Origin: Lachnospiraceae bacterium | GTDB taxonomy: Bacteria; Bacillota; Clostridia; Lachnospirales; Lachnospiraceae | Assembly (NCBI GenBank): GCA_017546025.1 | Contig: JAFYYS010000007.1 | Span: 1-57,964, forward strand | Direction of reading: 5' to 3' | DNA: 57,964 nt | Shown here: piece after piece, positions 1 through 57,964 of the stretch | Layout: every line of letters begins with the position of its first letter | Position numbering within the stretch: the stretch's first letter is position 1 | The notes under the pieces: model-generated | Told to the model about the DNA's origin: nothing | Seen by the model: the letters and a program-made list of their open reading frames with translations, nothing else | Database searches by the model: none | Program-made: the position numbers and the translations under genes

Positions 1-89
1 CCCGGGTTAGATGTTGTCCTTTCCTTCGTTCTTCATCAGACATACTCTCTCCATTCTCAGGAGGATACATGTCCATTATACCACTGACC

Positions 90-350
90 GACTAACTTAT
101 GAATTTAACATAAAAACCAGAAGTTTGAATTTCAATTAAGTAAACCGAAAAAAAGTTGAATGTCAAACTAACTTCTGGTCTCAACTTCGTCCTTTGTTTT
201 TGCCTGACTAACTTCCGGTTTGCCTCGTTTCGACCGTTTTCGCGGTTGTCTTTCGCCTTTTTCCGGAGTATAATTGAGGAAAATGCGAGGGATTTTGAGT
301 ATGCGGTCGCCGGCCCCCGGAAAGTCGTCTGCAAGAGTAACTTCCGGATG
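90..350. repeat. Cluster of ACTAACTTCYGG-like repeats beside an IS remnant
   Basis: I see four related words on the plus strand near 90-100, 167-179, 207-219 and 335-349, with consensus roughly ACTAACTTCYGGT, and one inverted copy near 116-125. They lie just beyond the 3' end of the transposase remnant at 395-640. Repeats of this kind near the end of an insertion sequence can be transposase-binding sites, but that role is inference. No convincing gene is visible in 1-394; the open frames there are short and have no recognisable product. Confidence 0.4.
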
Positions 351-394
351 CCTTTGTGCAAGGTTCTTCTTTCCGTATCCTCCTGCCAGTGTTT

Positions 395-640
395 TTACTT
401 CAGTAAACTTGGCTTCAGGCTGACATCATCCGGCAAGATGATTGTGAGCCCGATCCGTTCCAGCGCATTTTTATCGAACGACTGCAAGGCCTTCTTCATG
501 GGAGTCGCACCATGAAGCATAGGCCTTGTTGTATTATTGATGTGATTGACCATCAACAATACCTGCTCCTGCGTCTCAGGCCACTGACCTTGCCAATACA
601 GTTCAACACATTTTCGCTTAAACTCATAGGTATAGCGCAT
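395..640 (-). pseudogene. Internally deleted transposase remnant
   Basis: The 81-codon frame starts at ATG 640 behind a GGAGGG ribosome binding site. Its first ~23 residues (RYTYEFKRKCVELY) resemble the N-terminal helix-turn-helix segment of IS transposases. The remainder (INNTTRPMLHG, then a TPMKKAL stretch) resembles the extreme C-terminus of a DDE integrase-core transposase. The catalytic middle is missing, so I read it as an internal deletion product rather than a functional gene. The RBS lies inside a hairpin at about 650-676, a feature that limits translation of transposases in some IS families. The exact IS family is not certain. Confidence 0.6.
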
Positions 641-649
641 GAAAATACC

Positions 650-676
650 CTCCTTACTGGAAGTCCAGTAAAGAGG
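650..676 (-). promoter_or_regulatory. Hairpin sequestering the transposase-remnant RBS
   Basis: TTACTGGA (654-661) and TCCAGTAA (664-671) form a perfect 8-bp inverted repeat, extended outward by CCCTC and GAGGG arms with one bulge on each side. Read on the minus strand the distal arm contains the GGAGGG ribosome binding site for ATG 640. Transcripts entering from outside would therefore fold and hide it. That mechanism is inference from the structure. Confidence 0.45.
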
Positions 677-708
677 GTACATATCACTGCCCCTCCGGGA
701 CCTTTTCT

Positions 709-3700
709 TTACATGATGGATTCAGCCGCGAGTCTTACGCATTCATAGGCTCCGTCATAATCGCCGTTCTCTTTCATTTGATTGATTCGCTGACAAATGT
801 GAATGAAAAGTTCTTTGTCGCTGAGGAATCGGTCAATCATGTCATTTGCCGCTGCATCCGTTTCACACTCGAAGGTACCGTCGCCGGCCTCCTGAGAACA
901 GATGGCGCCGTATACCTCATGACCGCCGATGTGCTTCATGAACATCTTCGGAATCGGGTAATACGCGAGCTCACTCGGTTTGGTGATCAGAACGTCGCTT
1001 TCCGGCATCAGCAGATTGGTCGCGTAAACAGCCTTGAAGATATCCGAATCGCAGATGATTGTCACGCCGTCCGCTTCTTTGCTCCGAAGACCCTTCACAT
1101 ATTCCGTAAGGCCGTCATAGTTATCGAGGAATTCATGAACCGGAACATCCGTGAGGAGCTCCTCAATCTTCTTATAAACGTTCTTATGGTCTCCGAAATT
1201 CAGGAAGACTGCTGCCTTTCCTTCCCTTACATAAGGAATCAGATGCTTAAGCATCGCCCTGAACTGTGCAAATCCGGCGCCGGCGCCGCCGACCGTCATC
1301 AAAAACCGCATCGGGGCACCCTCCCGGGCCCTTCGGATTCGAAGCTCGTTATCCTCCTCCAAATTTACAAGGAGTTCATGGTCGACATACCGCCCGACCA
1401 TTCGGATGTCCTTTTCGGGAATGCCCTTCAGATTGTCCTTAGAGAAACCGTGAAGCATTTTGTATCCGAGATACGCAAACGGCGTCTGCACCGTATGGAT
1501 GGCTCCCTCCGAGAGATGGAGCGCCATCGGCCAGTTATCGGGAATCGCGTTCACCACGTGCGTCATGCCGGCGTGGATTGCCGCCTGACTCGGCCACACA
1601 TGCGTCGCAATATACGGAACGTCTTTCGGAAGCGCCTTAAGAAGCGGCGTCAAAAGCTCCGCGTTCTTCTGGTCCGCAGCGTTGTATGTAATCTTCCGGA
1701 AGCCTTCCTTGTTGAGAGGCTCCCAGACAAAACGATTGAAAAGCCTTGATTTCTGCGAGATTCTCGAGGCCATGGAATACATGTCGTTCTGCTCGCGGAT
1801 CATCTTGCTTCCGGTCGCATCCATTCCGGCAAGGTCCAGCCAGTACGGCGTATAGCCGAGCGCTCTCGCGCACGAAGCCATCGCGATGCTGATCCGGTAA
1901 TGCCCGAATCCCATTCGGATGTTCCCGACAACAAGCGGATTGTCGCCGAGCTCCGTCGGCTCGTCCGAAAGAACCAGCTTTTTAATTCCGATATTGGAAA
2001 GTGCCGGAACATCCTCAGCGGCGTAACAGTATTTCTTTTCAGAATCATCCCCGTACTTCTCAACGTATTTCTGTTTCTTGCGTTCCGCCTTTCTTAACGT
2101 CACAGCATCAATCCGGTTTCCGAATATCACGCCGGATTTGTCGGCTTCGATTTCCTCCGCGGTCGGCTTCATCTTTTCCGCGAGAATGCCGCGGCGGTAA
2201 TCATAGGCGAAGAACCGCTTTTTTCCGTCCAGTTCGAACTCCGCAACGGCGTATCTTCCCCTGTTTCGGAATCCGATTCGTCTGCCGCTTCGGAAGATTG
2301 CGAGTGCATCCTCGAGCACTTCCTTCTTCTCGTCGTCATACTCGCTGACCTGATCGGATGTCATCAGAAGCGAACCGAACAGCGCATTCATCTTGGTAAG
2401 CGCTTTTCTCTGTTCAAAGGACATATGGATGTTGTCGTCCCGAAGCAGGAAGACATCCGGGTCGTTCAGGAAAGCGTGCCCGTCGAGACCGCTGCGGAAG
2501 ATGCTGTTCTGAATCGTAACCTTCGTGGAAATCCGCTCCGGATGAAATGCCCGCATATAGGCAACATCATCAAAGCGGAGCGACACATCCGGTCCGATGC
2601 GGCAATAATCAAACCGCTCGAAACCGTTTGAAAGGGTGGCGCCGCACCCGAGAATCAGCCGGTCTGAAAGCTCCTCGCGAAGAAGTCCGTAGGCAAATTC
2701 CGCGGTCTCGCTTCTTGTCTTTCCGGCAAGCGGGCAGAGGTTCACCGCATATAAGAAGTCCAGTTTAAAGAAATCAAACCCGGTTTTCTTATAAAACCGC
2801 ATCACTTCGCGGATATAGCCGATGACCTCTTCTTTGTTGAAATCAAGCGGATAAAAACCGCTCCAGTTTCCGCCCGCAAATATCGGGCTCCCGTCCGCAT
2901 CCTTTGCAATCCAGTCCGGATGCTCGGCGAACAGCTTCGATTTCGTTTCCGCAACGAACGGTGCCAGCCAAATTCCGGCTTTCATTCCGTTTGCGTGAAT
3001 CCGATCCGCAATCCCCTTCAGCCCGTTAGGGAATTTCACGGGGTCAATGTCCATCCAGTCGCCGACGTACGTCTCAAAACCGTCGTCAATCTGGAACAGG
3101 TCAAAGCGGTCATCCGCTCCCGCAAGAGCGTTGAGGATTAATTCTTCATTGATGTCCTGGTAGTGGTTGTACCATGATGTATACCCGAACAGTTTCTGAT
3201 CGGTCCTCGGCATGAACCGGCTGAAGTATTCCTTCCCGTTTTTGGATACCGAATAATCAAAAACGGTAAAGCTTTCCCCTGCCTTCAGTTCCCTGCCGTC
3301 AACGTCACTCTCAAGAACGATCCGGTTCGCATCCTTATCAAACCAAATCAAAAGATAAGCATTCCGGTAATTGAGGTTTCCGAAGAACAACGGGTCCTTT
3401 CCGGTTACGTAACCGAAGTCAAAGCCGACCGGCGTCCTTCTGCGATGCGGAAAGAATGCCTGCGAGCCGTATGCCTTGAAATGGTATTTATCTTCCATCG
3501 GCTTCGGGACTCTCGTAAGGTTGTTAAGTGTTTCCGCCGGATCGGTTTCCCGCGTCTCGGTCCAGGACTGGTACCCGTTCGCAAGAATCTTATCCCCATC
3601 GGCATACTCATACAAAAGCGGGAACTCCGCCTTCTTAAGAACCAGGTCGCAAAGCGCCGTGACGGTGACGGTGCGATGGCCGGCAGATTTCACATTTTCC

Positions 3701-3771
3701 ACCTTGATATGCGCATCGTCGACGGCGGTGCTGTAAAGCTTCCCGCCTGTGAAATAACTAAGCTTCAGCAT
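709..3771 (-). CDS. GH36-type alpha-galactosidase fused to a GT-B-like glycosyltransferase domain
   Basis: This 1020-aa protein has two parts. Residues ~1-560 are a GH36/GH27-clan alpha-galactosidase: FQIDDGFET, then the nucleophile context FFKLDF (Asp338) and the likely acid/base in RIGPDVS (Asp395). Residues ~611-1020 look like a GT-B fold of the MurG/MGDG-synthase type, with an N-terminal glycine-rich MGFGHYR motif and a second Rossmann-like half beginning FLMTVGGAGAG. There is no signal peptide, so it should act in the cytoplasm. I chose ATG 3771, preceded by GGAGGAGGAG, over an upstream in-frame start. It overlaps the symporter stop by 14 bases, which implies translational coupling and import followed by intracellular processing of an alpha-galactoside. 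The second domain's donor and acceptor cannot be read from sequence. Confidence 0.8.
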   Translation of the reverse strand: MLKLSYFTGGKLYSTAVDDAHIKVENVKSAGHRTVTVTALCDLVLKKAEFPLLYEYADGDKILANGYQSWTETRETDPAETLNNLTRVPKPMEDKYHFKAYGSQAFFPHRRRTPVGFDFGYVTGKDPLFFGNLNYRNAYLLIWFDKDANRIVLESDVDGRELKAGESFTVFDYSVSKNGKEYFSRFMPRTDQKLFGYTSWYNHYQDINEELILNALAGADDRFDLFQIDDGFETYVGDWMDIDPVKFPNGLKGIADRIHANGMKAGIWLAPFVAETKSKLFAEHPDWIAKDADGSPIFAGGNWSGFYPLDFNKEEVIGYIREVMRFYKKTGFDFFKLDFLYAVNLCPLAGKTRSETAEFAYGLLREELSDRLILGCGATLSNGFERFDYCRIGPDVSLRFDDVAYMRAFHPERISTKVTIQNSIFRSGLDGHAFLNDPDVFLLRDDNIHMSFEQRKALTKMNALFGSLLMTSDQVSEYDDEKKEVLEDALAIFRSGRRIGFRNRGRYAVAEFELDGKKRFFAYDYRRGILAEKMKPTAEEIEADKSGVIFGNRIDAVTLRKAERKKQKYVEKYGDDSEKKYCYAAEDVPALSNIGIKKLVLSDEPTELGDNPLVVGNIRMGFGHYRISIAMASCARALGYTPYWLDLAGMDATGSKMIREQNDMYSMASRISQKSRLFNRFVWEPLNKEGFRKITYNAADQKNAELLTPLLKALPKDVPYIATHVWPSQAAIHAGMTHVVNAIPDNWPMALHLSEGAIHTVQTPFAYLGYKMLHGFSKDNLKGIPEKDIRMVGRYVDHELLVNLEEDNELRIRRAREGAPMRFLMTVGGAGAGFAQFRAMLKHLIPYVREGKAAVFLNFGDHKNVYKKIEELLTDVPVHEFLDNYDGLTEYVKGLRSKEADGVTIICDSDIFKAVYATNLLMPESDVLITKPSELAYYPIPKMFMKHIGGHEVYGAICSQEAGDGTFECETDAAANDMIDRFLSDKELFIHICQRINQMKENGDYDGAYECVRLAAESIM

Positions 3772-5167
3772 GCTCCTCCTCCTCTTCGTGAGATTTTTCA
3801 ATGACATCCATCACACGCTTTTCGTCGTAGAAAAGAATGATGACCATCGCAATGATGCAGAGGACCATAGCGATGACAAGACTGATGCGGTAGCCCGTTC
3901 CGTTGTTCTTAATCACTTCCGCACCGTCCACCGTTTCCTTATACTGGCCGACAACCGCAAGCGAGGTGAAGATAATCATGGCGATGGACTGTCCGAGCTT
4001 GAATGCAAACGTTCTTGCCGCGTAAAACATCGCGTCACGGTTCTCTCCGGTCAGAACGCAGTCGCTCTCCGCGATATCAGCAACGATTGCCTGCGGGATG
4101 ACGCCGAGGATGGAAAGCGGCACGCCGACAAGGACGCAGATGATGAATCCGTACGCAAGATTCGGGATGAAGGAAACCTTGCCCGCAAACGACGAAACAA
4201 GGAACGCGAAACCGAACAGCGCGAAGCCGACCGTCAGAAGCTTCTTCTTTCCGAATCTGCGGGACAGAACATTGACGACCGGATAGCAGACAAATGTGAC
4301 GAACGTCATGAAGATGAACAGCACCATATAGTTGTTCAGTTCAAGCAGGTTTTCCACGTAGTAAATGAATCCCGTGTTGAAAATCGTGATGCCGATCCAG
4401 TAAATGATGTCCGAAAGCACGAACACCTGGAAATGCTTATTCTTAAAGGTCTTCGCGAGCGACCGGAACGCATTCTCCGTAACCGGCGGCGTGTTGTCGT
4501 AATCCTTTTCGTTGATTAAAAACGCCGGAAGCAGCATGCAGATGAGGGCAATCAGCGCAAGCACCGCGAGCACGAGTCTGGCGCAGAAGTAGTAGTCCCA
4601 ACCCGTCGCATTCTTCAGGGCTTCCCATATCATTTTCCCGGAAAATGCGACGCCGGTACCGACAATATAGGTAAGTGAGATGTATGTCGAAATATCCATG
4701 CGGTCCTTCTGGCTGCGGCCGAGTACCGGAATCAATGCGTTATACGGCGTGCAGTAGGCCGTCATGAAGATATAGAACAGAATCATCGTCACGGCAAGCC
4801 ACACGATGTTGACCGTCGACTCTCCGCGCACGGGACAGCAGAAAATCAATACCGTCAGAAGTGCGAAAGGAAGGGCCGAATAACGCATGAACGGAATTCG
4901 CTTCCCGAGCTTACTGCCGCACTTGTCCGACATTCCCGCAATCCACGGGTCGGTTACTGCATCCACGATTCTGCCGAATGCGGTAATCAGGCCGATGACC
5001 GTGAGTCCGATGAAGGTCGCGCTTGTGACAAATGTGATGATGCCGTTCTCCGTTGAATCCGGCAGATAGAAGTTTACCAACAGATTGGCAATGATGCCGG
5101 CAAGGATCGACCAACCGAGCTGGCCGACTGCGAATACCCATTTAATCTTCCCCGATACTGTTTTCAT
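3758..5167 (-). CDS. GPH-family sugar:cation symporter (MelB-like)
   Basis: This 469-aa polytopic membrane protein has about 12 hydrophobic segments. It carries hallmarks of the glycoside-pentoside-hexuronide:cation symporters: the early GRIVDAVTDPWIAGMSD motif and the following KRIPFMRYSALPFA loop. The start at 5167 has an AGGAGG site 5 bases upstream; an alternative ATG nine codons earlier lacks one. The coding sequence overlaps the downstream GH36 fusion gene, so the two are almost certainly co-expressed. That makes an alpha-galactoside or a related oligosaccharide the likely cargo. The substrate assignment is inference from the neighbour only. Confidence 0.85.
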   Translation of the reverse strand: MKTVSGKIKWVFAVGQLGWSILAGIIANLLVNFYLPDSTENGIITFVTSATFIGLTVIGLITAFGRIVDAVTDPWIAGMSDKCGSKLGKRIPFMRYSALPFALLTVLIFCCPVRGESTVNIVWLAVTMILFYIFMTAYCTPYNALIPVLGRSQKDRMDISTYISLTYIVGTGVAFSGKMIWEALKNATGWDYYFCARLVLAVLALIALICMLLPAFLINEKDYDNTPPVTENAFRSLAKTFKNKHFQVFVLSDIIYWIGITIFNTGFIYYVENLLELNNYMVLFIFMTFVTFVCYPVVNVLSRRFGKKKLLTVGFALFGFAFLVSSFAGKVSFIPNLAYGFIICVLVGVPLSILGVIPQAIVADIAESDCVLTGENRDAMFYAARTFAFKLGQSIAMIIFTSLAVVGQYKETVDGAEVIKNNGTGYRISLVIAMVLCIIAMVIILFYDEKRVMDVIEKSHEEEEEHAEA

Positions 5168-5186
5168 AACTACCTCCTTTTTCCCC

Positions 5187-5322
5187 GGGGCCAATTCTGT
5201 ATGCTATCATTTTACGCAGGCTGCCTCGGCAGGAGGTTTTCTCAGGAGGAAAATCCTTCGAAAACCTCCTCCGGGCGCGCCTGCTGTATAACCAAAATAT
5301 CTAAGCATACAGAACTGGCCCC
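5187..5322. repeat. Nested palindromic element with 19-bp terminal inverted repeats
   Basis: The outer arms at 5187-5205 and 5304-5322 match over 19 bases with one mismatch. Inside are GCAGGC/GCCTGC (5216-5221 and 5279-5284) and a perfect 11-bp pair AGGAGGTTTTC/GAAAACCTCCT (5231-5241 and 5260-5270). The element sits immediately upstream of the symporter RBS, so it is probably transcribed as a long hairpin in that leader. It has the geometry of a small MITE or REP-like element, but it could also be a regulatory leader. I saw no second copy in the window. Confidence 0.6.
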
Positions 5323-5423
5323 GCATACTCTTCCTGACGCCTGGGCGGATGATGGTATGCCCTATAAAAACAGTTTACGATATTTCGGGAGGTGTTTTCA
5401 ATGCCGACTCCCTTTGCTTTTTA

Positions 5424-5473
5424 CAAAAAATGCGGTATTGGGGCTTCGTGCCGCAATACCGCAATATTTTTTG
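5424..5473 (-). terminator. Rho-independent terminator after paaK (bidirectional)
   Basis: A 10-bp perfect stem (TGCGGTATTG at 5431-5440 with its complement at 5454-5463) is extended by GGC/GCC around a small loop and flanked by runs of A and T on the two sides. It lies 15 bases beyond the stop of the phenylacetate-CoA ligase gene. It would end the ior operon transcript. Confidence 0.85.
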
Positions 5474-5488
5474 TCATTTTGAAAGTTT

Positions 5489-6730
5489 TTAGTTCTCTCT
5501 GTGGTCGAAAACTCTCTTCGCCTTCTTCTCGGTTCGCGGAAGCGTTCCGATCGGAACGACAGTGATCTTCGGCGTTACGCTCATGCGGGACTTGAACAGG
5601 TCACGGATGGTTGCGGCGGTGCGCTCGAAGTTCACGCGGCCCTCTGCCTCGACGGTAACCAGGATGACATCCTTATTGATTTCTTCGTCGTGCGCGATAT
5701 CAATCTTGTACTCACTCGATACGCCGTCCACCAAACCGAGGAGCTCTTCCACCTGACTCGGAAACATATTCACGCCGTGTACCTTGAACATGTCGTCGCT
5801 GCGGCCCTTGATGATGTCAAGGCGCGGGTATTTGCTGCCGCAGGGACACTCGCCCGGAATGATGCGGGAGATATCATGCGTACGGAAGCGGATCAGCGGA
5901 GCGCCTTCCTTCACAAGCGTCGTGATGACGATTTCGCCCTCTTCGCCGTCCGGAACGTTCTCGCCGGTCTTCGGATCGATGATTTCGATGTATACGTAGT
6001 CATCCCAGTAATGCATGCCGGTGTCATACTGACAGTTGATGCCGATGCCCGGTCCGTAAATCTCGGTCAGACCGTAGATGTCGTAAAGCTCTACGCCGAG
6101 TTCCTCGTGGATGTACTTACGCATCTTGTCGCTCCAGCGCTCGGAACCGAACACGCCCTTCTTCAGGTGAATCTTGTCCTTGATGCCGCGGCGGTTGATT
6201 TCTTCCGCCAGCAGAAGTGCGTAGGAGGACGTTGCGGTAATGACCGTGGACTTCAGGTCCATCATCATCTGCAGCTGCTTCTCGGTGTTGCCGGGGCCGG
6301 TCGGAATGGCCATGGCGCCGAGTTTCTCACAGCCTGCCTGAAAACCGATGCCTGCGGTCCACAGGCCGTAGCCGGGCGTAATCTGGATGCGGTCCTTGTT
6401 CGTGATGCCTGCCATCTCATAGCAGCGCGCGAACATGATGGCCCAGTCATCTACGTCCTTAGCGGTGTAGGGGATGATAACCGGTTTGCCGGTCGTTCCC
6501 GAGGAAGAATGGATGCGGACAACCTCCTCGTCCGGAACCGCCTGGATTCCGAGCGGGTACGCGTTACGAAGGTCAGCCTTGCTCGAGAAAGGAAGCTTCT
6601 CGAACTCTTCCTGACCGGCGCAGCCGGTGATGCCGGCCTCCTCAAAAACCTTGCCGTAGTAGCTTCCAGATTTGATGAGGCGCTTAATCTGCGCATCCAC
6701 CTGACGAAGCTGTGTCTCATTTAACTTCAT
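5489..6730 (-). CDS. paaK: Phenylacetate-CoA ligase
   Basis: This 413-aa member of the adenylate-forming superfamily has the P-loop-like SSSGTTGKPVIIPYT motif near residue 95-110 and DIYGLTEIYGPG near 237, characteristic of PaaK. It converts aryl acetates to CoA thioesters with ATP in the cytoplasm. It starts at ATG 6730 behind AGGAG and overlaps the end of iorB by 14 bases. Linkage to iorAB is common in anaerobes, where indolepyruvate ferredoxin oxidoreductase yields arylacetyl-CoA; the ligase can interconvert acid and thioester. The preferred substrate (phenylacetate or indoleacetate) cannot be decided here. Length is slightly below the ~430 aa typical of the family. Confidence 0.9.
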   Translation of the reverse strand: MKLNETQLRQVDAQIKRLIKSGSYYGKVFEEAGITGCAGQEEFEKLPFSSKADLRNAYPLGIQAVPDEEVVRIHSSSGTTGKPVIIPYTAKDVDDWAIMFARCYEMAGITNKDRIQITPGYGLWTAGIGFQAGCEKLGAMAIPTGPGNTEKQLQMMMDLKSTVITATSSYALLLAEEINRRGIKDKIHLKKGVFGSERWSDKMRKYIHEELGVELYDIYGLTEIYGPGIGINCQYDTGMHYWDDYVYIEIIDPKTGENVPDGEEGEIVITTLVKEGAPLIRFRTHDISRIIPGECPCGSKYPRLDIIKGRSDDMFKVHGVNMFPSQVEELLGLVDGVSSEYKIDIAHDEEINKDVILVTVEAEGRVNFERTAATIRDLFKSRMSVTPKITVVPIGTLPRTEKKAKRVFDHREN

Positions 6731-7313
6731 ATTGTGCTCCTATCTCCGCGCCTGCCTGAAACGCGGCTTTATTGGCTTCCAGATATTTGGCCGGAACTCT
6801 CCGCTCGATTTCGCGGAGAATGATCTCCTTTGCGATGCCGAGTCTGCCGGACGCTGCCGCCACACCGAGAATCGCGATGTTAAAGTACCGGCTTGAGCCG
6901 AACGGGCGGCAAAGCGCCTCGCCGTCTACGACGATGCAGGTACATTTCTTTTTGAGATAAGCAATCATTTCGGTTCCGTCATATCCGGTCGGCATAAGCG
7001 ATTCGGTAACCGGCTTCACGGGAACGCTGTTTACGATGACGATTCCGTCCGGCTTCAGATACCGGAGGTTTCGAACCGCCTCCGCGGGCTCAAAGGAAAG
7101 AATCATGTCGGCGCTTCCGAACGGGATAAGCGGCGAATACGCTTCCTCGCCGATGCGAACATGGCTCGTTACCGGGCCGCCGCGCTGCGCCATTCCGATG
7201 GTTTCGGCGGAGTGAACGAGGTCTCCGGCTTCCATCGCCGAAGCCGCAATGATTTTAGAGGCAAGGACGGTTCCCTGACCGCCGACGCCGCAAATTAAGA
7301 TATCCTTCTTCAT
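6717..7313 (-). CDS. iorB: Indolepyruvate ferredoxin oxidoreductase, beta subunit
   Basis: This 198-aa protein is of the pyruvate:ferredoxin oxidoreductase gamma-domain type. The N-terminal ILICGVGGQGTVLASKI and the AETIGMAQRGGPV motif are diagnostic of IorB. It pairs with IorA to decarboxylate aryl 2-oxoacids oxidatively to aryl-acyl-CoA and reduced ferredoxin. Its ATG overlaps the iorA stop codon in an ATGA arrangement behind AGGAGGTGA, so the subunits are translationally coupled. Confidence 0.93.
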   Translation of the reverse strand: MKKDILICGVGGQGTVLASKIIAASAMEAGDLVHSAETIGMAQRGGPVTSHVRIGEEAYSPLIPFGSADMILSFEPAEAVRNLRYLKPDGIVIVNSVPVKPVTESLMPTGYDGTEMIAYLKKKCTCIVVDGEALCRPFGSSRYFNIAILGVAAASGRLGIAKEIILREIERRVPAKYLEANKAAFQAGAEIGAQYEVK

Positions 7314-9103
7314 TGCGTCACCTCCTGAATCGCATCAACCGGGCAGATCTGCGAGCAAAGTCCGCAGCCGGTACACAGGTTCGGATCAATCGTTACGCGT
7401 CCGTTCACACGGATCAGGCCGGGACAGCCGATTTCCTTGATGCATTTGCCGCAGTTGAGGCACCCGCCGGTGATATGGCATTTGCCAACAGGCTTTGAAA
7501 TCGCCACGCAGGGCGACTTAAAGATAATCGCTTTTACGCCGGGCAGGTCCGCGCACATGCGGACGGCGCCCATCGCCTCATTCAGATTAAGCGGATCAAC
7601 GGTCACAACCTTCGAAACGCCGATACCCGTAAGCACCGAAGCGATGTCCACCTTCTCGACGATGTCTCCCATCATGTTGCGTCCGGTTCCCGGATGCGGC
7701 TGGTGGCCGGTCATCGCGGTCGTCGAATTGTCAAGCACGCACAGAATCATGTTGGCATTGTTGTAAACCGCATTCACGACGCCGGTCATGCCCGAGGCGA
7801 AGAAGGTCGAATCTCCGACAAATGCAAAGCCGATTCCTTCCTTGTCCATCCACGTGAAGCCCTGCGCCATCGTGATGCCGGCGCCCATGCAAAGGCAGGT
7901 GTCGCACATATCAAGCGGCATCGCATTGCCGAGCGTGTAGCAGCCGATGTCGCCGCAGAAATAGCAGTTGCGCCCCTTCATCGCTTTCTTGACCGCATAG
8001 AACGAAGCGCGGTGCGGGCAGCCTGCGCAAAGAACCGGCGGGCGTACCGGAAGCTCCGGCGCATCGCTCACATCGATTTCCGAGGCTTCTCCCGGAAGCT
8101 CGAGATATTTCCGAAGGATTCCGGCAATCAGGTTCGTGCTCAGTTCGCCGCTTGCGGGAACGTCTCCGGTCAGCTTGCCGCGAATCGTAAGGACGATGCC
8201 GTTTCGGCCGCAAAGCCTTGCAATCTGCTCCTCGTTATAGGGGCTTAATTCCTCAAGGCTTAACACCTCGGTTACGCCTTCAAGAGCCTTCTTCACAAAC
8301 GACTCCGGAAAAGGATACGGCGTCCCGATTCGGATCAGCTTCACGTCCGGATAATCCTCCAGGAATTCCTTCGCGTAAGCGTAGCTGATGCCCGAGGCAA
8401 CAACTGCCTTTTTGGAATTGCCGCCCTCGACGGTATTGAAGCGGTATGAGGAGAATTCCTCGCCGATTTCGACATTGCGCTTTTCAATCATCGCGTGATT
8501 GGCGAATGAAAGGCGCGGGAAAATGACCCACTTCTTCGAATTCTTGATGAAGCCGGACACGCGGTTCGGCTCGAACTTCTCCGGGCGGTCAATCGCCGCG
8601 TAGGCGTGATCCACACGGGTCGTCGGGCGAAACAGCACCGGCGTTGCATACTTTTCCGAGCACTCGTAGGCGTCCTGAATCATCTCGTACGCCTCTTCGG
8701 GCGAGCTCGGGTCAAATACGGGAATCCGCGCGAATTCCGCAAACCGTCTCGTATCCTGCTCGGTCTGCGAGGAAATCGGGCCCGGATCATCGGCCGAAAC
8801 CACGACCATGCCGCCCTTGACGCCGACATAGGCAAGAGACATCAACGGATCGGAAGCCACATTCAGTCCGACCTGCTTCATCGTCACCAGCGTCCGCGCT
8901 CCGCTGTATGCGGCCGCGGCGGCAACCTCCATGGCGGCCTTTTCATTGACCGACCACTCTACATGAACGCCCTCCGGCTTTGCTTTCGCAACCGTCTCGA
9001 CGATTTCCGAGGAAGGCGTTCCGGGATATCCCGAAACGAGATTGACACCGGCCTTCAGCGCGCCGTATGCAATCGCTCCGTTACCCATTACATATTCTTT
9101 CAT
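7310..9103 (-). CDS. iorA: Indolepyruvate ferredoxin oxidoreductase, alpha subunit
   Basis: This protein of about 597 aa has the N-terminal pyrimidine-binding domain (GNGAIAYGALKAGVNLVSGYPGTP), a mid-protein CAGCPHRASFY segment and the thiamine-diphosphate-binding GDSTFFASG region. Its C-terminal ferredoxin domain has two cysteine clusters (CLNCGKCIKEIGC and CTGCGLCSQICP), predicted to bind two 4Fe-4S centres. I place the start at ATG 9103, five bases after GGAG, rather than the GTG two codons upstream. The enzyme acts in the cytoplasm in aromatic amino acid fermentation. It is transcribed just downstream of the DUF4236 gene with a 29-base gap. Confidence 0.93.
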   Translation of the reverse strand: MKEYVMGNGAIAYGALKAGVNLVSGYPGTPSSEIVETVAKAKPEGVHVEWSVNEKAAMEVAAAAAYSGARTLVTMKQVGLNVASDPLMSLAYVGVKGGMVVVSADDPGPISSQTEQDTRRFAEFARIPVFDPSSPEEAYEMIQDAYECSEKYATPVLFRPTTRVDHAYAAIDRPEKFEPNRVSGFIKNSKKWVIFPRLSFANHAMIEKRNVEIGEEFSSYRFNTVEGGNSKKAVVASGISYAYAKEFLEDYPDVKLIRIGTPYPFPESFVKKALEGVTEVLSLEELSPYNEEQIARLCGRNGIVLTIRGKLTGDVPASGELSTNLIAGILRKYLELPGEASEIDVSDAPELPVRPPVLCAGCPHRASFYAVKKAMKGRNCYFCGDIGCYTLGNAMPLDMCDTCLCMGAGITMAQGFTWMDKEGIGFAFVGDSTFFASGMTGVVNAVYNNANMILCVLDNSTTAMTGHQPHPGTGRNMMGDIVEKVDIASVLTGIGVSKVVTVDPLNLNEAMGAVRMCADLPGVKAIIFKSPCVAISKPVGKCHITGGCLNCGKCIKEIGCPGLIRVNGRVTIDPNLCTGCGLCSQICPVDAIQEVTQ

Positions 9104-9132
9104 GTTCACTCCGTTCCGGCTTGCGCCGTAAT

Positions 9133-10095
9133 CTATTCCGCATCCCGTCCGCTCTGCAGCCGGATGACGGGCGAAAGTCCTGTAGTCTTGCCGAATTTCA
9201 TATGGTTTTCGAACAGGGACATGAACTGCGACGGGTCAATCCGTAAGAAGTCCACCTTCTCAAACCAGTCTTTGGTAAATCTGACGCTGACGTACGTTTC
9301 CTCCTCGTCCAGTCCGGTAGCCGGATTGACCGAGGTTTTCACCGCATGGACGTAAACCGTCTCAACAGGGAGCAGGGCAAAGGTGTCTCTCGCGGCACGG
9401 ATGCAGGTGCTGCACACATAATCGAGAAGAAGCTCGTAATAACGGCCCTTCGGCAGATTCTTCTGCGTCAGCTTACCGGCCGGGGTCGTCGTCACCTCGA
9501 TGACCGGCATGACCTCTTCCTCCATGATGCCGAACTGAACCTCTGCGAAATCGGACGCATCGGTTCCGAACTCGAATTCGCTTCCGAATTCCCGCAGGTC
9601 TTCGTACGGCTGCATGCGGTTGACGGCTTCGTAATAAGCGTCCACATCGCCGCCCAGAACGGAAAGGGCAATGTCCTTCAGCTTTTCATAACCGAACGCG
9701 GTCAGGTCGCCGTCGCAGATTGCTCTCCAGTCAACGACCGGGTCGGACTGCTGATGAAGCGAGGTCAGGCTCGCGACATACTCCTGATAGCGGGCAATCT
9801 CCTCCGAAGCAACGCCTGCCTGCTGCAGCTGCTCGACTGCGGTTTGCTGCGTCACATTTTCCTTCGGGTCGCGGTATCCGGTTTTGGATTTGGCGGTCTT
9901 TTTCGAGCCGGAGCTAAACGTCTTTACGTAAGAAAGCCCGGTGCCCGGAAGGCCGACCGAAACGGTCTTTCTGCCGCTTGTATGCATCGTATAATGCATG
10001 CCGCGCTTTCCGACGGATACGCTTGCTCCTTTCGTTCCGAGGTTCAGCTTCACGCCCGGAAGAATCTTAATGCTTTTCCGAAATCTGAGTCCCAT
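9133..10095 (-). CDS. DUF4236 domain-containing protein
   Basis: This 320-aa protein begins with the compact DUF4236 domain: MGLRFRKSIKI, then GTKGASVSVGKRG and the GLPGTGLSY motif within the first 60 residues. The remaining ~250 residues are acidic and predicted soluble, with no domain I recognise. There is no signal peptide or membrane segment. The function of DUF4236 is unknown. It starts behind AAGGGAG. It could be the first gene of the ior operon by spacing, but no shared function is evident. Confidence 0.8.
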   Translation of the reverse strand: MGLRFRKSIKILPGVKLNLGTKGASVSVGKRGMHYTMHTSGRKTVSVGLPGTGLSYVKTFSSGSKKTAKSKTGYRDPKENVTQQTAVEQLQQAGVASEEIARYQEYVASLTSLHQQSDPVVDWRAICDGDLTAFGYEKLKDIALSVLGGDVDAYYEAVNRMQPYEDLREFGSEFEFGTDASDFAEVQFGIMEEEVMPVIEVTTTPAGKLTQKNLPKGRYYELLLDYVCSTCIRAARDTFALLPVETVYVHAVKTSVNPATGLDEEETYVSVRFTKDWFEKVDFLRIDPSQFMSLFENHMKFGKTTGLSPVIRLQSGRDAE

Positions 10096-10121
10096 GCTGC
10101 GTCTCCCTTATATCGGATTTC

Positions 10122-10160
10122 TAATAAAAGAGCGGCTCCGCAAGCCTGCGGAGCCGCTCC
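10122..10160 (-). terminator. Terminator after the fucose-isomerase-family gene
   Basis: A perfect 13-bp stem (10130-10142 with 10147-10159) has a four-base loop, and on the minus strand it is followed by TTTTATTAG. It lies 24 bases beyond the stop at 10184. Confidence 0.85.
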
Positions 10161-10183
10161 CGTTTATTCAGCTCTCTATAATA

Positions 10184-11665
10184 CTATGCCCAAGGATTCT
10201 CGGTCGGGTAAGGAAGGGACTTCGGCTGATTGTAAGCGATGTCCTTGATTCCGAGGAACTTGAATACTTCGAAGAGTGCCTTTCCGTAGTGACCGAATGC
10301 AACGGCACCGTGGTGAGGATATCTCTTCTGAACGAGCACGTGACGATAGAAGCGTCCCATCTCCTTGATGGCGAAGATTGCGATACCACCGAAGGAACGG
10401 GTCTTAACGTCGAGGATCTCGCCCTCAGCAATGTAGGAAACGAGCTCGCCGTCGCTGTTGCACTGCAGGCGGTAGAAGGTGATGTCGCTTGCTGCGATGT
10501 CGCCCTCAAGCGTTCCGCGGGTGAAATCAGGATCGCTGCCGGCCGGCTCAAGGAGACGGTGCTGGATCAGCTGATACTTGATCGCACGGTCGCTGCACAT
10601 CTTGCAGGAAGGAGTATTACCGCAATGGAAGCCCATGAAGGTATCGGTAAGCTTGTAGTCGTATTTGCCCTTGATATCCTCATCGTAGATGTACTGAGGA
10701 ACAGAGTTGTTGATATCAAGAAGCGTTACGGCATCTTCGGATACGCATGCGCCGATGTACTCGGAAAGTGCGCCGTAGATATCTACTTCGCAGGATACCG
10801 GGATACCGCGGCTTGCGAGACGGCTGTTCACGTAGCAAGGCTCGAAACCGAAGGTCTCGGGGAATGCAGGCCAGCACTTGTCGGCAAATGCAACGTACTT
10901 ACGTGCGCCCTTGTGCTGCTCAGCCCAGTCAAGAAGCGTGAGCTCGAACTGAGCCATACGCTCGTTCATCTCAGGATAGTAGCAACCCTCACCCATTTCC
11001 TTAGCCATGTCTTCGCAGACAGCCGGGATACGGGGATCGTTCGCATGTGCCTTGTAAGCTACGAACAGGTCAAGCTCGGAGTTCTCCTCGATCTCGATGC
11101 CGAGCTCATACAGGCCCTTAATCGGTGCGTTGCATGCGAAGAAATCCTGCGGTCTGGGACCGAAGGTAATAATCTTAAGGTTCTTAACGCCGATGATGGC
11201 GCGTGCAACCGGAACGAACTCACCGATCATCTTCGCGATGTCGTCAGCGGTTCCAACCGGATATTCCGGAATATAGCCCTTGAGGTGGCGCATTCCGAGG
11301 TTATAAGAGCAGTTCAGCATACCGCAGTAAGCATCGCCGCGGCCGTTGATCATATCGCCGTCACCCTCGGCAGCTGCTACGAACATAACAGGGCCGTCGA
11401 AGTTCTTTGCAATCAAAGTCTCAGGAGTCTCGGGACCAAAGTTACCGAGGAATACTACGAGTGCGTTGCACTCTGCCTTCTTAACATCATCTACGGCCTT
11501 GAGCATATCAAGCTCGTTCTCAACCGTTACGGGACACTCATAGAGGTCACCCTTGTAAGCAGCCTTGATAGCAGCGCGACGCTTCTCGGAAAGAGCGATC
11601 GGGAAACAGTCACGGCTTACGGCAATAATACCGAGTTTCACTACAGGAATATTGCTTTTCGTCAT
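10184..11665 (-). CDS. L-fucose/L-arabinose isomerase-family protein
   Basis: A soluble protein of about 493 aa with the domain layout of the FucI/AraA isomerase family. An N-terminal Rossmann-like region (LVVFLGNFGPETPE) is followed by a catalytic region with acidic and His residues (FPETFGFEPCYVNSR, EVDIYGALSEY) and a C-terminal barrel ending in KRYPHHGAVAFGHYGK. Such enzymes interconvert aldoses and ketoses. The substrate cannot be told from sequence, and I do not name it fucI. The ATG at 11665 follows AAAGG with a rather long gap; a GTG seven codons upstream is the alternative. A consensus promoter (11719-11747) lies upstream, and it appears to be a single-gene transcript. Confidence 0.75.
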   Translation of the reverse strand: MTKSNIPVVKLGIIAVSRDCFPIALSEKRRAAIKAAYKGDLYECPVTVENELDMLKAVDDVKKAECNALVVFLGNFGPETPETLIAKNFDGPVMFVAAAEGDGDMINGRGDAYCGMLNCSYNLGMRHLKGYIPEYPVGTADDIAKMIGEFVPVARAIIGVKNLKIITFGPRPQDFFACNAPIKGLYELGIEIEENSELDLFVAYKAHANDPRIPAVCEDMAKEMGEGCYYPEMNERMAQFELTLLDWAEQHKGARKYVAFADKCWPAFPETFGFEPCYVNSRLASRGIPVSCEVDIYGALSEYIGACVSEDAVTLLDINNSVPQYIYDEDIKGKYDYKLTDTFMGFHCGNTPSCKMCSDRAIKYQLIQHRLLEPAGSDPDFTRGTLEGDIAASDITFYRLQCNSDGELVSYIAEGEILDVKTRSFGGIAIFAIKEMGRFYRHVLVQKRYPHHGAVAFGHYGKALFEVFKFLGIKDIAYNQPKSLPYPTENPWA

Positions 11666-11718
11666 TGTGTGTACCATACCTTTCACTATAGTTTTTGGGC
11701 TTCACCCATGCACATTTC

Positions 11719-11747
11719 ATTATATCTGTTTCGGGCTTATATGTCAA
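11719..11747 (-). promoter_or_regulatory. Consensus sigma-A promoter for the isomerase-family gene
   Basis: Minus-strand TTGACA, a 17-base spacer, then TATAAT: a perfect match to the housekeeping consensus. It sits about 50 bases upstream of the chosen start. Confidence 0.85.
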
Positions 11748-11775
11748 CGAGGGGAGTCTAAAAAAACTCCCCTCG
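11748..11775 (-). terminator. 10-bp perfect hairpin abutting the -35 element
   Basis: CGAGGGGAGT (11748-11757) pairs with ACTCCCCTCG (11766-11775) across an A/T-rich loop. It probably ends the transcript of the zinc-ribbon gene. It directly touches the -35 of the next promoter and lacks a good U-run, so an operator role is the alternative. Confidence 0.5.
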
Positions 11776-11806
11776 CCAATGAAAAATGTGTGTCTTTTCT
11801 TATGCT

Positions 11807-13681
11807 TTACCGAAGCTCGTACTTCGTTACGTTCTCAAGCGCTGCAATCGCATCGCTCTGGCTCATTGCCTTGTCCTTTTCGCCTGCATAATAGTTGATT
11901 GTGAACTGGCCGTTCGAGTTCGAAACATTGCCGCTGTCATCAAGGAAAATGCCGTCAAACTGGCAGGTGAAGTAAACGGTCTGTTCCTGCTCAACGCCGC
12001 CGATGTTGAACTTGAACTGTGCCTCCGCCAGCTGCCAAAGCTCGTTATTGATCGAGTTGTTCTGCGGCTGTACGAAGAAGTAAGCCTTGTCGTATTTGAC
12101 AGAAACAAATTCCGTGATGGTTCCGGGTGCCTGCAGGCCCGCGATGAACTGCGTTCCGCCGACTGCTGCTTCAAACTTTTCTTCGAGACCGAACAGCTTC
12201 TCGGGATCGGTCGTCTTCAGGATTTCATCGTCCTTCTCGAATACATGCGGAGCGGTTTCCGGAATCACGAACTCATAGGTCATCTTCTCGTGGTCGTACG
12301 TATAACCTTCCTCGTTGAGTCTTCTGTCGGAATAAATCGTTGCCGTTACGGTGATGGTGTCCCCGATGTTAAGATTGTAGGACTTGTCAATCCGGTAGGT
12401 AACGTTGTTCTGAAGGAGCTCGTCCATTTCGGACTTATCAATCGTAACGGAAAGCTTAGGCGCACGTCCGCTGTACTTGAATGCGATTCCTTCAAAGATG
12501 TCAATCTCCGTAAGCTCCTCAAGGCCGCTCACCTCGAACACCTTCGTCAGGCTGCTTTCCTTAACGGAATAGTATTTGCCGTTGCTCTTCAGATAACCCT
12601 TCGAAAGATCGCCCCAGGTCGAAGCCGTGAACGTAACCTTGTCGCCGTTGCTCTTTGCTTCGTAGAGCTCGTCATAGTTCGGGGAATAGATGAAGAGGTT
12701 CTTCGCCTCGTCGTCAACACCGTCGTAGGAGTATTCAATCTTACCGCTTCCGTTGTAGCCTTCGCACTTGAACTCGAAGCCCTTGAACGGATCGATTTCC
12801 TTACACTCCGCGAAATCCGCTTCGGTGAAGGTGTATTCAAACGTCGTATTTTTCAAAACGACATGTGCCTTCTTGAGCGCGTCCTCGTCACCCTTCACCT
12901 TAATCGTGATGGTGTCGCCGACGCCGTAATTGCCGGCTCCCTTGCCTTCGTCCTCAACGGTAACCTTCAGCTTCTTCAAAGCGCCCTTGGCTTCGCTTGC
13001 CTGATCTTCATTGATGGTCTTGTAGGCTTTGGTTCCCGAAAAATAAGGGCTGACCTGCTCTTCAATCCAGCTCGTTACGCCGGACGGGTACTTCTCCTCG
13101 TCGTCATCAACCATCTCATACAGATAGAGCCACAGGCCGGGATAAGGATTCTCATCATCGTCATATTCCATCAGCTCCTGCATGGCGTTCTTGTTGGCAA
13201 GAACAACCGCTGCACTGCCGTGACCGTTCGGGCCGTAGCCGATGACCTTAACAAGTTCGGACGCGTCAATCGTTTCCTTCTTGGAGTTCTTATAAATCAG
13301 AATTCCGGCAATGACGCCGCCGGCGATGACCAAAACGCCGACAATGAGGCCGATGATCAGGCCGAGCTTTGATTTCTTCTTAGGCGCGGGCTGTGCCGGT
13401 ACGGGTGCAACAGGCTCGGGCGTGTACACGGGCGCTGCTTCCTGCATATAGCCGGATGCCGGTGCGATGACCGGTACTGCTTCCGGGATTACTTCCGGTG
13501 CTGCCGTCTCGGGAACAGGTGCTGCCTCCGGTGCGGGTGCAACAGGCTCCGCTACGGGCTCTGCAACGGGTGCCACAGGCTCTGCCGCGGGTGCTGCCGG
13601 TGCTTCCTGCTTTGCGCCGCACATATTGCAAAACAGCATATCGTCTTCAAGCTGTGCTCCGCATTGATTACAGAATTTCAT
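11807..13681 (-). CDS. Zinc-ribbon, single-pass membrane protein
   Basis: This 624-aa protein starts at ATG 13681 behind GGAGG; the longer frame start lacks a binding site. The first 22 residues hold a CNQCGAQL...CNMCGAK zinc ribbon with four cysteines. A ~80-residue Pro/Ala/Glu/Val-rich low-complexity linker follows. Next come a PKKKSK basic patch and one hydrophobic helix (LGLIIGLIVGVLVIAGGVIAG, near residue 110-130). The remaining ~480 residues are acidic and predicted extracytoplasmic. This layout matches the broad group of zinc-ribbon membrane proteins of Firmicutes whose function is mostly unknown. The outer part contains several lysine/aspartate-rich repeats of similar length that may be tandem beta domains. 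Confidence 0.75.
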   Translation of the reverse strand: MKFCNQCGAQLEDDMLFCNMCGAKQEAPAAPAAEPVAPVAEPVAEPVAPAPEAAPVPETAAPEVIPEAVPVIAPASGYMQEAAPVYTPEPVAPVPAQPAPKKKSKLGLIIGLIVGVLVIAGGVIAGILIYKNSKKETIDASELVKVIGYGPNGHGSAAVVLANKNAMQELMEYDDDENPYPGLWLYLYEMVDDDEEKYPSGVTSWIEEQVSPYFSGTKAYKTINEDQASEAKGALKKLKVTVEDEGKGAGNYGVGDTITIKVKGDEDALKKAHVVLKNTTFEYTFTEADFAECKEIDPFKGFEFKCEGYNGSGKIEYSYDGVDDEAKNLFIYSPNYDELYEAKSNGDKVTFTASTWGDLSKGYLKSNGKYYSVKESSLTKVFEVSGLEELTEIDIFEGIAFKYSGRAPKLSVTIDKSEMDELLQNNVTYRIDKSYNLNIGDTITVTATIYSDRRLNEEGYTYDHEKMTYEFVIPETAPHVFEKDDEILKTTDPEKLFGLEEKFEAAVGGTQFIAGLQAPGTITEFVSVKYDKAYFFVQPQNNSINNELWQLAEAQFKFNIGGVEQEQTVYFTCQFDGIFLDDSGNVSNSNGQFTINYYAGEKDKAMSQSDAIAALENVTKYELR

Positions 13682-13787
13682 ATGCTTCCTCCGTTTCTGC
13701 ATCCAAGGGATGCATTCTGCCGCAACCAAAAGTGCGGCTCCTGCGTATTTGTATCACCATTTTACCATTCTTTCGGGCGAAAGCAAC

Positions 13788-13826
13788 GGAAAAATGCGAA
13801 AAAACGGCTTTGTCGTCGCATTTTCC
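13788..13826. repeat. Inverted pair of the dispersed 11-mer
   Basis: GGAAAAATGCGA (13788-13799) faces TCGCATTTTCC (13816-13826) across 16 bases, able to form a hairpin in the divergent intergenic region between the zinc-ribbon gene and dgt. The right copy is an exact match to the recurrent GGAAAATGYGA word; the left has one extra A. Confidence 0.55.
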
Positions 13827-13857
13827 GCGAAAAATCGGCCCGAAACGGGCCGCAAAC

Positions 13858-13886
13858 TTGTTTCCCCGGCCGAAATGGGGTATGAT
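13858..13886 (+). promoter_or_regulatory. Promoter for the dGTPase gene
   Basis: TTGTTT, a 17-base spacer and TATGAT lie 26 bases ahead of the GTG start. The -10 covers the upstream in-frame ATG, which argues against that longer start. Confidence 0.7.
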
Positions 13887-13911
13887 TGAGGAAACGAAAG
13901 GGGGCGATGCC

Positions 13912-15120
13912 GTGAAAACCGATTACCAGAGCCTGAGCCCGGAACTGACGAAACGAATACTCTCCGACCGTGAAAAAGGGTACAAAAACCCTTACGCTGC
14001 CACGGACGCCGGCTGCGTGCGCAGAGACCCGGCGCACGATAAGAGCACGCTTTGGCGCCCCTCGTATGTGAGGGACATCGAGAAGATTCTGCACCTGCCC
14101 TACTATAACCGCTACGCGGACAAGACGCAGGTGTTCTCCTTTTACATGAACGACGACATCACCCGTCGTGCGCTTCACGTGCAGCTTGTCTCGCGGATTG
14201 CCAGAAACATCGGTTCGCTTCTCGGGCTCAATCTCGACCTGATTGAGGCCATCTCGCTCGGTCACGACATCGGCCACACACCGTTCGGACATGCCGGCGA
14301 GCGGTACTTGAGCGATCTTCTGCACGCCCATACGGGTTCTTATTTCAACCATAACGTGCAGAGCGTGCGCGTACTCGACGATGTCTTTTTGAGAAACGTG
14401 AGCCTGCAGACTCTGGACGGCTTTTTAAGCCACAACGGCGAGTTCGAGAAGCAGTGCTATAGGCCGACCGGGAACCGCGACTTCGCTGTCTTTGACGCTT
14501 CGATGAAGCGTTGCTACGCCGAAAAGGACGGCGGCAAATTCCTGATTCCCGCCACGATGGAGGGCTGCGTCATGCGCATCAGCGACATCATCGCCTACCT
14601 CGGCAAGGACCGCCAGGACGCCGTCATCGCGGGCATCATTCCGCAGGATTATCCGTTCCGTTCGGAATTCATCGGAAGCCACAACGCCGCCATCATCAAC
14701 AACCTGACCGTCGACATCGTTACGAACAGCTACGGCAAGGACTGCATTGAGATGAGCGAGGAGGCGTTCTCGGATTTAAAGACCGCCAAAGAAGAGAATT
14801 ACCGTGTCATTTATCACAATGATAAGCTGAAAAAGACGTACGACGAAAAGATTCAGCCGATGTTTGAGGAGCTTTACGAAAAGCTCCGCGCGGATCTTGT
14901 CGCGGGCGACGAATCCTCGCCGGTCTTCACGCATCATATTGCCTATGTAAACAAAAACCGGATGCACTACCGTGCACCCGGGGATTATGCTTTGGAGCAG
15001 CCTGATTTCATCGTCACCGACTATATTGCCAGCATGACCGATGATTATTTCCTGGAACTGTACCGCCACCTGTTTCCGAACAGTAAGCGCGAGATTAAGT
15101 TCCGTTCCTATTTCGACTGA
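13912..15120 (+). CDS. dgt: Deoxyguanosinetriphosphate triphosphohydrolase (dGTPase-like HD protein)
   Basis: This 402-aa HD-superfamily phosphohydrolase contains SRIARNIGSLLGLN, then the metal-binding HD motif in GHDIGHTPFGHAGE and the following FNHNVQSVR segment, all hallmarks of Dgt. It removes triphosphate from dNTPs in the cytoplasm, controlling nucleotide pools. The GTG start follows GAAAGGGGG by seven bases. It converges with ddh: the two stop positions abut at 15120/15121, with no terminator between them. Confidence 0.88.
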   Translation: MKTDYQSLSPELTKRILSDREKGYKNPYAATDAGCVRRDPAHDKSTLWRPSYVRDIEKILHLPYYNRYADKTQVFSFYMNDDITRRALHVQLVSRIARNIGSLLGLNLDLIEAISLGHDIGHTPFGHAGERYLSDLLHAHTGSYFNHNVQSVRVLDDVFLRNVSLQTLDGFLSHNGEFEKQCYRPTGNRDFAVFDASMKRCYAEKDGGKFLIPATMEGCVMRISDIIAYLGKDRQDAVIAGIIPQDYPFRSEFIGSHNAAIINNLTVDIVTNSYGKDCIEMSEEAFSDLKTAKEENYRVIYHNDKLKKTYDEKIQPMFEELYEKLRADLVAGDESSPVFTHHIAYVNKNRMHYRAPGDYALEQPDFIVTDYIASMTDDYFLELYRHLFPNSKREIKFRSYFD

Positions 15121-16104
15121 TTACAGCATGTGGGCTCTGATTTCCTCACCGGAAAGCGGGCTCAGATAAGCCGGCGCAATGTCGAATACGGTCTTGCAGC
15201 CCGTTACGCCCTCTGCCTTCAGTCTCGCAATGGCTCTGGCAAATGCCAGAAGAACCGACGCGGTAAACTCCGGATTGGAGTCTAACTGAATCTTATACTC
15301 AATCACGTGGCGATGCTCACCGTCCGCGCCGGTCGAACCGATGCGGAATACGGAACCGCCGTGCGGCAGGCCGCTGTGGTCTCTTAAAAACTCTTCTTCC
15401 GAAATGAAATTCACGGTCGTATCGTAGTCCGCGAAGTAGTTCGGCATCGTCTTGATCTCATTCTCGATTCTTGCAAGATCTGCGCCCTCTTCGGGAACCA
15501 CATAGCATACGCGGGTATGCTTTTCTCTCGTGGTCAGCTCAGGCGTCTCGCCGTTTCTTACGGCCTCAAGTGCAGCCGGCACCGGAACGGTGTACTGCTT
15601 GCCGTTCTTCACGCCTTTGATTCTTCTGATGGCATCGGAATGGCCCTGGCTCACGCCCTTGCCCCAGAACGTATAATCCACGCCGTTCGGAAGAATGCAG
15701 TTGCCGTACAGACGCAAAAGGGAGAACATGCCGGGATCCCAGCCGCAGGAAATCAGAGCGACATTGCCGCCTTCCTTCGCAGCCCGGTCAACCGCCGCAT
15801 AGTGCTCCGGAATTCTTGCGTGCGTATCAAAGCTGTCGATGACGCAGAAGTCCTTTGCGTATTTCTTCGTCATCTCCGGAAGGTCCGTTGCGCTTCCGCC
15901 GCAGATGACAAGCACGTCGATGTCGCCCTTATGGGCGTCCATATCCGCTACGTTGTAAACCGGAACGCCTGCCGTCATAAGGGTGAGGCTCTCCGGGTTT
16001 CTTCTTGTGAAAACAGCCTTCAACTCGATGTCCGGATTTTGGCGTACCGCAAGCTCCACGCCGCGGCCGAGGTTACCGTATCCGAGAATGCCGATTCTAA
16101 TCAT
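15121..16104 (-). CDS. ddh: meso-Diaminopimelate D-dehydrogenase
   Basis: This 327-aa protein has an N-terminal NADPH-binding Rossmann motif (IGILGYGNLGRGVELAV) and the family segments CGWDPGMFSLLRLYGN and FWGKGVSQGHSDAIRRIKG. It aminates L-tetrahydrodipicolinate directly to meso-diaminopimelate, the one-step lysine and cell-wall precursor route. Length matches the family. The start is preceded by GGAGG and a near-perfect promoter at 16148-16176. Confidence 0.95.
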   Translation of the reverse strand: MIRIGILGYGNLGRGVELAVRQNPDIELKAVFTRRNPESLTLMTAGVPVYNVADMDAHKGDIDVLVICGGSATDLPEMTKKYAKDFCVIDSFDTHARIPEHYAAVDRAAKEGGNVALISCGWDPGMFSLLRLYGNCILPNGVDYTFWGKGVSQGHSDAIRRIKGVKNGKQYTVPVPAALEAVRNGETPELTTREKHTRVCYVVPEEGADLARIENEIKTMPNYFADYDTTVNFISEEEFLRDHSGLPHGGSVFRIGSTGADGEHRHVIEYKIQLDSNPEFTASVLLAFARAIARLKAEGVTGCKTVFDIAPAYLSPLSGEEIRAHML

Positions 16105-16147
16105 GTATGTATCCTCCGTATTTGGGAATCTGCTTTTTTACAGCGAT

Positions 16148-16176
16148 ATTTTATTCCCGCGCGCAAGCCGTGTCAA
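16148..16176 (-). promoter_or_regulatory. Promoter for ddh
   Basis: Minus-strand TTGACA, 17 bases, TAAAAT. It lies just beyond the stop of the upstream membrane-protein gene. Confidence 0.85.
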
Positions 16177-16183
16177 GAAAAAA

Positions 16184-16981
16184 TCATTCCGCTGCTTCCG
16201 CCTTTTCTTCCTTTTCGCCGCGCTTTTCCGCGAGACGGCAGATGCCGGTAATCAGCATCACGTAAGGCGTCAGAATGAGCGCACACGGAATCAGGCACAG
16301 AAACGGGTACGGCAGCCACGAATGGAACAGCTCGAGAATCGGGTTGCCCTCCGGGTCATGTGTGAAGAAATAGTTCGAGAACGCATTCCGCTCCGTCACG
16401 CGCAAAACCACGTTGATCAGGAATATGACAAATGCGACCGAGAAAGCCGAGCCAAGCGTCAAGAAGTAATCCTTGAACTTCGGCTTATACAGCCCGAGCG
16501 CACCGAGCGCGATGCTTCCGAAAACGACCATCCAGTGCGTTCCGAAATAGCCGAGCATGCGCGGGAGCAGGATGCTGTAGTGTTCAAAGCCGGTGCCCGG
16601 AAGCAAAAGGGCAAGGCCTGCGCCGAGCGGTCCCATGAAGAAGCAGAAGCACTGCAGAACCTTCTTCCCGGAAAGCGCCGCAATCGGAATCAGAATCATG
16701 TTGATGTTGCAAAGCTGCAGCGGCAGCTCGCCCCACCAGTTAAAGCCGCCCTGTCCGGCCTCTGCGGTAATTCTCGAGAAGTCGGCATCCTTTGAAAGAA
16801 AGATTTTATAAACGAAGAATCCGACAAGGGTAATCAGCATCGCGGCGGAAAGCACGACCGCGCGCGTCCTTTCGGGCTTCTTCCGAAGAACATAAACACC
16901 GACTGCAAACAGGGCGAAAAACAGCAGGAACACGGTGATGTAAACGGCATTAAACGGGGCACAGATCAGTTTCTCTTTCAT
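16184..16981 (-). CDS. YwaF-family (TMEM164-like) integral membrane protein
   Basis: This 265-aa protein has about seven hydrophobic helices and the conserved WWGELPLQLCNINMIL motif followed by SGKK, typical of the YwaF/TIGR02206 family. The biochemical role of the bacterial family is not established. A GGAGGTAAGAG site precedes ATG 16981. The start overlaps the GH115 stop by four bases (ATGA), so the two are translationally coupled. That links this membrane protein with glucuronoside processing, though the link may be positional only. The C-terminal tail is charged (Glu/Lys). Confidence 0.75.
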   Translation of the reverse strand: MKEKLICAPFNAVYITVFLLFFALFAVGVYVLRKKPERTRAVVLSAAMLITLVGFFVYKIFLSKDADFSRITAEAGQGGFNWWGELPLQLCNINMILIPIAALSGKKVLQCFCFFMGPLGAGLALLLPGTGFEHYSILLPRMLGYFGTHWMVVFGSIALGALGLYKPKFKDYFLTLGSAFSVAFVIFLINVVLRVTERNAFSNYFFTHDPEGNPILELFHSWLPYPFLCLIPCALILTPYVMLITGICRLAEKRGEKEEKAEAAE

Positions 16982-19962
16982 CTCTTACCTCCGCGGAAAC
17001 TTTCGGTCGGACCAAGGTAGGAACGCTTCGGCTCCTCTCCCTCACGGAAGATAACCAGTCTTTCCAGAACGAAGTTCGGGGAAAGCGCGAAAATGCTTAC
17101 GGTGTTCACGCCTGCCTTCAAATCAAGTGTCACATTTACCACTCGGCTGTTGCATAAAACGCCCTGCGCCCAGAGGTCATTACCGTCACCGACACGGAAG
17201 CCGTCCGGGATGGCATTTACCTTCTTCATGCGGCCTTCATTCGCCGCGATGCCGAAGAACAATTCGGGCACGCGCGTCGGCGGGTTGCCGGGGCTCGTCA
17301 TCAGGCGGACGCAGTACTTTCCTTCGCTCGGAACGGTGAAGCTGTAGGTTACGGAAGGCGCATCCTTTGCCGTGAAGTTCACGTTCTGCGGGAACGCCTT
17401 CACCGCCGAAAGCGTGCGGCCGTAATCCGGAAGGATTTCGAAGCTGCCGGCCTTCGTGTCATTCTTCTTCGCGAAATGCTCCGCTTCGATGGCAATGTAG
17501 CGGTTCAAAACAGCGCCTTCGCCGAACACAACCGAAAGGTTCGGCATCGCATGCACCGTTGCGTTCATGTCAATCCAGTTCTCTGCGCACCAGACAAATG
17601 TGTCGTCACTGCAGGGCGCACCGGGAACAATCACGGGTACCCGCACGCGGGCATGGCCTGTGGCGCCGTGAATCTTAATCTCAAATACCGTACTTTCTTT
17701 CATCTTCGAGCGGTCAACCGTAACCTTTAACGTAAAGAGGCTCTCTGGCTGAATCGTGCCGGAAGTCTTAGAAAGCGTGATTGCATCGCTGTCGCATTCC
17801 GCCGTGAACTTAATCGGCTTCGCGGATGCGGTCGAAAGCGTAATCGCGCCCGTGTTCACGCGGGGATCGAGGAATGCGCCGAGCGTCAGGATTCTGGCTG
17901 TCCAGGACGTGCCTTCGGTATGCTGGTCGGTTCCGGGGATTGTCACAATCATGCGGTCCTTCGCGGCCGGCTCGAACGTATGGGTAACCGGATAACGGCA
18001 CTCCTCCTCGCACCAGTACTGAAAACCGAGATGCTCCGACATGCCCATGCCGTACCATTTTCCGTTATGAATGGTATGAAGCTCTTCGGTCAGCGCACGG
18101 TCCTTCTTAAAGCAGGCGTCGATGTCCTTGGCAAGCTTCAGCGCGTAGGTGCTTCGGATGCTTGCATAGGCGTGGTTCAGCGTCGTCAGAAGCCACATCT
18201 TCTGCACATTCAGGTTGGCCGTAAGCGGCAGGTAGACAAGCTCGTAATAACCGAACTGCGCATCCTCGGGAAGCGAAGCGCGGAGCGCCTCGGCCTCGTT
18301 CATCAGCTTATCGCATTCCGCAAGCAGTTTCTCTGTTTCCCCGAAGGCGAACGGCGCGTACTGTTCGTCGTTCATCGCCTCGGTACGTCTTGCGGCATTG
18401 ATCTTCGTGTAGCCGCGCAGAAGCTTCGAAAGCTTTGCGCACGCAGCGTCGTCGAGGATTCCCGCAAAATGCTTCTTCGGGAACGCCTTCGTATACTTCT
18501 CGGCGCTTCTAAGGTCGCTCGTGCCGTAGCGCTCGTAGTCATAGGCAAGGTCAAGGAAATAAGCAAGCGGGAACTCAGTGCTGAAAATATCGCCGACGTT
18601 CACGATCCAAAGCTCGCGGATGCCGTTGTCATACGCGGTCGTCATCTGCTCCCAAACCTTCGGCAGGAACGACGTATTGTACCACTCATAGGATACCGGA
18701 TAGCCGTGGTAATCGAAATGGTAGTACATCCCGTAGCCGCCCTTATGCGGAAGCATTTCCTTCGTGGGCAGCGTGCGGAGGTTGCCGTAGTTGTCGTCAC
18801 AAAGCATCAGCGTGACACCCTCAAGCTCAGGGTCGCCCATCAGGCCGGGCGTCGTCTCGTCGCCGTAGAAGTACGGCTCGACCTCTTTATAAAGCGCAAG
18901 CATTCTCGGTACCTGATCGAGGTCCTTGTTGACATGCTTTTTAATCAGCCCGTTCTGCGTTTTCAATACTCTTCGAAGCAGATCGATATTGTCCGCAAGC
19001 GTTGCCTCGCGGCCGAGGATTGCGGTATCCGCTTCGCCGCGCATGCCGACCGTAATCACATTTTCGAACTTTCCGCTTCGCTTCAGGCCGTCCTCCCAGA
19101 ACCGGGTGATGCCCTTCTCATTCGTGTTGAAGTTCCAGGCGTCGCCGTAAACGGAATCCTTGCCGCGCACATAACGGTACTCCTCGCCCTGGCGGCAGCA
19201 CGGCTCGTGGTGGGAAGCGCCCATGACAACGCCGAGCTCGTCGGCAAGAATCGCATTCTCAAGGCCCGGGCCGTCATTCGGGAAGATTGCCGACCACATC
19301 GCGGGCCACAGATAGTTACCCTTCAAACGGAGCAGCAGCTCGAATACATGTGCATAAACCTTCGCATTGAAGCCGCCGTAATTCTTCGTGCAGAAATTGC
19401 CGAACGCCGGCCACTCATCGTTGATGAAAAAGCCGCGGAAACGGACGGACGGCTCCTTAGACGTATATCGGAAGCCCTCCGGAAGCTCGAATTCGCTGAG
19501 CTTTGCAGGCAGCATTGAAAGCCAGTCAATGAAAGGCGAAACACCGAGCATCTCGGAAAGATGGAACAGTCCGTAAACGGTACCTCGCTTCTCGCTTCCC
19601 GCGATGACAACCGCAGTCTTAAAGCTTCCCTGACCCTTATTCACGGCCTTCTTCGGAACGTCCTTCAAAACGGCAATCGTAAACACCTCGCGCTTGCCCC
19701 GAACATCCGAAAGGTCAATCACGCCCGCCTTCTCAAGTCCGTCAATCAGCTTGCTCTTGCCGATTGTTCCGTACAGAACCGGCAGCGTCACGGCATCGGT
19801 AATCTCCGCCGCCTCATAAACCTTCGGCTGCGCGCCGAATACCGCCTTCATATCGTCGCTGACGCGGCCCGCAATCTTATTGACGCCGCTCCATTCACCT
19901 GCGCCTGAGACAAATGCCACGCTGCCCTTTCTGATGGCTCCCGCTGTAATCTTAAAATCCAT
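16978..19962 (-). CDS. GH115 family glycosidase (xylan alpha-1,2-glucuronidase type)
   Basis: This 994-aa protein has GH115 landmarks: SEKRGTVYGLFHLSEMLGVSPF, the RFRGFFINDEWPAFGNF segment, LKGNYLWPAMW and a MGASHHEP motif, with the C-terminal beta domain ending near residue 980. The family removes (4-O-methyl)glucuronic acid from xylan or its oligosaccharides. No signal peptide is present, so it should act on imported oligosaccharides. It starts at 19962 behind GGGAGAGG and lies 30 bases after rsmJ. The GH115 identity is firm; the natural substrate is inference. Confidence 0.88.
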   Translation of the reverse strand: MDFKITAGAIRKGSVAFVSGAGEWSGVNKIAGRVSDDMKAVFGAQPKVYEAAEITDAVTLPVLYGTIGKSKLIDGLEKAGVIDLSDVRGKREVFTIAVLKDVPKKAVNKGQGSFKTAVVIAGSEKRGTVYGLFHLSEMLGVSPFIDWLSMLPAKLSEFELPEGFRYTSKEPSVRFRGFFINDEWPAFGNFCTKNYGGFNAKVYAHVFELLLRLKGNYLWPAMWSAIFPNDGPGLENAILADELGVVMGASHHEPCCRQGEEYRYVRGKDSVYGDAWNFNTNEKGITRFWEDGLKRSGKFENVITVGMRGEADTAILGREATLADNIDLLRRVLKTQNGLIKKHVNKDLDQVPRMLALYKEVEPYFYGDETTPGLMGDPELEGVTLMLCDDNYGNLRTLPTKEMLPHKGGYGMYYHFDYHGYPVSYEWYNTSFLPKVWEQMTTAYDNGIRELWIVNVGDIFSTEFPLAYFLDLAYDYERYGTSDLRSAEKYTKAFPKKHFAGILDDAACAKLSKLLRGYTKINAARRTEAMNDEQYAPFAFGETEKLLAECDKLMNEAEALRASLPEDAQFGYYELVYLPLTANLNVQKMWLLTTLNHAYASIRSTYALKLAKDIDACFKKDRALTEELHTIHNGKWYGMGMSEHLGFQYWCEEECRYPVTHTFEPAAKDRMIVTIPGTDQHTEGTSWTARILTLGAFLDPRVNTGAITLSTASAKPIKFTAECDSDAITLSKTSGTIQPESLFTLKVTVDRSKMKESTVFEIKIHGATGHARVRVPVIVPGAPCSDDTFVWCAENWIDMNATVHAMPNLSVVFGEGAVLNRYIAIEAEHFAKKNDTKAGSFEILPDYGRTLSAVKAFPQNVNFTAKDAPSVTYSFTVPSEGKYCVRLMTSPGNPPTRVPELFFGIAANEGRMKKVNAIPDGFRVGDGNDLWAQGVLCNSRVVNVTLDLKAGVNTVSIFALSPNFVLERLVIFREGEEPKRSYLGPTESFRGGKR

Positions 19963-19992
19963 ACTGCTTCCTCTCCCTGTCTGTTTTACAAA

Positions 19993-20739
19993 TCATGCCC
20001 GCACGAAGCAATCGTAACGGATGGCTTTGCCGCTTAAGCTGTAATCAGGCTTGCGGCCGGCCAGATACGGCCCCTTTAAGGGCCTTTTAATCAGTATTCT
20101 TTTTGCACCTGCAGTAAAGGCTGCATTAAGCAGTTCCTCTTCGTCGCTGCACGGACTCTCCAATTGCTGCAGAAGCTGAAACTTCTTTTTGATTAAGGCG
20201 CTTTTTTGGCGCTTCGGAAACATCGGGTCTAAAAGGATGACATCCGGTACATACGAAAGGCTTTGCATCGCCTCGATGCTGTTTCCGTACACCAATTCCA
20301 TCCGCGAAACCGTCTCCGAAAGCTCCGTCTCCCCGGCCGCGCGCTTAAGCGCATTCGAAAGAATCGCCGCGATGACCGGATCCCGCTCGTAAAGCCGCAC
20401 CGAAAACCCTGCCGCGGCAAGAAGAATCGCATCCTCTCCGAGCCCTGCCGTCGCATCGATTGCCGTCGCGGACATGCCGAATGACTTCCTCTTCGCGGCC
20501 TTCACGACGAGCTCATCACTGAGTCTTCCGGGTTTAATCCTTTTATACATCGCCGAAAGGTCTCCGCAGACCGACAGCTCGCCGTCCGATAAGAAAAGCG
20601 TCTCCCCGTCAAGAAGGAGCCTGAGTTCCCCGCTTTCCGGTGCCTCAGCCGCGGCCGTCAGGCCGTACGTTTCGCAAAGCATTTTTGCATAACCGGAATC
20701 GCAGTCCGGTGAAAGAACAAGCTTCATATCATTTGCCAT
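19993..20739 (-). CDS. rsmJ: RsmJ-like 16S rRNA (guanine-N2) methyltransferase
   Basis: This protein of about 248 aa has the SAM-binding motif AIDATAGLGEDAILLAAAG and the very characteristic LLDPMFPKRQKSALIKKK motif of RsmJ/YhiQ. In Escherichia coli RsmJ forms m2G1516 in 16S rRNA. The start is uncertain: ATG 20739 or ATG 20727, neither with a strong binding site. A longer frame would run into the hairpin at 20767-20792. It is followed closely by the GH115 gene. Confidence 0.78.
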   Translation of the reverse strand: MANDMKLVLSPDCDSGYAKMLCETYGLTAAAEAPESGELRLLLDGETLFLSDGELSVCGDLSAMYKRIKPGRLSDELVVKAAKRKSFGMSATAIDATAGLGEDAILLAAAGFSVRLYERDPVIAAILSNALKRAAGETELSETVSRMELVYGNSIEAMQSLSYVPDVILLDPMFPKRQKSALIKKKFQLLQQLESPCSDEEELLNAAFTAGAKRILIKRPLKGPYLAGRKPDYSLSGKAIRYDCFVRA

Positions 20740-20766
20740 AATCAAAAACGAATTTCGGACACAGTA

Positions 20767-20792
20767 ATGCCTCTGCGTGCAAAGCAGAGGCA
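20767..20792 (-). terminator. Hairpin after the DUF3592 gene
   Basis: TGCCTCTG pairs with CAGAGGCA around a short loop, 8 bases beyond the stop at 20800. No clear U-run follows, so termination is only likely. Confidence 0.4.
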
Positions 20793-20799
20793 CTGTAAA

Positions 20800-21198
20800 C
20801 TATCGGATGATGAAAAATGCAACGACGCCGGCAATTCCCAAAACCAGCGAAGCAACCGGTACCACCAGGGCGTTTCTCGTAACTGCCGCGATGTACTGCT
20901 TCGGGTTCTGCGGGTTGTAATAGATGTCGATCTTGTTGCCGACTTTGAACTTCTTCTTGCGGCCGGAACGGATATTCAGCATGTCCCTGATCTCCTCCTC
21001 GTTCGCCGTAAAGGAAACAACCGGAACGTAGTTCGTTACCTTCTTGCCGTTGTTGGTCATGTCAACGTCTTCATGGATGTCCACGATTTCAGCCTTTGCA
21101 AGAACCGCAAATTTACGCTTTTTCAGATAACTTAACAGCATTCCGATCAGACCGAACAGAAGTAACGCGATTCCGCCGTACAGACATACATATTCCAT
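20800..21198 (-). CDS. DUF3592 membrane protein
   Basis: This 132-aa protein has an N-terminal helix (residues ~5-25) and a C-terminal helix (~110-130). They flank a beta-rich cytoplasmic or extracytoplasmic domain ending with IDIYYNPQNPKQYI, the DUF3592 signature. Function unknown. The start at 21198 follows GAGAGGG. It lies 21 bases downstream of the cytidylate-kinase-like gene and is probably co-transcribed with it. Confidence 0.75.
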   Translation of the reverse strand: MEYVCLYGGIALLLFGLIGMLLSYLKKRKFAVLAKAEIVDIHEDVDMTNNGKKVTNYVPVVSFTANEEEIRDMLNIRSGRKKKFKVGNKIDIYYNPQNPKQYIAAVTRNALVVPVASLVLGIAGVVAFFIIR

Positions 21199-21219
21199 AA
21201 CAATACCCTCTCTTATCGT

Positions 21220-21828
21220 TTATTCGCCTTTCGCGATTTTATACAGAAGCTCCACGCAGCCCTCAACACCGAACGTCCCGCTGTTCAGCGTCATGTCGTA
21301 ATTCTGGGCGCGGCCCCACTCATAATCGGTATAATACTTATAATGATTCGCTCTGGCCTTGTCGCGCTTACGAAGCGTCTTCTCGACGTCATCCTTCGCA
21401 AAGCCGTATTCCGTCACGGCACGCTCGGCCTTTAAAGCCATGTCGGCATGGATGAACACATGCAGGGAATCCGGATAATCCTTCAGGATGAAATCGGCGC
21501 ACCGTCCGACGATGACGCAGTTCTCTTTATTGGCAATATCCTTAATGATATCGGACTGCACGACGAAAAGCTGATCCTGAAGCGGCAGCATGTTGCCGCC
21601 GAATACCATTCCGGCATAGGTCATATTGCTTGCGATATTGAACAAAAGGCTGCCCGTGATATGCTCTCCCTGCTCCTCCACGAATTCCTTCGCGAGGCCG
21701 CTCTCCTTGGCCACACGGTCAATCAACTCCTTGTCGTAGTAGGAGTATCCCAGTTTCTCCGCAAGGAGTTTACCGATGCGTCTGCCTCCGCTTCCGCATT
21801 CACGGCTGATGGTGATGATTTTCTTCAT
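21220..21828 (-). CDS. Cytidylate kinase-like family protein
   Basis: This 202-aa P-loop protein has ITISRECGSGGRRIGKLLA at the N-terminus and a YYDKELIDRVA segment, both typical of the cytidylate-kinase-like family that is abundant in Clostridia. It lacks the usual length (~225 aa) and several motifs of true Cmk, so the nucleotide substrate is uncertain. GGGAGG precedes ATG 21828. Transcription probably starts at the promoter 21858-21887. Confidence 0.8.
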   Translation of the reverse strand: MKKIITISRECGSGGRRIGKLLAEKLGYSYYDKELIDRVAKESGLAKEFVEEQGEHITGSLLFNIASNMTYAGMVFGGNMLPLQDQLFVVQSDIIKDIANKENCVIVGRCADFILKDYPDSLHVFIHADMALKAERAVTEYGFAKDDVEKTLRKRDKARANHYKYYTDYEWGRAQNYDMTLNSGTFGVEGCVELLYKIAKGE

Positions 21829-21857
21829 AGGACACCTCCCGTAAAGTGTTATTATTC

Positions 21858-21887
21858 ATTATACCACAGGAAAATGCGATAAGGCAA
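21858..21887 (-). promoter_or_regulatory. Promoter overlapping the upstream terminator
   Basis: Minus-strand TTGCCT, an 18-base spacer and TATAAT. The -35 lies inside the terminator stem of the LRR gene, and the spacer contains an exact copy of the dispersed 11-mer (plus-strand orientation, 21869-21879). Confidence 0.6.
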
Positions 21888-21916
21888 CAATTCCGAAAAG
21901 AATATTGTTGCCTTAT
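21879..21916 (-). terminator. Terminator after the LRR-protein gene
   Basis: A 12-bp stem ATAAGGCAACAA/TTGTTGCCTTAT with a 14-base loop is followed on the minus strand by CGCATTTTCC. It is 24 bases beyond the stop at 21940. Confidence 0.7.
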
Positions 21917-21939
21917 CCTAAAAAAGCTTCAATTGTCTG

Positions 21940-23184
21940 TTATTTTACACCGTACTTCCAAACGGCATTGATTAACTCTTCGTTTCCTTCCCCCATCCAA
22001 ACTGCATTTCGATTCTCTTTCGTTCCTTCATAACAGACTTCCCGAAGCGATTCGCACCCGGAGAACGCATTTATTCCGATTCCCGTCAGCCGTACGGGAA
22101 TGGTTACTTTTTCTAATGCCTTGCAGCCGCTGAATGCGAACTCAAACAGCGTTTTCACGTTATCAGGCAAAACGACTTCCCGAAGCGCAGCGCAATTCGA
22201 GAACGCAGCCCATCCGATTTCCATCAAAGACTTCGGAAGAGAAATCTCCGTAAGGCTGCCGCAGTTTTCAAATGCTCTTTGTTTGATGCTGTATATGCCG
22301 TTCGGAAGAATGACCTTCCTAAGAGCGGTACACTCCCCGAATACATCCTCTTCCAAAACCGTAATCTGCTTCGGCACGGTAATCTCCGTAATCCCGGTGC
22401 AGGCATAGAATGCACTTTCTCCGAGAACGGTCAGTCCTTCCGGAAGGATAATCCCGTTGAGACCGCCGCATTGTGCAAAAGCCATTCCTTCAATCCGCGT
22501 TACGCCTTTAGGTATGGAAACCTCCCGAAGACCGGAGCATCTGAATAAAGCTCCCTCGCCGATTTCCTTCAGGGACTCGGGAAGCACCATCTCGGTCAAA
22601 TCGGTGCATTGATAGAAGGCCCAGCTTCCAAGGCGTGTCACGCCTTCTTCGATGATAACCTTCTTTACGGCCAGTCTGCCGTACCAGGGAGAACTGTCTC
22701 CAAGCAGTTCCGACGCATAATCCTTCATTGCCCCTTTTCCCGAAATGGTCAGGACGCCGTTTTCATCCATCTGCCACTGAAGCTCGTCACCCTTTGCTCC
22801 GCAGTAGCCGGATTTCGGATCCGGTTGCTGTGTGGGTTTCTTCCCTTCTGTCGGGGTGGGCGTTTCCGTAGGGGTCGGCGTTGGTGTTCCTGTAAGACCG
22901 GCAGCCTGTGAAGGGGTAACGACAGGTTCTTTCCTGTTGTTGCCTCTATGAAGCAATACGGCATTCAGGACAAATCCCAGTATAATCCCGGCGCACATCA
23001 CTGCTGCCACAGCCACAAAACTGCCCCACGGAATCATCTTCCGAACGACAGTCCGCCCGTTTCCGGACCTTTTTTGCTCCTGAAGCTCCTCTGCCGCGGC
23101 GTGCCCCCCGACGGCGCCTTCGCTTCTTAACAGAATATCTTCATCAATTGCGCTCATGCTTCTGAACAAATCTTCTTTAGTCAT
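21940..23184 (-). CDS. Membrane protein with BspA-type leucine-rich repeats, partner of an adjacent sigma factor
   Basis: This 414-aa protein has a short cytoplasmic N-terminus (MTKEDLFRSMSAIDEDILLRSE, then a basic stretch), one membrane helix (residues ~50-75) and a Thr/Pro-rich linker with repeated TPTPTET units. About nine LRR_5/BspA-like repeats (ITEISLPKSLMEIG type) follow and should face outward. Its ATG overlaps the sigma-factor stop by eight bases. The N-terminus resembles the short motif of clostridial membrane proteins encoded next to sigma factors, so an anti-sigma or signal-receptor role is a reasonable inference. LRR_5 domains are often protein-binding or surface modules. Confidence 0.75.
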   Translation of the reverse strand: MTKEDLFRSMSAIDEDILLRSEGAVGGHAAAEELQEQKRSGNGRTVVRKMIPWGSFVAVAAVMCAGIILGFVLNAVLLHRGNNRKEPVVTPSQAAGLTGTPTPTPTETPTPTEGKKPTQQPDPKSGYCGAKGDELQWQMDENGVLTISGKGAMKDYASELLGDSSPWYGRLAVKKVIIEEGVTRLGSWAFYQCTDLTEMVLPESLKEIGEGALFRCSGLREVSIPKGVTRIEGMAFAQCGGLNGIILPEGLTVLGESAFYACTGITEITVPKQITVLEEDVFGECTALRKVILPNGIYSIKQRAFENCGSLTEISLPKSLMEIGWAAFSNCAALREVVLPDNVKTLFEFAFSGCKALEKVTIPVRLTGIGINAFSGCESLREVCYEGTKENRNAVWMGEGNEELINAVWKYGVK

Positions 23185-23740
23185 CGAGAAACCCCTCCTT
23201 TATAAGGCGTGCTCTCAGCTTCTTGCGGACACGTGACAGAACAACCATGACATGATTGGCCGTCATATTGTACCGCCCGGCTATTTCCGACGCGGATTCC
23301 GTAAAGAAATACCGTCTTACAAAGACATTGCCTTCCTTTTCCGGCAGTTCCCTGACAAATCTCCTCACGCACTCGTCAAGCTCTTTTGCCTCAAACTCCT
23401 TTTCCACATTCTGACTGCCCGCCACACATTCTTCTAACTCCGACAGGACAAGCGTCTGCTCTCCTCCGCCGCGTTTGGCAGCCGTTTCTGCCTGAAGACG
23501 GTTGATTGCGATGTTTCTGGTAATCTTGGCCAGAAACATCTTCAATTTATCGGGAATCAGCGGCGGAATGGAATTCCACGCCCTGAGCCACGTGTCATTC
23601 ACGCATTCCTCGGAATCTTCCCTGTTATGAAGAATCCTCTCGGCTATCGTCATACAGTAGGCCCCGTACTTCCCCTCTGTTCTCCATATCGCGTCAGAGT
23701 TTCTTTGCAGGTACAGTTCTATAATCTGACTGTCTTCCAA
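23177..23740 (-). CDS. RNA polymerase sigma-70 family (ECF-type) sigma factor
   Basis: This 187-aa protein has region 2 (DSEECVNDTWLRAWNSIPP, FLAKITRNIAINRLQ) and region 4 (LPEKEGNVFVRRYFFTESASEIA...VVLSRVRKKLR) of ECF sigma factors. It starts at TTG 23740 behind AAGGAGG. It is followed with overlap by the LRR membrane protein, a usual sigma/anti-sigma arrangement. The regulon cannot be read from this window. Confidence 0.88.
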   Translation of the reverse strand: MEDSQIIELYLQRNSDAIWRTEGKYGAYCMTIAERILHNREDSEECVNDTWLRAWNSIPPLIPDKLKMFLAKITRNIAINRLQAETAAKRGGGEQTLVLSELEECVAGSQNVEKEFEAKELDECVRRFVRELPEKEGNVFVRRYFFTESASEIAGRYNMTANHVMVVLSRVRKKLRARLIKEGFLDD

Positions 23741-23842
23741 AGCACTACCTCCTTGATTCGAAATGTCCTTTCACCAAATAAGACCGAATTACTTTCGAAA
23801 CCTTACAACTTTTTTTGTTTTTCTGATGAATGGAAAAGATTG

Positions 23843-23871
23843 TTGCCATTTTCCGCCGTGCGGTTTATACT
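23843..23871 (+). promoter_or_regulatory. Promoter for cysK
   Basis: TTGCCA, a 17-base spacer and TATACT lie 30 bases ahead of ATG 23901. Confidence 0.75.
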
Positions 23872-23900
23872 GTAAACATTCCACGGAAAATGAGGACGCT

Positions 23901-24833
23901 ATGATTTACAATAACATTTTGGAAGCCATGGGACACACGCCCATGATTCGCTTACAGCATATGGTCGGACCCGACAGCGCGGAAATCCTCGTGAAGTTCG
24001 AGGGGTTGAATGTCGGCGGCTCGATTAAGACAAGAACCGCATATAACATGATTCTGGCCGCCGAGAAGGAAGGCCGGATTACGAAGGATACCATCATCGT
24101 TGAGCCCACAAGCGGCAATCAGGGCATCGGACTAGCTCTGGTCGGCGCGGTGCGCGGCTACAAAACCGTGATCATCATGCCGGATTCCGTCAGCGAGGAA
24201 AGACGCAAGCTCGTGCACCACTACGGCGCCGAGGTCATCCTGATTCACGACGCCGGCGATATCGGCGCATGCATCGCGGAATGCCTGAATACGGCGCTTC
24301 GCATGGCTGAGGAAGACCCAAACGTTTTCGTCCCCGAGCAGTTTTCTAATCCGAACAACCCGCTCGTGCACAAATACCATACCGGCGTTGAGATTCTCGA
24401 GCAGGTTGCCGGTCCGATTGACGGCTTCTGCTCCGGCATCGGAACGGGCGGCACCATTTCCGGCATCGGCGAGGTTTTGAAGACGCAGAACCCGGATATC
24501 ACGATTTGGGCAGTGGAGCCTGAAAGCGCCGCAATCCTTTCCGGCGGTTCGATCGGCACGCATCTGCAGATGGGCATCGGAGACGGTCTGATTCCCGACA
24601 ACCTGAATCAGAACATCTATTCCGACATTTATATCGTAACCGACGAGGTCGCGCTGCAGACCTCAAGAGACCTGGCAAGCAAAGAGGGCATCCTCTGCGG
24701 CATCTCGAGCGGAACGAATGTGGCCGCCGCGATTGCCCTTGCGAAGAAGCTCGGACCCGGCAAGACGGTTGTCACCGTGCTTCCCGATACGGCGGAACGG
24801 TATTTCTCCACCCCGCTTTTTGCAGGCGAATAA
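23901..24833 (+). CDS. cysK: Cysteine synthase (O-acetylserine sulfhydrylase)
   Basis: This 310-aa PLP enzyme has GGSIKTRTAYNM (Schiff-base lysine), the substrate loop PTSGNQGIGLALVG and the phosphate-binding GTGGTISGIGEVL. It joins sulfide with O-acetylserine to make cysteine. The start follows GAGGACGCT. It is monocistronic, with its own promoter and a strong terminator immediately after. CysK is preferred over CysM on motif context, but the acceptor specificity is not proven. Confidence 0.9.
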   Translation: MIYNNILEAMGHTPMIRLQHMVGPDSAEILVKFEGLNVGGSIKTRTAYNMILAAEKEGRITKDTIIVEPTSGNQGIGLALVGAVRGYKTVIIMPDSVSEERRKLVHHYGAEVILIHDAGDIGACIAECLNTALRMAEEDPNVFVPEQFSNPNNPLVHKYHTGVEILEQVAGPIDGFCSGIGTGGTISGIGEVLKTQNPDITIWAVEPESAAILSGGSIGTHLQMGIGDGLIPDNLNQNIYSDIYIVTDEVALQTSRDLASKEGILCGISSGTNVAAAIALAKKLGPGKTVVTVLPDTAERYFSTPLFAGE

Positions 24834-24839
24834 AAATGT

Positions 24840-24869
24840 ACGTCGCTCCTTTTCGGAGCGACGTTTTTT
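24840..24869. terminator. Bidirectional terminator between convergent genes
   Basis: A perfect 10-bp stem (ACGTCGCTCC / GGAGCGACGT) with a five-base loop is flanked by a T-run on the right and an A-run on the left. It serves cysK and the convergent hypothetical gene. Confidence 0.9.
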
Positions 24870-24870
24870 A

Positions 24871-25407
24871 TTACTGAAGCGTGATGCTTTTTAACAGGTT
24901 TTCAAGTACCGTCCAATGCTCTTCGTCCGAGCAGATGGTAATCATGATCCGGCTGTCCGAATCGTAGTAGTATTCAACCTTTACGGGCGGCGTGCAGCTC
25001 TGGTCCTCATAAGAAATCTTTCTGGCCTTGTAATTGCCGGAACCGTAAACGGCGTTGTCCTCTCTTGTGAAGGCGTAGCTTCCGTCGCTTTCAAAGGCTT
25101 CCAGTGCCTCGTCAAGGTCCGTCGCGTCATCGATGCCCGAAACGGAGACATAGTATTTTTCTTCCTGCCCCTTGATGCCGAAGCGGTCCATGGACAACCT
25201 GTTTCCGCCGTCCAGAAGGATATTCTGATAGGTCACGACATCCTGGTTGAATTTCAGCGCATATCCGAACTGCTTCGAGTAGAAATTCTTGTTCGGATTG
25301 AGATAATGTATCGCAAGAATCACAATTACCATGATCAGTACGGCAACCGCCATGAAAATCATCGCAAGAGTGGTTTTCGACATCTTATTTTCCTTATTTT
25401 TCTCCAT
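24871..25407 (-). CDS. Hypothetical membrane-anchored protein
   Basis: This 178-aa protein has one N-terminal hydrophobic helix (TTLAMIFMAVAVLIMVIVILAI) followed by a ~140-residue acidic extracytoplasmic domain. I recognise no family. ATG 25383 has a better-placed AAGGA than ATG 25407, so the true product may be eight residues shorter. It is divergent from the MATE gene, whose promoter overlaps its start region. Confidence 0.65.
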   Translation of the reverse strand: MEKNKENKMSKTTLAMIFMAVAVLIMVIVILAIHYLNPNKNFYSKQFGYALKFNQDVVTYQNILLDGGNRLSMDRFGIKGQEEKYYVSVSGIDDATDLDEALEAFESDGSYAFTREDNAVYGSGNYKARKISYEDQSCTPPVKVEYYYDSDSRIMITICSDEEHWTVLENLLKSITLQ

Positions 25408-25435
25408 TGCAATCTTCTTTCAAACGTGATATAAC
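25407..25435 (+). promoter_or_regulatory. Promoter for the MATE gene
   Basis: TTGCAA, 17 bases, TATAAC on the plus strand. It overlaps the start codon of the divergent hypothetical gene. Confidence 0.6.
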
Positions 25436-25497
25436 ATCATTCTATACGAAAAACCCGCGGAAAGCAACGATGGATTTCCGCTCCACAGGTAAGAAAG

Positions 25498-26856
25498 ATG
25501 AAAGACAGTTCCTACACAATCGATATGTGCACCGGCTCTCTTCCGAAGAAAATGCTTCGGTTTGCCGTCCCGCTCATCCTCTCAAGCCTTCTGCAGCTTT
25601 TGTTCAACGCCGTCGATCTGATGGTAGTCGGACAGTTTGTGGACGACTCTGCCGTAGGGGCAGTGGGCTCAACCGGCTCGCTGATCAGCCTCGTGACCAA
25701 CCTGTTCATCGGTCTGTCCGTGGGAACAAATGTGCTCGTCGCCCGCTACGTCGGCTCCGGCCGCGAAAAGGACGCCTCCGAAACGGTTCACACCTCCATT
25801 CTTTTGAGCGTTCTCTCGGGCATATTCCTCTCCGTCGTCGGCATCTGCTTTGCCCGCCCGATGCTTGTGCTTATGGGTTCGCCCGCAGACGTTCTGGAGC
25901 AGGCAACCTTATACCTTCGGATTTATTTCTTCGGCATGCCGATCATGATGCTTTATAACTTCGGAAGCGCCATCCTCCGTGCCATCGGTGATACGAGAAG
26001 ACCGCTTTACTACCTGACCGTAGCCGGCGTTCTCAATGTTTTATTAAACCTGTTCTTCGTGATCGTCCTGCACCGCGGTGTGGACGGCGTTGCCTGGGGC
26101 ACGGTGCTTTCGCAGCTTGTTGCCGCGGCACTGATTCTTTTGAATCTCTACCGCTCGGACCATTGCTGTCGGCTCATTCCGTCGTCACTTAAAATATCCG
26201 GAGACAAACTCGCCTCCATCGCCCGCATCGGCATTCCGGCAGGGCTTCAGGGCTGCATCTTCTCCGCTTCCAATGTTCTGATCCAGTCTTCCGTCAACTC
26301 GTTCGGAAGCGAGGCCATCTCGGGAAGCGCGGCTGCTGCCAACCTCGAGGGCTTTGTTTACGTTTCAATGAACGCTTTCCACCATACGGTTTTAAGCTTC
26401 GCCGGCCAGAACTACGGTGCCGGACGATACGACCGCGTCCGCAAGTCCCTCATCTGGGGTCTTGTTTTCGTGACGCTTGCAGGCGGCATCCTCGGAAACC
26501 TTGTCGTCCTGTTCCGCCGCCCGCTTCTCGGCCTTTACATCAAAGGAGAGGAGGCCATCAAATTCGGCTTCCAGCGGATTCTCATGATCAATACGTTATA
26601 TTTCCTTTGCGGGACCATGGACGTCGTGGTCGGCGCCCTGCGCGGCATCGGCTACTCCTTAATCCCGATGTTTGTATCGCTCGCGGGCGTGTGCGGCTTC
26701 CGTGTCATCTGGATTTTCACCTATTTCAGAGCCCACCGGAGCCTCCCCGTTCTGTTCGCCTCCTACCCGATCAGTTGGACCGCAACGTTCCTGATTCAGC
26801 TCAGCGTATTCGTGTACTGGGCTTACCAAAAGAGGCGCAGCGGGGCGTTTCGTTGA
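25498..26856 (+). CDS. MATE family efflux transporter
   Basis: This 452-aa protein has about 12 membrane helices and typical MATE segments: LLQLLFNAVDLMVVGQF near the N-terminus, GLSVGTNVLVARYVGSG, and the repeat in the second half (FHHTVLSFAGQNYGAGRYDR). It is a cation-coupled exporter of drugs or metabolites. The ribosome binding site (AGGTAAGAAAG) is modest. Substrate unknown. Confidence 0.88.
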   Translation: MKDSSYTIDMCTGSLPKKMLRFAVPLILSSLLQLLFNAVDLMVVGQFVDDSAVGAVGSTGSLISLVTNLFIGLSVGTNVLVARYVGSGREKDASETVHTSILLSVLSGIFLSVVGICFARPMLVLMGSPADVLEQATLYLRIYFFGMPIMMLYNFGSAILRAIGDTRRPLYYLTVAGVLNVLLNLFFVIVLHRGVDGVAWGTVLSQLVAAALILLNLYRSDHCCRLIPSSLKISGDKLASIARIGIPAGLQGCIFSASNVLIQSSVNSFGSEAISGSAAAANLEGFVYVSMNAFHHTVLSFAGQNYGAGRYDRVRKSLIWGLVFVTLAGGILGNLVVLFRRPLLGLYIKGEEAIKFGFQRILMINTLYFLCGTMDVVVGALRGIGYSLIPMFVSLAGVCGFRVIWIFTYFRAHRSLPVLFASYPISWTATFLIQLSVFVYWAYQKRRSGAFR

Positions 26857-26881
26857 TTTTTCCTTAAAAATATGGTATGAT
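26853..26881 (+). promoter_or_regulatory. Promoter for the LTA-synthase-like gene
   Basis: TTGATT, 17 bases, TATGAT. The -35 overlaps the MATE stop codon; the start codon is 39 bases downstream. Confidence 0.75.
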
Positions 26882-26919
26882 TGCTGTTACCGGTTTATTT
26901 ACCTTTCGGAGTGTGGGAT

Positions 26920-29019
26920 ATGAGCGAGCAGGAAAATACAAAGAAAAACCGAGTGACTACCGTTAAGAACGCCTGTAAAAGAGGTGTTCTCGGCGTGTCT
27001 TCATTTTTCAAAAAACCGTTCTTTCGGATAAGGGTTGTGCAGGTTTATCTGCTGTCCTTTGTCACGACCTATGTGGTGGAGGGGCTGTCGCATTACCGAA
27101 CTCTTCCGCAGTTTCTTCATGTGGTGAAGCATCCGCTGATCTTTTTAACGAACATGCTGATTGTGTCGCTTCTGTTTGTGCCGGCACTGCTGTTCCGCAA
27201 GCGGTATTTCGTCTATCTGATTGCTGTCATCGCCTGGCTCACGGTCGGCGTGGTCGACTTCATCGTGCTGCATAACCGCGTGACACCGTTTAACGCGAAC
27301 GACTTTAAGATGCTTGACGACGCGCTTAATGTCGTTGTGCATTACTTCAAATTCTACCAGATTGTTCTGGTCATCGTGTTGATTGTCATCGGTGTAGCCG
27401 CCATCGTCATTGCGGCAATCAAGTTCCCGAAGACGAAGGATCCGGTGCCTTTTAAATCCGCGATTCCGCTTACCGCGGGGCTGTTTCTGCTGAACCTTCT
27501 GCTGGCGCTCGGAAGCGTCAAGGGCGGCATCATGAAGCGGACCTTCCCGAACCTTGCGAATGCGTATCAGGAATACGGCCTTCCGTACTGCTTCGCCTGC
27601 AGCGTCCTTGACAAGGGCATCAAAAAGCCGTCCGGGTATTCAAAAAGCGGCGTCGAGAATGTAATCAATTCCCTTCCGAGCCCGACACAGGCCGAGCAGC
27701 TTTTGAACAACGAGCGTCCGAATATCATTTTCATTCAGCTCGAATCGTTCTTTGATCCGAAGCGCATTGCCGGCATCCGGTTCGACACCGATCCGATTCC
27801 GAATTTCACGCATCTTTATAACAATTTCAGCTCCGGTCTTCTGACCGTTCCGAGCATCAGCGCCGGCACGGCCAATACCGAGTTTGAAGTGCTTACGGGC
27901 ATGAACATGGCCGATTTCGGCTCCGGCGAGTATCCGTACCGGACCATTTTACAGTCGAGCACGAGCGAAAGCATGGCCTACAACATGAAGCAGCTCGGTT
28001 ACAGCTGCCATGCCATCCACAACAATACCGCTTCCTTCTACGGGCGCGACGTCGTATTTTCCAATCTCGGCTTCGACGATTACGATACGCTCGAGACGAT
28101 GCCGAACGTTGAGAAGAATGCACTCGGCTGGGCGAAGGACAAGGTTTTGTACCGCGAGATCATTTCCGCGCTCAATTCCACGCCGGGAAGCGATTATATC
28201 TTCGCCGTTTCGGTGCAGGGCCACGGCAAATATCCCGACGAAGAGATTCTCGACGCGTCCATCGAGCTCACGAAGGTTGACGACGCGTATGACGACTCCA
28301 CGATTTACGGCCTGAAGTATTACACTTCGCAGCTGAATGAGATGGATGCTTTCGTCGGAAGCCTTGTCAGCTATCTGTCGGAGCGCCATGAAAAGACCGT
28401 TTTAGTGCTTTACGGCGACCATCTTCCGGGCTTTGATTTCGAGGATACAAGCCTGACGGAGGGTTCGCTTTTGCAGACCGAATATATCATCTGGTCGAAC
28501 TTCCCGATGCGCGAGATGCACCGCGACCTGTATGCGTTCCAGTTAAGCGCCTATGTGCAGGAGCGTCTGGGCTTCCAGGAAGGTCTTCTGACCAGACTGC
28601 ACATCAAGCTTCTCGAAGATCCCAATCCTTATCTCGAACAGTATCTTGAGAAGCTGCGGGTTCTTTCCTATGACATGCTGTACGGCGAGCAGTTCTGCTG
28701 GGACGGCGTGAACCCGTACAAGCCGACGGAACTGACCTTCGGGTATTATGATGTTTCGATTTCGTCGATTCACGAGATTCGCGAACCGGGATCGAATGTG
28801 TACTACCTTTCTGTCTACGGGGAAAATCTGACCCCGTACTGCAGCGTTTACGTCAACGGGACGCGGCAGAGTGAGACGATTTTCGTATCGGAAACGGAGC
28901 TTTTCCTGCCCCGTGTGACGCTTAACGACGGGGACACCCTGTCGATCGGCATCTATAACGACGGCCGGCTTTTGCGCCAGTCCGGCGCCTATACCTTCCA
29001 CGCAGAGGAACAAAACTGA
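26920..29019 (+). CDS. LTA synthase-family membrane sulfatase-fold enzyme
   Basis: This 699-aa protein starts at ATG 26920 after CGGAGTG. Five membrane helices fill roughly residues 40-210. An extracellular alkaline-phosphatase-fold domain follows: NIIFIQLESFFDP, then SAGTANTEFEVLTGM with the nucleophilic Thr, and LYGDHLPG near the metal site. The family polymerises or transfers phosphoglycerol onto lipids or glycans. The last ~110 residues form a beta-rich extension with YYLSVYGENL and SVYVNGTR segments that I did not expect in the family. It is followed by a small membrane protein gene. Confidence 0.85.
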   Translation: MSEQENTKKNRVTTVKNACKRGVLGVSSFFKKPFFRIRVVQVYLLSFVTTYVVEGLSHYRTLPQFLHVVKHPLIFLTNMLIVSLLFVPALLFRKRYFVYLIAVIAWLTVGVVDFIVLHNRVTPFNANDFKMLDDALNVVVHYFKFYQIVLVIVLIVIGVAAIVIAAIKFPKTKDPVPFKSAIPLTAGLFLLNLLLALGSVKGGIMKRTFPNLANAYQEYGLPYCFACSVLDKGIKKPSGYSKSGVENVINSLPSPTQAEQLLNNERPNIIFIQLESFFDPKRIAGIRFDTDPIPNFTHLYNNFSSGLLTVPSISAGTANTEFEVLTGMNMADFGSGEYPYRTILQSSTSESMAYNMKQLGYSCHAIHNNTASFYGRDVVFSNLGFDDYDTLETMPNVEKNALGWAKDKVLYREIISALNSTPGSDYIFAVSVQGHGKYPDEEILDASIELTKVDDAYDDSTIYGLKYYTSQLNEMDAFVGSLVSYLSERHEKTVLVLYGDHLPGFDFEDTSLTEGSLLQTEYIIWSNFPMREMHRDLYAFQLSAYVQERLGFQEGLLTRLHIKLLEDPNPYLEQYLEKLRVLSYDMLYGEQFCWDGVNPYKPTELTFGYYDVSISSIHEIREPGSNVYYLSVYGENLTPYCSVYVNGTRQSETIFVSETELFLPRVTLNDGDTLSIGIYNDGRLLRQSGAYTFHAEEQN

Positions 29020-29052
29020 TTCTTCGCGTGAGATTAAGCAGTGAGGTTTTTC

Positions 29053-29460
29053 ATGAACAAAAAGACTCTCTCCATCGTGTTTTGTGCCATCTTTGCGGCA
29101 TTCGGAGCGCTTCTCATCGTGCTCGGCTTTCAGCAGGCAGCCCTCGCAACGGGCGATGACGTTCCTTTCACGCACATGATTCTGACGCTTCCCGGACTTG
29201 CTTCAATCTGCGCAGGACTCGGGTGCCTCCTTCGAAAGAAATCCCACTCCGCCGTCCGGTACTGCTGCTCGGCATTCTTCTTTTTGTTCTTCGGCATGTT
29301 CCTCGCGGAATGCTTTTATTTCCAGTTCATCCACTTCGGCCTTGACCGCCCGCAGCCCAAGCTGACGATTCCGGCCGCAGGAACCGCTCTCGTTTATGCG
29401 CTGCTGTTCCTGATCTTTTACATCATCTTCTGTCTCATCTACAGAAAGAAGAAGGACTGA
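29053..29460 (+). CDS. Small polytopic membrane protein of unknown function
   Basis: This 135-aa protein has four predicted hydrophobic helices and a lysine-rich C-terminus (YRKKKD). GAGG precedes ATG 29053 by six bases. It lies 33 bases after the LTA-synthase-like gene and before a shared terminator, so the two probably form an operon. I recognise no family. Confidence 0.65.
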   Translation: MNKKTLSIVFCAIFAAFGALLIVLGFQQAALATGDDVPFTHMILTLPGLASICAGLGCLLRKKSHSAVRYCCSAFFFLFFGMFLAECFYFQFIHFGLDRPQPKLTIPAAGTALVYALLFLIFYIIFCLIYRKKKD

Positions 29461-29478
29461 AAACGCTTATGACAAATG

Positions 29479-29511
29479 TGACCCCGAACCGTCAGGTCCG
29501 GGGTCATTTTT
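29479..29511 (+). terminator. Terminator after the LTA-synthase-like operon
   Basis: TGACCCCG (29479-29486) pairs with CGGGGTCA (29499-29506), followed by TTTTTA. A GACAAATGTGA word directly precedes and overlaps the stem. Confidence 0.8.
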
Positions 29512-29533
29512 ATGTTCTCTGTTAAAATTCCAA

Positions 29534-30523
29534 TTACATCGCGTCCCAAAGCGCTTCGTTGATTTCGATCTTGGCGTCCTTCCGCCAGCCTTCGTAAAGC
29601 TCTTCGAACTTTTCCTTACAGATCTGCGAGTAGGCTTCCTCTTCCGCCCGCTGCGTTTCGGCTTCGTTGACTGCCTTCGAGCGGTAGAAGATGTACATGC
29701 CGTCCTGCGTCTCAACGACGTTGCTCAGGGACTTTTCCGGGAGATTGAAGAGCATATCGGTGATTTCCTTGTCGAAAGAATCCCGGCCAATGGTCATCTC
29801 CACGTTCGGGGCATCGGTCTGCTCCTTCGCGTAAGCGTAGAAATCCTTGGCCGCAATGGCGTTGCTCAGAATAATCTTCATGTCTTCACGAAGCTCTCTC
29901 AGCGCTTCACCGCTGACGCGGACCGAGTTGCCTTCGTTATCGGTATAAACCTTGGTCTTGAACAGATAGATGAAATCGCTCCGCTGCGTTTCCATCGGGT
30001 CCGGCTTCGCGTCTACGTTAAGCGTAACCGCCTCGTAAACCTTCTTTGCAAGCACGTTGTCCGAATAGATGGTGCGCACGAGCTCTTCGGTGATGCCGTA
30101 CCGCTTCGCGGTTTCCTCGGTAATGCCGTTCAGAAAGCTCTGCGTATAATCGTTAACGTTCAGCACGTCGTCGGCGCCGAGCGTTACCTCGCCCTTGTTG
30201 ATGCCGACCAGCTTGATGTAGATGATTCTTTCAAGAAGCTCGTCCTTCATCAGCTCGGCATATGTTCTGCCGTCTCTTGTGAAGCGGAAATCCCAGATGC
30301 CGTCGCCGTAAAGCGTCTGTACCTCTTCGCGCATGCTTAACAGGTAGATGTTCGCTTCCGCGTAGCTGACCTCCTGTCCGTTGATTCGCATCACGACGTC
30401 TTTGGTAAAGCCTTCGCTCGAAGGAAGATCGTCCTTGTTCTTATCCCCCTTCTTACATCCTGCCGTCGAAAACACGAAGATAAGGCACAACAGGATTGCC
30501 ATTGATTTTTTAAGTGTTTTCAT
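29534..30523 (-). CDS. PrsA/SurA-like peptidyl-prolyl isomerase lipoprotein
   Basis: This 329-aa protein has a lipoprotein signal peptide (AILLCLIFVFSTAGC, cysteine near residue 23), an N-terminal SurA-like chaperone region (RINGQEVSYAEANIYL) and a degenerate rotamase-like C-terminus (NLPEKSLSNVVETQDGMYIFYR). It should fold secreted proteins outside the membrane. It starts behind GGAGG and overlaps the mfd stop by 14 bases; it is the last gene of the long operon. The isomerase activity is uncertain because the rotamase core is poorly conserved. Confidence 0.75.
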   Translation of the reverse strand: MKTLKKSMAILLCLIFVFSTAGCKKGDKNKDDLPSSEGFTKDVVMRINGQEVSYAEANIYLLSMREEVQTLYGDGIWDFRFTRDGRTYAELMKDELLERIIYIKLVGINKGEVTLGADDVLNVNDYTQSFLNGITEETAKRYGITEELVRTIYSDNVLAKKVYEAVTLNVDAKPDPMETQRSDFIYLFKTKVYTDNEGNSVRVSGEALRELREDMKIILSNAIAAKDFYAYAKEQTDAPNVEMTIGRDSFDKEITDMLFNLPEKSLSNVVETQDGMYIFYRSKAVNEAETQRAEEEAYSQICKEKFEELYEGWRKDAKIEINEALWDAM

Positions 30524-33500
30524 AGTTTCCTCCGTCCGTCAAAATACGCTTCATGGTCTTAAGCACCGAAATGCATTCCTTCACCGTCTTCAGGGAATCC
30601 CCTGTCTCCGTAATCATATAGGAAAATGCCGGGCATTTGCCGGGCTGCATCGAAATCTTTCTTCCGTACGCCTGTAAAAACTCCGGAATCCGGCCGACAT
30701 TCAGTCTGGCCTTCGGGAACATGGAAAGGACGAGGAATCCCTTGCGGATCGTAGCCTTTTCCACATAACAGGCATGCGCGCAGGACTTCAAAAGCGCCAC
30801 ATGCAGCAAAAGGTTGACGCAGGCCGGCATGTCGCCGAACCGGTCGCACAGCTCCTCTGCCATGTCCGACAGCTCGTCCTCATTTTCTATCGCCGCGATA
30901 CGCTTGTACATGTCAAGCTTCTGCATCTCGTTGCGGATGTAGTTCGACGGGATGTACGCATCGAGATCGGCATCGACGAAGGTCTCGAAGGATTCCTCCT
31001 CCGGTTCCTCCCCTTTCATAGAGCGTACCGCTTCCTGCAGCATTTTGCAATACAAATCATATCCTACCGCTTCCATGTGTCCGCTTTGTGAAGCCCCGAG
31101 AAGGGTGCCCGCGCCGCGGATTTCCAGGTCGCGCATTGAAATCTTGATGCCGGAGCCGAGATCACTGTACTCACGGATTGCCGCAAGCCGCTTCTCTGCA
31201 ATCTCCGAAAGAATCTTGTCCTTACGGTACAAAATGAACGCGTAGGCCGTCCGGTTCGAGCGTCCGACACGTCCGCGCAGCTGGTAAAGCTGCGACAGGC
31301 CGAACCGCTCCGCCTCGTCGATGATGATCGTATTGACGTTGCTGATATCCATGCCAGTCTCGATGATTGTCGTCGAAACAAGCACGTCGATGTCGCCGTT
31401 GACGAAATCGAACATGACATCCTCGAGCATCCGCTCGCTCATCTGGCCGTGGGCAAATGACACGTTGGCCTCCGGGCAGAGCTCGGAAAGCTTCGCTACC
31501 ACGTCCTCGATGCCCGCAACCCTCGGAACCACGTAATACACCTGGCCGCCGCGGTTTAACTCGCGGTTGATGGCCTCGCGGATCATCTCCTCGTTCTTTT
31601 CAAGAACAAAGGTCTGAATCGGCACGCGGTCGCTCGGCGCCTCCTCTAAGATGCTCATGTCGCGGATTCCGATAAGGCTCATATGTAAGGTTCTCGGAAT
31701 CGGCGTCGCCGTTAATGTCAGCGCGTCGATGTCCTTTCTCATCTGCTTAATCTTCTCTTTGTGCGTCACGCCGAAGCGCTGCTCCTCGTCGACAATCAGA
31801 AGGCCGAGGTTCTTGAAAGCCACGTCCTTACTGAGAATCCGGTGCGTTCCGATTAAGATGTCAACGAGTCCCTTTCGCACACGCTCGAGCGTTTTCTTCT
31901 GCTCCGAAGGCGAGCGGAAACGGCTCAGCATATCGATGGAAAAGGGGAAGTTCCGCAGTCGGTTCGTGAACGTATTGAAGTGCTGCTGCGCAAGAATTGT
32001 CGTCGGCACTAAAACCGCCACCTGCTTTCCGTCCGAAACGGCTTTAAACGCCGCCCGCAGAGCGATTTCGGTCTTGCCGAAGCCGACGTCGCCGCAGATC
32101 AGACGGTCCATGATCTTCGTGCTCTCCATGTCGCGCTTCGTTTCTTCGATGGCGCGCAGCTGGTCGTCCGTCTCCTCGTAAGGGAACAGCTCCTCAAATT
32201 CCTTCTGCCATACGGTATCCTTGCTGTAGGCAAAGCCGGGCTGCTCCTGTCTTGCCGCATAAAGCCGGATCAGCTCCTGCGCGATATCCTTTACCGCCTT
32301 ATAAACGCGCGTCTTGGTCGTCTTCCACTCGGCGCCGTTTAACTTGTTGAGCTTCGGCTTCCGGTCCGCATCCGAATCGGCATACTTTTGGATGACGTCA
32401 AGCCCGGTCGCCGGCACGTACAAAACGCCGCCGTCGCCGTATTCGAGCTTGATGTAATCCTTCACGACGCGGTTGGTCGTAATCTGCTCAATGCCTCTGT
32501 ATACGGCGATGCCGTGGTTTTCATGCACCACGTAATCCCCGCTTGAAAGCTCATTCAGGGCGTTGATCTTCGCGCCGCTGTACGGGCTCTTTTTATGCTT
32601 TTTCTTCGTCCGTCCGAAAATGTCGCTCTCGTCGATTACGACCCAGTGAAGGTCCGGATATTCATAGCCCTGATGGAGGTTTCCGTACACGACCATGATC
32701 TCTCTCGGCGCGACAACGCGGTCCTCGTCCTCCGAGAAGAAGGCCGGCAGGTCGTTATCCCGAAGGTTCTCCGCAAGTCTTGCCGCTCTTGTGTGGCTTC
32801 CGCACACCAGAAGGATCCGGTAGCCGTTCTTCCGGTAATTCGTGAGGTCGTGCACAAGGCTTTCAAAATGCTGGTTATACGAAGCAACCGGCCGAACCGC
32901 CACGGAGAAATGCTCCTTCGGATTCCACTCCGCCGAAAGTCCCGCAAGCGTCGTCAAAAGCACGGTTCTTCTGTCCGCAAACTCCGCAATTACCTTCCGG
33001 AAATCAAGAATCGCCTCGGTCTGCCCCGAAAGAATGTAGCCTTTTTCAAGCCTTCCCGCCATACTCTCCGCAAACTCCGTCTCGGTCGCCTCCGCGCTCG
33101 CGGTGATTCTCGTCGGCTCGTCCATGACGAACAGGCTCTGCTCCTTTGGAAAATACGACACGAAGCTCACGGTTTCCTTACGAAAATACGTAATGTAGGA
33201 ATCCAGGTTCGCCGCATTCTTCAGATAGGTCAGATTATCTCTTAATTCCTCGACGGAACGGCGGATTCTCGCCGCCTCTTCCGTTTTGAAAGCGTTGATG
33301 TATTTCTTCTCCGTCGCGTCGGCTTCCTTTTGCAGACGGCGAAGTCCTTCCGCAGTCTCTTCCTCGGAAAGAAGCAGCTCCATTGCCGGATAAACGGTCA
33401 GCGAATCCGCTGTTTCAATCGAGCGCTGGCTGCTGATATCAAAGCTTCGGACGGAATCAATCTCATCGCCCCAGTATTCGATTCGGTACGGTGTCTCCTC

Positions 33501-34055
33501 CGTTAACGGAAACACATCGAGGATGCCGCCGCGAACGGCAAATTCGCCCGGATTCTCCACCTGCGCCTGCTTCTGGTACCCGAGGGTTACCAGCTTCTTT
33601 GTAAGTTCCTCTAAGGAAACCGGCTCGTCCATGCTGATATGAACGGCCTGCTTCTTGATTTCGCTAAGCGGCATCAGGCGGTCCGTCAGTGCCTGCACGC
33701 TCGTTACGACCGTGCAGCTTTCCTCCCCGGCCAGCCGTCTGATGACCTGCATGCGTTCCTTTACAATCGCGTTTCCGTGGACATCCGCGCTGTAAAAGAT
33801 GACATCTTTCGCGGGGTAAAGGTACACATTTTTCTCGTATAAGCTCAGATCCTCCGCCATTTCCTTGGCGCGGAGCTCGTTTGCGGTCACGATGAGCCGG
33901 AACGGATAATCCTGCGCGAGGGCGCTGACGAAATGACTTTTTTGCACAGAAGTACACCCCGATACCTGTACCGGGGCTTTTTTCGTTCTCAGATATTCCC
34001 GCGCCGCAAGGAACTCGCGGTCCTCGTTAAGCGGGTCCAAAAATGTCTTTCTCAT
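30510..34055 (-). CDS. mfd: Transcription-repair coupling factor
   Basis: This 1181-aa protein is full length for the family. It has the UvrB-like N-terminal module (ENPGEFAVRGGILDVFPL), the RNA polymerase interaction domain (YVVHENHGIAVYRGIEQI) and a RecG-like helicase core with Walker A in ICGDVGFGKTEIALRAAF. A DEEQRFGVTHKE box and a C-terminal TRCF domain follow. It removes stalled RNA polymerase and recruits UvrA. It starts at 34055 with GGAG and lies 10 bases after pth, the usual pth-mfd order of Firmicutes. Confidence 0.97.
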   Translation of the reverse strand: MRKTFLDPLNEDREFLAAREYLRTKKAPVQVSGCTSVQKSHFVSALAQDYPFRLIVTANELRAKEMAEDLSLYEKNVYLYPAKDVIFYSADVHGNAIVKERMQVIRRLAGEESCTVVTSVQALTDRLMPLSEIKKQAVHISMDEPVSLEELTKKLVTLGYQKQAQVENPGEFAVRGGILDVFPLTEETPYRIEYWGDEIDSVRSFDISSQRSIETADSLTVYPAMELLLSEEETAEGLRRLQKEADATEKKYINAFKTEEAARIRRSVEELRDNLTYLKNAANLDSYITYFRKETVSFVSYFPKEQSLFVMDEPTRITASAEATETEFAESMAGRLEKGYILSGQTEAILDFRKVIAEFADRRTVLLTTLAGLSAEWNPKEHFSVAVRPVASYNQHFESLVHDLTNYRKNGYRILLVCGSHTRAARLAENLRDNDLPAFFSEDEDRVVAPREIMVVYGNLHQGYEYPDLHWVVIDESDIFGRTKKKHKKSPYSGAKINALNELSSGDYVVHENHGIAVYRGIEQITTNRVVKDYIKLEYGDGGVLYVPATGLDVIQKYADSDADRKPKLNKLNGAEWKTTKTRVYKAVKDIAQELIRLYAARQEQPGFAYSKDTVWQKEFEELFPYEETDDQLRAIEETKRDMESTKIMDRLICGDVGFGKTEIALRAAFKAVSDGKQVAVLVPTTILAQQHFNTFTNRLRNFPFSIDMLSRFRSPSEQKKTLERVRKGLVDILIGTHRILSKDVAFKNLGLLIVDEEQRFGVTHKEKIKQMRKDIDALTLTATPIPRTLHMSLIGIRDMSILEEAPSDRVPIQTFVLEKNEEMIREAINRELNRGGQVYYVVPRVAGIEDVVAKLSELCPEANVSFAHGQMSERMLEDVMFDFVNGDIDVLVSTTIIETGMDISNVNTIIIDEAERFGLSQLYQLRGRVGRSNRTAYAFILYRKDKILSEIAEKRLAAIREYSDLGSGIKISMRDLEIRGAGTLLGASQSGHMEAVGYDLYCKMLQEAVRSMKGEEPEEESFETFVDADLDAYIPSNYIRNEMQKLDMYKRIAAIENEDELSDMAEELCDRFGDMPACVNLLLHVALLKSCAHACYVEKATIRKGFLVLSMFPKARLNVGRIPEFLQAYGRKISMQPGKCPAFSYMITETGDSLKTVKECISVLKTMKRILTDGGNYENT

Positions 34056-34065
34056 ACTTCTCCGT

Positions 34066-34623
34066 TCAGTTAAACCGGTTCATCGCCGCTTCCGCACCGT
34101 CCGACAGATATAAAGACACCTCCTCGGTGACGCGCTTCATCGCGTCCCGCATCAAAGGCTCTTCCTCCTTCGGAAAATGTGACAGCACATGATCCGCCAA
34201 ATCCCATCCGAAGGGCTTCTCCCCGACGCCGATTCGAAGGCGCGGGAACACGCTTGTTCCGAGATGGGCAATGATGCTCTTTAAGCCGTTATGTCCGCCT
34301 GCGCTTCCCTTCACGCGGAGCCGCAATTTGCCCGGCTCAAGGGAGATGTCGTCGCACAGAACCAGAATCTGTTCCGGCGGAACCTTATAGAAGTCCGCAT
34401 AAGCACGGACACACTCACCGCTGTTGTTCATGAAGGTCTGGGGCTGCACGAGAACGACCCTCTGCCCCGCAATGATGCCGCGTCCCGACAGGCCCTTAAG
34501 CATCGTGTCGGAAAGCTTGATTCCGTAGGCATCGGCCAGCGCCGTGACCGCGTCAAAGCCGACATTGTGGCGGGTTCCGGCATACTTTCTCCCCGGATTT
34601 CCAAGCCCGAAAATGATATACAC
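34066..34623 (-). CDS. pth: Peptidyl-tRNA hydrolase
   Basis: This 185-aa protein has IIFGLGNPGRKYAGTRHNVGFD (catalytic His in RHNVG), VLCDDISLEPGKLRLR and GSAGGHNGLKSI. I chose GTG 34623 because it gives the usual family length and follows AAGGAG; the ATG at 34683 would add a 20-residue tail not seen in the family. It recycles peptidyl-tRNA in the cytoplasm. Confidence 0.92.
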   Translation of the reverse strand: MYIIFGLGNPGRKYAGTRHNVGFDAVTALADAYGIKLSDTMLKGLSGRGIIAGQRVVLVQPQTFMNNSGECVRAYADFYKVPPEQILVLCDDISLEPGKLRLRVKGSAGGHNGLKSIIAHLGTSVFPRLRIGVGEKPFGWDLADHVLSHFPKEEEPLMRDAMKRVTEEVSLYLSDGAEAAMNRFN

Positions 34624-34703
34624 TTTTCCGTTCTCTCCTTCCCACAATGCAGTTTTTCTCCGGTTTCTGCGGAATAAACACATGCTGCATCATCCTTTCT
34701 GTC

Positions 34704-37133
34704 TTAGCAGTGGAATACCTCTTTTGCGATATCCACGGTTGCTTTCGCATCCGCTCCGTAATAATCCGCGCCGATGCGGGCCGCGTACTCAGGCGTGAGC
34801 ACCGCGCCGCCGACAACGGTTTTACACGAAAGTCCGGCCTCCTTCAAGGCACGGATTGTCTCCTCCATGCTCCCGAGTGTCGTCGTCATCAGGGCGCTCA
34901 GTCCGACAAGCGGAGCACCGCTTTCCTTTGCCGCCTTCACGACTGCCTCAACCGGCACGTCCTTTCCGAGATCGATTACGGTAAAGCCGTAGTTTTCAAG
35001 AAGCACCTTCACGATGTTCTTGCCGATGTCGTGAATGTCTCCCTTCACGGTCGCAAGGACGATGGTTCCCTTCGATACCTTCTCCGCGCCGTCCTTATTC
35101 AGCCGCTCCTTGATTCGGGCAAATGCGCCCTGCACAACCGAAGCCGAAAGAATCAGCTGAGGAAGAAAGATTCGTCCCTTCTCATAGCCTGCACCGACCG
35201 TGTCAAGCGCCGGAATCAGAACGCCGTTTACAAGCTGCATCGGGTCCTTCTCGGCAATCAGCTCCTCCGTCAGGTTCGCGCCGCGCTCCGAAAGTCCGCT
35301 GACAACGGCCGCGTAAAGTTCTGCCGCCTTATCGCCGAGCTCCTCGCGGATCTTTCCCTCCGCTTCGTCCTTAACAGGCGCCGCAACCGTTTCCGCGCCG
35401 GGCTTTTTCGCCGCCGCAGCCGGAACAAAGTCGCGATAGGCTTCGGAAAATGCGACCGCATGCTGATCGAGGTTCGCGAGCAGACGGTACGCCCGGATTG
35501 TTCCCATCATGGCCTCGGAATTCGGGTTCATGATCGGAAGCGTCAGTCCGCTCTGCAGTGCCATCGCAAGAAATGTGCTGTTTACAAGCTCACGGTTCGG
35601 AAGACCGAAGCTGATATTGGAAACGCCCAAAACCGCACCGGTACCCAGTTCTTTACGCACCTTCGCCAGAGCCTTCACCGTTTCCGCGGCAGCCTCCTGC
35701 TGCGCGCCCGCGGTCAGGGTCAGGCAGTCGATCTGCAGATCCTTTCGCGGAATTCCGACAGCTTCCGCGCGGCTTACGATCTTCTCCGCGATTTTGAAAC
35801 GGTCCTCCGCCATCGGCGGGATTCCGCCCTCATCGAGGGTCAGGCCCACAACAGCCGCGCCGTAACGTTTCACGATCGGAAGGATCGCCGACAGGCTCTT
35901 CTCCTCGCCGTTCACGCTGTTCACAAGCGCCCGTCCGTTGTATGCGCGAAGCGCTGCCTCTATAACCTCCGGGTCATTGGAGTCAATCTGCAGCGGAACG
36001 GATACCACCGCCTGCAGCTCCCGGATCACATTTACCATCATCGTCTTTTCGTCGACGCCCGGGCATCCCACGTTGACATCCAGGATGTCCGCGCCGGCGG
36101 AAACCTGGGAAAGCGCCTGGGAAAGGATATAATCCATGTCGGCGTTTCGCAGGGCTTCCTGGAAGCGCTTCTTTCCGGTAGGATTAATCCGTTCGCCGAT
36201 AACTCTGGGCTCCGTAAACCAGACGGCATCCGTCGAGGAACAGATTCCGGAAAATGTGACTTTCGCCGGCAGTTCCGGCCTCTCATCCGAGGCTTCAAAA
36301 GCCTCCGTGCGCTTCTTTAATGCCGCTATATAAGAGGGATTCGTTCCGCAGCAGCCGCCCACATAAGCGATGCCGTAGGGAAGAAGCTCTCCGACAAGGT
36401 CCGCGAACTCCTCCGGACCGATGTTATAGGTATTGGTTACCGGGTCGGGAAGACCGGCATTGGGCTTTAAAACAAGGGGAAGTTCCGTCAGCTCATATAA
36501 CCGTCTGACCATCGGCGCAAGCTCCGCCGGCCCTAAAGAACAGTTAAATCCGATGGCATCCGCGCCCAGGCCCGAAAGGGTCAGCGCCATGCAGTCGATT
36601 CCGGTTCCGGTAAAGGTTCTCGCGTTGGCTTCAAAGCTCATGGTCACGAGAACGGGCTTATCGCTGTTCTCCTTAGCCGCGAGAAGGGCGGCTTTGGTCT
36701 CGTACAGATCGGACATGGTCTCGATGACGATGTAATCCGCATCGCTGCCCGCAAGCACCTGCTCCTTAAACATATCGTAAGCATCTTCAAACGCCAGATC
36801 CCCGAGGGGCGCAAGCATCTTTCCGATAGGTCCGATGTCCAGGGCAACCTTCGTTCCCGGGTGGGAACTGCAGGCTTTCTTCGCATTTGCCACGGCGGCA
36901 CTGATCAGCTCGCTTACGCTGTAGCCGGTGGCGGCCATCTTGTAACGGTTCGCGCCGAAAGTATTCGTATAAACGATTTCCGAGCCGGCGGCGAGATAAG
37001 CCTCATGGACGCTTTGAATCCGCTCCGGTTCCGTAATGTTCCAGACTTCGGGAACGCCGCCGAGGGGCAGCCCGAGGGATTGCAGCATGGTTCCCATGCC
37101 GCCGTCTAAGATACGGATCTTGTTTCCGCTCAT
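34704..37133 (-). CDS. metH: Cobalamin-dependent methionine synthase, short form without activation domain
   Basis: This 809-aa protein contains the homocysteine-binding barrel (ILDGGMGTMLQ; zinc cysteines in GFNCSLGP and VGGCCGTNP), the pterin-binding barrel (VIGERINPTGKKRF; DVNVGCPGVDE) and the B12 cap and binding domains (KGDIHDIGKNIVKVLL, with the cobalt-ligating His). E. coli MetH has ~1227 aa. The missing C-terminal reactivation domain is supplied by the adjacent gene, whose stop overlaps this start in an ATGA arrangement. It transfers methyl from methyl-THF to homocysteine. Confidence 0.93.
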   Translation of the reverse strand: MSGNKIRILDGGMGTMLQSLGLPLGGVPEVWNITEPERIQSVHEAYLAAGSEIVYTNTFGANRYKMAATGYSVSELISAAVANAKKACSSHPGTKVALDIGPIGKMLAPLGDLAFEDAYDMFKEQVLAGSDADYIVIETMSDLYETKAALLAAKENSDKPVLVTMSFEANARTFTGTGIDCMALTLSGLGADAIGFNCSLGPAELAPMVRRLYELTELPLVLKPNAGLPDPVTNTYNIGPEEFADLVGELLPYGIAYVGGCCGTNPSYIAALKKRTEAFEASDERPELPAKVTFSGICSSTDAVWFTEPRVIGERINPTGKKRFQEALRNADMDYILSQALSQVSAGADILDVNVGCPGVDEKTMMVNVIRELQAVVSVPLQIDSNDPEVIEAALRAYNGRALVNSVNGEEKSLSAILPIVKRYGAAVVGLTLDEGGIPPMAEDRFKIAEKIVSRAEAVGIPRKDLQIDCLTLTAGAQQEAAAETVKALAKVRKELGTGAVLGVSNISFGLPNRELVNSTFLAMALQSGLTLPIMNPNSEAMMGTIRAYRLLANLDQHAVAFSEAYRDFVPAAAAKKPGAETVAAPVKDEAEGKIREELGDKAAELYAAVVSGLSERGANLTEELIAEKDPMQLVNGVLIPALDTVGAGYEKGRIFLPQLILSASVVQGAFARIKERLNKDGAEKVSKGTIVLATVKGDIHDIGKNIVKVLLENYGFTVIDLGKDVPVEAVVKAAKESGAPLVGLSALMTTTLGSMEETIRALKEAGLSCKTVVGGAVLTPEYAARIGADYYGADAKATVDIAKEVFHC

Positions 37134-37864
37134 GCTTCCTCCTTTTCGGCCTTATGGCACCGGTCGTGGAAAGCGCAGCCCTGACAGGCTTCCTTTCCGC
37201 AGTTTCCGACGGACAGCTCGGCGGTGAAGTCCTCTGCTGCCATTCTGTCCTTTAACTTAAGAGCTTCCTCTTCGCTGTCCGCGTCGCGAAGCCCGATGAT
37301 CGCCGTGACGGATTTGACGGGGGTCAGCATACTGCCGTCCGTTACCGTCAGCCCGATTCTCTTGCCTGCCTCAAGCGTTGCAAGCAGCTCCTTCTGTAAC
37401 GAAAGGGGCAGGTCGCCGTATCCCGGGGAATACCGCATGGTCTGTACCGTTCCCGGGAAACGCACCGCAAGCTCCGCCTGAAAATCATTGCAGATCTGCT
37501 CGATGGCGGCGCCGGCCATGGCGTCCGTGATCAGAGCCTTCGGCATGTCATTTACCTGAAGCCTGCGAATCAGCGCGTCCACGCCGCTTCCGAGGGTTGC
37601 GGCAAAAAGGACCGCTTTCCCGCAGTTTCGAAGAAGCTTTCCGATGTCCTTCCCCGTCAGCTCGAGAGTGCACTCCGAAAGGGCGATCCGCTCCTCGGAG
37701 CAGATGATCGTGTCGAAGACGCCGAAGGCATAGGCCGGGCGGGCGGCTTCCATCAAAGGCCCCTCGCACTCATCCATCATCTTTAAGATGATCTCATCCG
37801 GCTCATGCTTCCCGTACCCGAGGTAAAGCGCGGTTTCTTTTCGGTCAATCGGTTTTAATACCAT
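37130..37864 (-). CDS. Stand-alone methionine synthase reactivation-domain protein with a C-terminal cysteine cluster
   Basis: This 244-aa protein matches the MetH activation domain (MQTMRYSPGYGDLPLSLQ, the SAM-binding RxSPGYG-type motif, then a LTPVKSVTAIIGL segment). A C-terminal tail carries the cysteine pattern C-x4-C-x2-C-x5-C (NCGKEACQGCAFHDRC). The tail could hold an Fe-S cluster or zinc. It sits between metF and metH with overlapping stop/start, so it most likely reductively reactivates oxidised cobalamin on the short MetH. The start follows AGGAG. Confidence 0.85.
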   Translation of the reverse strand: MVLKPIDRKETALYLGYGKHEPDEIILKMMDECEGPLMEAARPAYAFGVFDTIICSEERIALSECTLELTGKDIGKLLRNCGKAVLFAATLGSGVDALIRRLQVNDMPKALITDAMAGAAIEQICNDFQAELAVRFPGTVQTMRYSPGYGDLPLSLQKELLATLEAGKRIGLTVTDGSMLTPVKSVTAIIGLRDADSEEEALKLKDRMAAEDFTAELSVGNCGKEACQGCAFHDRCHKAEKEEA

Positions 37865-37871
37865 GGTTCTC

Positions 37872-38756
37872 CTATCTTGTAAGCCCCGGATTGATCAGGG
37901 GCGCAACGGCGTCCGTAATCTTCTTCGCAACATAGGGGCTGTTCATCGTGTATAAGTGAATGCCGTCCACACCTCTGCTTACCAGATCCACGATCTGGTC
38001 AATCGCGTAGGCGATTCCGGCTTCCTTCAAAGCATCCGGATAATCCTGATAGCGGGCCATCATTCTCGTGAACTTGGCCGGAAGGCTGGCACCGCACATG
38101 GTTACCATCCTCTCAATCGAAGCCTTGCTCGTACAGGGCATGATGCCGGCCTCAATCGGCACGTTAATGCCTGCTTTTCTTGCCTTTTCAAGGAACCGGA
38201 AGAAGGCGTCGTTATCAAAGAAAAGCTGGGAAAGCAGATGGGATGCTCCGGCATCCACCTTCTTTTTGAGGTTCTCGATGTCGGCATCCAGGCTTTCGGC
38301 TTCCTGGTGGGCTTCCGGATAGCAGGCTCCCATGATATGGAAGTCGCCCTTGGTCTTCAGATAGGCAATCAGATCGGAGGCGTGCTTGAAGTCCTCTTTC
38401 GGCTCCGTAACCGCATTCGGATTGTAATCGCCGCGAAGGGCCAGGATATTTTTGATGTTCCGCTCCTTAAGCTGCTCCACGATCAGATCGATATCCTCTT
38501 TCGAGTTGTAAAGGCAGGTCAGATGGACCGCTGATTCCATGCCGTATTTTTCTTTGATGATCCGGGCAATGTCCGCGGTTTTCGTATCGGCCGCGCTTCC
38601 GCCGGCGCCGTAAGTCACGCTGATGAAATCGGGATGCAGTCCCTGCAGCCCGTCCAACGTTTTATAAATCGTTTCAATCGGCATATCCCGCTTCGGAGGG
38701 AATATTTCGAAGGTAAATGCCGTCCGGCCGTCTTTCATGATCTCGCTTAATTCCAT
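37872..38756 (-). CDS. metF: Methylenetetrahydrofolate reductase
   Basis: This 294-aa TIM-barrel flavoprotein begins with FTFEIFPPKRD and has PDFISVTYGAGGS and ILALRGDYN motifs, typical of MetF. It makes methyl-THF, the methyl donor of MetH encoded downstream. ATG 38756 follows AAGAAGGATG by five bases. The gene starts 16 bases after the end of an unknown gene. Confidence 0.95.
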   Translation of the reverse strand: MELSEIMKDGRTAFTFEIFPPKRDMPIETIYKTLDGLQGLHPDFISVTYGAGGSAADTKTADIARIIKEKYGMESAVHLTCLYNSKEDIDLIVEQLKERNIKNILALRGDYNPNAVTEPKEDFKHASDLIAYLKTKGDFHIMGACYPEAHQEAESLDADIENLKKKVDAGASHLLSQLFFDNDAFFRFLEKARKAGINVPIEAGIMPCTSKASIERMVTMCGASLPAKFTRMMARYQDYPDALKEAGIAYAIDQIVDLVSRGVDGIHLYTMNSPYVAKKITDAVAPLINPGLTR

Positions 38757-38772
38757 GTGTTCATCCTTCTTT

Positions 38773-39720
38773 TTAAGGGGTATAACCGACGGCAATCGCC
38801 ACCCGGTTTCGAATTCGTTTTTCGGCCTGGGCCCGCCAGCTGTCGGACTGTTCTTTCCACTGTTCCGGAGGCATGACCGGAATCTGTTTGGTCATCCCTT
38901 TATATAATTCCGCGTCAATCCGGAAGGTTGCGATCCAGTCGCGAAGCACTGCGGCATTCTCTCTTCTGGGCTCGCCCGGACACAGGTAACCGAATACTTT
39001 TCTTGCTTCCCAGTCAATATACGCGGCCTTGGCGGCTACGGTCTTACCGCTTCCGAAACGCATGCCGGACTTCGTCCTTATGGTGGCGACCGTCATGCCG
39101 ACGCCGAGGTTCAGTCCGTCAACGGGCGTCACGACCCGCCCCGCGTGAAGCGGTCCCACGGCAGCCCGGAGGCAATACTCCGACGCCGTAATCTCCGTTC
39201 CCAGGGACAGCGACATAACCTGCCCGCCGACCTGAAGGCGGTAGGTCCGGATTGCCGCTTCCGCGTATACATTCTGCAGTTCAATCACGATTCCCGGCGC
39301 GCAGAGTCCCGACAGACGGTCCCGGCTCCGGTTCAGTTCGGAAACCATCTCCGGCTCCTGGGTAAACCCCGGAAAATCCTCTTTCGAGAAAAGCCGTACC
39401 GGCTCTCCTCCGCTGTACATCAAAGCAAGGTTGTCCAGATAGGATTCCGGATTCCGGAAGGTCCGTACCGGCATCATCGTCCGGTCGTCATAGGCACCTT
39501 CGGAATGCCGCTCGCCCTGTCCGAATTTAATCTGGTGGAAGCATTCTCCCGAGTCGAAGAACAGACTCCGCCCCGTCGGGCTTCCGGTCAGTTCCGTTAC
39601 AGCCGTGTAAGGCCGTCCGTAGCTTTGCACCGTGTCAACCACGGCGGAATATGCCGTAAAACCCGGCGGCAGATTGCCCCAGGCAATTACCTTTCCCGAT
39701 ACTCCGTCAGAGAAGAACAT
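38773..39720 (-). CDS. Unknown protein at the head of the metF-metH operon
   Basis: This 315-aa soluble protein has no signal peptide or membrane helix and no domain I recognise. Visible features are an N-terminal glycine-rich KVIAWGNLPPGFTAYS region, TELTGSPTGRSLFFDSGECFHQIKFG, a central basic/acidic helix region and a C-terminal RKVFGYLCPGEPRRENA stretch. AAGGAGG precedes ATG 39720. It lies directly upstream of metF on the same strand and probably shares its promoter. A role in one-carbon or methionine metabolism would be guilt by association only. Confidence 0.7.
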   Translation of the reverse strand: MFFSDGVSGKVIAWGNLPPGFTAYSAVVDTVQSYGRPYTAVTELTGSPTGRSLFFDSGECFHQIKFGQGERHSEGAYDDRTMMPVRTFRNPESYLDNLALMYSGGEPVRLFSKEDFPGFTQEPEMVSELNRSRDRLSGLCAPGIVIELQNVYAEAAIRTYRLQVGGQVMSLSLGTEITASEYCLRAAVGPLHAGRVVTPVDGLNLGVGMTVATIRTKSGMRFGSGKTVAAKAAYIDWEARKVFGYLCPGEPRRENAAVLRDWIATFRIDAELYKGMTKQIPVMPPEQWKEQSDSWRAQAEKRIRNRVAIAVGYTP

Positions 39721-39763
39721 CTTGCCACCTCCTTATTTGATGTCATTTTATCCCATTTTCCAT

Positions 39764-39807
39764 AGAATAACATAAAGCGGGCCGTCAATCAAGTTTTGAC
39801 GGCCCGT
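39764..39807 (-). promoter_or_regulatory. Promoter inside the trpB terminator
   Basis: The terminator stem of the trpB-like gene (39778-39806, CGGGCCGTCA with its complement) is followed on the minus strand by CTTTATG. Minus-strand TTGATT (39787-39792) with 17 bases to TATTCT (39764-39769) reads as a promoter for the unknown-metF operon. An alternative -10, TAAAAT at 39745-39750, abuts a one-mismatch copy of the dispersed 11-mer. Confidence 0.5.
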
Positions 39808-39838
39808 TGTCTGCGGTTTTTTCAAAAAAGAATGCTTA

Positions 39839-41209
39839 TCAGTCAACCTTCGGAAGCTGCTCGAGACTCTTTGCAATCTCTGCATCGCTGGGGATGTAGT
39901 CGCCCATTTCGCCGTTGTTGAATTTTTCATAAGCAACAAGGTCGAAGTAGCCGGTTCCGGTCAGGCCGAAGACGATGGTCTTCTCCTCGCCGGTTTCCTT
40001 GCACTTCAGAGCTTCGTCGATGGCTACGCGGATGGCGTGGCTGCTCTCGGGAGCCGGAAGGATGCCTTCCACGCGGGCGAACATTTCGGCCGCCTCGAAT
40101 ACCTTCGTCTGCTCAACGCTTCTTGCTTCCATGTAGCCGTCAGCGTAAAGCTGGGAAAGGGTGCTGCTCATGCCGTGGTAGCGAAGGCCGCCTGCATGGT
40201 TCGGAGCGGGCATGAAGTTTGAACCGAGGGTGTACATCTTCGCGAGAGGGCAAACCATGCCGGTGTCGCAGAAATCGTATGCGTATTTACCGCGTGTGAA
40301 GCTCGGGCAGGATGCCGGCTCAACCGCGATGATGCGGTAATTCTTCTCGCCGCGGAGCTTCTCGCCCATGAACGGAGAAATCAAACCGCCGAGGTTCGAT
40401 CCGCCGCCTGCGCAGCCGATGATCATATCCGGAACGATGTCGTATTTGTCAAGGGCGGCCTTGGTCTCAAGACCGATTACGGACTGGTGAAGGAGCACCT
40501 GGTTGAGAACGCTTCCGAGCACGTAGCGGTAACCGGGATTGCTTACGGCAACCTCAACGGCTTCGGAAATTGCGCAGCCGAGGCTACCGCCTGTGCCGGG
40601 ATGTGCGGCAAGAATTCTCTTGCCGACCTCGGTCGTTTCGGACGGAGAAGGCGTAACGCTTGCACCGTAGGTTCTCATAACTTCACGGCGGAACGGCTTC
40701 TGCTCGTAGGAAACCTTAACCATGAAAACCTTGCAGTCGAGGCCGAGATATGCGCATGCCATCGAAAGCGCCGTGCCCCACTGACCTGCTCCGGTCTCGG
40801 TGGTCACGCCCTTAAGGCCCTGCTTCTTAGCATAGTAAGCCTGCGCGATTGCGGAGTTCAGTTTGTGGCTTCCGGAAGTGTTGTTGCCTTCGAATTTGTA
40901 ATAAATCTTCGCCGGGGTGCCGAGCTTCTTCTCAAGGCAGTAAGCACGAACCAACGGTGAAGGACGGTACATCTTGTAGAAATCGCGGATTTCCTGCGGA
41001 ATCTCAATGAACGGGGTGTCGTTGTCAAGCTCCTGCTTAACAAGCTCGTCGCAGAATACGCCGCCAAGTTCTTCAGCGGTCATGGGCTGCAGGGTGCCGG
41101 GATTAAGAAGCGGCGCGGGCTTATTCTTCATATCCGCGCGCATGTTATACCATGCCTTGGGCATCTCCTCTTCAGTCAGATAAATCTTGTACGGGATTTC
41201 TTTACTCAT
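39839..41209 (-). CDS. trpB: TrpB-like pyridoxal-phosphate protein (tryptophan synthase beta, type 2)
   Basis: This 456-aa PLP enzyme has GNNTSGSHKLNSAIAQAYY (Schiff-base lysine region), TTETGAGQWGTALSMACAYLG and the phosphate-binding GCAGGGSNLGGLI of TrpB2. No trpA or other trp genes are nearby. TrpB2 joins indole and serine to tryptophan, or salvages indole. Expression is under a Trp T-box riboswitch. I chose ATG 41209 (AAAGGAAT upstream); the longer frame would translate the leader. Confidence 0.9.
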   Translation of the reverse strand: MSKEIPYKIYLTEEEMPKAWYNMRADMKNKPAPLLNPGTLQPMTAEELGGVFCDELVKQELDNDTPFIEIPQEIRDFYKMYRPSPLVRAYCLEKKLGTPAKIYYKFEGNNTSGSHKLNSAIAQAYYAKKQGLKGVTTETGAGQWGTALSMACAYLGLDCKVFMVKVSYEQKPFRREVMRTYGASVTPSPSETTEVGKRILAAHPGTGGSLGCAISEAVEVAVSNPGYRYVLGSVLNQVLLHQSVIGLETKAALDKYDIVPDMIIGCAGGGSNLGGLISPFMGEKLRGEKNYRIIAVEPASCPSFTRGKYAYDFCDTGMVCPLAKMYTLGSNFMPAPNHAGGLRYHGMSSTLSQLYADGYMEARSVEQTKVFEAAEMFARVEGILPAPESSHAIRVAIDEALKCKETGEEKTIVFGLTGTGYFDLVAYEKFNNGEMGDYIPSDAEIAKSLEQLPKVD

Positions 41210-41283
41210 GATAGATTCCTTTCTTTCCTTTTTGGAAAATGTGATAGTGTATTTATTCGGAATCGGAGACGGAGATGCTCTGC

Positions 41284-41549
41284 AAAAAAACACCCCTGTC
41301 CTATTCTTATAGGACAGGGGATAAATCCTCTGCGGTGCCACCTATCTTTATGCTTTCGCATACACTCTGCCATGTACTATCATACATGTACCGCTGTAAC
41401 GTGCGATTCACGTCTCCCCTACTTGCTCTCGCTTTCGGTTCGCCCTCACAAGTCCATTCACAGAAGTTCCGGGTACCGCAATCTCACCGCCTGCGGCTCT
41501 CTTTGACCGTTTCCTTAAGCTACTCTTCTTGCTCATCGGTTCCAAATAT
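41284..41549 (-). promoter_or_regulatory. T-box riboswitch (tRNA-Trp) controlling trpB
   Basis: On the minus strand the T-box core AGGTGGCACCGCA lies at 41331-41343. It is followed by an intrinsic terminator: a 12-bp stem (41293-41304 with 41309-41320) and a U7 run at 41284-41290. Upstream is a Stem I-like region with a GAATGGAC specifier loop, whose UGG (41454-41456) is the Trp codon. Uncharged tRNA-Trp should stabilise the antiterminator and let trpB be transcribed. Confidence 0.9.
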
Positions 41550-41555
41550 GGACTA

Positions 41556-41584
41556 ATCATAAACCCATGTTTCACATTTGTCAA
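41556..41584 (-). promoter_or_regulatory. Promoter of the T-box leader
   Basis: Minus-strand TTGACA, 17 bases, TATGAT. The -35 and spacer overlap the word GACAAATGTGA. Confidence 0.85.
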
Positions 41585-41620
41585 GAACAAATATACCCCG
41601 GGTTCGATTTGCAGTCTCCG

Positions 41621-41728
41621 CTAACGAATAAACATTTCAATCAACTCTTCCGAACACTTTTGAACATCATCAGGGAGATTCATCTTGTTATAAATCTCTT
41701 CCTGAGTAATGATGCTTGCATCGGACAA
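41621..41728 (-). CDS. 35-codon open frame directly after the protease stop
   Basis: The protease ends in a TAG codon at 41729-41731. The next codon in the same frame is TTG, and 35 sense codons follow before TAG at 41621. The peptide (LSDASIITQEEIYNKM..., rich in acidic and Gln/Asn residues, ending EMFIR) looks protein-like. There is no ribosome binding site, so reinitiation, stop-codon readthrough, or a lost C-terminal extension are the options. I cannot say it is expressed. Confidence 0.3.
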   Translation of the reverse strand: MSDASIITQEEIYNKMNLPDDVQKCSEELIEMFIR

Positions 41729-43009
41729 CTAGTATACTGTAAAAGTGATTGAACCGCTTTGCAAAGCGGCAATGTCATTGGACATTTTCGTGAAGTAGGA
41801 CTCCGTCACCGCACCGCCCAAAACAATTCCAATTGCACTCGCATGATTACTTGTATCAGGCTTTGTGAATACAATTCCACCACTATCTCCAGGCGCAGCA
41901 TATGCCCCGGTTATAACTATATCCGAATACGTAACACCATTTAGAGTAATTGTCGCAGAACTATTTGTAACAGATCCATATGTTAACCCTGTGGATTCCC
42001 CTCGTTTATACACCGGAGACCCCATACTTGTAGAATATCCAGAATTCAACGTAATTGTCTGCAGATATACGGTATTATAAAGGGTGGTTGTCGCGTTTGT
42101 CTCTATGAATGCAACATCTGCGCTTCCACCTTTAACCTGTAGGCTCGAATTTGACGTTCCAACCAGAGTATTGCCGAACGGTCCCGTAACTATGTATACA
42201 TTAGACGTTCCAGTAAATGCATGTGCACATGTCAAAAACCCATATGTATATGTTCCCCCAGGGAAATTTCTTCTTACTCTACAGGCAACGCTGAATTGGT
42301 AACTTGATGAATTGGATGTTGTTGCTCCTTCACCCGCATACAATCCAACATAGTATTGAGGCTCAAGTTCCACGACAGAAACCGAGTAAATGTCGCTATC
42401 CAAACTCCCGCTGACATACTCATAATCGGCTTGTGACCCGACTCTGACATCAATAACATTTCTATAATCATTTATTCCCGCGCTGATAATTGATATTCCT
42501 GCATCAGAGAATTCTACAGATTTATTCCCATATGTTATATCCGAAATTGCATCAATTAATTCCGAATAAGAATATCTTACCTGGTGGCAATAAAAATCCT
42601 CACAGTTGACAATATCGACGAAAGATTGGTACCAATCACATTGTCGGTATTCTTCGGGAAAACAATCATCAGCGATTTGAACTATCAGCTGCCCATTAGT
42701 ATTGATATAAAATCCTGCGAAAAAAACCGGATAATCTTCCGCTCGAATTCCATTCACCGTATATATTGCACTATTAAATGTGATTCCATATACCTCATTT
42801 AAGCGACCAAAGAATCTGCTAGTAATTGTGTTTGCCTCTTGAAGATTCTCCCAGAATGAATCAGAAAGGTCCTCTGCCTGCTCATTTAATTCCAGCGAAA
42901 CTCCTTCGCTTGCCAGAGCCAATCGTTTCCCGCCTTTGCTCAATGAAAATGGTAAGACCATCAGCATAATCCCGGCAACAATTGCCCTTCCGCGCTTAAA
43001 TTTTCTCAT
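41729..43009 (-). CDS. Secreted S1 (trypsin/streptogrisin-type) serine protease with pro-domain
   Basis: This 426-aa protein has a positively charged N-terminus with a hydrophobic segment (residues ~9-22), a pro-region (~45-215) and an S1 catalytic domain. The triad is His263 (TCAHAF), Asp298 (ADVAF) and Ser376 (APGDSGG). The pro-region, around YTVNGIRAEDYP and CDWYQ, is strongly similar to the extracytoplasmic domain of the neighbouring anti-sigma factor. It follows the sigma/anti-sigma pair on the same strand behind AGGAGAAGGAGG, so it is probably part of the operon. The gene is visibly more A+T rich than its neighbours, which hints at acquisition by transfer. Confidence 0.85.
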   Translation of the reverse strand: MRKFKRGRAIVAGIMLMVLPFSLSKGGKRLALASEGVSLELNEQAEDLSDSFWENLQEANTITSRFFGRLNEVYGITFNSAIYTVNGIRAEDYPVFFAGFYINTNGQLIVQIADDCFPEEYRQCDWYQSFVDIVNCEDFYCHQVRYSYSELIDAISDITYGNKSVEFSDAGISIISAGINDYRNVIDVRVGSQADYEYVSGSLDSDIYSVSVVELEPQYYVGLYAGEGATTSNSSSYQFSVACRVRRNFPGGTYTYGFLTCAHAFTGTSNVYIVTGPFGNTLVGTSNSSLQVKGGSADVAFIETNATTTLYNTVYLQTITLNSGYSTSMGSPVYKRGESTGLTYGSVTNSSATITLNGVTYSDIVITGAYAAPGDSGGIVFTKPDTSNHASAIGIVLGGAVTESYFTKMSNDIAALQSGSITFTVY

Positions 43010-43060
43010 AACAATCCATCCTCCTTCTCCTAATAATATCCGCGTTAAAGAATCTCATTT

Positions 43061-43888
43061 CTACCACCAAACATTTTGCTCTCCGACAACTTCCGTCCAA
43101 AACATATCACTCGGAAGCAGCGCTTTCACTTTCGCGGCGTCCTCCTCCGATTTGAGTCTGATTTTGATTCTGTTATCCGGATCATAAAAGCCGATGCTGA
43201 CTGCTTCTACACCTGCATCCTTCATTGCATTGGAGAGGCCGCCAAAGGTTGCGTCAGACATTCCGTTAATTAAATCCGTATAATTGTATTTCACGGGACG
43301 ACAGGCAAAGTCCTCGCTTCCAAACAAACCGGCCAGTTCTTTGTACCAATCGCACTTGCGATAGTTCTTTTCGTAATACGTCTCTTTTACAAGAACAATA
43401 ACCTTACCGTCTACATTGATATAGTTTCCGGCGTAATAATCCGGATATCCGTCTGCCGTAATCGAATTAACCGTGTATGTTCCCGTGGCATTTGCTGCTT
43501 TGTATTTTCCTGAATATGGCAATCCTTTATGGAAACGGTCTATCATTTCAGAGGATTGTTTAAAATTCTTATCGAATTGACTTGTCGTTGTCGGAGAATT
43601 GCTTTGCCCGAAATCATACGCTTCAAAGGAGTAGTTGTCAGCATAAGCCTTATGAGGAAATAAAACTCCCTTAAGGATAAGCCCCAGGACCAATACCGCT
43701 ACAACTGTTACGCCGGCAAAAACAATTCCGGTTCGCCGATGTGTCCTACTCTCGCTTGACAACGCCGAAGAAGCCTCCGGTTGTAAATCAAACTCCTTCT
43801 GCATCTTTTCAAAGAATCCTTCAGAAGGACCGAAATCCGTTTCCTCCATCATAGTAATAATGCGTCGATCCGTTAATTTTTCACTCAT
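43061..43888 (-). CDS. Membrane anti-sigma factor with a protease-pro-domain-like sensor
   Basis: This 275-aa protein has a cytoplasmic N-terminus (~1-53), one membrane helix (~54-77) and an extracytoplasmic domain (~135-265). The outer domain shares with the adjacent protease pro-region the words YTVN.I.A..YP, AG.YIN..G, YR.CDWY, EDF.C..V.Y.Y..LI and a DAG...IS.G segment, a clear homology seen by eye. ATG 43888 overlaps the sigma-factor stop (ATGAGTGA). The orientation and overlap suggest anti-sigma function; the shared domain suggests it senses the protease or the same ligand. Confidence 0.75.
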   Translation of the reverse strand: MSEKLTDRRIITMMEETDFGPSEGFFEKMQKEFDLQPEASSALSSESRTHRRTGIVFAGVTVVAVLVLGLILKGVLFPHKAYADNYSFEAYDFGQSNSPTTTSQFDKNFKQSSEMIDRFHKGLPYSGKYKAANATGTYTVNSITADGYPDYYAGNYINVDGKVIVLVKETYYEKNYRKCDWYKELAGLFGSEDFACRPVKYNYTDLINGMSDATFGGLSNAMKDAGVEAVSIGFYDPDNRIKIRLKSEEDAAKVKALLPSDMFWTEVVGEQNVWW

Positions 43889-44381
43889 TGTATACACCGC
43901 CTTTCAACGATTCCCGAAGGCTTTTGACTGCCCGTCGGTATCTTCTGTAAACCGCCGAAAGCGACATTCCGGTCACTTTAGAAATCTCTGCGAACCCGAT
44001 TCCTCCTTTTATATGAAGCAGGATAATCTGTCGTTCATCCGAAGGAAGTTTGGCAACGGCCTCCTCGATTTCATTCGACAAAACACACGTCCCGACTTCG
44101 TCTTCGGGCGTGTCTTTGACGGGAATCTCGGCTACCGGCTCTTCTCTCCCTTTCTTCTTCAGGCACTCAACCGCCTGATTGCGGGCCATTTTCAACAGAT
44201 AATTCTTCAGGTTCCGTATTCGCTTTGGTTCTTCCATTTGAAAGTAGGCGAGAAATACATTATGAGCGACATCCTCAGCATCCTCTTTGTTTCCGAGGAT
44301 TCCGTATGCAACAAAGTACACCGGTTTGATATACTGAAGATATACCTGTTCAAAGGTTGAACGCGTCTGCTGAATATCCAT
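43881..44381 (-). CDS. ECF-type RNA polymerase sigma factor
   Basis: This 166-aa protein has region 2 (LGNKEDAEDVAHNVFLAYFQ, LKNYLLKMARNQAVECLKKKG) and region 4 (LPSDERQIILLHIKGGIGFAEISKVTGMSLSAVYRRYRRAV). I start it at ATG 44381 behind GGGAGGG; the longer frame start reads through the upstream intergenic DNA. It is first in the sigma/anti-sigma/protease operon and probably controls its own transcription, as such modules usually do. Confidence 0.9.
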   Translation of the reverse strand: MDIQQTRSTFEQVYLQYIKPVYFVAYGILGNKEDAEDVAHNVFLAYFQMEEPKRIRNLKNYLLKMARNQAVECLKKKGREEPVAEIPVKDTPEDEVGTCVLSNEIEEAVAKLPSDERQIILLHIKGGIGFAEISKVTGMSLSAVYRRYRRAVKSLRESLKGGVYNE

Positions 44382-44509
44382 ACGTGTTGCCCTCCCTGAT
44401 AACTCAGTGTATTCTTTCCACCTTCTGTTAATATGTCTGTTTTGCCCTCCGCTTTTTTCGGGGTGTACAATGGAATTCACACATTTTTCACAATTACGGA
44501 AAATGACAC

Positions 44510-44547
44510 AATGAGCCTTCCGTTTCCACAGAAACAAAAGGCTCATT
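44510..44547 (-). terminator. Terminator after glgD
   Basis: A 10-bp stem AATGAGCCTT/AAGGCTCATT encloses a second stem GTTTC/GAAAC. It lies about 50 bases past the glgD stop, and the following bases are only moderately T-rich. Confidence 0.6.
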
Positions 44548-44594
44548 TAGTATGGGATACCATTTCTTCGGCTCATATCCCTTTAGGGTGTATA

Positions 44595-45707
44595 TTAGTA
44601 GCGTTCGGCTTTCTCGTCGACGATCAGAATCTCGCCTTCGCCGACACGGCGGGCGCCTTCCGGAATCGTGCCGCGGCTCTCGACGATACAGTTCTCAATG
44701 TAAGCACCGTCGCGAATCTGGACATCGTTCAGGATGATGGAATTCTTAATCGTAACGTTGTTGCCGATATAAACCTTCTTAAATATGACGGAATTCTCAA
44801 CAACACCGTTCACAATGCTTCCCGAAGAAATCAGGCTGTTGCGAACCACCGCCGTCGGGTTGTATTTGGCAGGGGGAAGATCATCCACCTTGGAATAAAT
44901 GTCCGGATACTCCTTGAAGAAGCTGTCGCGGATCTCTTTGTTCAGGAAATCCATATTGGTCCGGAAATAATCCTCCACCGTCGCGATATTGCTCCAATAT
45001 CCTTCCAGCCGGTAAGCGCAGATCTTCTTCTGGTTCTTATAGCGGGTCAGCACGCCGCTTACGAAATCGTAGTTGTTGTCCCGGATCGACTTCTCGAGAA
45101 GCTCTAACAGAAGACGGCGGCGGATAACGTAGATTCCGGTGGAAACCACGCGGTTCGAAGACTGTAACGGCTTCTCTTCGAAGCTGACAATCCGGTTCTC
45201 TTCGTCGGTCACAACCGTGCCGAAACGGGAATTGTCGATTCCTTCCGGAAGTTCGGTCGTCACAACAGTGATGTCCGCCAGCGCGTCGATATGTGCGTTG
45301 ATCACCTGGTTGTAATCCATCTTGTAAATGCCGTCGCCGGAAGCAATGACCACATAAGGTTCATGGCTGTTCTGCAGGAAATCCTTATTCTGATACAAAG
45401 CATCCGCCGTTCCGCGATACCAGAACGCGTTCTCCTGGGTAATGGTCGGCGCGAACAGGTAGAGTCCTCCCTGCTTTCGTCCAAAATCCCACCACTTGGA
45501 AGAGTTCAGGTGTTCATGCAAAGAACGGGAGCTGTACTGCGTCAGCACCGCAACCTTCTGAATGTGGGAATTGGTCATGTTGGAAAGGGCAAAGTCAACT
45601 GCCCGGTAGCTTCCCGCAACGGGCATGGCCGCAATCGCTCTGCGGCTGGTAAGTTCCTGCATCCGGCTGGAGTTGCCGCCGGCTAAAATGATACCGATTG
45701 CTTTCAT
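44595..45707 (-). CDS. glgD: Glucose-1-phosphate adenylyltransferase subunit GlgD
   Basis: This 370-aa nucleotidyltransferase-fold protein has the degenerate N-terminal [21 protein letters not shown] typical of GlgD and a C-terminal left-handed beta-helix of hexapeptide repeats. GlgD lacks the lysine/arginine context of the catalytic subunit and modulates GlgC. Its ATG overlaps the glgC stop in an ATGA arrangement, so the subunits are coupled. Confidence 0.9.
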
Positions 45708-46978
45708 TGTTCGTCACCTGCCTTTACCAAGCTTTCTCCGCTTTGCAGAACGCCGTCCGGATAATCCGAGGCGTCCGTCTTTCCGTAGATGACGGTATTC
45801 TTTCCGATGGTCACGCCGTCCGGAATGACGGTGTCCTCACCGACCGTAACAAGGCCTTCGTGGTAAATGTTAGGCTTCCACGTGTTCGGCTTCTCCTCGC
45901 CGACGCCGACCCGGCAGTTCTTACCGATGGTCACGCTCTCGGCGATGATGGCCTTCTCAAGATAGGTGCCCTCGCCGATGACGGAGCCCTTCATGACAAT
46001 GGAATCCTTAACAACGGCTCCCTTCTCAATCGTCACGCCTTCGCCGATGACGGAGTTGTGAACCTCGCCGTAGACCTCGGTGCCCTCACCGATGATGGCA
46101 CGGTTGATTACCGCGTCGCCGGCGATGTACTGCGGTCTGATCATGTCGCTCTTCGTGTAGATCTTCCAATACTCATCGTAAAGGTCGAAGATCGGAACGA
46201 TGTCAATCAGCTCCATATTGGCTGCCCAATACGAACCAAGAGTTCCGACATCCTTCCAGTACCCGTTGAACTCGTAGGCAAATACCCGGTCTCCCCGGTT
46301 ATGGCAATAAGGGATGATATGCTTGCCGAAATCACAGCCTTCCTGATCGGAAAGCGTGATCAAAGCTTCACGGAGCACCTTCCAGGTGAAGATGTAAATA
46401 CCCATGGAAGCCAGGTTGCTTCTCGGATTCTTCGGCTTCTCCTCGAATTCCGTGATCCGCATCTTGTCGTCCGTGATGACAACGCCGAAGCGGCTTGCCT
46501 CCTCCCACGGAACCGGAATCGTGGCAAGCGTGATATCCGCGTTGTTCCGCTTGTGGTAGTCAAGCATCTCCTCGTAGTCCATCTTATAAATATGGTCTCC
46601 GCCGAGCACCAGAACATACTCCGGGTTATAGTACTCCATGAAACGGAGATTTTGGTAAATGGCATTGGCCGTTCCGGTATACCACTCCGCGTTGGTACTC
46701 TTCTCGTAAGGCGGAAGGATGGAAACACCTCCGATATTACGGTCCAGATCCCACGGAATGCCGATTCCGATATGGGTATTCAGCCGAAGCGGCTGATACT
46801 GGGTCAGTACGCCCACCGTGTCAACGCCGGAATTAATACAGTTGCTTAAAGGAAAATCGATGATCCGGTATTTTCCTCCGAAGCCAACCGCCGGTTTGGC
46901 AACACTCTGCGTCAGCACTCCGAGACGGGAGCCCTGTCCGCCGGCCAAAAGCATAGCGATCATTTCCTTTTTAATCAC
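45704..46978 (-). CDS. glgC: Glucose-1-phosphate adenylyltransferase, catalytic subunit
   Basis: This 424-aa protein has [37 protein letters not shown], the ADP-glucose pyrophosphorylase signature, and the [10 protein letters not shown] motif, followed by hexapeptide beta-helix repeats. It makes ADP-glucose for glycogen. The GTG start follows AAAGGGGTG. The gene is divergent from murC. Confidence 0.95.
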
Positions 46979-47064
46979 GCGATCACCCCTTTAACGTTTA
47001 TTTTTTTTGTACCTCTAATCATATCACACGGGAGGGAAAAAAGGAACAGATTTCGGGAAAAACA

Positions 47065-47092
47065 TTGTATTTTTCCGAAATTCTGTTATATT
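47065..47092 (+). promoter_or_regulatory. Probable promoter for murC
   Basis: TTGTAT, 16 bases, TATATT, about 43 bases ahead of the start codon. Confidence 0.5.
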
Positions 47093-47134
47093 ATAGTTGG
47101 ATTATTCCGAACAAATGACAAAGGAATGCAAAAA

Positions 47135-48538
47135 ATGTTTACACTCGACTTCGAAAAACCGATTCATATACATTTTATAGGCATCGGCGGAATCAGCATG
47201 AGCGGGCTTGCGGAGCTTCTGATGAAGCGCGGATTCACCGTCAGCGGGTCCGACCGGCAGGAAAGCGACCTGACCCGGAAGCTTGCTTCCATGGGTGCCG
47301 TAATCCACTATTCCCAGGTCGCTTCCAATCTGACCGATGACATTGATTTAGTTGTATATACAGCTGCCATTCATGCGGACAACGAAGAATATGCCGCCGC
47401 CGAGCGGGCCGGCATTCCGATGATGGACCGTGCCGAGCTTCTCGGCCAGCTTTCCGCTACCTATCCCGTTTCCATCGGCGTTTCCGGAACGCACGGCAAG
47501 ACCACGACGACCGGCATGCTTGCCACCATCCTGATGGAGGCCGGACAGGACCCGACCGTTTCCCTCGGCGGCAAGATGGCTTCCCTCGGCGGAAACCTTC
47601 GCATCGGCAACTCGAAGGAGTTCCTCTTCGAGGCCTGCGAGTATACGAACAGCTTTCTGAAATTCCATCCGAGTGATGCGCTGATTCTGAACATCGACGC
47701 AGACCACCTGGATTTCTTCAAGGATCTTGACGATATCCGTCATTCGTTCCGTCTCTTCGCTGACAAAGTGGAAGACGGCGGCCGGTTAATCATCAACGGC
47801 GAGATTCCGAACCTCGATCAGTTCCTTGCCGGTTATCACGGAACCGTTGATACGTACGGACTTCTTCCCGAGGGCATTGCCCCTTCCGAATCCCCGTTCC
47901 GCTACACGGCGGCAAACATCACATTTGACAGCTTCGGCTGTGCTTCCTATGATTTATACCGCGACGGTAAGTTCGAGACACGCGTGAAGCTTTCCGTTCC
48001 CGGCATCCATAATGTATCCGATTCTCTTGCTGCCGCTTCCGAGGGCTTCGCAAGAGGCGTTTCCGCAGAAGTGATTGCGCGTGCGCTTTCCGACTTCTCG
48101 GGAACCGAGCGCCGCTTCGAAAAAAAGGGCGTCCGTAACGGCGTCACCGTAGTCGATGACTACGCACACCATCCGACGGAGATTGCGGCAACCCTGAAAG
48201 CCGCGCTCGGCGTTCCGCACAACCGTCTCTTCGTTGTGTTCCAGCCTCACACCTATACAAGAACGCTGAAGCTTCGCAGCGAATTTGTCGATGCTCTCTC
48301 GCATGCCGACATCGTCGTTTTGGCGGACATTTACGCAGCCCGCGAGAAGGACAACAAGGAGATCTCTTCGGCCGATTTGGCGGACGATCTTAAAAAGCTC
48401 GGCAAGGAAGCGTATTATTTCCCGACATTTGAAAAAATTATTGATTTTTTGAAAGAAAAATGTGTCAACGAAGACTTGTTGATAACTATGGGCGCAGGAA
48501 ACGTAGTAAACGTCGGCATTTCCTTCCTGAAAAGTTAA
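47135..48538 (+). CDS. murC: UDP-N-acetylmuramate-L-alanine ligase
   Basis: This protein of about 467 aa has HFIGIGGISMSGLAELL at the N-terminus, the ATP loop SGTHGKTTTTGMLA and the C-terminal VDDYAHHPTEI of Mur ligases. It adds L-Ala to UDP-MurNAc in peptidoglycan synthesis. I chose ATG 47135, nine bases after AAAGG, over an ATG at 47126 that leaves no spacing. It is followed by the DnaA-box region rather than a terminator. Confidence 0.95.
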   Translation: MFTLDFEKPIHIHFIGIGGISMSGLAELLMKRGFTVSGSDRQESDLTRKLASMGAVIHYSQVASNLTDDIDLVVYTAAIHADNEEYAAAERAGIPMMDRAELLGQLSATYPVSIGVSGTHGKTTTTGMLATILMEAGQDPTVSLGGKMASLGGNLRIGNSKEFLFEACEYTNSFLKFHPSDALILNIDADHLDFFKDLDDIRHSFRLFADKVEDGGRLIINGEIPNLDQFLAGYHGTVDTYGLLPEGIAPSESPFRYTAANITFDSFGCASYDLYRDGKFETRVKLSVPGIHNVSDSLAAASEGFARGVSAEVIARALSDFSGTERRFEKKGVRNGVTVVDDYAHHPTEIAATLKAALGVPHNRLFVVFQPHTYTRTLKLRSEFVDALSHADIVVLADIYAAREKDNKEISSADLADDLKKLGKEAYYFPTFEKIIDFLKEKCVNEDLLITMGAGNVVNVGISFLKS

Positions 48539-48540
48539 AA

Positions 48541-48695
48541 CTATCCACTTTATCCACAACGCATACGACAGCAATCGTTGTGGATAAATTCTTTTTCGGG
48601 GGATTTTATCCACAACCCCGGGAAAGCCTTATTTTACCTGCTTTTCGCGTCGATTTCGGCGGGCGCGGAGCGCATATTTATCCACTTTATCCACA
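48541..48695. promoter_or_regulatory. Cluster of DnaA boxes upstream of dnaD
   Basis: Four exact TTATCCACA boxes lie at 48550-48558, 48579-48587 (reverse), 48606-48614 and 48687-48695. There is also TTATCCACT at 48678-48686 and CTATCCACT at 48541-48549. The word TATCCACTTTATCCACAA occurs twice. The region is between murC and the promoter of the dnaD-dnaI-prs operon. It could let DnaA control that operon or serve as a secondary DnaA-binding locus; dnaA and dnaN are not in the window. Confidence 0.85.
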
Positions 48696-48731
48696 ATCAA
48701 ATTCTACGCTTTTAGGCTGCTTTTTTAGCTA

Positions 48732-48760
48732 TTTACAAACCGATTTTCCTGGGTTATAAT
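48732..48760 (+). promoter_or_regulatory. Promoter of the dnaD-dnaI-prs operon
   Basis: TTTACA, 17 bases, TATAAT, with the last DnaA box ending 37 bases upstream of the -35. Confidence 0.85.
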
Positions 48761-48818
48761 GTGGTCGCATTCGGGCTTAAAAGGCCCGTTTCACTGTTCC
48801 TCAGGGGGTCCTTTTTCC

Positions 48819-49907
48819 ATGTGCACCATCGGTCTGATTACCAAATCGAAGCAAGCTACCGTCACGGCGATTCCGAACCGTTTCATCGACGATTTCATGG
48901 TCGAAGCAAACGGGACGTACGTCAAGGTTTACCTGTACCTTCTCCGGCATTTGACGGACCGGACGGAAATCTCCGTTCCGCAGATAGCCGAACTTTTGGA
49001 TTGCACGGAAAACTTCCTCTTTAAGGCGCTGCATTATTGGAATAAGCAGGGTATCCTGGAATTCTCGGTTTCCGGAAACGGCACCGTTGAGTCCATCAAC
49101 CTTGTCGATCTTTCCGACGGCGTTCTGGAAAGCGAAAAGGCATCATCCGAAGACACAGCGGTAACGCAGGTTCCCGCCCGTGCGAAGAGCTCCGCACGTT
49201 CCGGGCAGTCGTCTTCGAAATCCTCTTCCGCAGCTGCGGCCATCGATATCGACACGTTCGCGGAGGATGAAAACGTTCCTTTCCTGCTTTCTACCCTGGA
49301 ACAGTACTTTAAGCGTCCTCTCTCCAGAGAGGATACGGACACGGCCCTGTATATCTACGGGCGGCTCGGGTTTTCGTGTGACCTCGTTCTCTTCCTGTAT
49401 GAACGCTGCATCATGGGCGGCAAAACCTCTGCGCGTTATATCGAACGCGTGGCGGAGTCATGGTCCGAGGCAGGCGTAAGTACCGTGGAGGACGCAGAGA
49501 ACCTGCTTCTTACGGAAAGCGATGCGTTTCGTGCCGTATGCCGTGAATTCGGCATCGACGGAACGCCCGGTGCGTCTCAGATCCGTTACATCCGCACATG
49601 GGCACGCGAATGGCATCTTCCTGCGGAGGTAATCCGCGAAGCGTGCGCGCGCACCATGACGCGTAAAGGTCCGAACTTTCCGTATGCCAACACCATTTTA
49701 AAAGAATGGCACGAGGCAGACGTGAAATCGCTTGAGGACATTGCGAAACGTGATGAAGATCACCGTCAGGCAGAAGCAAAGAAGCATCCTGCGGTAACCC
49801 GTGACGACAGAAAGAAGTCCCGCACCGACAGGTTCGGTGATTTCACACAGCGGGAATACAGCGCCGAGACTTTGGCAGAGATTGAAAAGAAGATGCGTCA
49901 GAGATAA
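48819..49907 (+). CDS. DnaD domain replication-initiation protein
   Basis: This 362-aa protein has an N-terminal winged-helix part (VYLYLLRHLTDRTEISVPQIAELLDCTENFLFKALHYW), a Ser-rich linker near residue 110-140 and a C-terminal DnaB_2/DnaD-type helical domain. The AWEREWHL-like segment appears as TWAREWHLPAEVI, followed by FPYANTILKEWHE. The family helps open the origin and load helicase in Firmicutes. The start follows CAGGGGGT with a longer spacer. The dnaI-like gene follows after 18 bases. Confidence 0.88.
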   Translation: MCTIGLITKSKQATVTAIPNRFIDDFMVEANGTYVKVYLYLLRHLTDRTEISVPQIAELLDCTENFLFKALHYWNKQGILEFSVSGNGTVESINLVDLSDGVLESEKASSEDTAVTQVPARAKSSARSGQSSSKSSSAAAAIDIDTFAEDENVPFLLSTLEQYFKRPLSREDTDTALYIYGRLGFSCDLVLFLYERCIMGGKTSARYIERVAESWSEAGVSTVEDAENLLLTESDAFRAVCREFGIDGTPGASQIRYIRTWAREWHLPAEVIREACARTMTRKGPNFPYANTILKEWHEADVKSLEDIAKRDEDHRQAEAKKHPAVTRDDRKKSRTDRFGDFTQREYSAETLAEIEKKMRQR

Positions 49908-49925
49908 CAGAAAGGGATTGGCACA

Positions 49926-50930
49926 ATGGGGCTTTCCAACGCGGAATATGAAGCAATCCTTCGGGATTACGATGAAAAGCAGACCCGAAACCGGCACGCT
50001 CTTTCGGAGCGGAAGGCGAAGGTTTATGCTGCGATTCCGGTTCTTTCCGAGTTGGATGAGCGAATTGCCTCCGGTTCCGTGGCTGCGGCCAAAGCCGCAC
50101 TGTCCGGGAACCCCGATGCAATTGCCGATAACAGCCGCGCGATAGAACTTATCTCCTCTCAGAAAAAGCAACTGATTGCGCAGGCAGGTTTCCCGGAAGA
50201 CTATCTTGAGATGCAGTATGATTGCCCTTTGTGTAAGGATACGGGCTATCAGGGCTCGGAGATGTGCCGTTGCTTTAAGCAGGCCATCATCGACCGCTAC
50301 TACATGGACCCCGGACGGAAGGAAGTCCTCGAGAAGGAAAACTTCAGCACCTTTGATGCGAGTTACTACTCCGAGGAAGCCATCGACGAATCAACCGGTG
50401 ATTCTTACCGCGAGATTGCACTCGATGCCTACCGGAAGGCTTACTCCTATGTGGAGCAGTTCCCCGAACACAAGAGGAATCTCCTTTTGACCGGCTCAAC
50501 CGGTGTCGGAAAGACCTTTCTCACAAACTGCATTGCCAAAGCACTGATGATTGCCGGCTATACCGTATTGTATCTGTCAGCTTACCGGCTTTTCGAAATC
50601 TTCGAGAAATACCGCTTCGGCTCTGCCGAAGAGAACCGGCTTGCAACGAGAAACCTGGATATGGTTCTCGACTGCGACCTGTTGATCATCGACGATTTGG
50701 GGACGGAAAACGGCAACTCCTACACGGTTTCCCAACTGTTTACCTGCATGGAGGAGCGACAGCTTCGCGCTAAGCCGATTGTCATCACAACGAACCTGAA
50801 CATGGAACAGATCCGTGCCCGGTATTCCGAGCGGATTGCCTCCAGACTGTTCAGCAATTACCGGTACATCAAACTTATGGGGGACGACATACGCGTCCGC
50901 AAACTCTTTTTGGAAGGGTCCCCGGACTGA
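49926..50930 (+). CDS. DnaI/DnaC-type helicase loader ATPase
   Basis: This 334-aa protein has an N-terminal helical part and a cysteine motif (DCPLCKDTGYQGSEMCRCFK) that likely binds zinc. The AAA+ core carries Walker A in LLTGSTGVGKTFLTNCIAKAL and Walker B in DLLIIDDLGTE. It loads the replicative helicase in concert with the upstream DnaD protein. AAAGGGAT precedes the ATG. It resembles DnaI more than IstB because of the zinc motif and the operon. Confidence 0.88.
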   Translation: MGLSNAEYEAILRDYDEKQTRNRHALSERKAKVYAAIPVLSELDERIASGSVAAAKAALSGNPDAIADNSRAIELISSQKKQLIAQAGFPEDYLEMQYDCPLCKDTGYQGSEMCRCFKQAIIDRYYMDPGRKEVLEKENFSTFDASYYSEEAIDESTGDSYREIALDAYRKAYSYVEQFPEHKRNLLLTGSTGVGKTFLTNCIAKALMIAGYTVLYLSAYRLFEIFEKYRFGSAEENRLATRNLDMVLDCDLLIIDDLGTENGNSYTVSQLFTCMEERQLRAKPIVITTNLNMEQIRARYSERIASRLFSNYRYIKLMGDDIRVRKLFLEGSPD

Positions 50931-50985
50931 GGCTTTAATGCCCGGTCCATAACAAGAATATAATTATTTTTCACGGAGGGTTCCT

Positions 50986-52203
50986 ATGTCAGAAGAGGAA
51001 AAAAGATTAGTTGAGAACGTGTCCTACGGCCCTATGGGTATCATTGCCCTTGAAAGCAGCCGGGCGATCGGCGACAAGGTTAATGATTGGATCGTTTCAT
51101 GGCGGAATAACCGCGATTCCAAATACGCAAATACGCCCGATCACGACCGCTATCAGCGGGAATCCTACCTGATCAGTGCCAAGTGCCCCCGTTTCGGTTC
51201 GGGTGAAGCCAAGTGCATCATCAACGAAACGATTCGCGGCCTGGACATTTATATTCTCGTGGATGTCTGCAATTACAGTCTCACCTATAAAGTGTGCGGA
51301 CAGATCAATCACATGTCTCCGGATGACCACTTCGCCGATTTGAAGCGTGTCATCAGCGCAATGAGCGGAAAGGCCGCCCGTATCACGGTTATCATGCCGT
51401 TCCTTTACGAGAGCCGTCAGCACAAGCGCTCCGCGAGAGAGTCTTTGGACTGTGCCGTTGCTTTGCAGGAGCTGGTTAACCTCGGTGTGGATTCCATCAT
51501 CACTTTCGACGCACATGACGCGAGAGTGCAGAATGCCATCCCCACCCGTTCCCTGGAAAATGTCACACCTACCTATCAGTTCACGAAAGCCCTGATCAGG
51601 GATGTTCCGGATATCCGGATGGACAGCAAGCATATGATGGTTGTCAGCCCTGATGAAGGTGCCATGAACCGGGCTGTGTACTTCGCTACGATGATCGGTG
51701 CCGACATGGGTATGTTCTATAAGCGCCGCGATTATACGCAGGTTGTGGACGGACGTAACCCCATTGTTGCACATGAGTTCCTCGGAAACGATGTCCAGGG
51801 TAAGGATGTCATCGTCATCGACGATATGATTTCCTCCGGCGAAAGCATGTTGGATGTCGCCAAAGAATTGAAGAAACGGAATGCAGGCCGTATCTTCGTA
51901 TGCGCTACCTTCGGTCTTTTCACGAACGGCTTGGACAAATTCGACCAGGCTTACAAGGACGGTCTCATCGACCGCGTCGTAACCACGAACCTGATCTACC
52001 AGACTCCGGAGCTTCTGCAGAGAGAATGGTATTCAAGCGCCGATATGAGCAAGTACATTGCCCTTCTGATCGATGCCTTGAACCATGACGCCTCCATCAG
52101 TGAGTTCCTGAATCCTACAGATCGCATTCATCGGATTTTGGAAAAGCACCGTCACGACAGAGAGGTCATTGAAGTTATCGCATCATCTGTTAAGTCCGAG
52201 TAG
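50986..52203 (+). CDS. prs: Ribose-phosphate pyrophosphokinase, long divergent form
   Basis: This 405-aa protein is ~90 residues longer than typical Prs. It keeps the PRPP-synthase order: RITVIMPFLYESRQHKR, the DAHDA segment in place of the usual DLH, a KRRDY catalytic-loop region and VIVIDDMISSGESM as the PRPP-binding loop. It makes PRPP for nucleotide, His and Trp synthesis. It is the last gene of the dnaD operon. The divergent metal motif leaves some doubt about kinetics, not about family. Confidence 0.85.
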   Translation: MSEEEKRLVENVSYGPMGIIALESSRAIGDKVNDWIVSWRNNRDSKYANTPDHDRYQRESYLISAKCPRFGSGEAKCIINETIRGLDIYILVDVCNYSLTYKVCGQINHMSPDDHFADLKRVISAMSGKAARITVIMPFLYESRQHKRSARESLDCAVALQELVNLGVDSIITFDAHDARVQNAIPTRSLENVTPTYQFTKALIRDVPDIRMDSKHMMVVSPDEGAMNRAVYFATMIGADMGMFYKRRDYTQVVDGRNPIVAHEFLGNDVQGKDVIVIDDMISSGESMLDVAKELKKRNAGRIFVCATFGLFTNGLDKFDQAYKDGLIDRVVTTNLIYQTPELLQREWYSSADMSKYIALLIDALNHDASISEFLNPTDRIHRILEKHRHDREVIEVIASSVKSE

Positions 52204-52237
52204 GGGAATCCCTTCCCGGCAGTAAACGGTTATAAGG

Positions 52238-52273
52238 TCCTCCCGGACAGGTTCCTGTCCGGGAGGATTTTTT
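52238..52273 (+). terminator. Terminator of the dnaD-dnaI-prs operon
   Basis: A 13-bp perfect stem with a four-base loop (52238-52267), then TTTTTTA. Confidence 0.9.
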
Positions 52274-52327
52274 ATATAAGCAGGTTGCCTGCGACATGCT
52301 TTGCGCCGAGCGCGGTTGCCGCAGGCA

Positions 52328-52363
52328 ACAAAAAACGGTCCCTCCTTACGGAAGGACCGTTTG
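52328..52363 (-). terminator. Terminator of the secreted-protein gene
   Basis: AAACGGTCC pairs with GGACCGTTT, with T-rich bases after it on the minus strand, 18 bases past the stop at 52381. A separate inverted repeat GTTGCCTGCG/CGCAGGCAAC (52284-52293, 52320-52329) lies beyond it. Confidence 0.8.
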
Positions 52364-52380
52364 GCATTTGTCACAATGTT

Positions 52381-53901
52381 TTAGCGGAAGAGGATGTCGG
52401 TCTTCTCGTCCTGCTTCTTCTGGATGATCTTCACGATGATCGTGATGATGATGAAGACGCCGATTACGATGGCGAGCCAGATGAAGATGCAGATGCCGAA
52501 GAAGCACGGGTCGAATTCCAGATGGCACAGCGGGCATACGTCCTTCTCCTGCTTCGCTTCGGGCTCATGCACGGCCTCGATGGTCGGCTGCTTCGCAGCG
52601 TCCTTTGTGGGCGTAGGCGTCGCTTCGCCGGTCGGCTCAGGCGTAGGCGTTACTTCGCCGGTCGGCTCGGGCGTGATCTCCGGATCCTTCTCGCCGAGGA
52701 TGTGGGAATCGGAGAACTCTCCGCTCAGGCTTCCGCACCATACACCGCCGATGCCGAGGTACTGGTCGATATACGAGAACGCGCGAACCTCAAGGTACAT
52801 GCCTTCCTGATAGGTTTCGCCTTCGGGCATGAATTCGGAGAACGGAATCGTGATCATCTTGGACGCTACGTCCCCGTAGATCATCTTCCATTCGCCTTCC
52901 TTGTCCGTGCGGACATTATATACAAGATGGGCGATGCCGCCGTACACCTCGGTACGGAGCGCGTCCTCTTCAAACTGCTCGTCAATCGTTACGCGGAACG
53001 AAAGCTGCGCATCGTTGCCGTCAACACCCGGATGAGCCTCCAGGTCGGAAATCTCCGGAATCGGAAGGTTCGTGGCCATCTGATAAGGATAATACTCTTC
53101 GATATCCTTACCGAATGCAGCCACCGGCGACCAATCCGTGAAGTACGTCTTCTTCAGATGCTCCTCGTCGTTATCAAAGGTGATGACCTCGTAACGGACA
53201 CGGATGTAAAGCGTATGCTCGGTCCAGTCAACGTAGTAGAAGCCGCCCTCTTCGTCCTTCTTCAGGAACTCTTCCGGAACGACATCCTTCCAGCCGGTCT
53301 TGTGACCCTCGCCGTTCCAGGCGGTGTTCTCCTTGTCCTCGGGATCTCCGAAATCCTCGAAAACCTTGAAGGACTGAACTTTGTCTCCGGTAAGCTCGAT
53401 GCCGATGTAAGCCCACTCGCCGAGCGTGTCCTTGCCGTCGTCATCCTTGCCCTCGGTGCTCCAGAACTGGTTGTAATGCCAATCATTCTTATTATCGATA
53501 GCCCAGTCAATCTGCGCGGTGACCGTCATCTCCGCAAGTCCTTCCGCGTTCAGAAGCATCTGGCGGTTATCGGCGGAAAGCGACAGGAAACCTGCCATCG
53601 AATCATTCTTGGAAAATGCGGCGTTCACGGCCTGCTGCTTCGGATCATTCGAAAGGCGGTCCAAAAACGCATACTTCGGTGCCTCTAAAATGAACGGAAA
53701 ATCAGCGATTTCCTCCTTCGAGGAAACATCTCTTGCCGAGCCGTCCGCAACCTGCGTGTCGTCCTCTCCGGTTTCGGTGCCGTCGTCCACGTCCATCGTG
53801 TGCATCTCACCCGGCTCCTCTTCGCCGCGCACCGGACGGAGCCCGTAAAAGCCCGTCATCAGTATCGTAAGGATACAAAAAATCCCGATAAATTTCTTCA
53901 T
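52381..53901 (-). CDS. Secreted, C-terminally membrane-anchored protein of unknown function
   Basis: This 506-aa protein has a signal peptide (KKFIGIFCILTILMTGFYG), a large acidic extracytoplasmic region and a Thr/Pro/Glu linker with TPEPTGE repeats near residue 420-450. A cysteine motif CPLCHLEFDPCFFGIC is followed by a C-terminal membrane helix and a charged tail. The type of anchor suggests a surface protein. I recognise no enzyme motif. It starts behind GGAGG with the promoter at 53963-53991. Confidence 0.7.
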   Translation of the reverse strand: MKKFIGIFCILTILMTGFYGLRPVRGEEEPGEMHTMDVDDGTETGEDDTQVADGSARDVSSKEEIADFPFILEAPKYAFLDRLSNDPKQQAVNAAFSKNDSMAGFLSLSADNRQMLLNAEGLAEMTVTAQIDWAIDNKNDWHYNQFWSTEGKDDDGKDTLGEWAYIGIELTGDKVQSFKVFEDFGDPEDKENTAWNGEGHKTGWKDVVPEEFLKKDEEGGFYYVDWTEHTLYIRVRYEVITFDNDEEHLKKTYFTDWSPVAAFGKDIEEYYPYQMATNLPIPEISDLEAHPGVDGNDAQLSFRVTIDEQFEEDALRTEVYGGIAHLVYNVRTDKEGEWKMIYGDVASKMITIPFSEFMPEGETYQEGMYLEVRAFSYIDQYLGIGGVWCGSLSGEFSDSHILGEKDPEITPEPTGEVTPTPEPTGEATPTPTKDAAKQPTIEAVHEPEAKQEKDVCPLCHLEFDPCFFGICIFIWLAIVIGVFIIITIIVKIIQKKQDEKTDILFR

Positions 53902-53962
53902 TCCGTCCTCCTGCTGTTTCTCCCCGCTCTGAGGGAAGCTTCCTCTTCGGAAGTTCTCTTAA

Positions 53963-53991
53963 ATTATTTCACATTTTCCTCTATCCGTCAA
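53963..53991 (-). promoter_or_regulatory. Promoter of the secreted-protein gene, containing the dispersed 11-mer
   Basis: Minus-strand TTGACG, 17 bases, AATAAT. The 11-mer GGAAAATGTGA fills the spacer directly next to the -10 (53969-53979). Confidence 0.75.
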
Positions 53992-54041
53992 CCAAAAGCG
54001 TGTCTTCGGACTGTGTTGTTTTTGTGACGCCAAAAGCGCCG

Positions 54042-55037
54042 TCAGGCCTTGATGGCGTGGATTTCCTTGATGACGATTGTGATGTTTCCGGCGTCATCCA
54101 TCAGGTACTCGACCACGTTGTCGTTTTTGAGATACTCAACCGGAACCAAAAGCTCGATGCCGTTGTCGGTGACAATCTTCTGCTTCTTCTGATAAGCACG
54201 CTCCGTCTTCGGGCTGACCTGCATGGGCTCGCGCGGAATCCGCTCCTCGGAAAGCTTCTCGCGGTACAGGGCGCGCGCCTCCTCATTGTCGTCGAAAACG
54301 GCCTGCTCAATTTTGGCCACGCTCAGCTTGCCGGTGTCCTTAACGTGCTCGGCCACCTCTTTTTTATACTCGAGAACCTTCGAAGCAACCTCCTCGGGCT
54401 TGTAGCACTCCCTGATTGTCTCGATTGTCGTCTCACGGACCTTCTCCGTGCGCTCCTTCTCGGAAGGCTCGGCCGTCAGCCCGAGCACCTTGTCGGCCAG
54501 GTAATTCACCTTGCGGTCGCCGTCGAAGAAATACTCGGAATCGGACATCTTCACGGTTCTTTCAATCACGTTGATGAGGAAGAATTCGCTGCTTCCGCCG
54601 GTCTTCGGTAAAATGTCGGCGGCAATCCCCCAGTGCACGCGGTCACCGTCGGTCCGGCAGACGAAATGCTCCTGGAAATCGATTTTGAAAAATCCGACGA
54701 AGGGCTGCTCGTCCGCGATGAAAAATACGAATACGCCCGTCCCGCGGTGCATCTCCGCATTGCCCGCCACAAGCTCCGTTACCGTCCTGCAGACGCCCTC
54801 GGCAAATGCCTCCAGATCGTCCGGGTCATCCGTGACCATGCGGTCCAGGTCGCTTCCCTCCGCGAAAGCGGCTGTCTTCGCCTTCGTGTTGTCCATATTG
54901 GCGGCAATCATCTTCTGCAGATAGCCGTACATCAAATCCTCGTCGTTAATCTTGACCTCGTTGAAAAAAGGGCCTCCCTCGGCTTTGTCCAGTGCGCAGA
55001 GGTAGACTCTCATGATCTCGATTTCACTGCTTTTCAT
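54042..55037 (-). CDS. NdpA/YejK family nucleoid-associated protein
   Basis: This 331-aa protein has the family layout: an ICALDK-like first strand, AFAEGVCRTVTELV, a GGSSEFFLINVIERTVKMSDSEYFFDGDRKVNYLADKVL segment and a C-terminal beta-rich part (DNGIELLVPVEYL). The family binds nucleoid or nucleic acid, with no defined reaction. The start at 55037 has GGAG upstream. Terminator not evident. Confidence 0.72.
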   Translation of the reverse strand: MKSSEIEIMRVYLCALDKAEGGPFFNEVKINDEDLMYGYLQKMIAANMDNTKAKTAAFAEGSDLDRMVTDDPDDLEAFAEGVCRTVTELVAGNAEMHRGTGVFVFFIADEQPFVGFFKIDFQEHFVCRTDGDRVHWGIAADILPKTGGSSEFFLINVIERTVKMSDSEYFFDGDRKVNYLADKVLGLTAEPSEKERTEKVRETTIETIRECYKPEEVASKVLEYKKEVAEHVKDTGKLSVAKIEQAVFDDNEEARALYREKLSEERIPREPMQVSPKTERAYQKKQKIVTDNGIELLVPVEYLKNDNVVEYLMDDAGNITIVIKEIHAIKA

Positions 55038-55114
55038 TCCGAACTCTCCTATGTTACGAAAAGCGCGGTTTTGCCCGCGCTCTTTCGCGTTTCCGTCTTT
55101 GTTTTCTGAGGTAT

Positions 55115-55144
55115 ACTATATCACATTTTCCACTGTTTTGGCAA
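55115..55144 (-). promoter_or_regulatory. Promoter of the nucleoid-protein gene, containing the dispersed 11-mer
   Basis: Minus-strand TTGCCA, 18 bases, TATAGT. GGAAAATGTGA lies directly against the -10 (55121-55131), the same position as in the 53963 promoter. Confidence 0.7.
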
Positions 55145-55192
55145 TGAAGAGCGTCCGAAAGTCACGGAAAAATCAGACTTTTAAAAGGCCGA

Positions 55193-55221
55193 TTGTCTTG
55201 ACATCTCACCCTCGGTATAAT
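55193..55221 (+). promoter_or_regulatory. Promoter of the rubrerythrin gene
   Basis: TTGTCT, 17 bases, TATAAT, 53 bases ahead of the start. Confidence 0.7.
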
Positions 55222-55274
55222 AGACTGAATAAAAGGCCCTGACGGGCCGTGGAAAATACAAGGAGGACACTGCC

Positions 55275-55817
55275 ATGGGGAATAATCCGTATTCCGGAAC
55301 CAAGACCGAGGCCAATCTGCTTGCTGCTTTCGCCGGCGAGTCTCAGGCCAGAAACAAATACACTTATTTTGCATCCCGCGCCAAGAAGGACGGCTTCGAG
55401 CAGATTGCCGCGCTGTTTTTAAAGACGGCCGACAACGAGAAGGAACACGCCAAGATGTGGTTCAAGGAGCTGAACGGCATCGGAAATACCGCTGAGAACC
55501 TTGCAGCGGCCGCAGACGGCGAGAACTACGAATGGACCGATATGTATGAGGGCTTTGCGAAAACCGCCGAGGAAGAGGGCTTCCCGGAGCTTGCAAAGAA
55601 ATTCCGTCTCGTCGCTGCCATCGAGAAGCATCACGAGGAGCGCTACCGCGCACTGCTTAAGAACGTTGAGACCGCTCAGGTATTCGAGAAGAGCGAGATT
55701 AAGATTTGGGAGTGCCGCAACTGCGGTCACATCGTAATCGGCGAGAAGGCTCCGGACATCTGCCCGACCTGCGCACATCCGCAGGCTTACTTCGAAGTCA
55801 ACGCAGAAAACTATTAA
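55275..55817 (+). CDS. Rubrerythrin
   Basis: This 180-aa protein has the diiron ferritin-like domain ([47 protein letters not shown]) and a C-terminal rubredoxin domain with two CxxC pairs (CRNCGH and CPTCAHP). It reduces hydrogen peroxide with electrons from rubredoxin and protects anaerobes from oxygen. AAGGAGG precedes the ATG. It is monocistronic, with promoter and terminator in place. Confidence 0.95.
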
Positions 55818-55833
55818 TCCATATGAAAAGTAA

Positions 55834-55867
55834 GGCGGCACCGCTTAACGGTGCCGCCGTTTTTTTG
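55834..55867 (+). terminator. Terminator after rubrerythrin
   Basis: A 10-bp stem GGCGGCACCG/CGGTGCCGCC is followed by TTTTTTT. It may also serve the convergent lipoprotein gene. Confidence 0.9.
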
Positions 55868-57217
55868 TTAATACAGATTGTAGTAAATCTGCGCTCTTCC
55901 CTGCTCCTCTACGATGTAAAGCGTGAGGTTCATATCCATATAGTATCTCGAAACAAGTGAGAACGTCTGATCCTTGAAAATCGCCTGTAACGCCGCATCA
56001 AGAGTCGGGAGACCGGTTCTGTCGATCTTCTCGCCGATCTTATAGTTGATCTCGATCTCTTCCTCGCCCTTCATTTCCGCAAGGACCTTCTTGTTGATCT
56101 CGTCATCCTGCAGCATATAATAAATCGTGTTGATGATGTTACCAAGCGTCTCGTTGTCCTTATCCCAGTTTCCGCTGATCATGTCATTGAAATCCCAGGC
56201 ATTGTCGGAAATGATGGTCGTCGCTTCTATGCTCTTCGCATAGTTCGCCTTCAGGTCTTCGAAATCATTTTTCACGGCTGCCGGAATCGCGAACGAAGCT
56301 TTTCCGAAATCAGCGAAGCTGTGCTTCATCGTGTATTCGGTTCCGTCTGAGAAAACGGTCTTCACAATGACTTCGGTCAGGTAGCCGTCCTTAATCGTCA
56401 CATTTACCTTAATCTCACCGTTGGCTTCTGTGGTATTGTTGCCGTAGTAATCCGAGAACTGTTTAAAATTCTCCGCATTGATGAATTTCTCCGTCAGCAT
56501 GCGAAGGTCATCGGCGGATTTGAAGGTAAAGCTGTATTTGCCGGGAGCCTCTTCAATCAGGCCGAAGCGTTCCTCGAGCTTCTCAAGGCTGTCCCATGTG
56601 GCAAATGTGGCGTCAACCGCCTTCATCATCTCATCGGCGTTAACCGGGAAGAACTCCCCGTACTCGCCGAAGATTGCGCGGTTCATATTCGTCAGCTCCG
56701 CAAGCGGATCACCGCCGTCCCCGAAGGAATGGAGGAAAGGATAATAGTAGGAAGCGTCCTCGGCGGAAATGGCCGTAAGCTCATACCGTACGTTATCCTC
56801 GAAGTAAGAGGTAACCAGAACGCCACCGTCCTTCTTTACATAGTACCAGTTGACCTCGGTGGAACCGCTGTCGCTGTCGTACTTACGCTGCTTCAGCTCC
56901 TGATAGCAGGCTGCATCCTTTTCCGTGACAAACTGAACTTCCGTCTTCTCTTTCTGCTCCTCGCCACCGGTCACGTAAATGTTTTCACCGCTGAACGAGA
57001 AATTGCCGGTCTGAAATACCTTGCAGGTGGCATCCCAGATCTCACGGAGCACCCGTTTTTCGGGCTCCGGTGTAACGGCCTCCTCCGTAGGCGTCGGCGT
57101 AAACTCATTGGAATTCGCCGCCGGTGAAGGACTCGTTGTCGACTTGTTACCGCATGCTGCCAAAACAAAGCAAAGCGTAACAAGAATGCCTAGTAGTAAC
57201 CCCGTCTTTCGTATCAT
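55868..57217 (-). CDS. Secreted lipoprotein of unknown function
   Basis: This protein of about 449 aa begins MIRKTGLLLGILVTLCFVLAAC, a clear lipobox, then a Ser/Thr/Pro linker (TPTPTEEAVTPEPE) and an acidic globular region. No domain is recognised. The ATG at 57217 follows AGGAGGGG; a longer frame would start in the promoter region. The promoter is at 57288-57316. Confidence 0.75.
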   Translation of the reverse strand: MIRKTGLLLGILVTLCFVLAACGNKSTTSPSPAANSNEFTPTPTEEAVTPEPEKRVLREIWDATCKVFQTGNFSFSGENIYVTGGEEQKEKTEVQFVTEKDAACYQELKQRKYDSDSGSTEVNWYYVKKDGGVLVTSYFEDNVRYELTAISAEDASYYYPFLHSFGDGGDPLAELTNMNRAIFGEYGEFFPVNADEMMKAVDATFATWDSLEKLEERFGLIEEAPGKYSFTFKSADDLRMLTEKFINAENFKQFSDYYGNNTTEANGEIKVNVTIKDGYLTEVIVKTVFSDGTEYTMKHSFADFGKASFAIPAAVKNDFEDLKANYAKSIEATTIISDNAWDFNDMISGNWDKDNETLGNIINTIYYMLQDDEINKKVLAEMKGEEEIEINYKIGEKIDRTGLPTLDAALQAIFKDQTFSLVSRYYMDMNLTLYIVEEQGRAQIYYNLY

Positions 57218-57287
57218 AAACCCCTCCTGAATAAATGTGACAAATGACACACCAAACCCGCAGCAGACCTGCAGTTGTTTGTATGAT

Positions 57288-57316
57288 ATTATAGCACTTC
57301 TGACATGCTGTGTCAA
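57288..57316 (-). promoter_or_regulatory. Promoter of the lipoprotein gene
   Basis: Minus-strand TTGACA, 17 bases, TATAAT: a perfect consensus. Confidence 0.85.
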
Positions 57317-57348
57317 CGCAATTTACTATGTAAATTACGTTGTTTTGT

Positions 57349-57388
57349 AAAAAAATCCCGCAAACTCATTTCTGAATCTGCGGGATGA
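57349..57388 (-). terminator. Terminator of the rRNA/tRNA transcript
   Basis: ATCCCGCA pairs with TGCGGGAT, followed by a T7 run on the minus strand. It lies directly after tRNA-Cys. Confidence 0.85.
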
Positions 57389-57389
57389 G

Positions 57390-57460
57390 AGGCGCGAACC
57401 GGATTTGAACCGGTGATCAAGGTGTTGCAGACCTATGCCTTACCACTTGGCTATCGCGCC
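57390..57460 (-). tRNA. tRNA-Cys (GCA)
   Basis: A full cloverleaf reads on the minus strand: acceptor GGCGCGA with its complement, anticodon loop CTGCAAC giving GCA, T-arm CCGGTTCAAATCCGG, and discriminator U, as expected for tRNA-Cys. CCA is not encoded. Confidence 0.93.
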
Positions 57461-57707
57461 TGATATACTTTATCGGCGAAGCCGATTCGTATGCGGTGTG
57501 CTTTCCCGACGACCGGGAGATGGGAACTGGTAAAAATGCTGTTTACCGGTTGCTCAAGGTAGACGGGCAATGCGACCTTTTACCTGAAGCTCAAGGTCGA
57601 CGGGAAGTGCGCGCCATTTGAGTTCGCTTCGCGAAGAGGCGCGCGTGTTCATTAGGATCACCCCCGCACCTTCGGTGTGGGTCCCCCCTAATGATAGTGA
57701 TAGTACT
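57461..57707 (-). other. Structured spacer between tRNA-Asn and tRNA-Cys
   Basis: This 247-base spacer has no gene. It holds an imperfect 24-base direct repeat (57551-57574 and 57588-57611, core CTCAAGGT.GACGGG) and a hairpin closed by CATTAGG/CCTAATG (57650-57695) around CCGCACC/GGTGTGG, plus several small stems. No 5S rRNA sequence was found in it. Confidence 0.5.
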
Positions 57708-57780
57708 CCCCCTGTTGGACTCGAACCAACGACACTGCGGTTAACAGCCGCATGCTCTACCGACTGAGCTAAGGAGGAAT
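57708..57780 (-). tRNA. tRNA-Asn (GTT)
   Basis: The cloverleaf reads on the minus strand: acceptor TCCTCCT paired with AGGGGGA, D-arm TAGCTCAGTCGGTAGAGCA, anticodon loop CTGTTAA giving GTT, T-arm GTTGGTTCGAGTCCAAC, discriminator G. CCA is not encoded. Confidence 0.93.
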
Positions 57781-57881
57781 AAGCACTTCCTTAATACGAA
57801 ACAAAGGACCTACAGTCCTTTTCTTTCGCTTCTATTCGGTTGTGCCTTCAAAAAATCATACTGAAAACTCTGTAAGAATAA

Positions 57882-57964
57882 GGTTAAGCCCTCGACCTAT
57901 TAGTATCGGTCAGCTGCGTACGTTGCCGCACTTCCACTCCCGACCTATCAACCTCGTAGTCTTC
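57882..57964 (-). rRNA. 3' end of 23S rRNA (partial)
   Basis: The minus strand reads GACCGATACTAATAGGTCGAGGGCTTAACC, split here as GATACTAATAGGTCGAGG and GGCTTAACC, the well-known Firmicutes 23S 3' terminus. The gene runs off the window's right edge. It is followed 101 bases later by tRNA-Asn with no 5S gene between. Confidence 0.9.

Follow-up and report, generated by a model that had tools for sequence, protein, structure and literature searches.

An ECF sigma factor operon in which the putative anti-sigma factor carries a relative of the pro-domain of the neighbouring S1 protease

In the window, the whole stretch of 57,964 nucleotides of Lachnospiraceae DNA that was analysed, a minus-strand operon was found to encode an ECF-type sigma factor, a membrane protein that probably acts as its anti-sigma factor, and an S1 serine protease precursor. 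The outer sensor domain of the putative anti-sigma factor is homologous to the pro-domain of the protease. We tentatively propose that the sensor is a membrane-tethered pro region that serves as a receptor for a mature S1 protease, so that capture of the enzyme would be followed by cleavage and release of the sigma factor.

Operon organization

The features of the operon, from the promoter-like block to the end of the protease gene and beyond, were as follows:

44453..44495, minus strand, promoter-like block upstream of the sigma gene, AATTGTGAAAAATGTGTGAATTC-N10-CCCGAAAAAA (conserved in genome G777)
43881..44381, minus strand, ECF-type sigma factor with regions 2 and 4 (Pfam and NCBIfam)
43061..43897, minus strand, putative anti-sigma factor (ORF; AF2 model m11607af75156)
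43640..43648, minus strand, AYA motif, signal-peptidase-like, anti-sigma residues 84-86, just past the membrane helix (by eye)
43067..43474, minus strand, pro-region-like sensor domain, anti-sigma residues 142-277
41729..43009, minus strand, S1 serine protease precursor (triad columns, Foldseek, PDB phmmer)
42350..42760, minus strand, protease pro-domain (profile match over residues 84-220)
41621..41728, minus strand, remnant of a lipoprotein gene, 35 C-terminal codons directly past the protease stop (match to the end of a G792 ORF)

The sigma factor contains Sigma-70 regions 2 and 4 only and has the size of an ECF protein. It matched Sigma70_r2 (8.4e-10) and Sigma70_r4_2 (8e-12) in Pfam and sigma70-ECF (2.9e-22) in NCBIfam. 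The ATG at 44381 was the preferred start within a longer ORF (43881-44546). The initial annotation had described a sigma gene overlapping an anti-sigma gene, with the protease 51 bases later, and the coordinates on the minus strand agree: the anti-sigma gene (43897-43061) overlaps the sigma gene by 17 bases, and a gap of 51 bases separates it from the protease gene (43009-41729).

Upstream of the sigma gene, the two conserved elements of the promoter-like block, separated by ten unlike bases, were common to the window and G777, and the core pattern was also present in the sister genome G792. No second copy was found in the window's own genome, either exact or with up to 3 mismatches in the 20 set bases. 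Judging from the sequence, the block may be a promoter read by the operon's own sigma factor, with the operon as its sole clear target.

The second gene, downstream of the sigma gene and overlapping it, encodes a protein with a short cytosolic part and one membrane helix, as seen by hydropathy and model only. In the AF2 model, residues 10-37 form an N-terminal helical part of low confidence, and residues 54-79 form a long hydrophobic helix that is followed by a confidently predicted outer domain. No anti-sigma domain family, e.g., the zinc-binding ASD, was matched in Pfam or NCBIfam at E ≤ 1. The name 'anti-sigma' therefore rests on position and topology, and the overlap with the sigma gene together with this topology points to an anti-sigma role. 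The DUF4163/DUF3298 ectodomain of the RsiV family was also absent (no Pfam match at E ≤ 1). The sensor domain spans residues 142-277 of 278, leaving one residue before the end of the protein. The aromatic residues at its C-terminus in the window (WW) are not conserved in the relatives from G777 and G068. At the position corresponding to the AYA motif of the window, the G777 orthologue has AHA (by eye).

In the third gene product, the catalytic triad H263, D298 and S376 was found in His-Asp-Ser order in invariant alignment columns, and the residues were checked. Foldseek matched the protease to Streptomyces griseus protease B (SGPB; 9.2e-14) and alpha-lytic protease (about 1e-12), and phmmer against the PDB also returned SGPB (5.2e-4). 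With an intact triad and a chymotrypsin fold matched by Foldseek, the original assignment to the streptogrisin-type S1 proteases was upheld. The AF2 block means over the pro-domain were mostly above 90, and the placing of the pro-domain relative to the protease was unsure in the precursor model (pTM 0.55). The protease also resembled the plant protein Nal1: Pfam Nal1_C was matched at 5.6e-5, below that family's cut-off, and the best Nal1 chain in Foldseek had an E of 3.1e-11 with a poor overall superposition.

Homology between the sensor domain and the protease pro-domain

BLASTP aligned residues 107-271 of the anti-sigma protein to residues 51-213 of the protease precursor with 36% identity and 57% positives over 165 amino acids (E 3e-34). 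The motifs that had been noticed in both proteins (YTVN, YRxCDWY, EDFxC, DAG etc.) were present in this alignment. When the anti-sigma protein was searched against its own 2.2 Mb genome, the matches at E ≤ 0.001 were the protein itself and the protease only (E 1.1e-31 for the protease). A third, distant copy of the domain was found on contig 5 with a broader profile (E 4.7e-9).

Sigma-linked copies of the domain occur in two topologies. Among 55 domain rows, 10 sigma-linked copies, including that of the window, have the membrane helix ahead of the domain (type II). In another 10 (type I), the domain follows a signal-like start and precedes a membrane helix and a tail. Comparison of profiles by hhalign matched the type II sensors to the protease pro-domains at 3.4e-22 and the type I sensors at 1.3e-12.

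The AF2 model of the sensor has the fold of the alpha-lytic pro-region chain (2pro/3pro/4pro). Residues 99-278 of the model were aligned to residues 14-166 of 4pro_C, so that the alignment reached the last sensor residue. The same pro region was the top PDB match for the profile built from all contexts (A2; 2pro/3pro/4pro, 3.5e-5), for the protease pro-domains alone (A7; 1.3e-3) and for the type I sensors alone (A8; 8.7e-3). The type II sensors alone (A6) gave no pro-region match in the PDB, and phmmer against the PDB with the single sensor sequence returned chance matches only. The Pfam families matched at E ≤ 0.1 by 30 domain members include no curated pro-domain model.

The initial annotation had proposed that the sensor is homologous to the protease pro-domain and had suggested aligning the two and comparing their profiles and structures. 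Both the identity (36%, E 3e-34) and the fold and profile results bear this out, since the sensor and the pro-domain match each other and the alpha-lytic pro region. Membership of the two domains in the alpha-lytic protease pro-region family, by predicted fold and profile, is thus supported.

Probable operon exchange among relatives

The sigma and anti-sigma genes of G792 share 99.4% DNA identity with those of the window, compared with 91.4 and 92.0% for the next two genes, presumably glgD and glgC, so the pair probably moved or recombined as a block. A lipoprotein-like gene stands in G792 where the window has the protease, and the window keeps its last 35 codons. In the comparison of window positions 43061-44381 with locus L067, the near-identical pair with a swapped third gene was a sign of recent operon exchange.

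The G777 locus contains the sigma and anti-sigma genes and a 5'-truncated protease ORF that lacks the signal peptide and the first half of the pro-domain. Because this ORF keeps the second half of its pro-domain and has no signal peptide, it looks decayed. The idea that the G777 protease had given its pro-domain to the anti-sigma factor was dropped, as the ORF retains the second half of its own. In G068, which belongs to another genus, the row begins with a sigma factor of a different group and a different short protein that resembles an anti-sigma factor; next come a stand-alone pro-domain copy, hydrophobic near its N-terminus, and then a protease.

Small lipoprotein-like proteins with the Ig-like Big_14 domain were found next after pro-domain proteases in 5/5 loci tested (L006, L008, L019, L033 and L038) and could belong to the same unit as the protease.

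Distribution and topology of the domain

A single-sequence search for relatives found one, near-identical, in the uncultured Lachnospiraceae MAG RUG14279. With the single sensor domain as query, 6 of 397 family genomes were matched. The count rose to 14/397 family genomes and 10/391 class genomes with an 8-row profile, and a 23-row profile matched 11/22 genus genomes, 9/398 phylum genomes and, at E ≤ 1e-8, 34/295 relatives; these genome sets overlap, and the window's own genome is counted in each.

Across 66 neighbourhoods, 77 ORFs with the domain were identified by home-made profiles and a crude ORF caller, namely 28 S1 proteases (whole or broken), 20 copies after a sigma gene and 29 others. 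The window, with its own sigma-linked copy and protease, comes on top of these figures; a few weak matches, e.g., G004, G878 and G1095, were left out. The other copies were often short (19/29 under 250 aa), many had an N-terminal hydrophobic stretch, and a few were partial or remnants of broken proteases. Eight of the 20 sigma-linked copies end within 8 residues past the domain; the 10 type I copies and 2 others do not.

In a domain tree of 49 rows, from which 6 short or fragmentary rows were left out, type II occurred in three separate places. Type II required 4 changes and type I required 2, and the starred branches force only 2 changes per type. The neighbouring sigma factors fell into about six groups with ≤30% identity between groups. 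The window sigma factor shares about 38% identity with most type I sigma factors, on a sigma tree with long branches. The scattered types on the domain tree and the divergent sigma groups were read as at least two recruitments of the domain.

A further sigma gene in the window's own genome has a type I regulator behind it (L080, 4753-6326; contig 5, 20752-22325). This pair adjoins FtsX-type permease-like genes and an ABC ATPase-like gene (by eye), and some other genus genomes have similar layouts. At locus L083 of G238 (5837-7456), the pro-region-like domain of a 539-aa anti-sigma-like protein is followed by a long additional C-terminal part, which recalls trigger-factor/FKBP proteins by eye and had no Pfam match at E ≤ 0.01.

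Linkage and pairing of sensors with proteases

Conserved linkage in related genomes had been named as a check on the proposal, and it was found in part. The domain recurs behind ECF sigma genes and in S1 proteases, but the trio is not conserved. When a conserved trio was sought in the genus, three arrangements were seen in the three genomes with this sigma/anti-sigma pair, and among the neighbourhoods examined the intact trio of sigma factor, anti-sigma factor and protease was present in the window only. Outside the window, an S1 gene lay within the 600-base neighbour limit of 1 of the 20 sigma-linked copies, the truncated protease of G777.

The S1 profile was also searched across whole genomes, some of which are incomplete. 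It matched weakly in 3 of the 10 genomes with orphan copies (8 sigma-linked and 2 free; best match 1.7e-5) and had no match in the other 7, as against matches in 5 of 50 comparison genomes; among the 50 is G070, which has no S1 match but carries a sigma-linked copy itself. In the genus, the profile matched 8/22 genomes at E ≤ 0.001, split evenly between the 11 genomes that have the domain and the 11 that lack it (4 each). The three strongest of these matches (below 1e-40) were all in domain-bearing genomes. These counts indicate that the sensor is not always accompanied by this protease.

On the domain tree, the window sensor, the window protease pro-domain and rows from G792, G777, G068 and G790 form one small clade. 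Free copies in G134, G699 and G1097 lie near the pro-domain of their own protease, which in G134 is encoded on another contig. Among the 11 copies whose genome also encodes a protease pro-domain, the nearest such pro-domain on the tree came from that genome in 4 cases against 0.80 expected from shuffling, and 565 of 20000 shuffles reached 4. This same-genome pairing of domain copies and protease pro-domains is no more than suggestive. The protease pro-domain closest to the window sensor was that of G068 (1.72), and that of the window ranked second (1.84).

Proposed mechanism and alternative explanations

In alpha-lytic protease, the pro region promotes folding of the enzyme and is also a tight inhibitor whose C-terminal tail occupies the active site. 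Together with the position of the domain at the end of the sensor, the precedent of RsiV and the AYA/AHA motifs, this inhibition favours a capture mechanism. Homology to the pro-domain of the adjacent protease and the same-genome pairing on the tree point the same way, as do the 7 of 29 other copies that adjoin an S1 gene. The sensor would be a receptor for a mature S1 protease, either that of the adjacent gene or one closely related to it, and would probably inhibit the enzyme. As long as no free mature protease is present, the cytosolic part of the anti-sigma factor would hold the sigma factor. Mature protease would then bind the tethered pro-domain, and perhaps cut it. The anti-sigma factor would thereby become accessible to site-1 cleavage, for which the candidates are the protease itself and signal peptidase, the latter acting at the AYA motif past the membrane helix. 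Site-2 cleavage would free the sigma factor, which would read its own promoter and so yield more sigma factor, sensor and protease. In this scheme we infer the holding of sigma, protease binding, inhibition, the cleavage route and the sign of the feedback. Several results speak against such a dedicated feedback pair: the absence of the intact trio from G792 and G777, the scarcity of S1 genes beside sigma-linked copies, the orphan and genus counts, the separate pro-domain copy of G068, the lack of a PDB match with the type II profile, the unconserved WW end, the window sensor lying closer to the G068 pro-domain than to its own, and the unsure domain placing in the precursor model.

It is conceivable, though rather doubtful, that the operon represents an ECF class in the phylum of the window in which a tethered pro region of the alpha-lytic type serves as the receptor and captures mature S1 protease. 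The cell would thus measure its own or a neighbour's active protease and switch on protease production, sensing itself at the level of an enzyme, and the design would have at least two origins with opposite topologies.

The pro-region fold might instead be a general extracytoplasmic sensor for an unrelated ligand, so that the pair in the window would be a leftover of common descent and neighbourhood. Orphan copies whose genomes have no recognisable protease of the family and the absence of a domain/S1 association in the genus counts would fit such a sensor, as would several type I sensors that adjoin ABC transporter-like genes (by eye) and the sister genome that kept the pair at 99.4% DNA identity with no protease there. 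The window sensor and pro-domain nevertheless share one small clade, with like pairing in G134, G699 and G1097, and we regard this explanation as unlikely.

Less likely again, the anchored pro-domain would be an inhibitor or foldase in the first place, shielding the envelope from the protease or assisting its folding at the membrane; its fusion to the anti-sigma factor would set the dose only, and the sigma factor would answer another signal. Copies without an anti-sigma part are indeed common, 7 of the 29 other copies adjoin an S1 gene (two of them a broken one, at L090 and L100), and the G068 copy lies between the anti-sigma-like protein and the protease. The fusion in the window and the sigma-linked copies beside several sigma groups (≤30% identity) point to signalling instead.

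We consider it improbable that the sensor detects S1 proteases of foreign origin, from neighbouring bacteria or the host, much as RsiV detects host lysozyme, with the adjacent gene as one of several exchangeable outputs. The third gene does differ between sister genomes with near-identical sigma and anti-sigma genes, and the orphan copies and the RsiV precedent would also agree with it; however, the window protease carries a matching pro-domain, which makes the cell's own enzyme the simplest ligand. Binding of both domains to a common wall or substrate ligand, with neither acting on the protease, is very improbable: RsgI anti-sigma factors sense substrates with modules such as CBM or GH10 (PMC12203970), but the sensor has a protease pro-region fold, for which the protease is the known partner, and no carbohydrate-binding Pfam family matched the sensor or the pro-domain at the thresholds used.

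Relation to known systems

The capture mechanism would place the operon with RsiV/sigmaV of Bacillus subtilis and C. difficile by analogy, as an RsiV-like enzyme-sensing anti-sigma factor with a new type of sensor. The RsiV ectodomain occupies the active site of lysozyme and inhibits it, and binding leads to cleavage by signal peptidase and then RasP (PMC5014341). The shared design is a sigma operon whose anti-sigma factor has an ectodomain that binds an enzyme, the binding in the window being proposed; an AxA motif, seen by eye, likewise follows the membrane helix of the window protein. RsiV differs in its DUF4163/DUF3298 ectodomain and its foreign enzyme, whereas the window has a relative of a serine-protease pro region and a co-encoded protease as the candidate ligand.

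The second likeness is to the alpha-lytic/streptogrisin pro region (2pro, 3pro and 4pro), which has the same predicted fold and a distant profile match with the family and the protease pro-domains. Known pro regions are part of a protease precursor, whereas in the window a further copy forms part of a putative anti-sigma factor in the membrane. Stand-alone propeptide-like inhibitors, among them the PepSY idea, have been proposed as regulators of proteases in trans; to our knowledge these have other folds, and none is fused to a sigma regulator.

The RsgI anti-sigmaI factors of Clostridium thermocellum resemble the window protein as anti-sigma factors whose sensors are modules typical of enzymes, among them CBM, GH10 and S1C peptidase-like domains. 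They differ in polysaccharide binding and an autocleaving periplasmic domain, and the part of PMC12203970 consulted names no protease pro-domain. A search of the titles and abstract starts of the open-licence PMC literature found no paper on an anti-sigma factor with a protease pro-domain.

For many sensor domains of anti-sigma factors no ligand is known, and here the fold names a testable one, the mature protease. If the proposed binding is true, this would be, as far as we know, the first anti-sigma factor that senses a protease through a mimic of its pro-domain, and it would extend the principle of RsiV from a host enzyme to a self-made enzyme. Pro-domain copies without an enzyme would then provide a search rule for similar receptors, and the free copies that adjoin proteases would be candidate inhibitors or foldases acting in trans.
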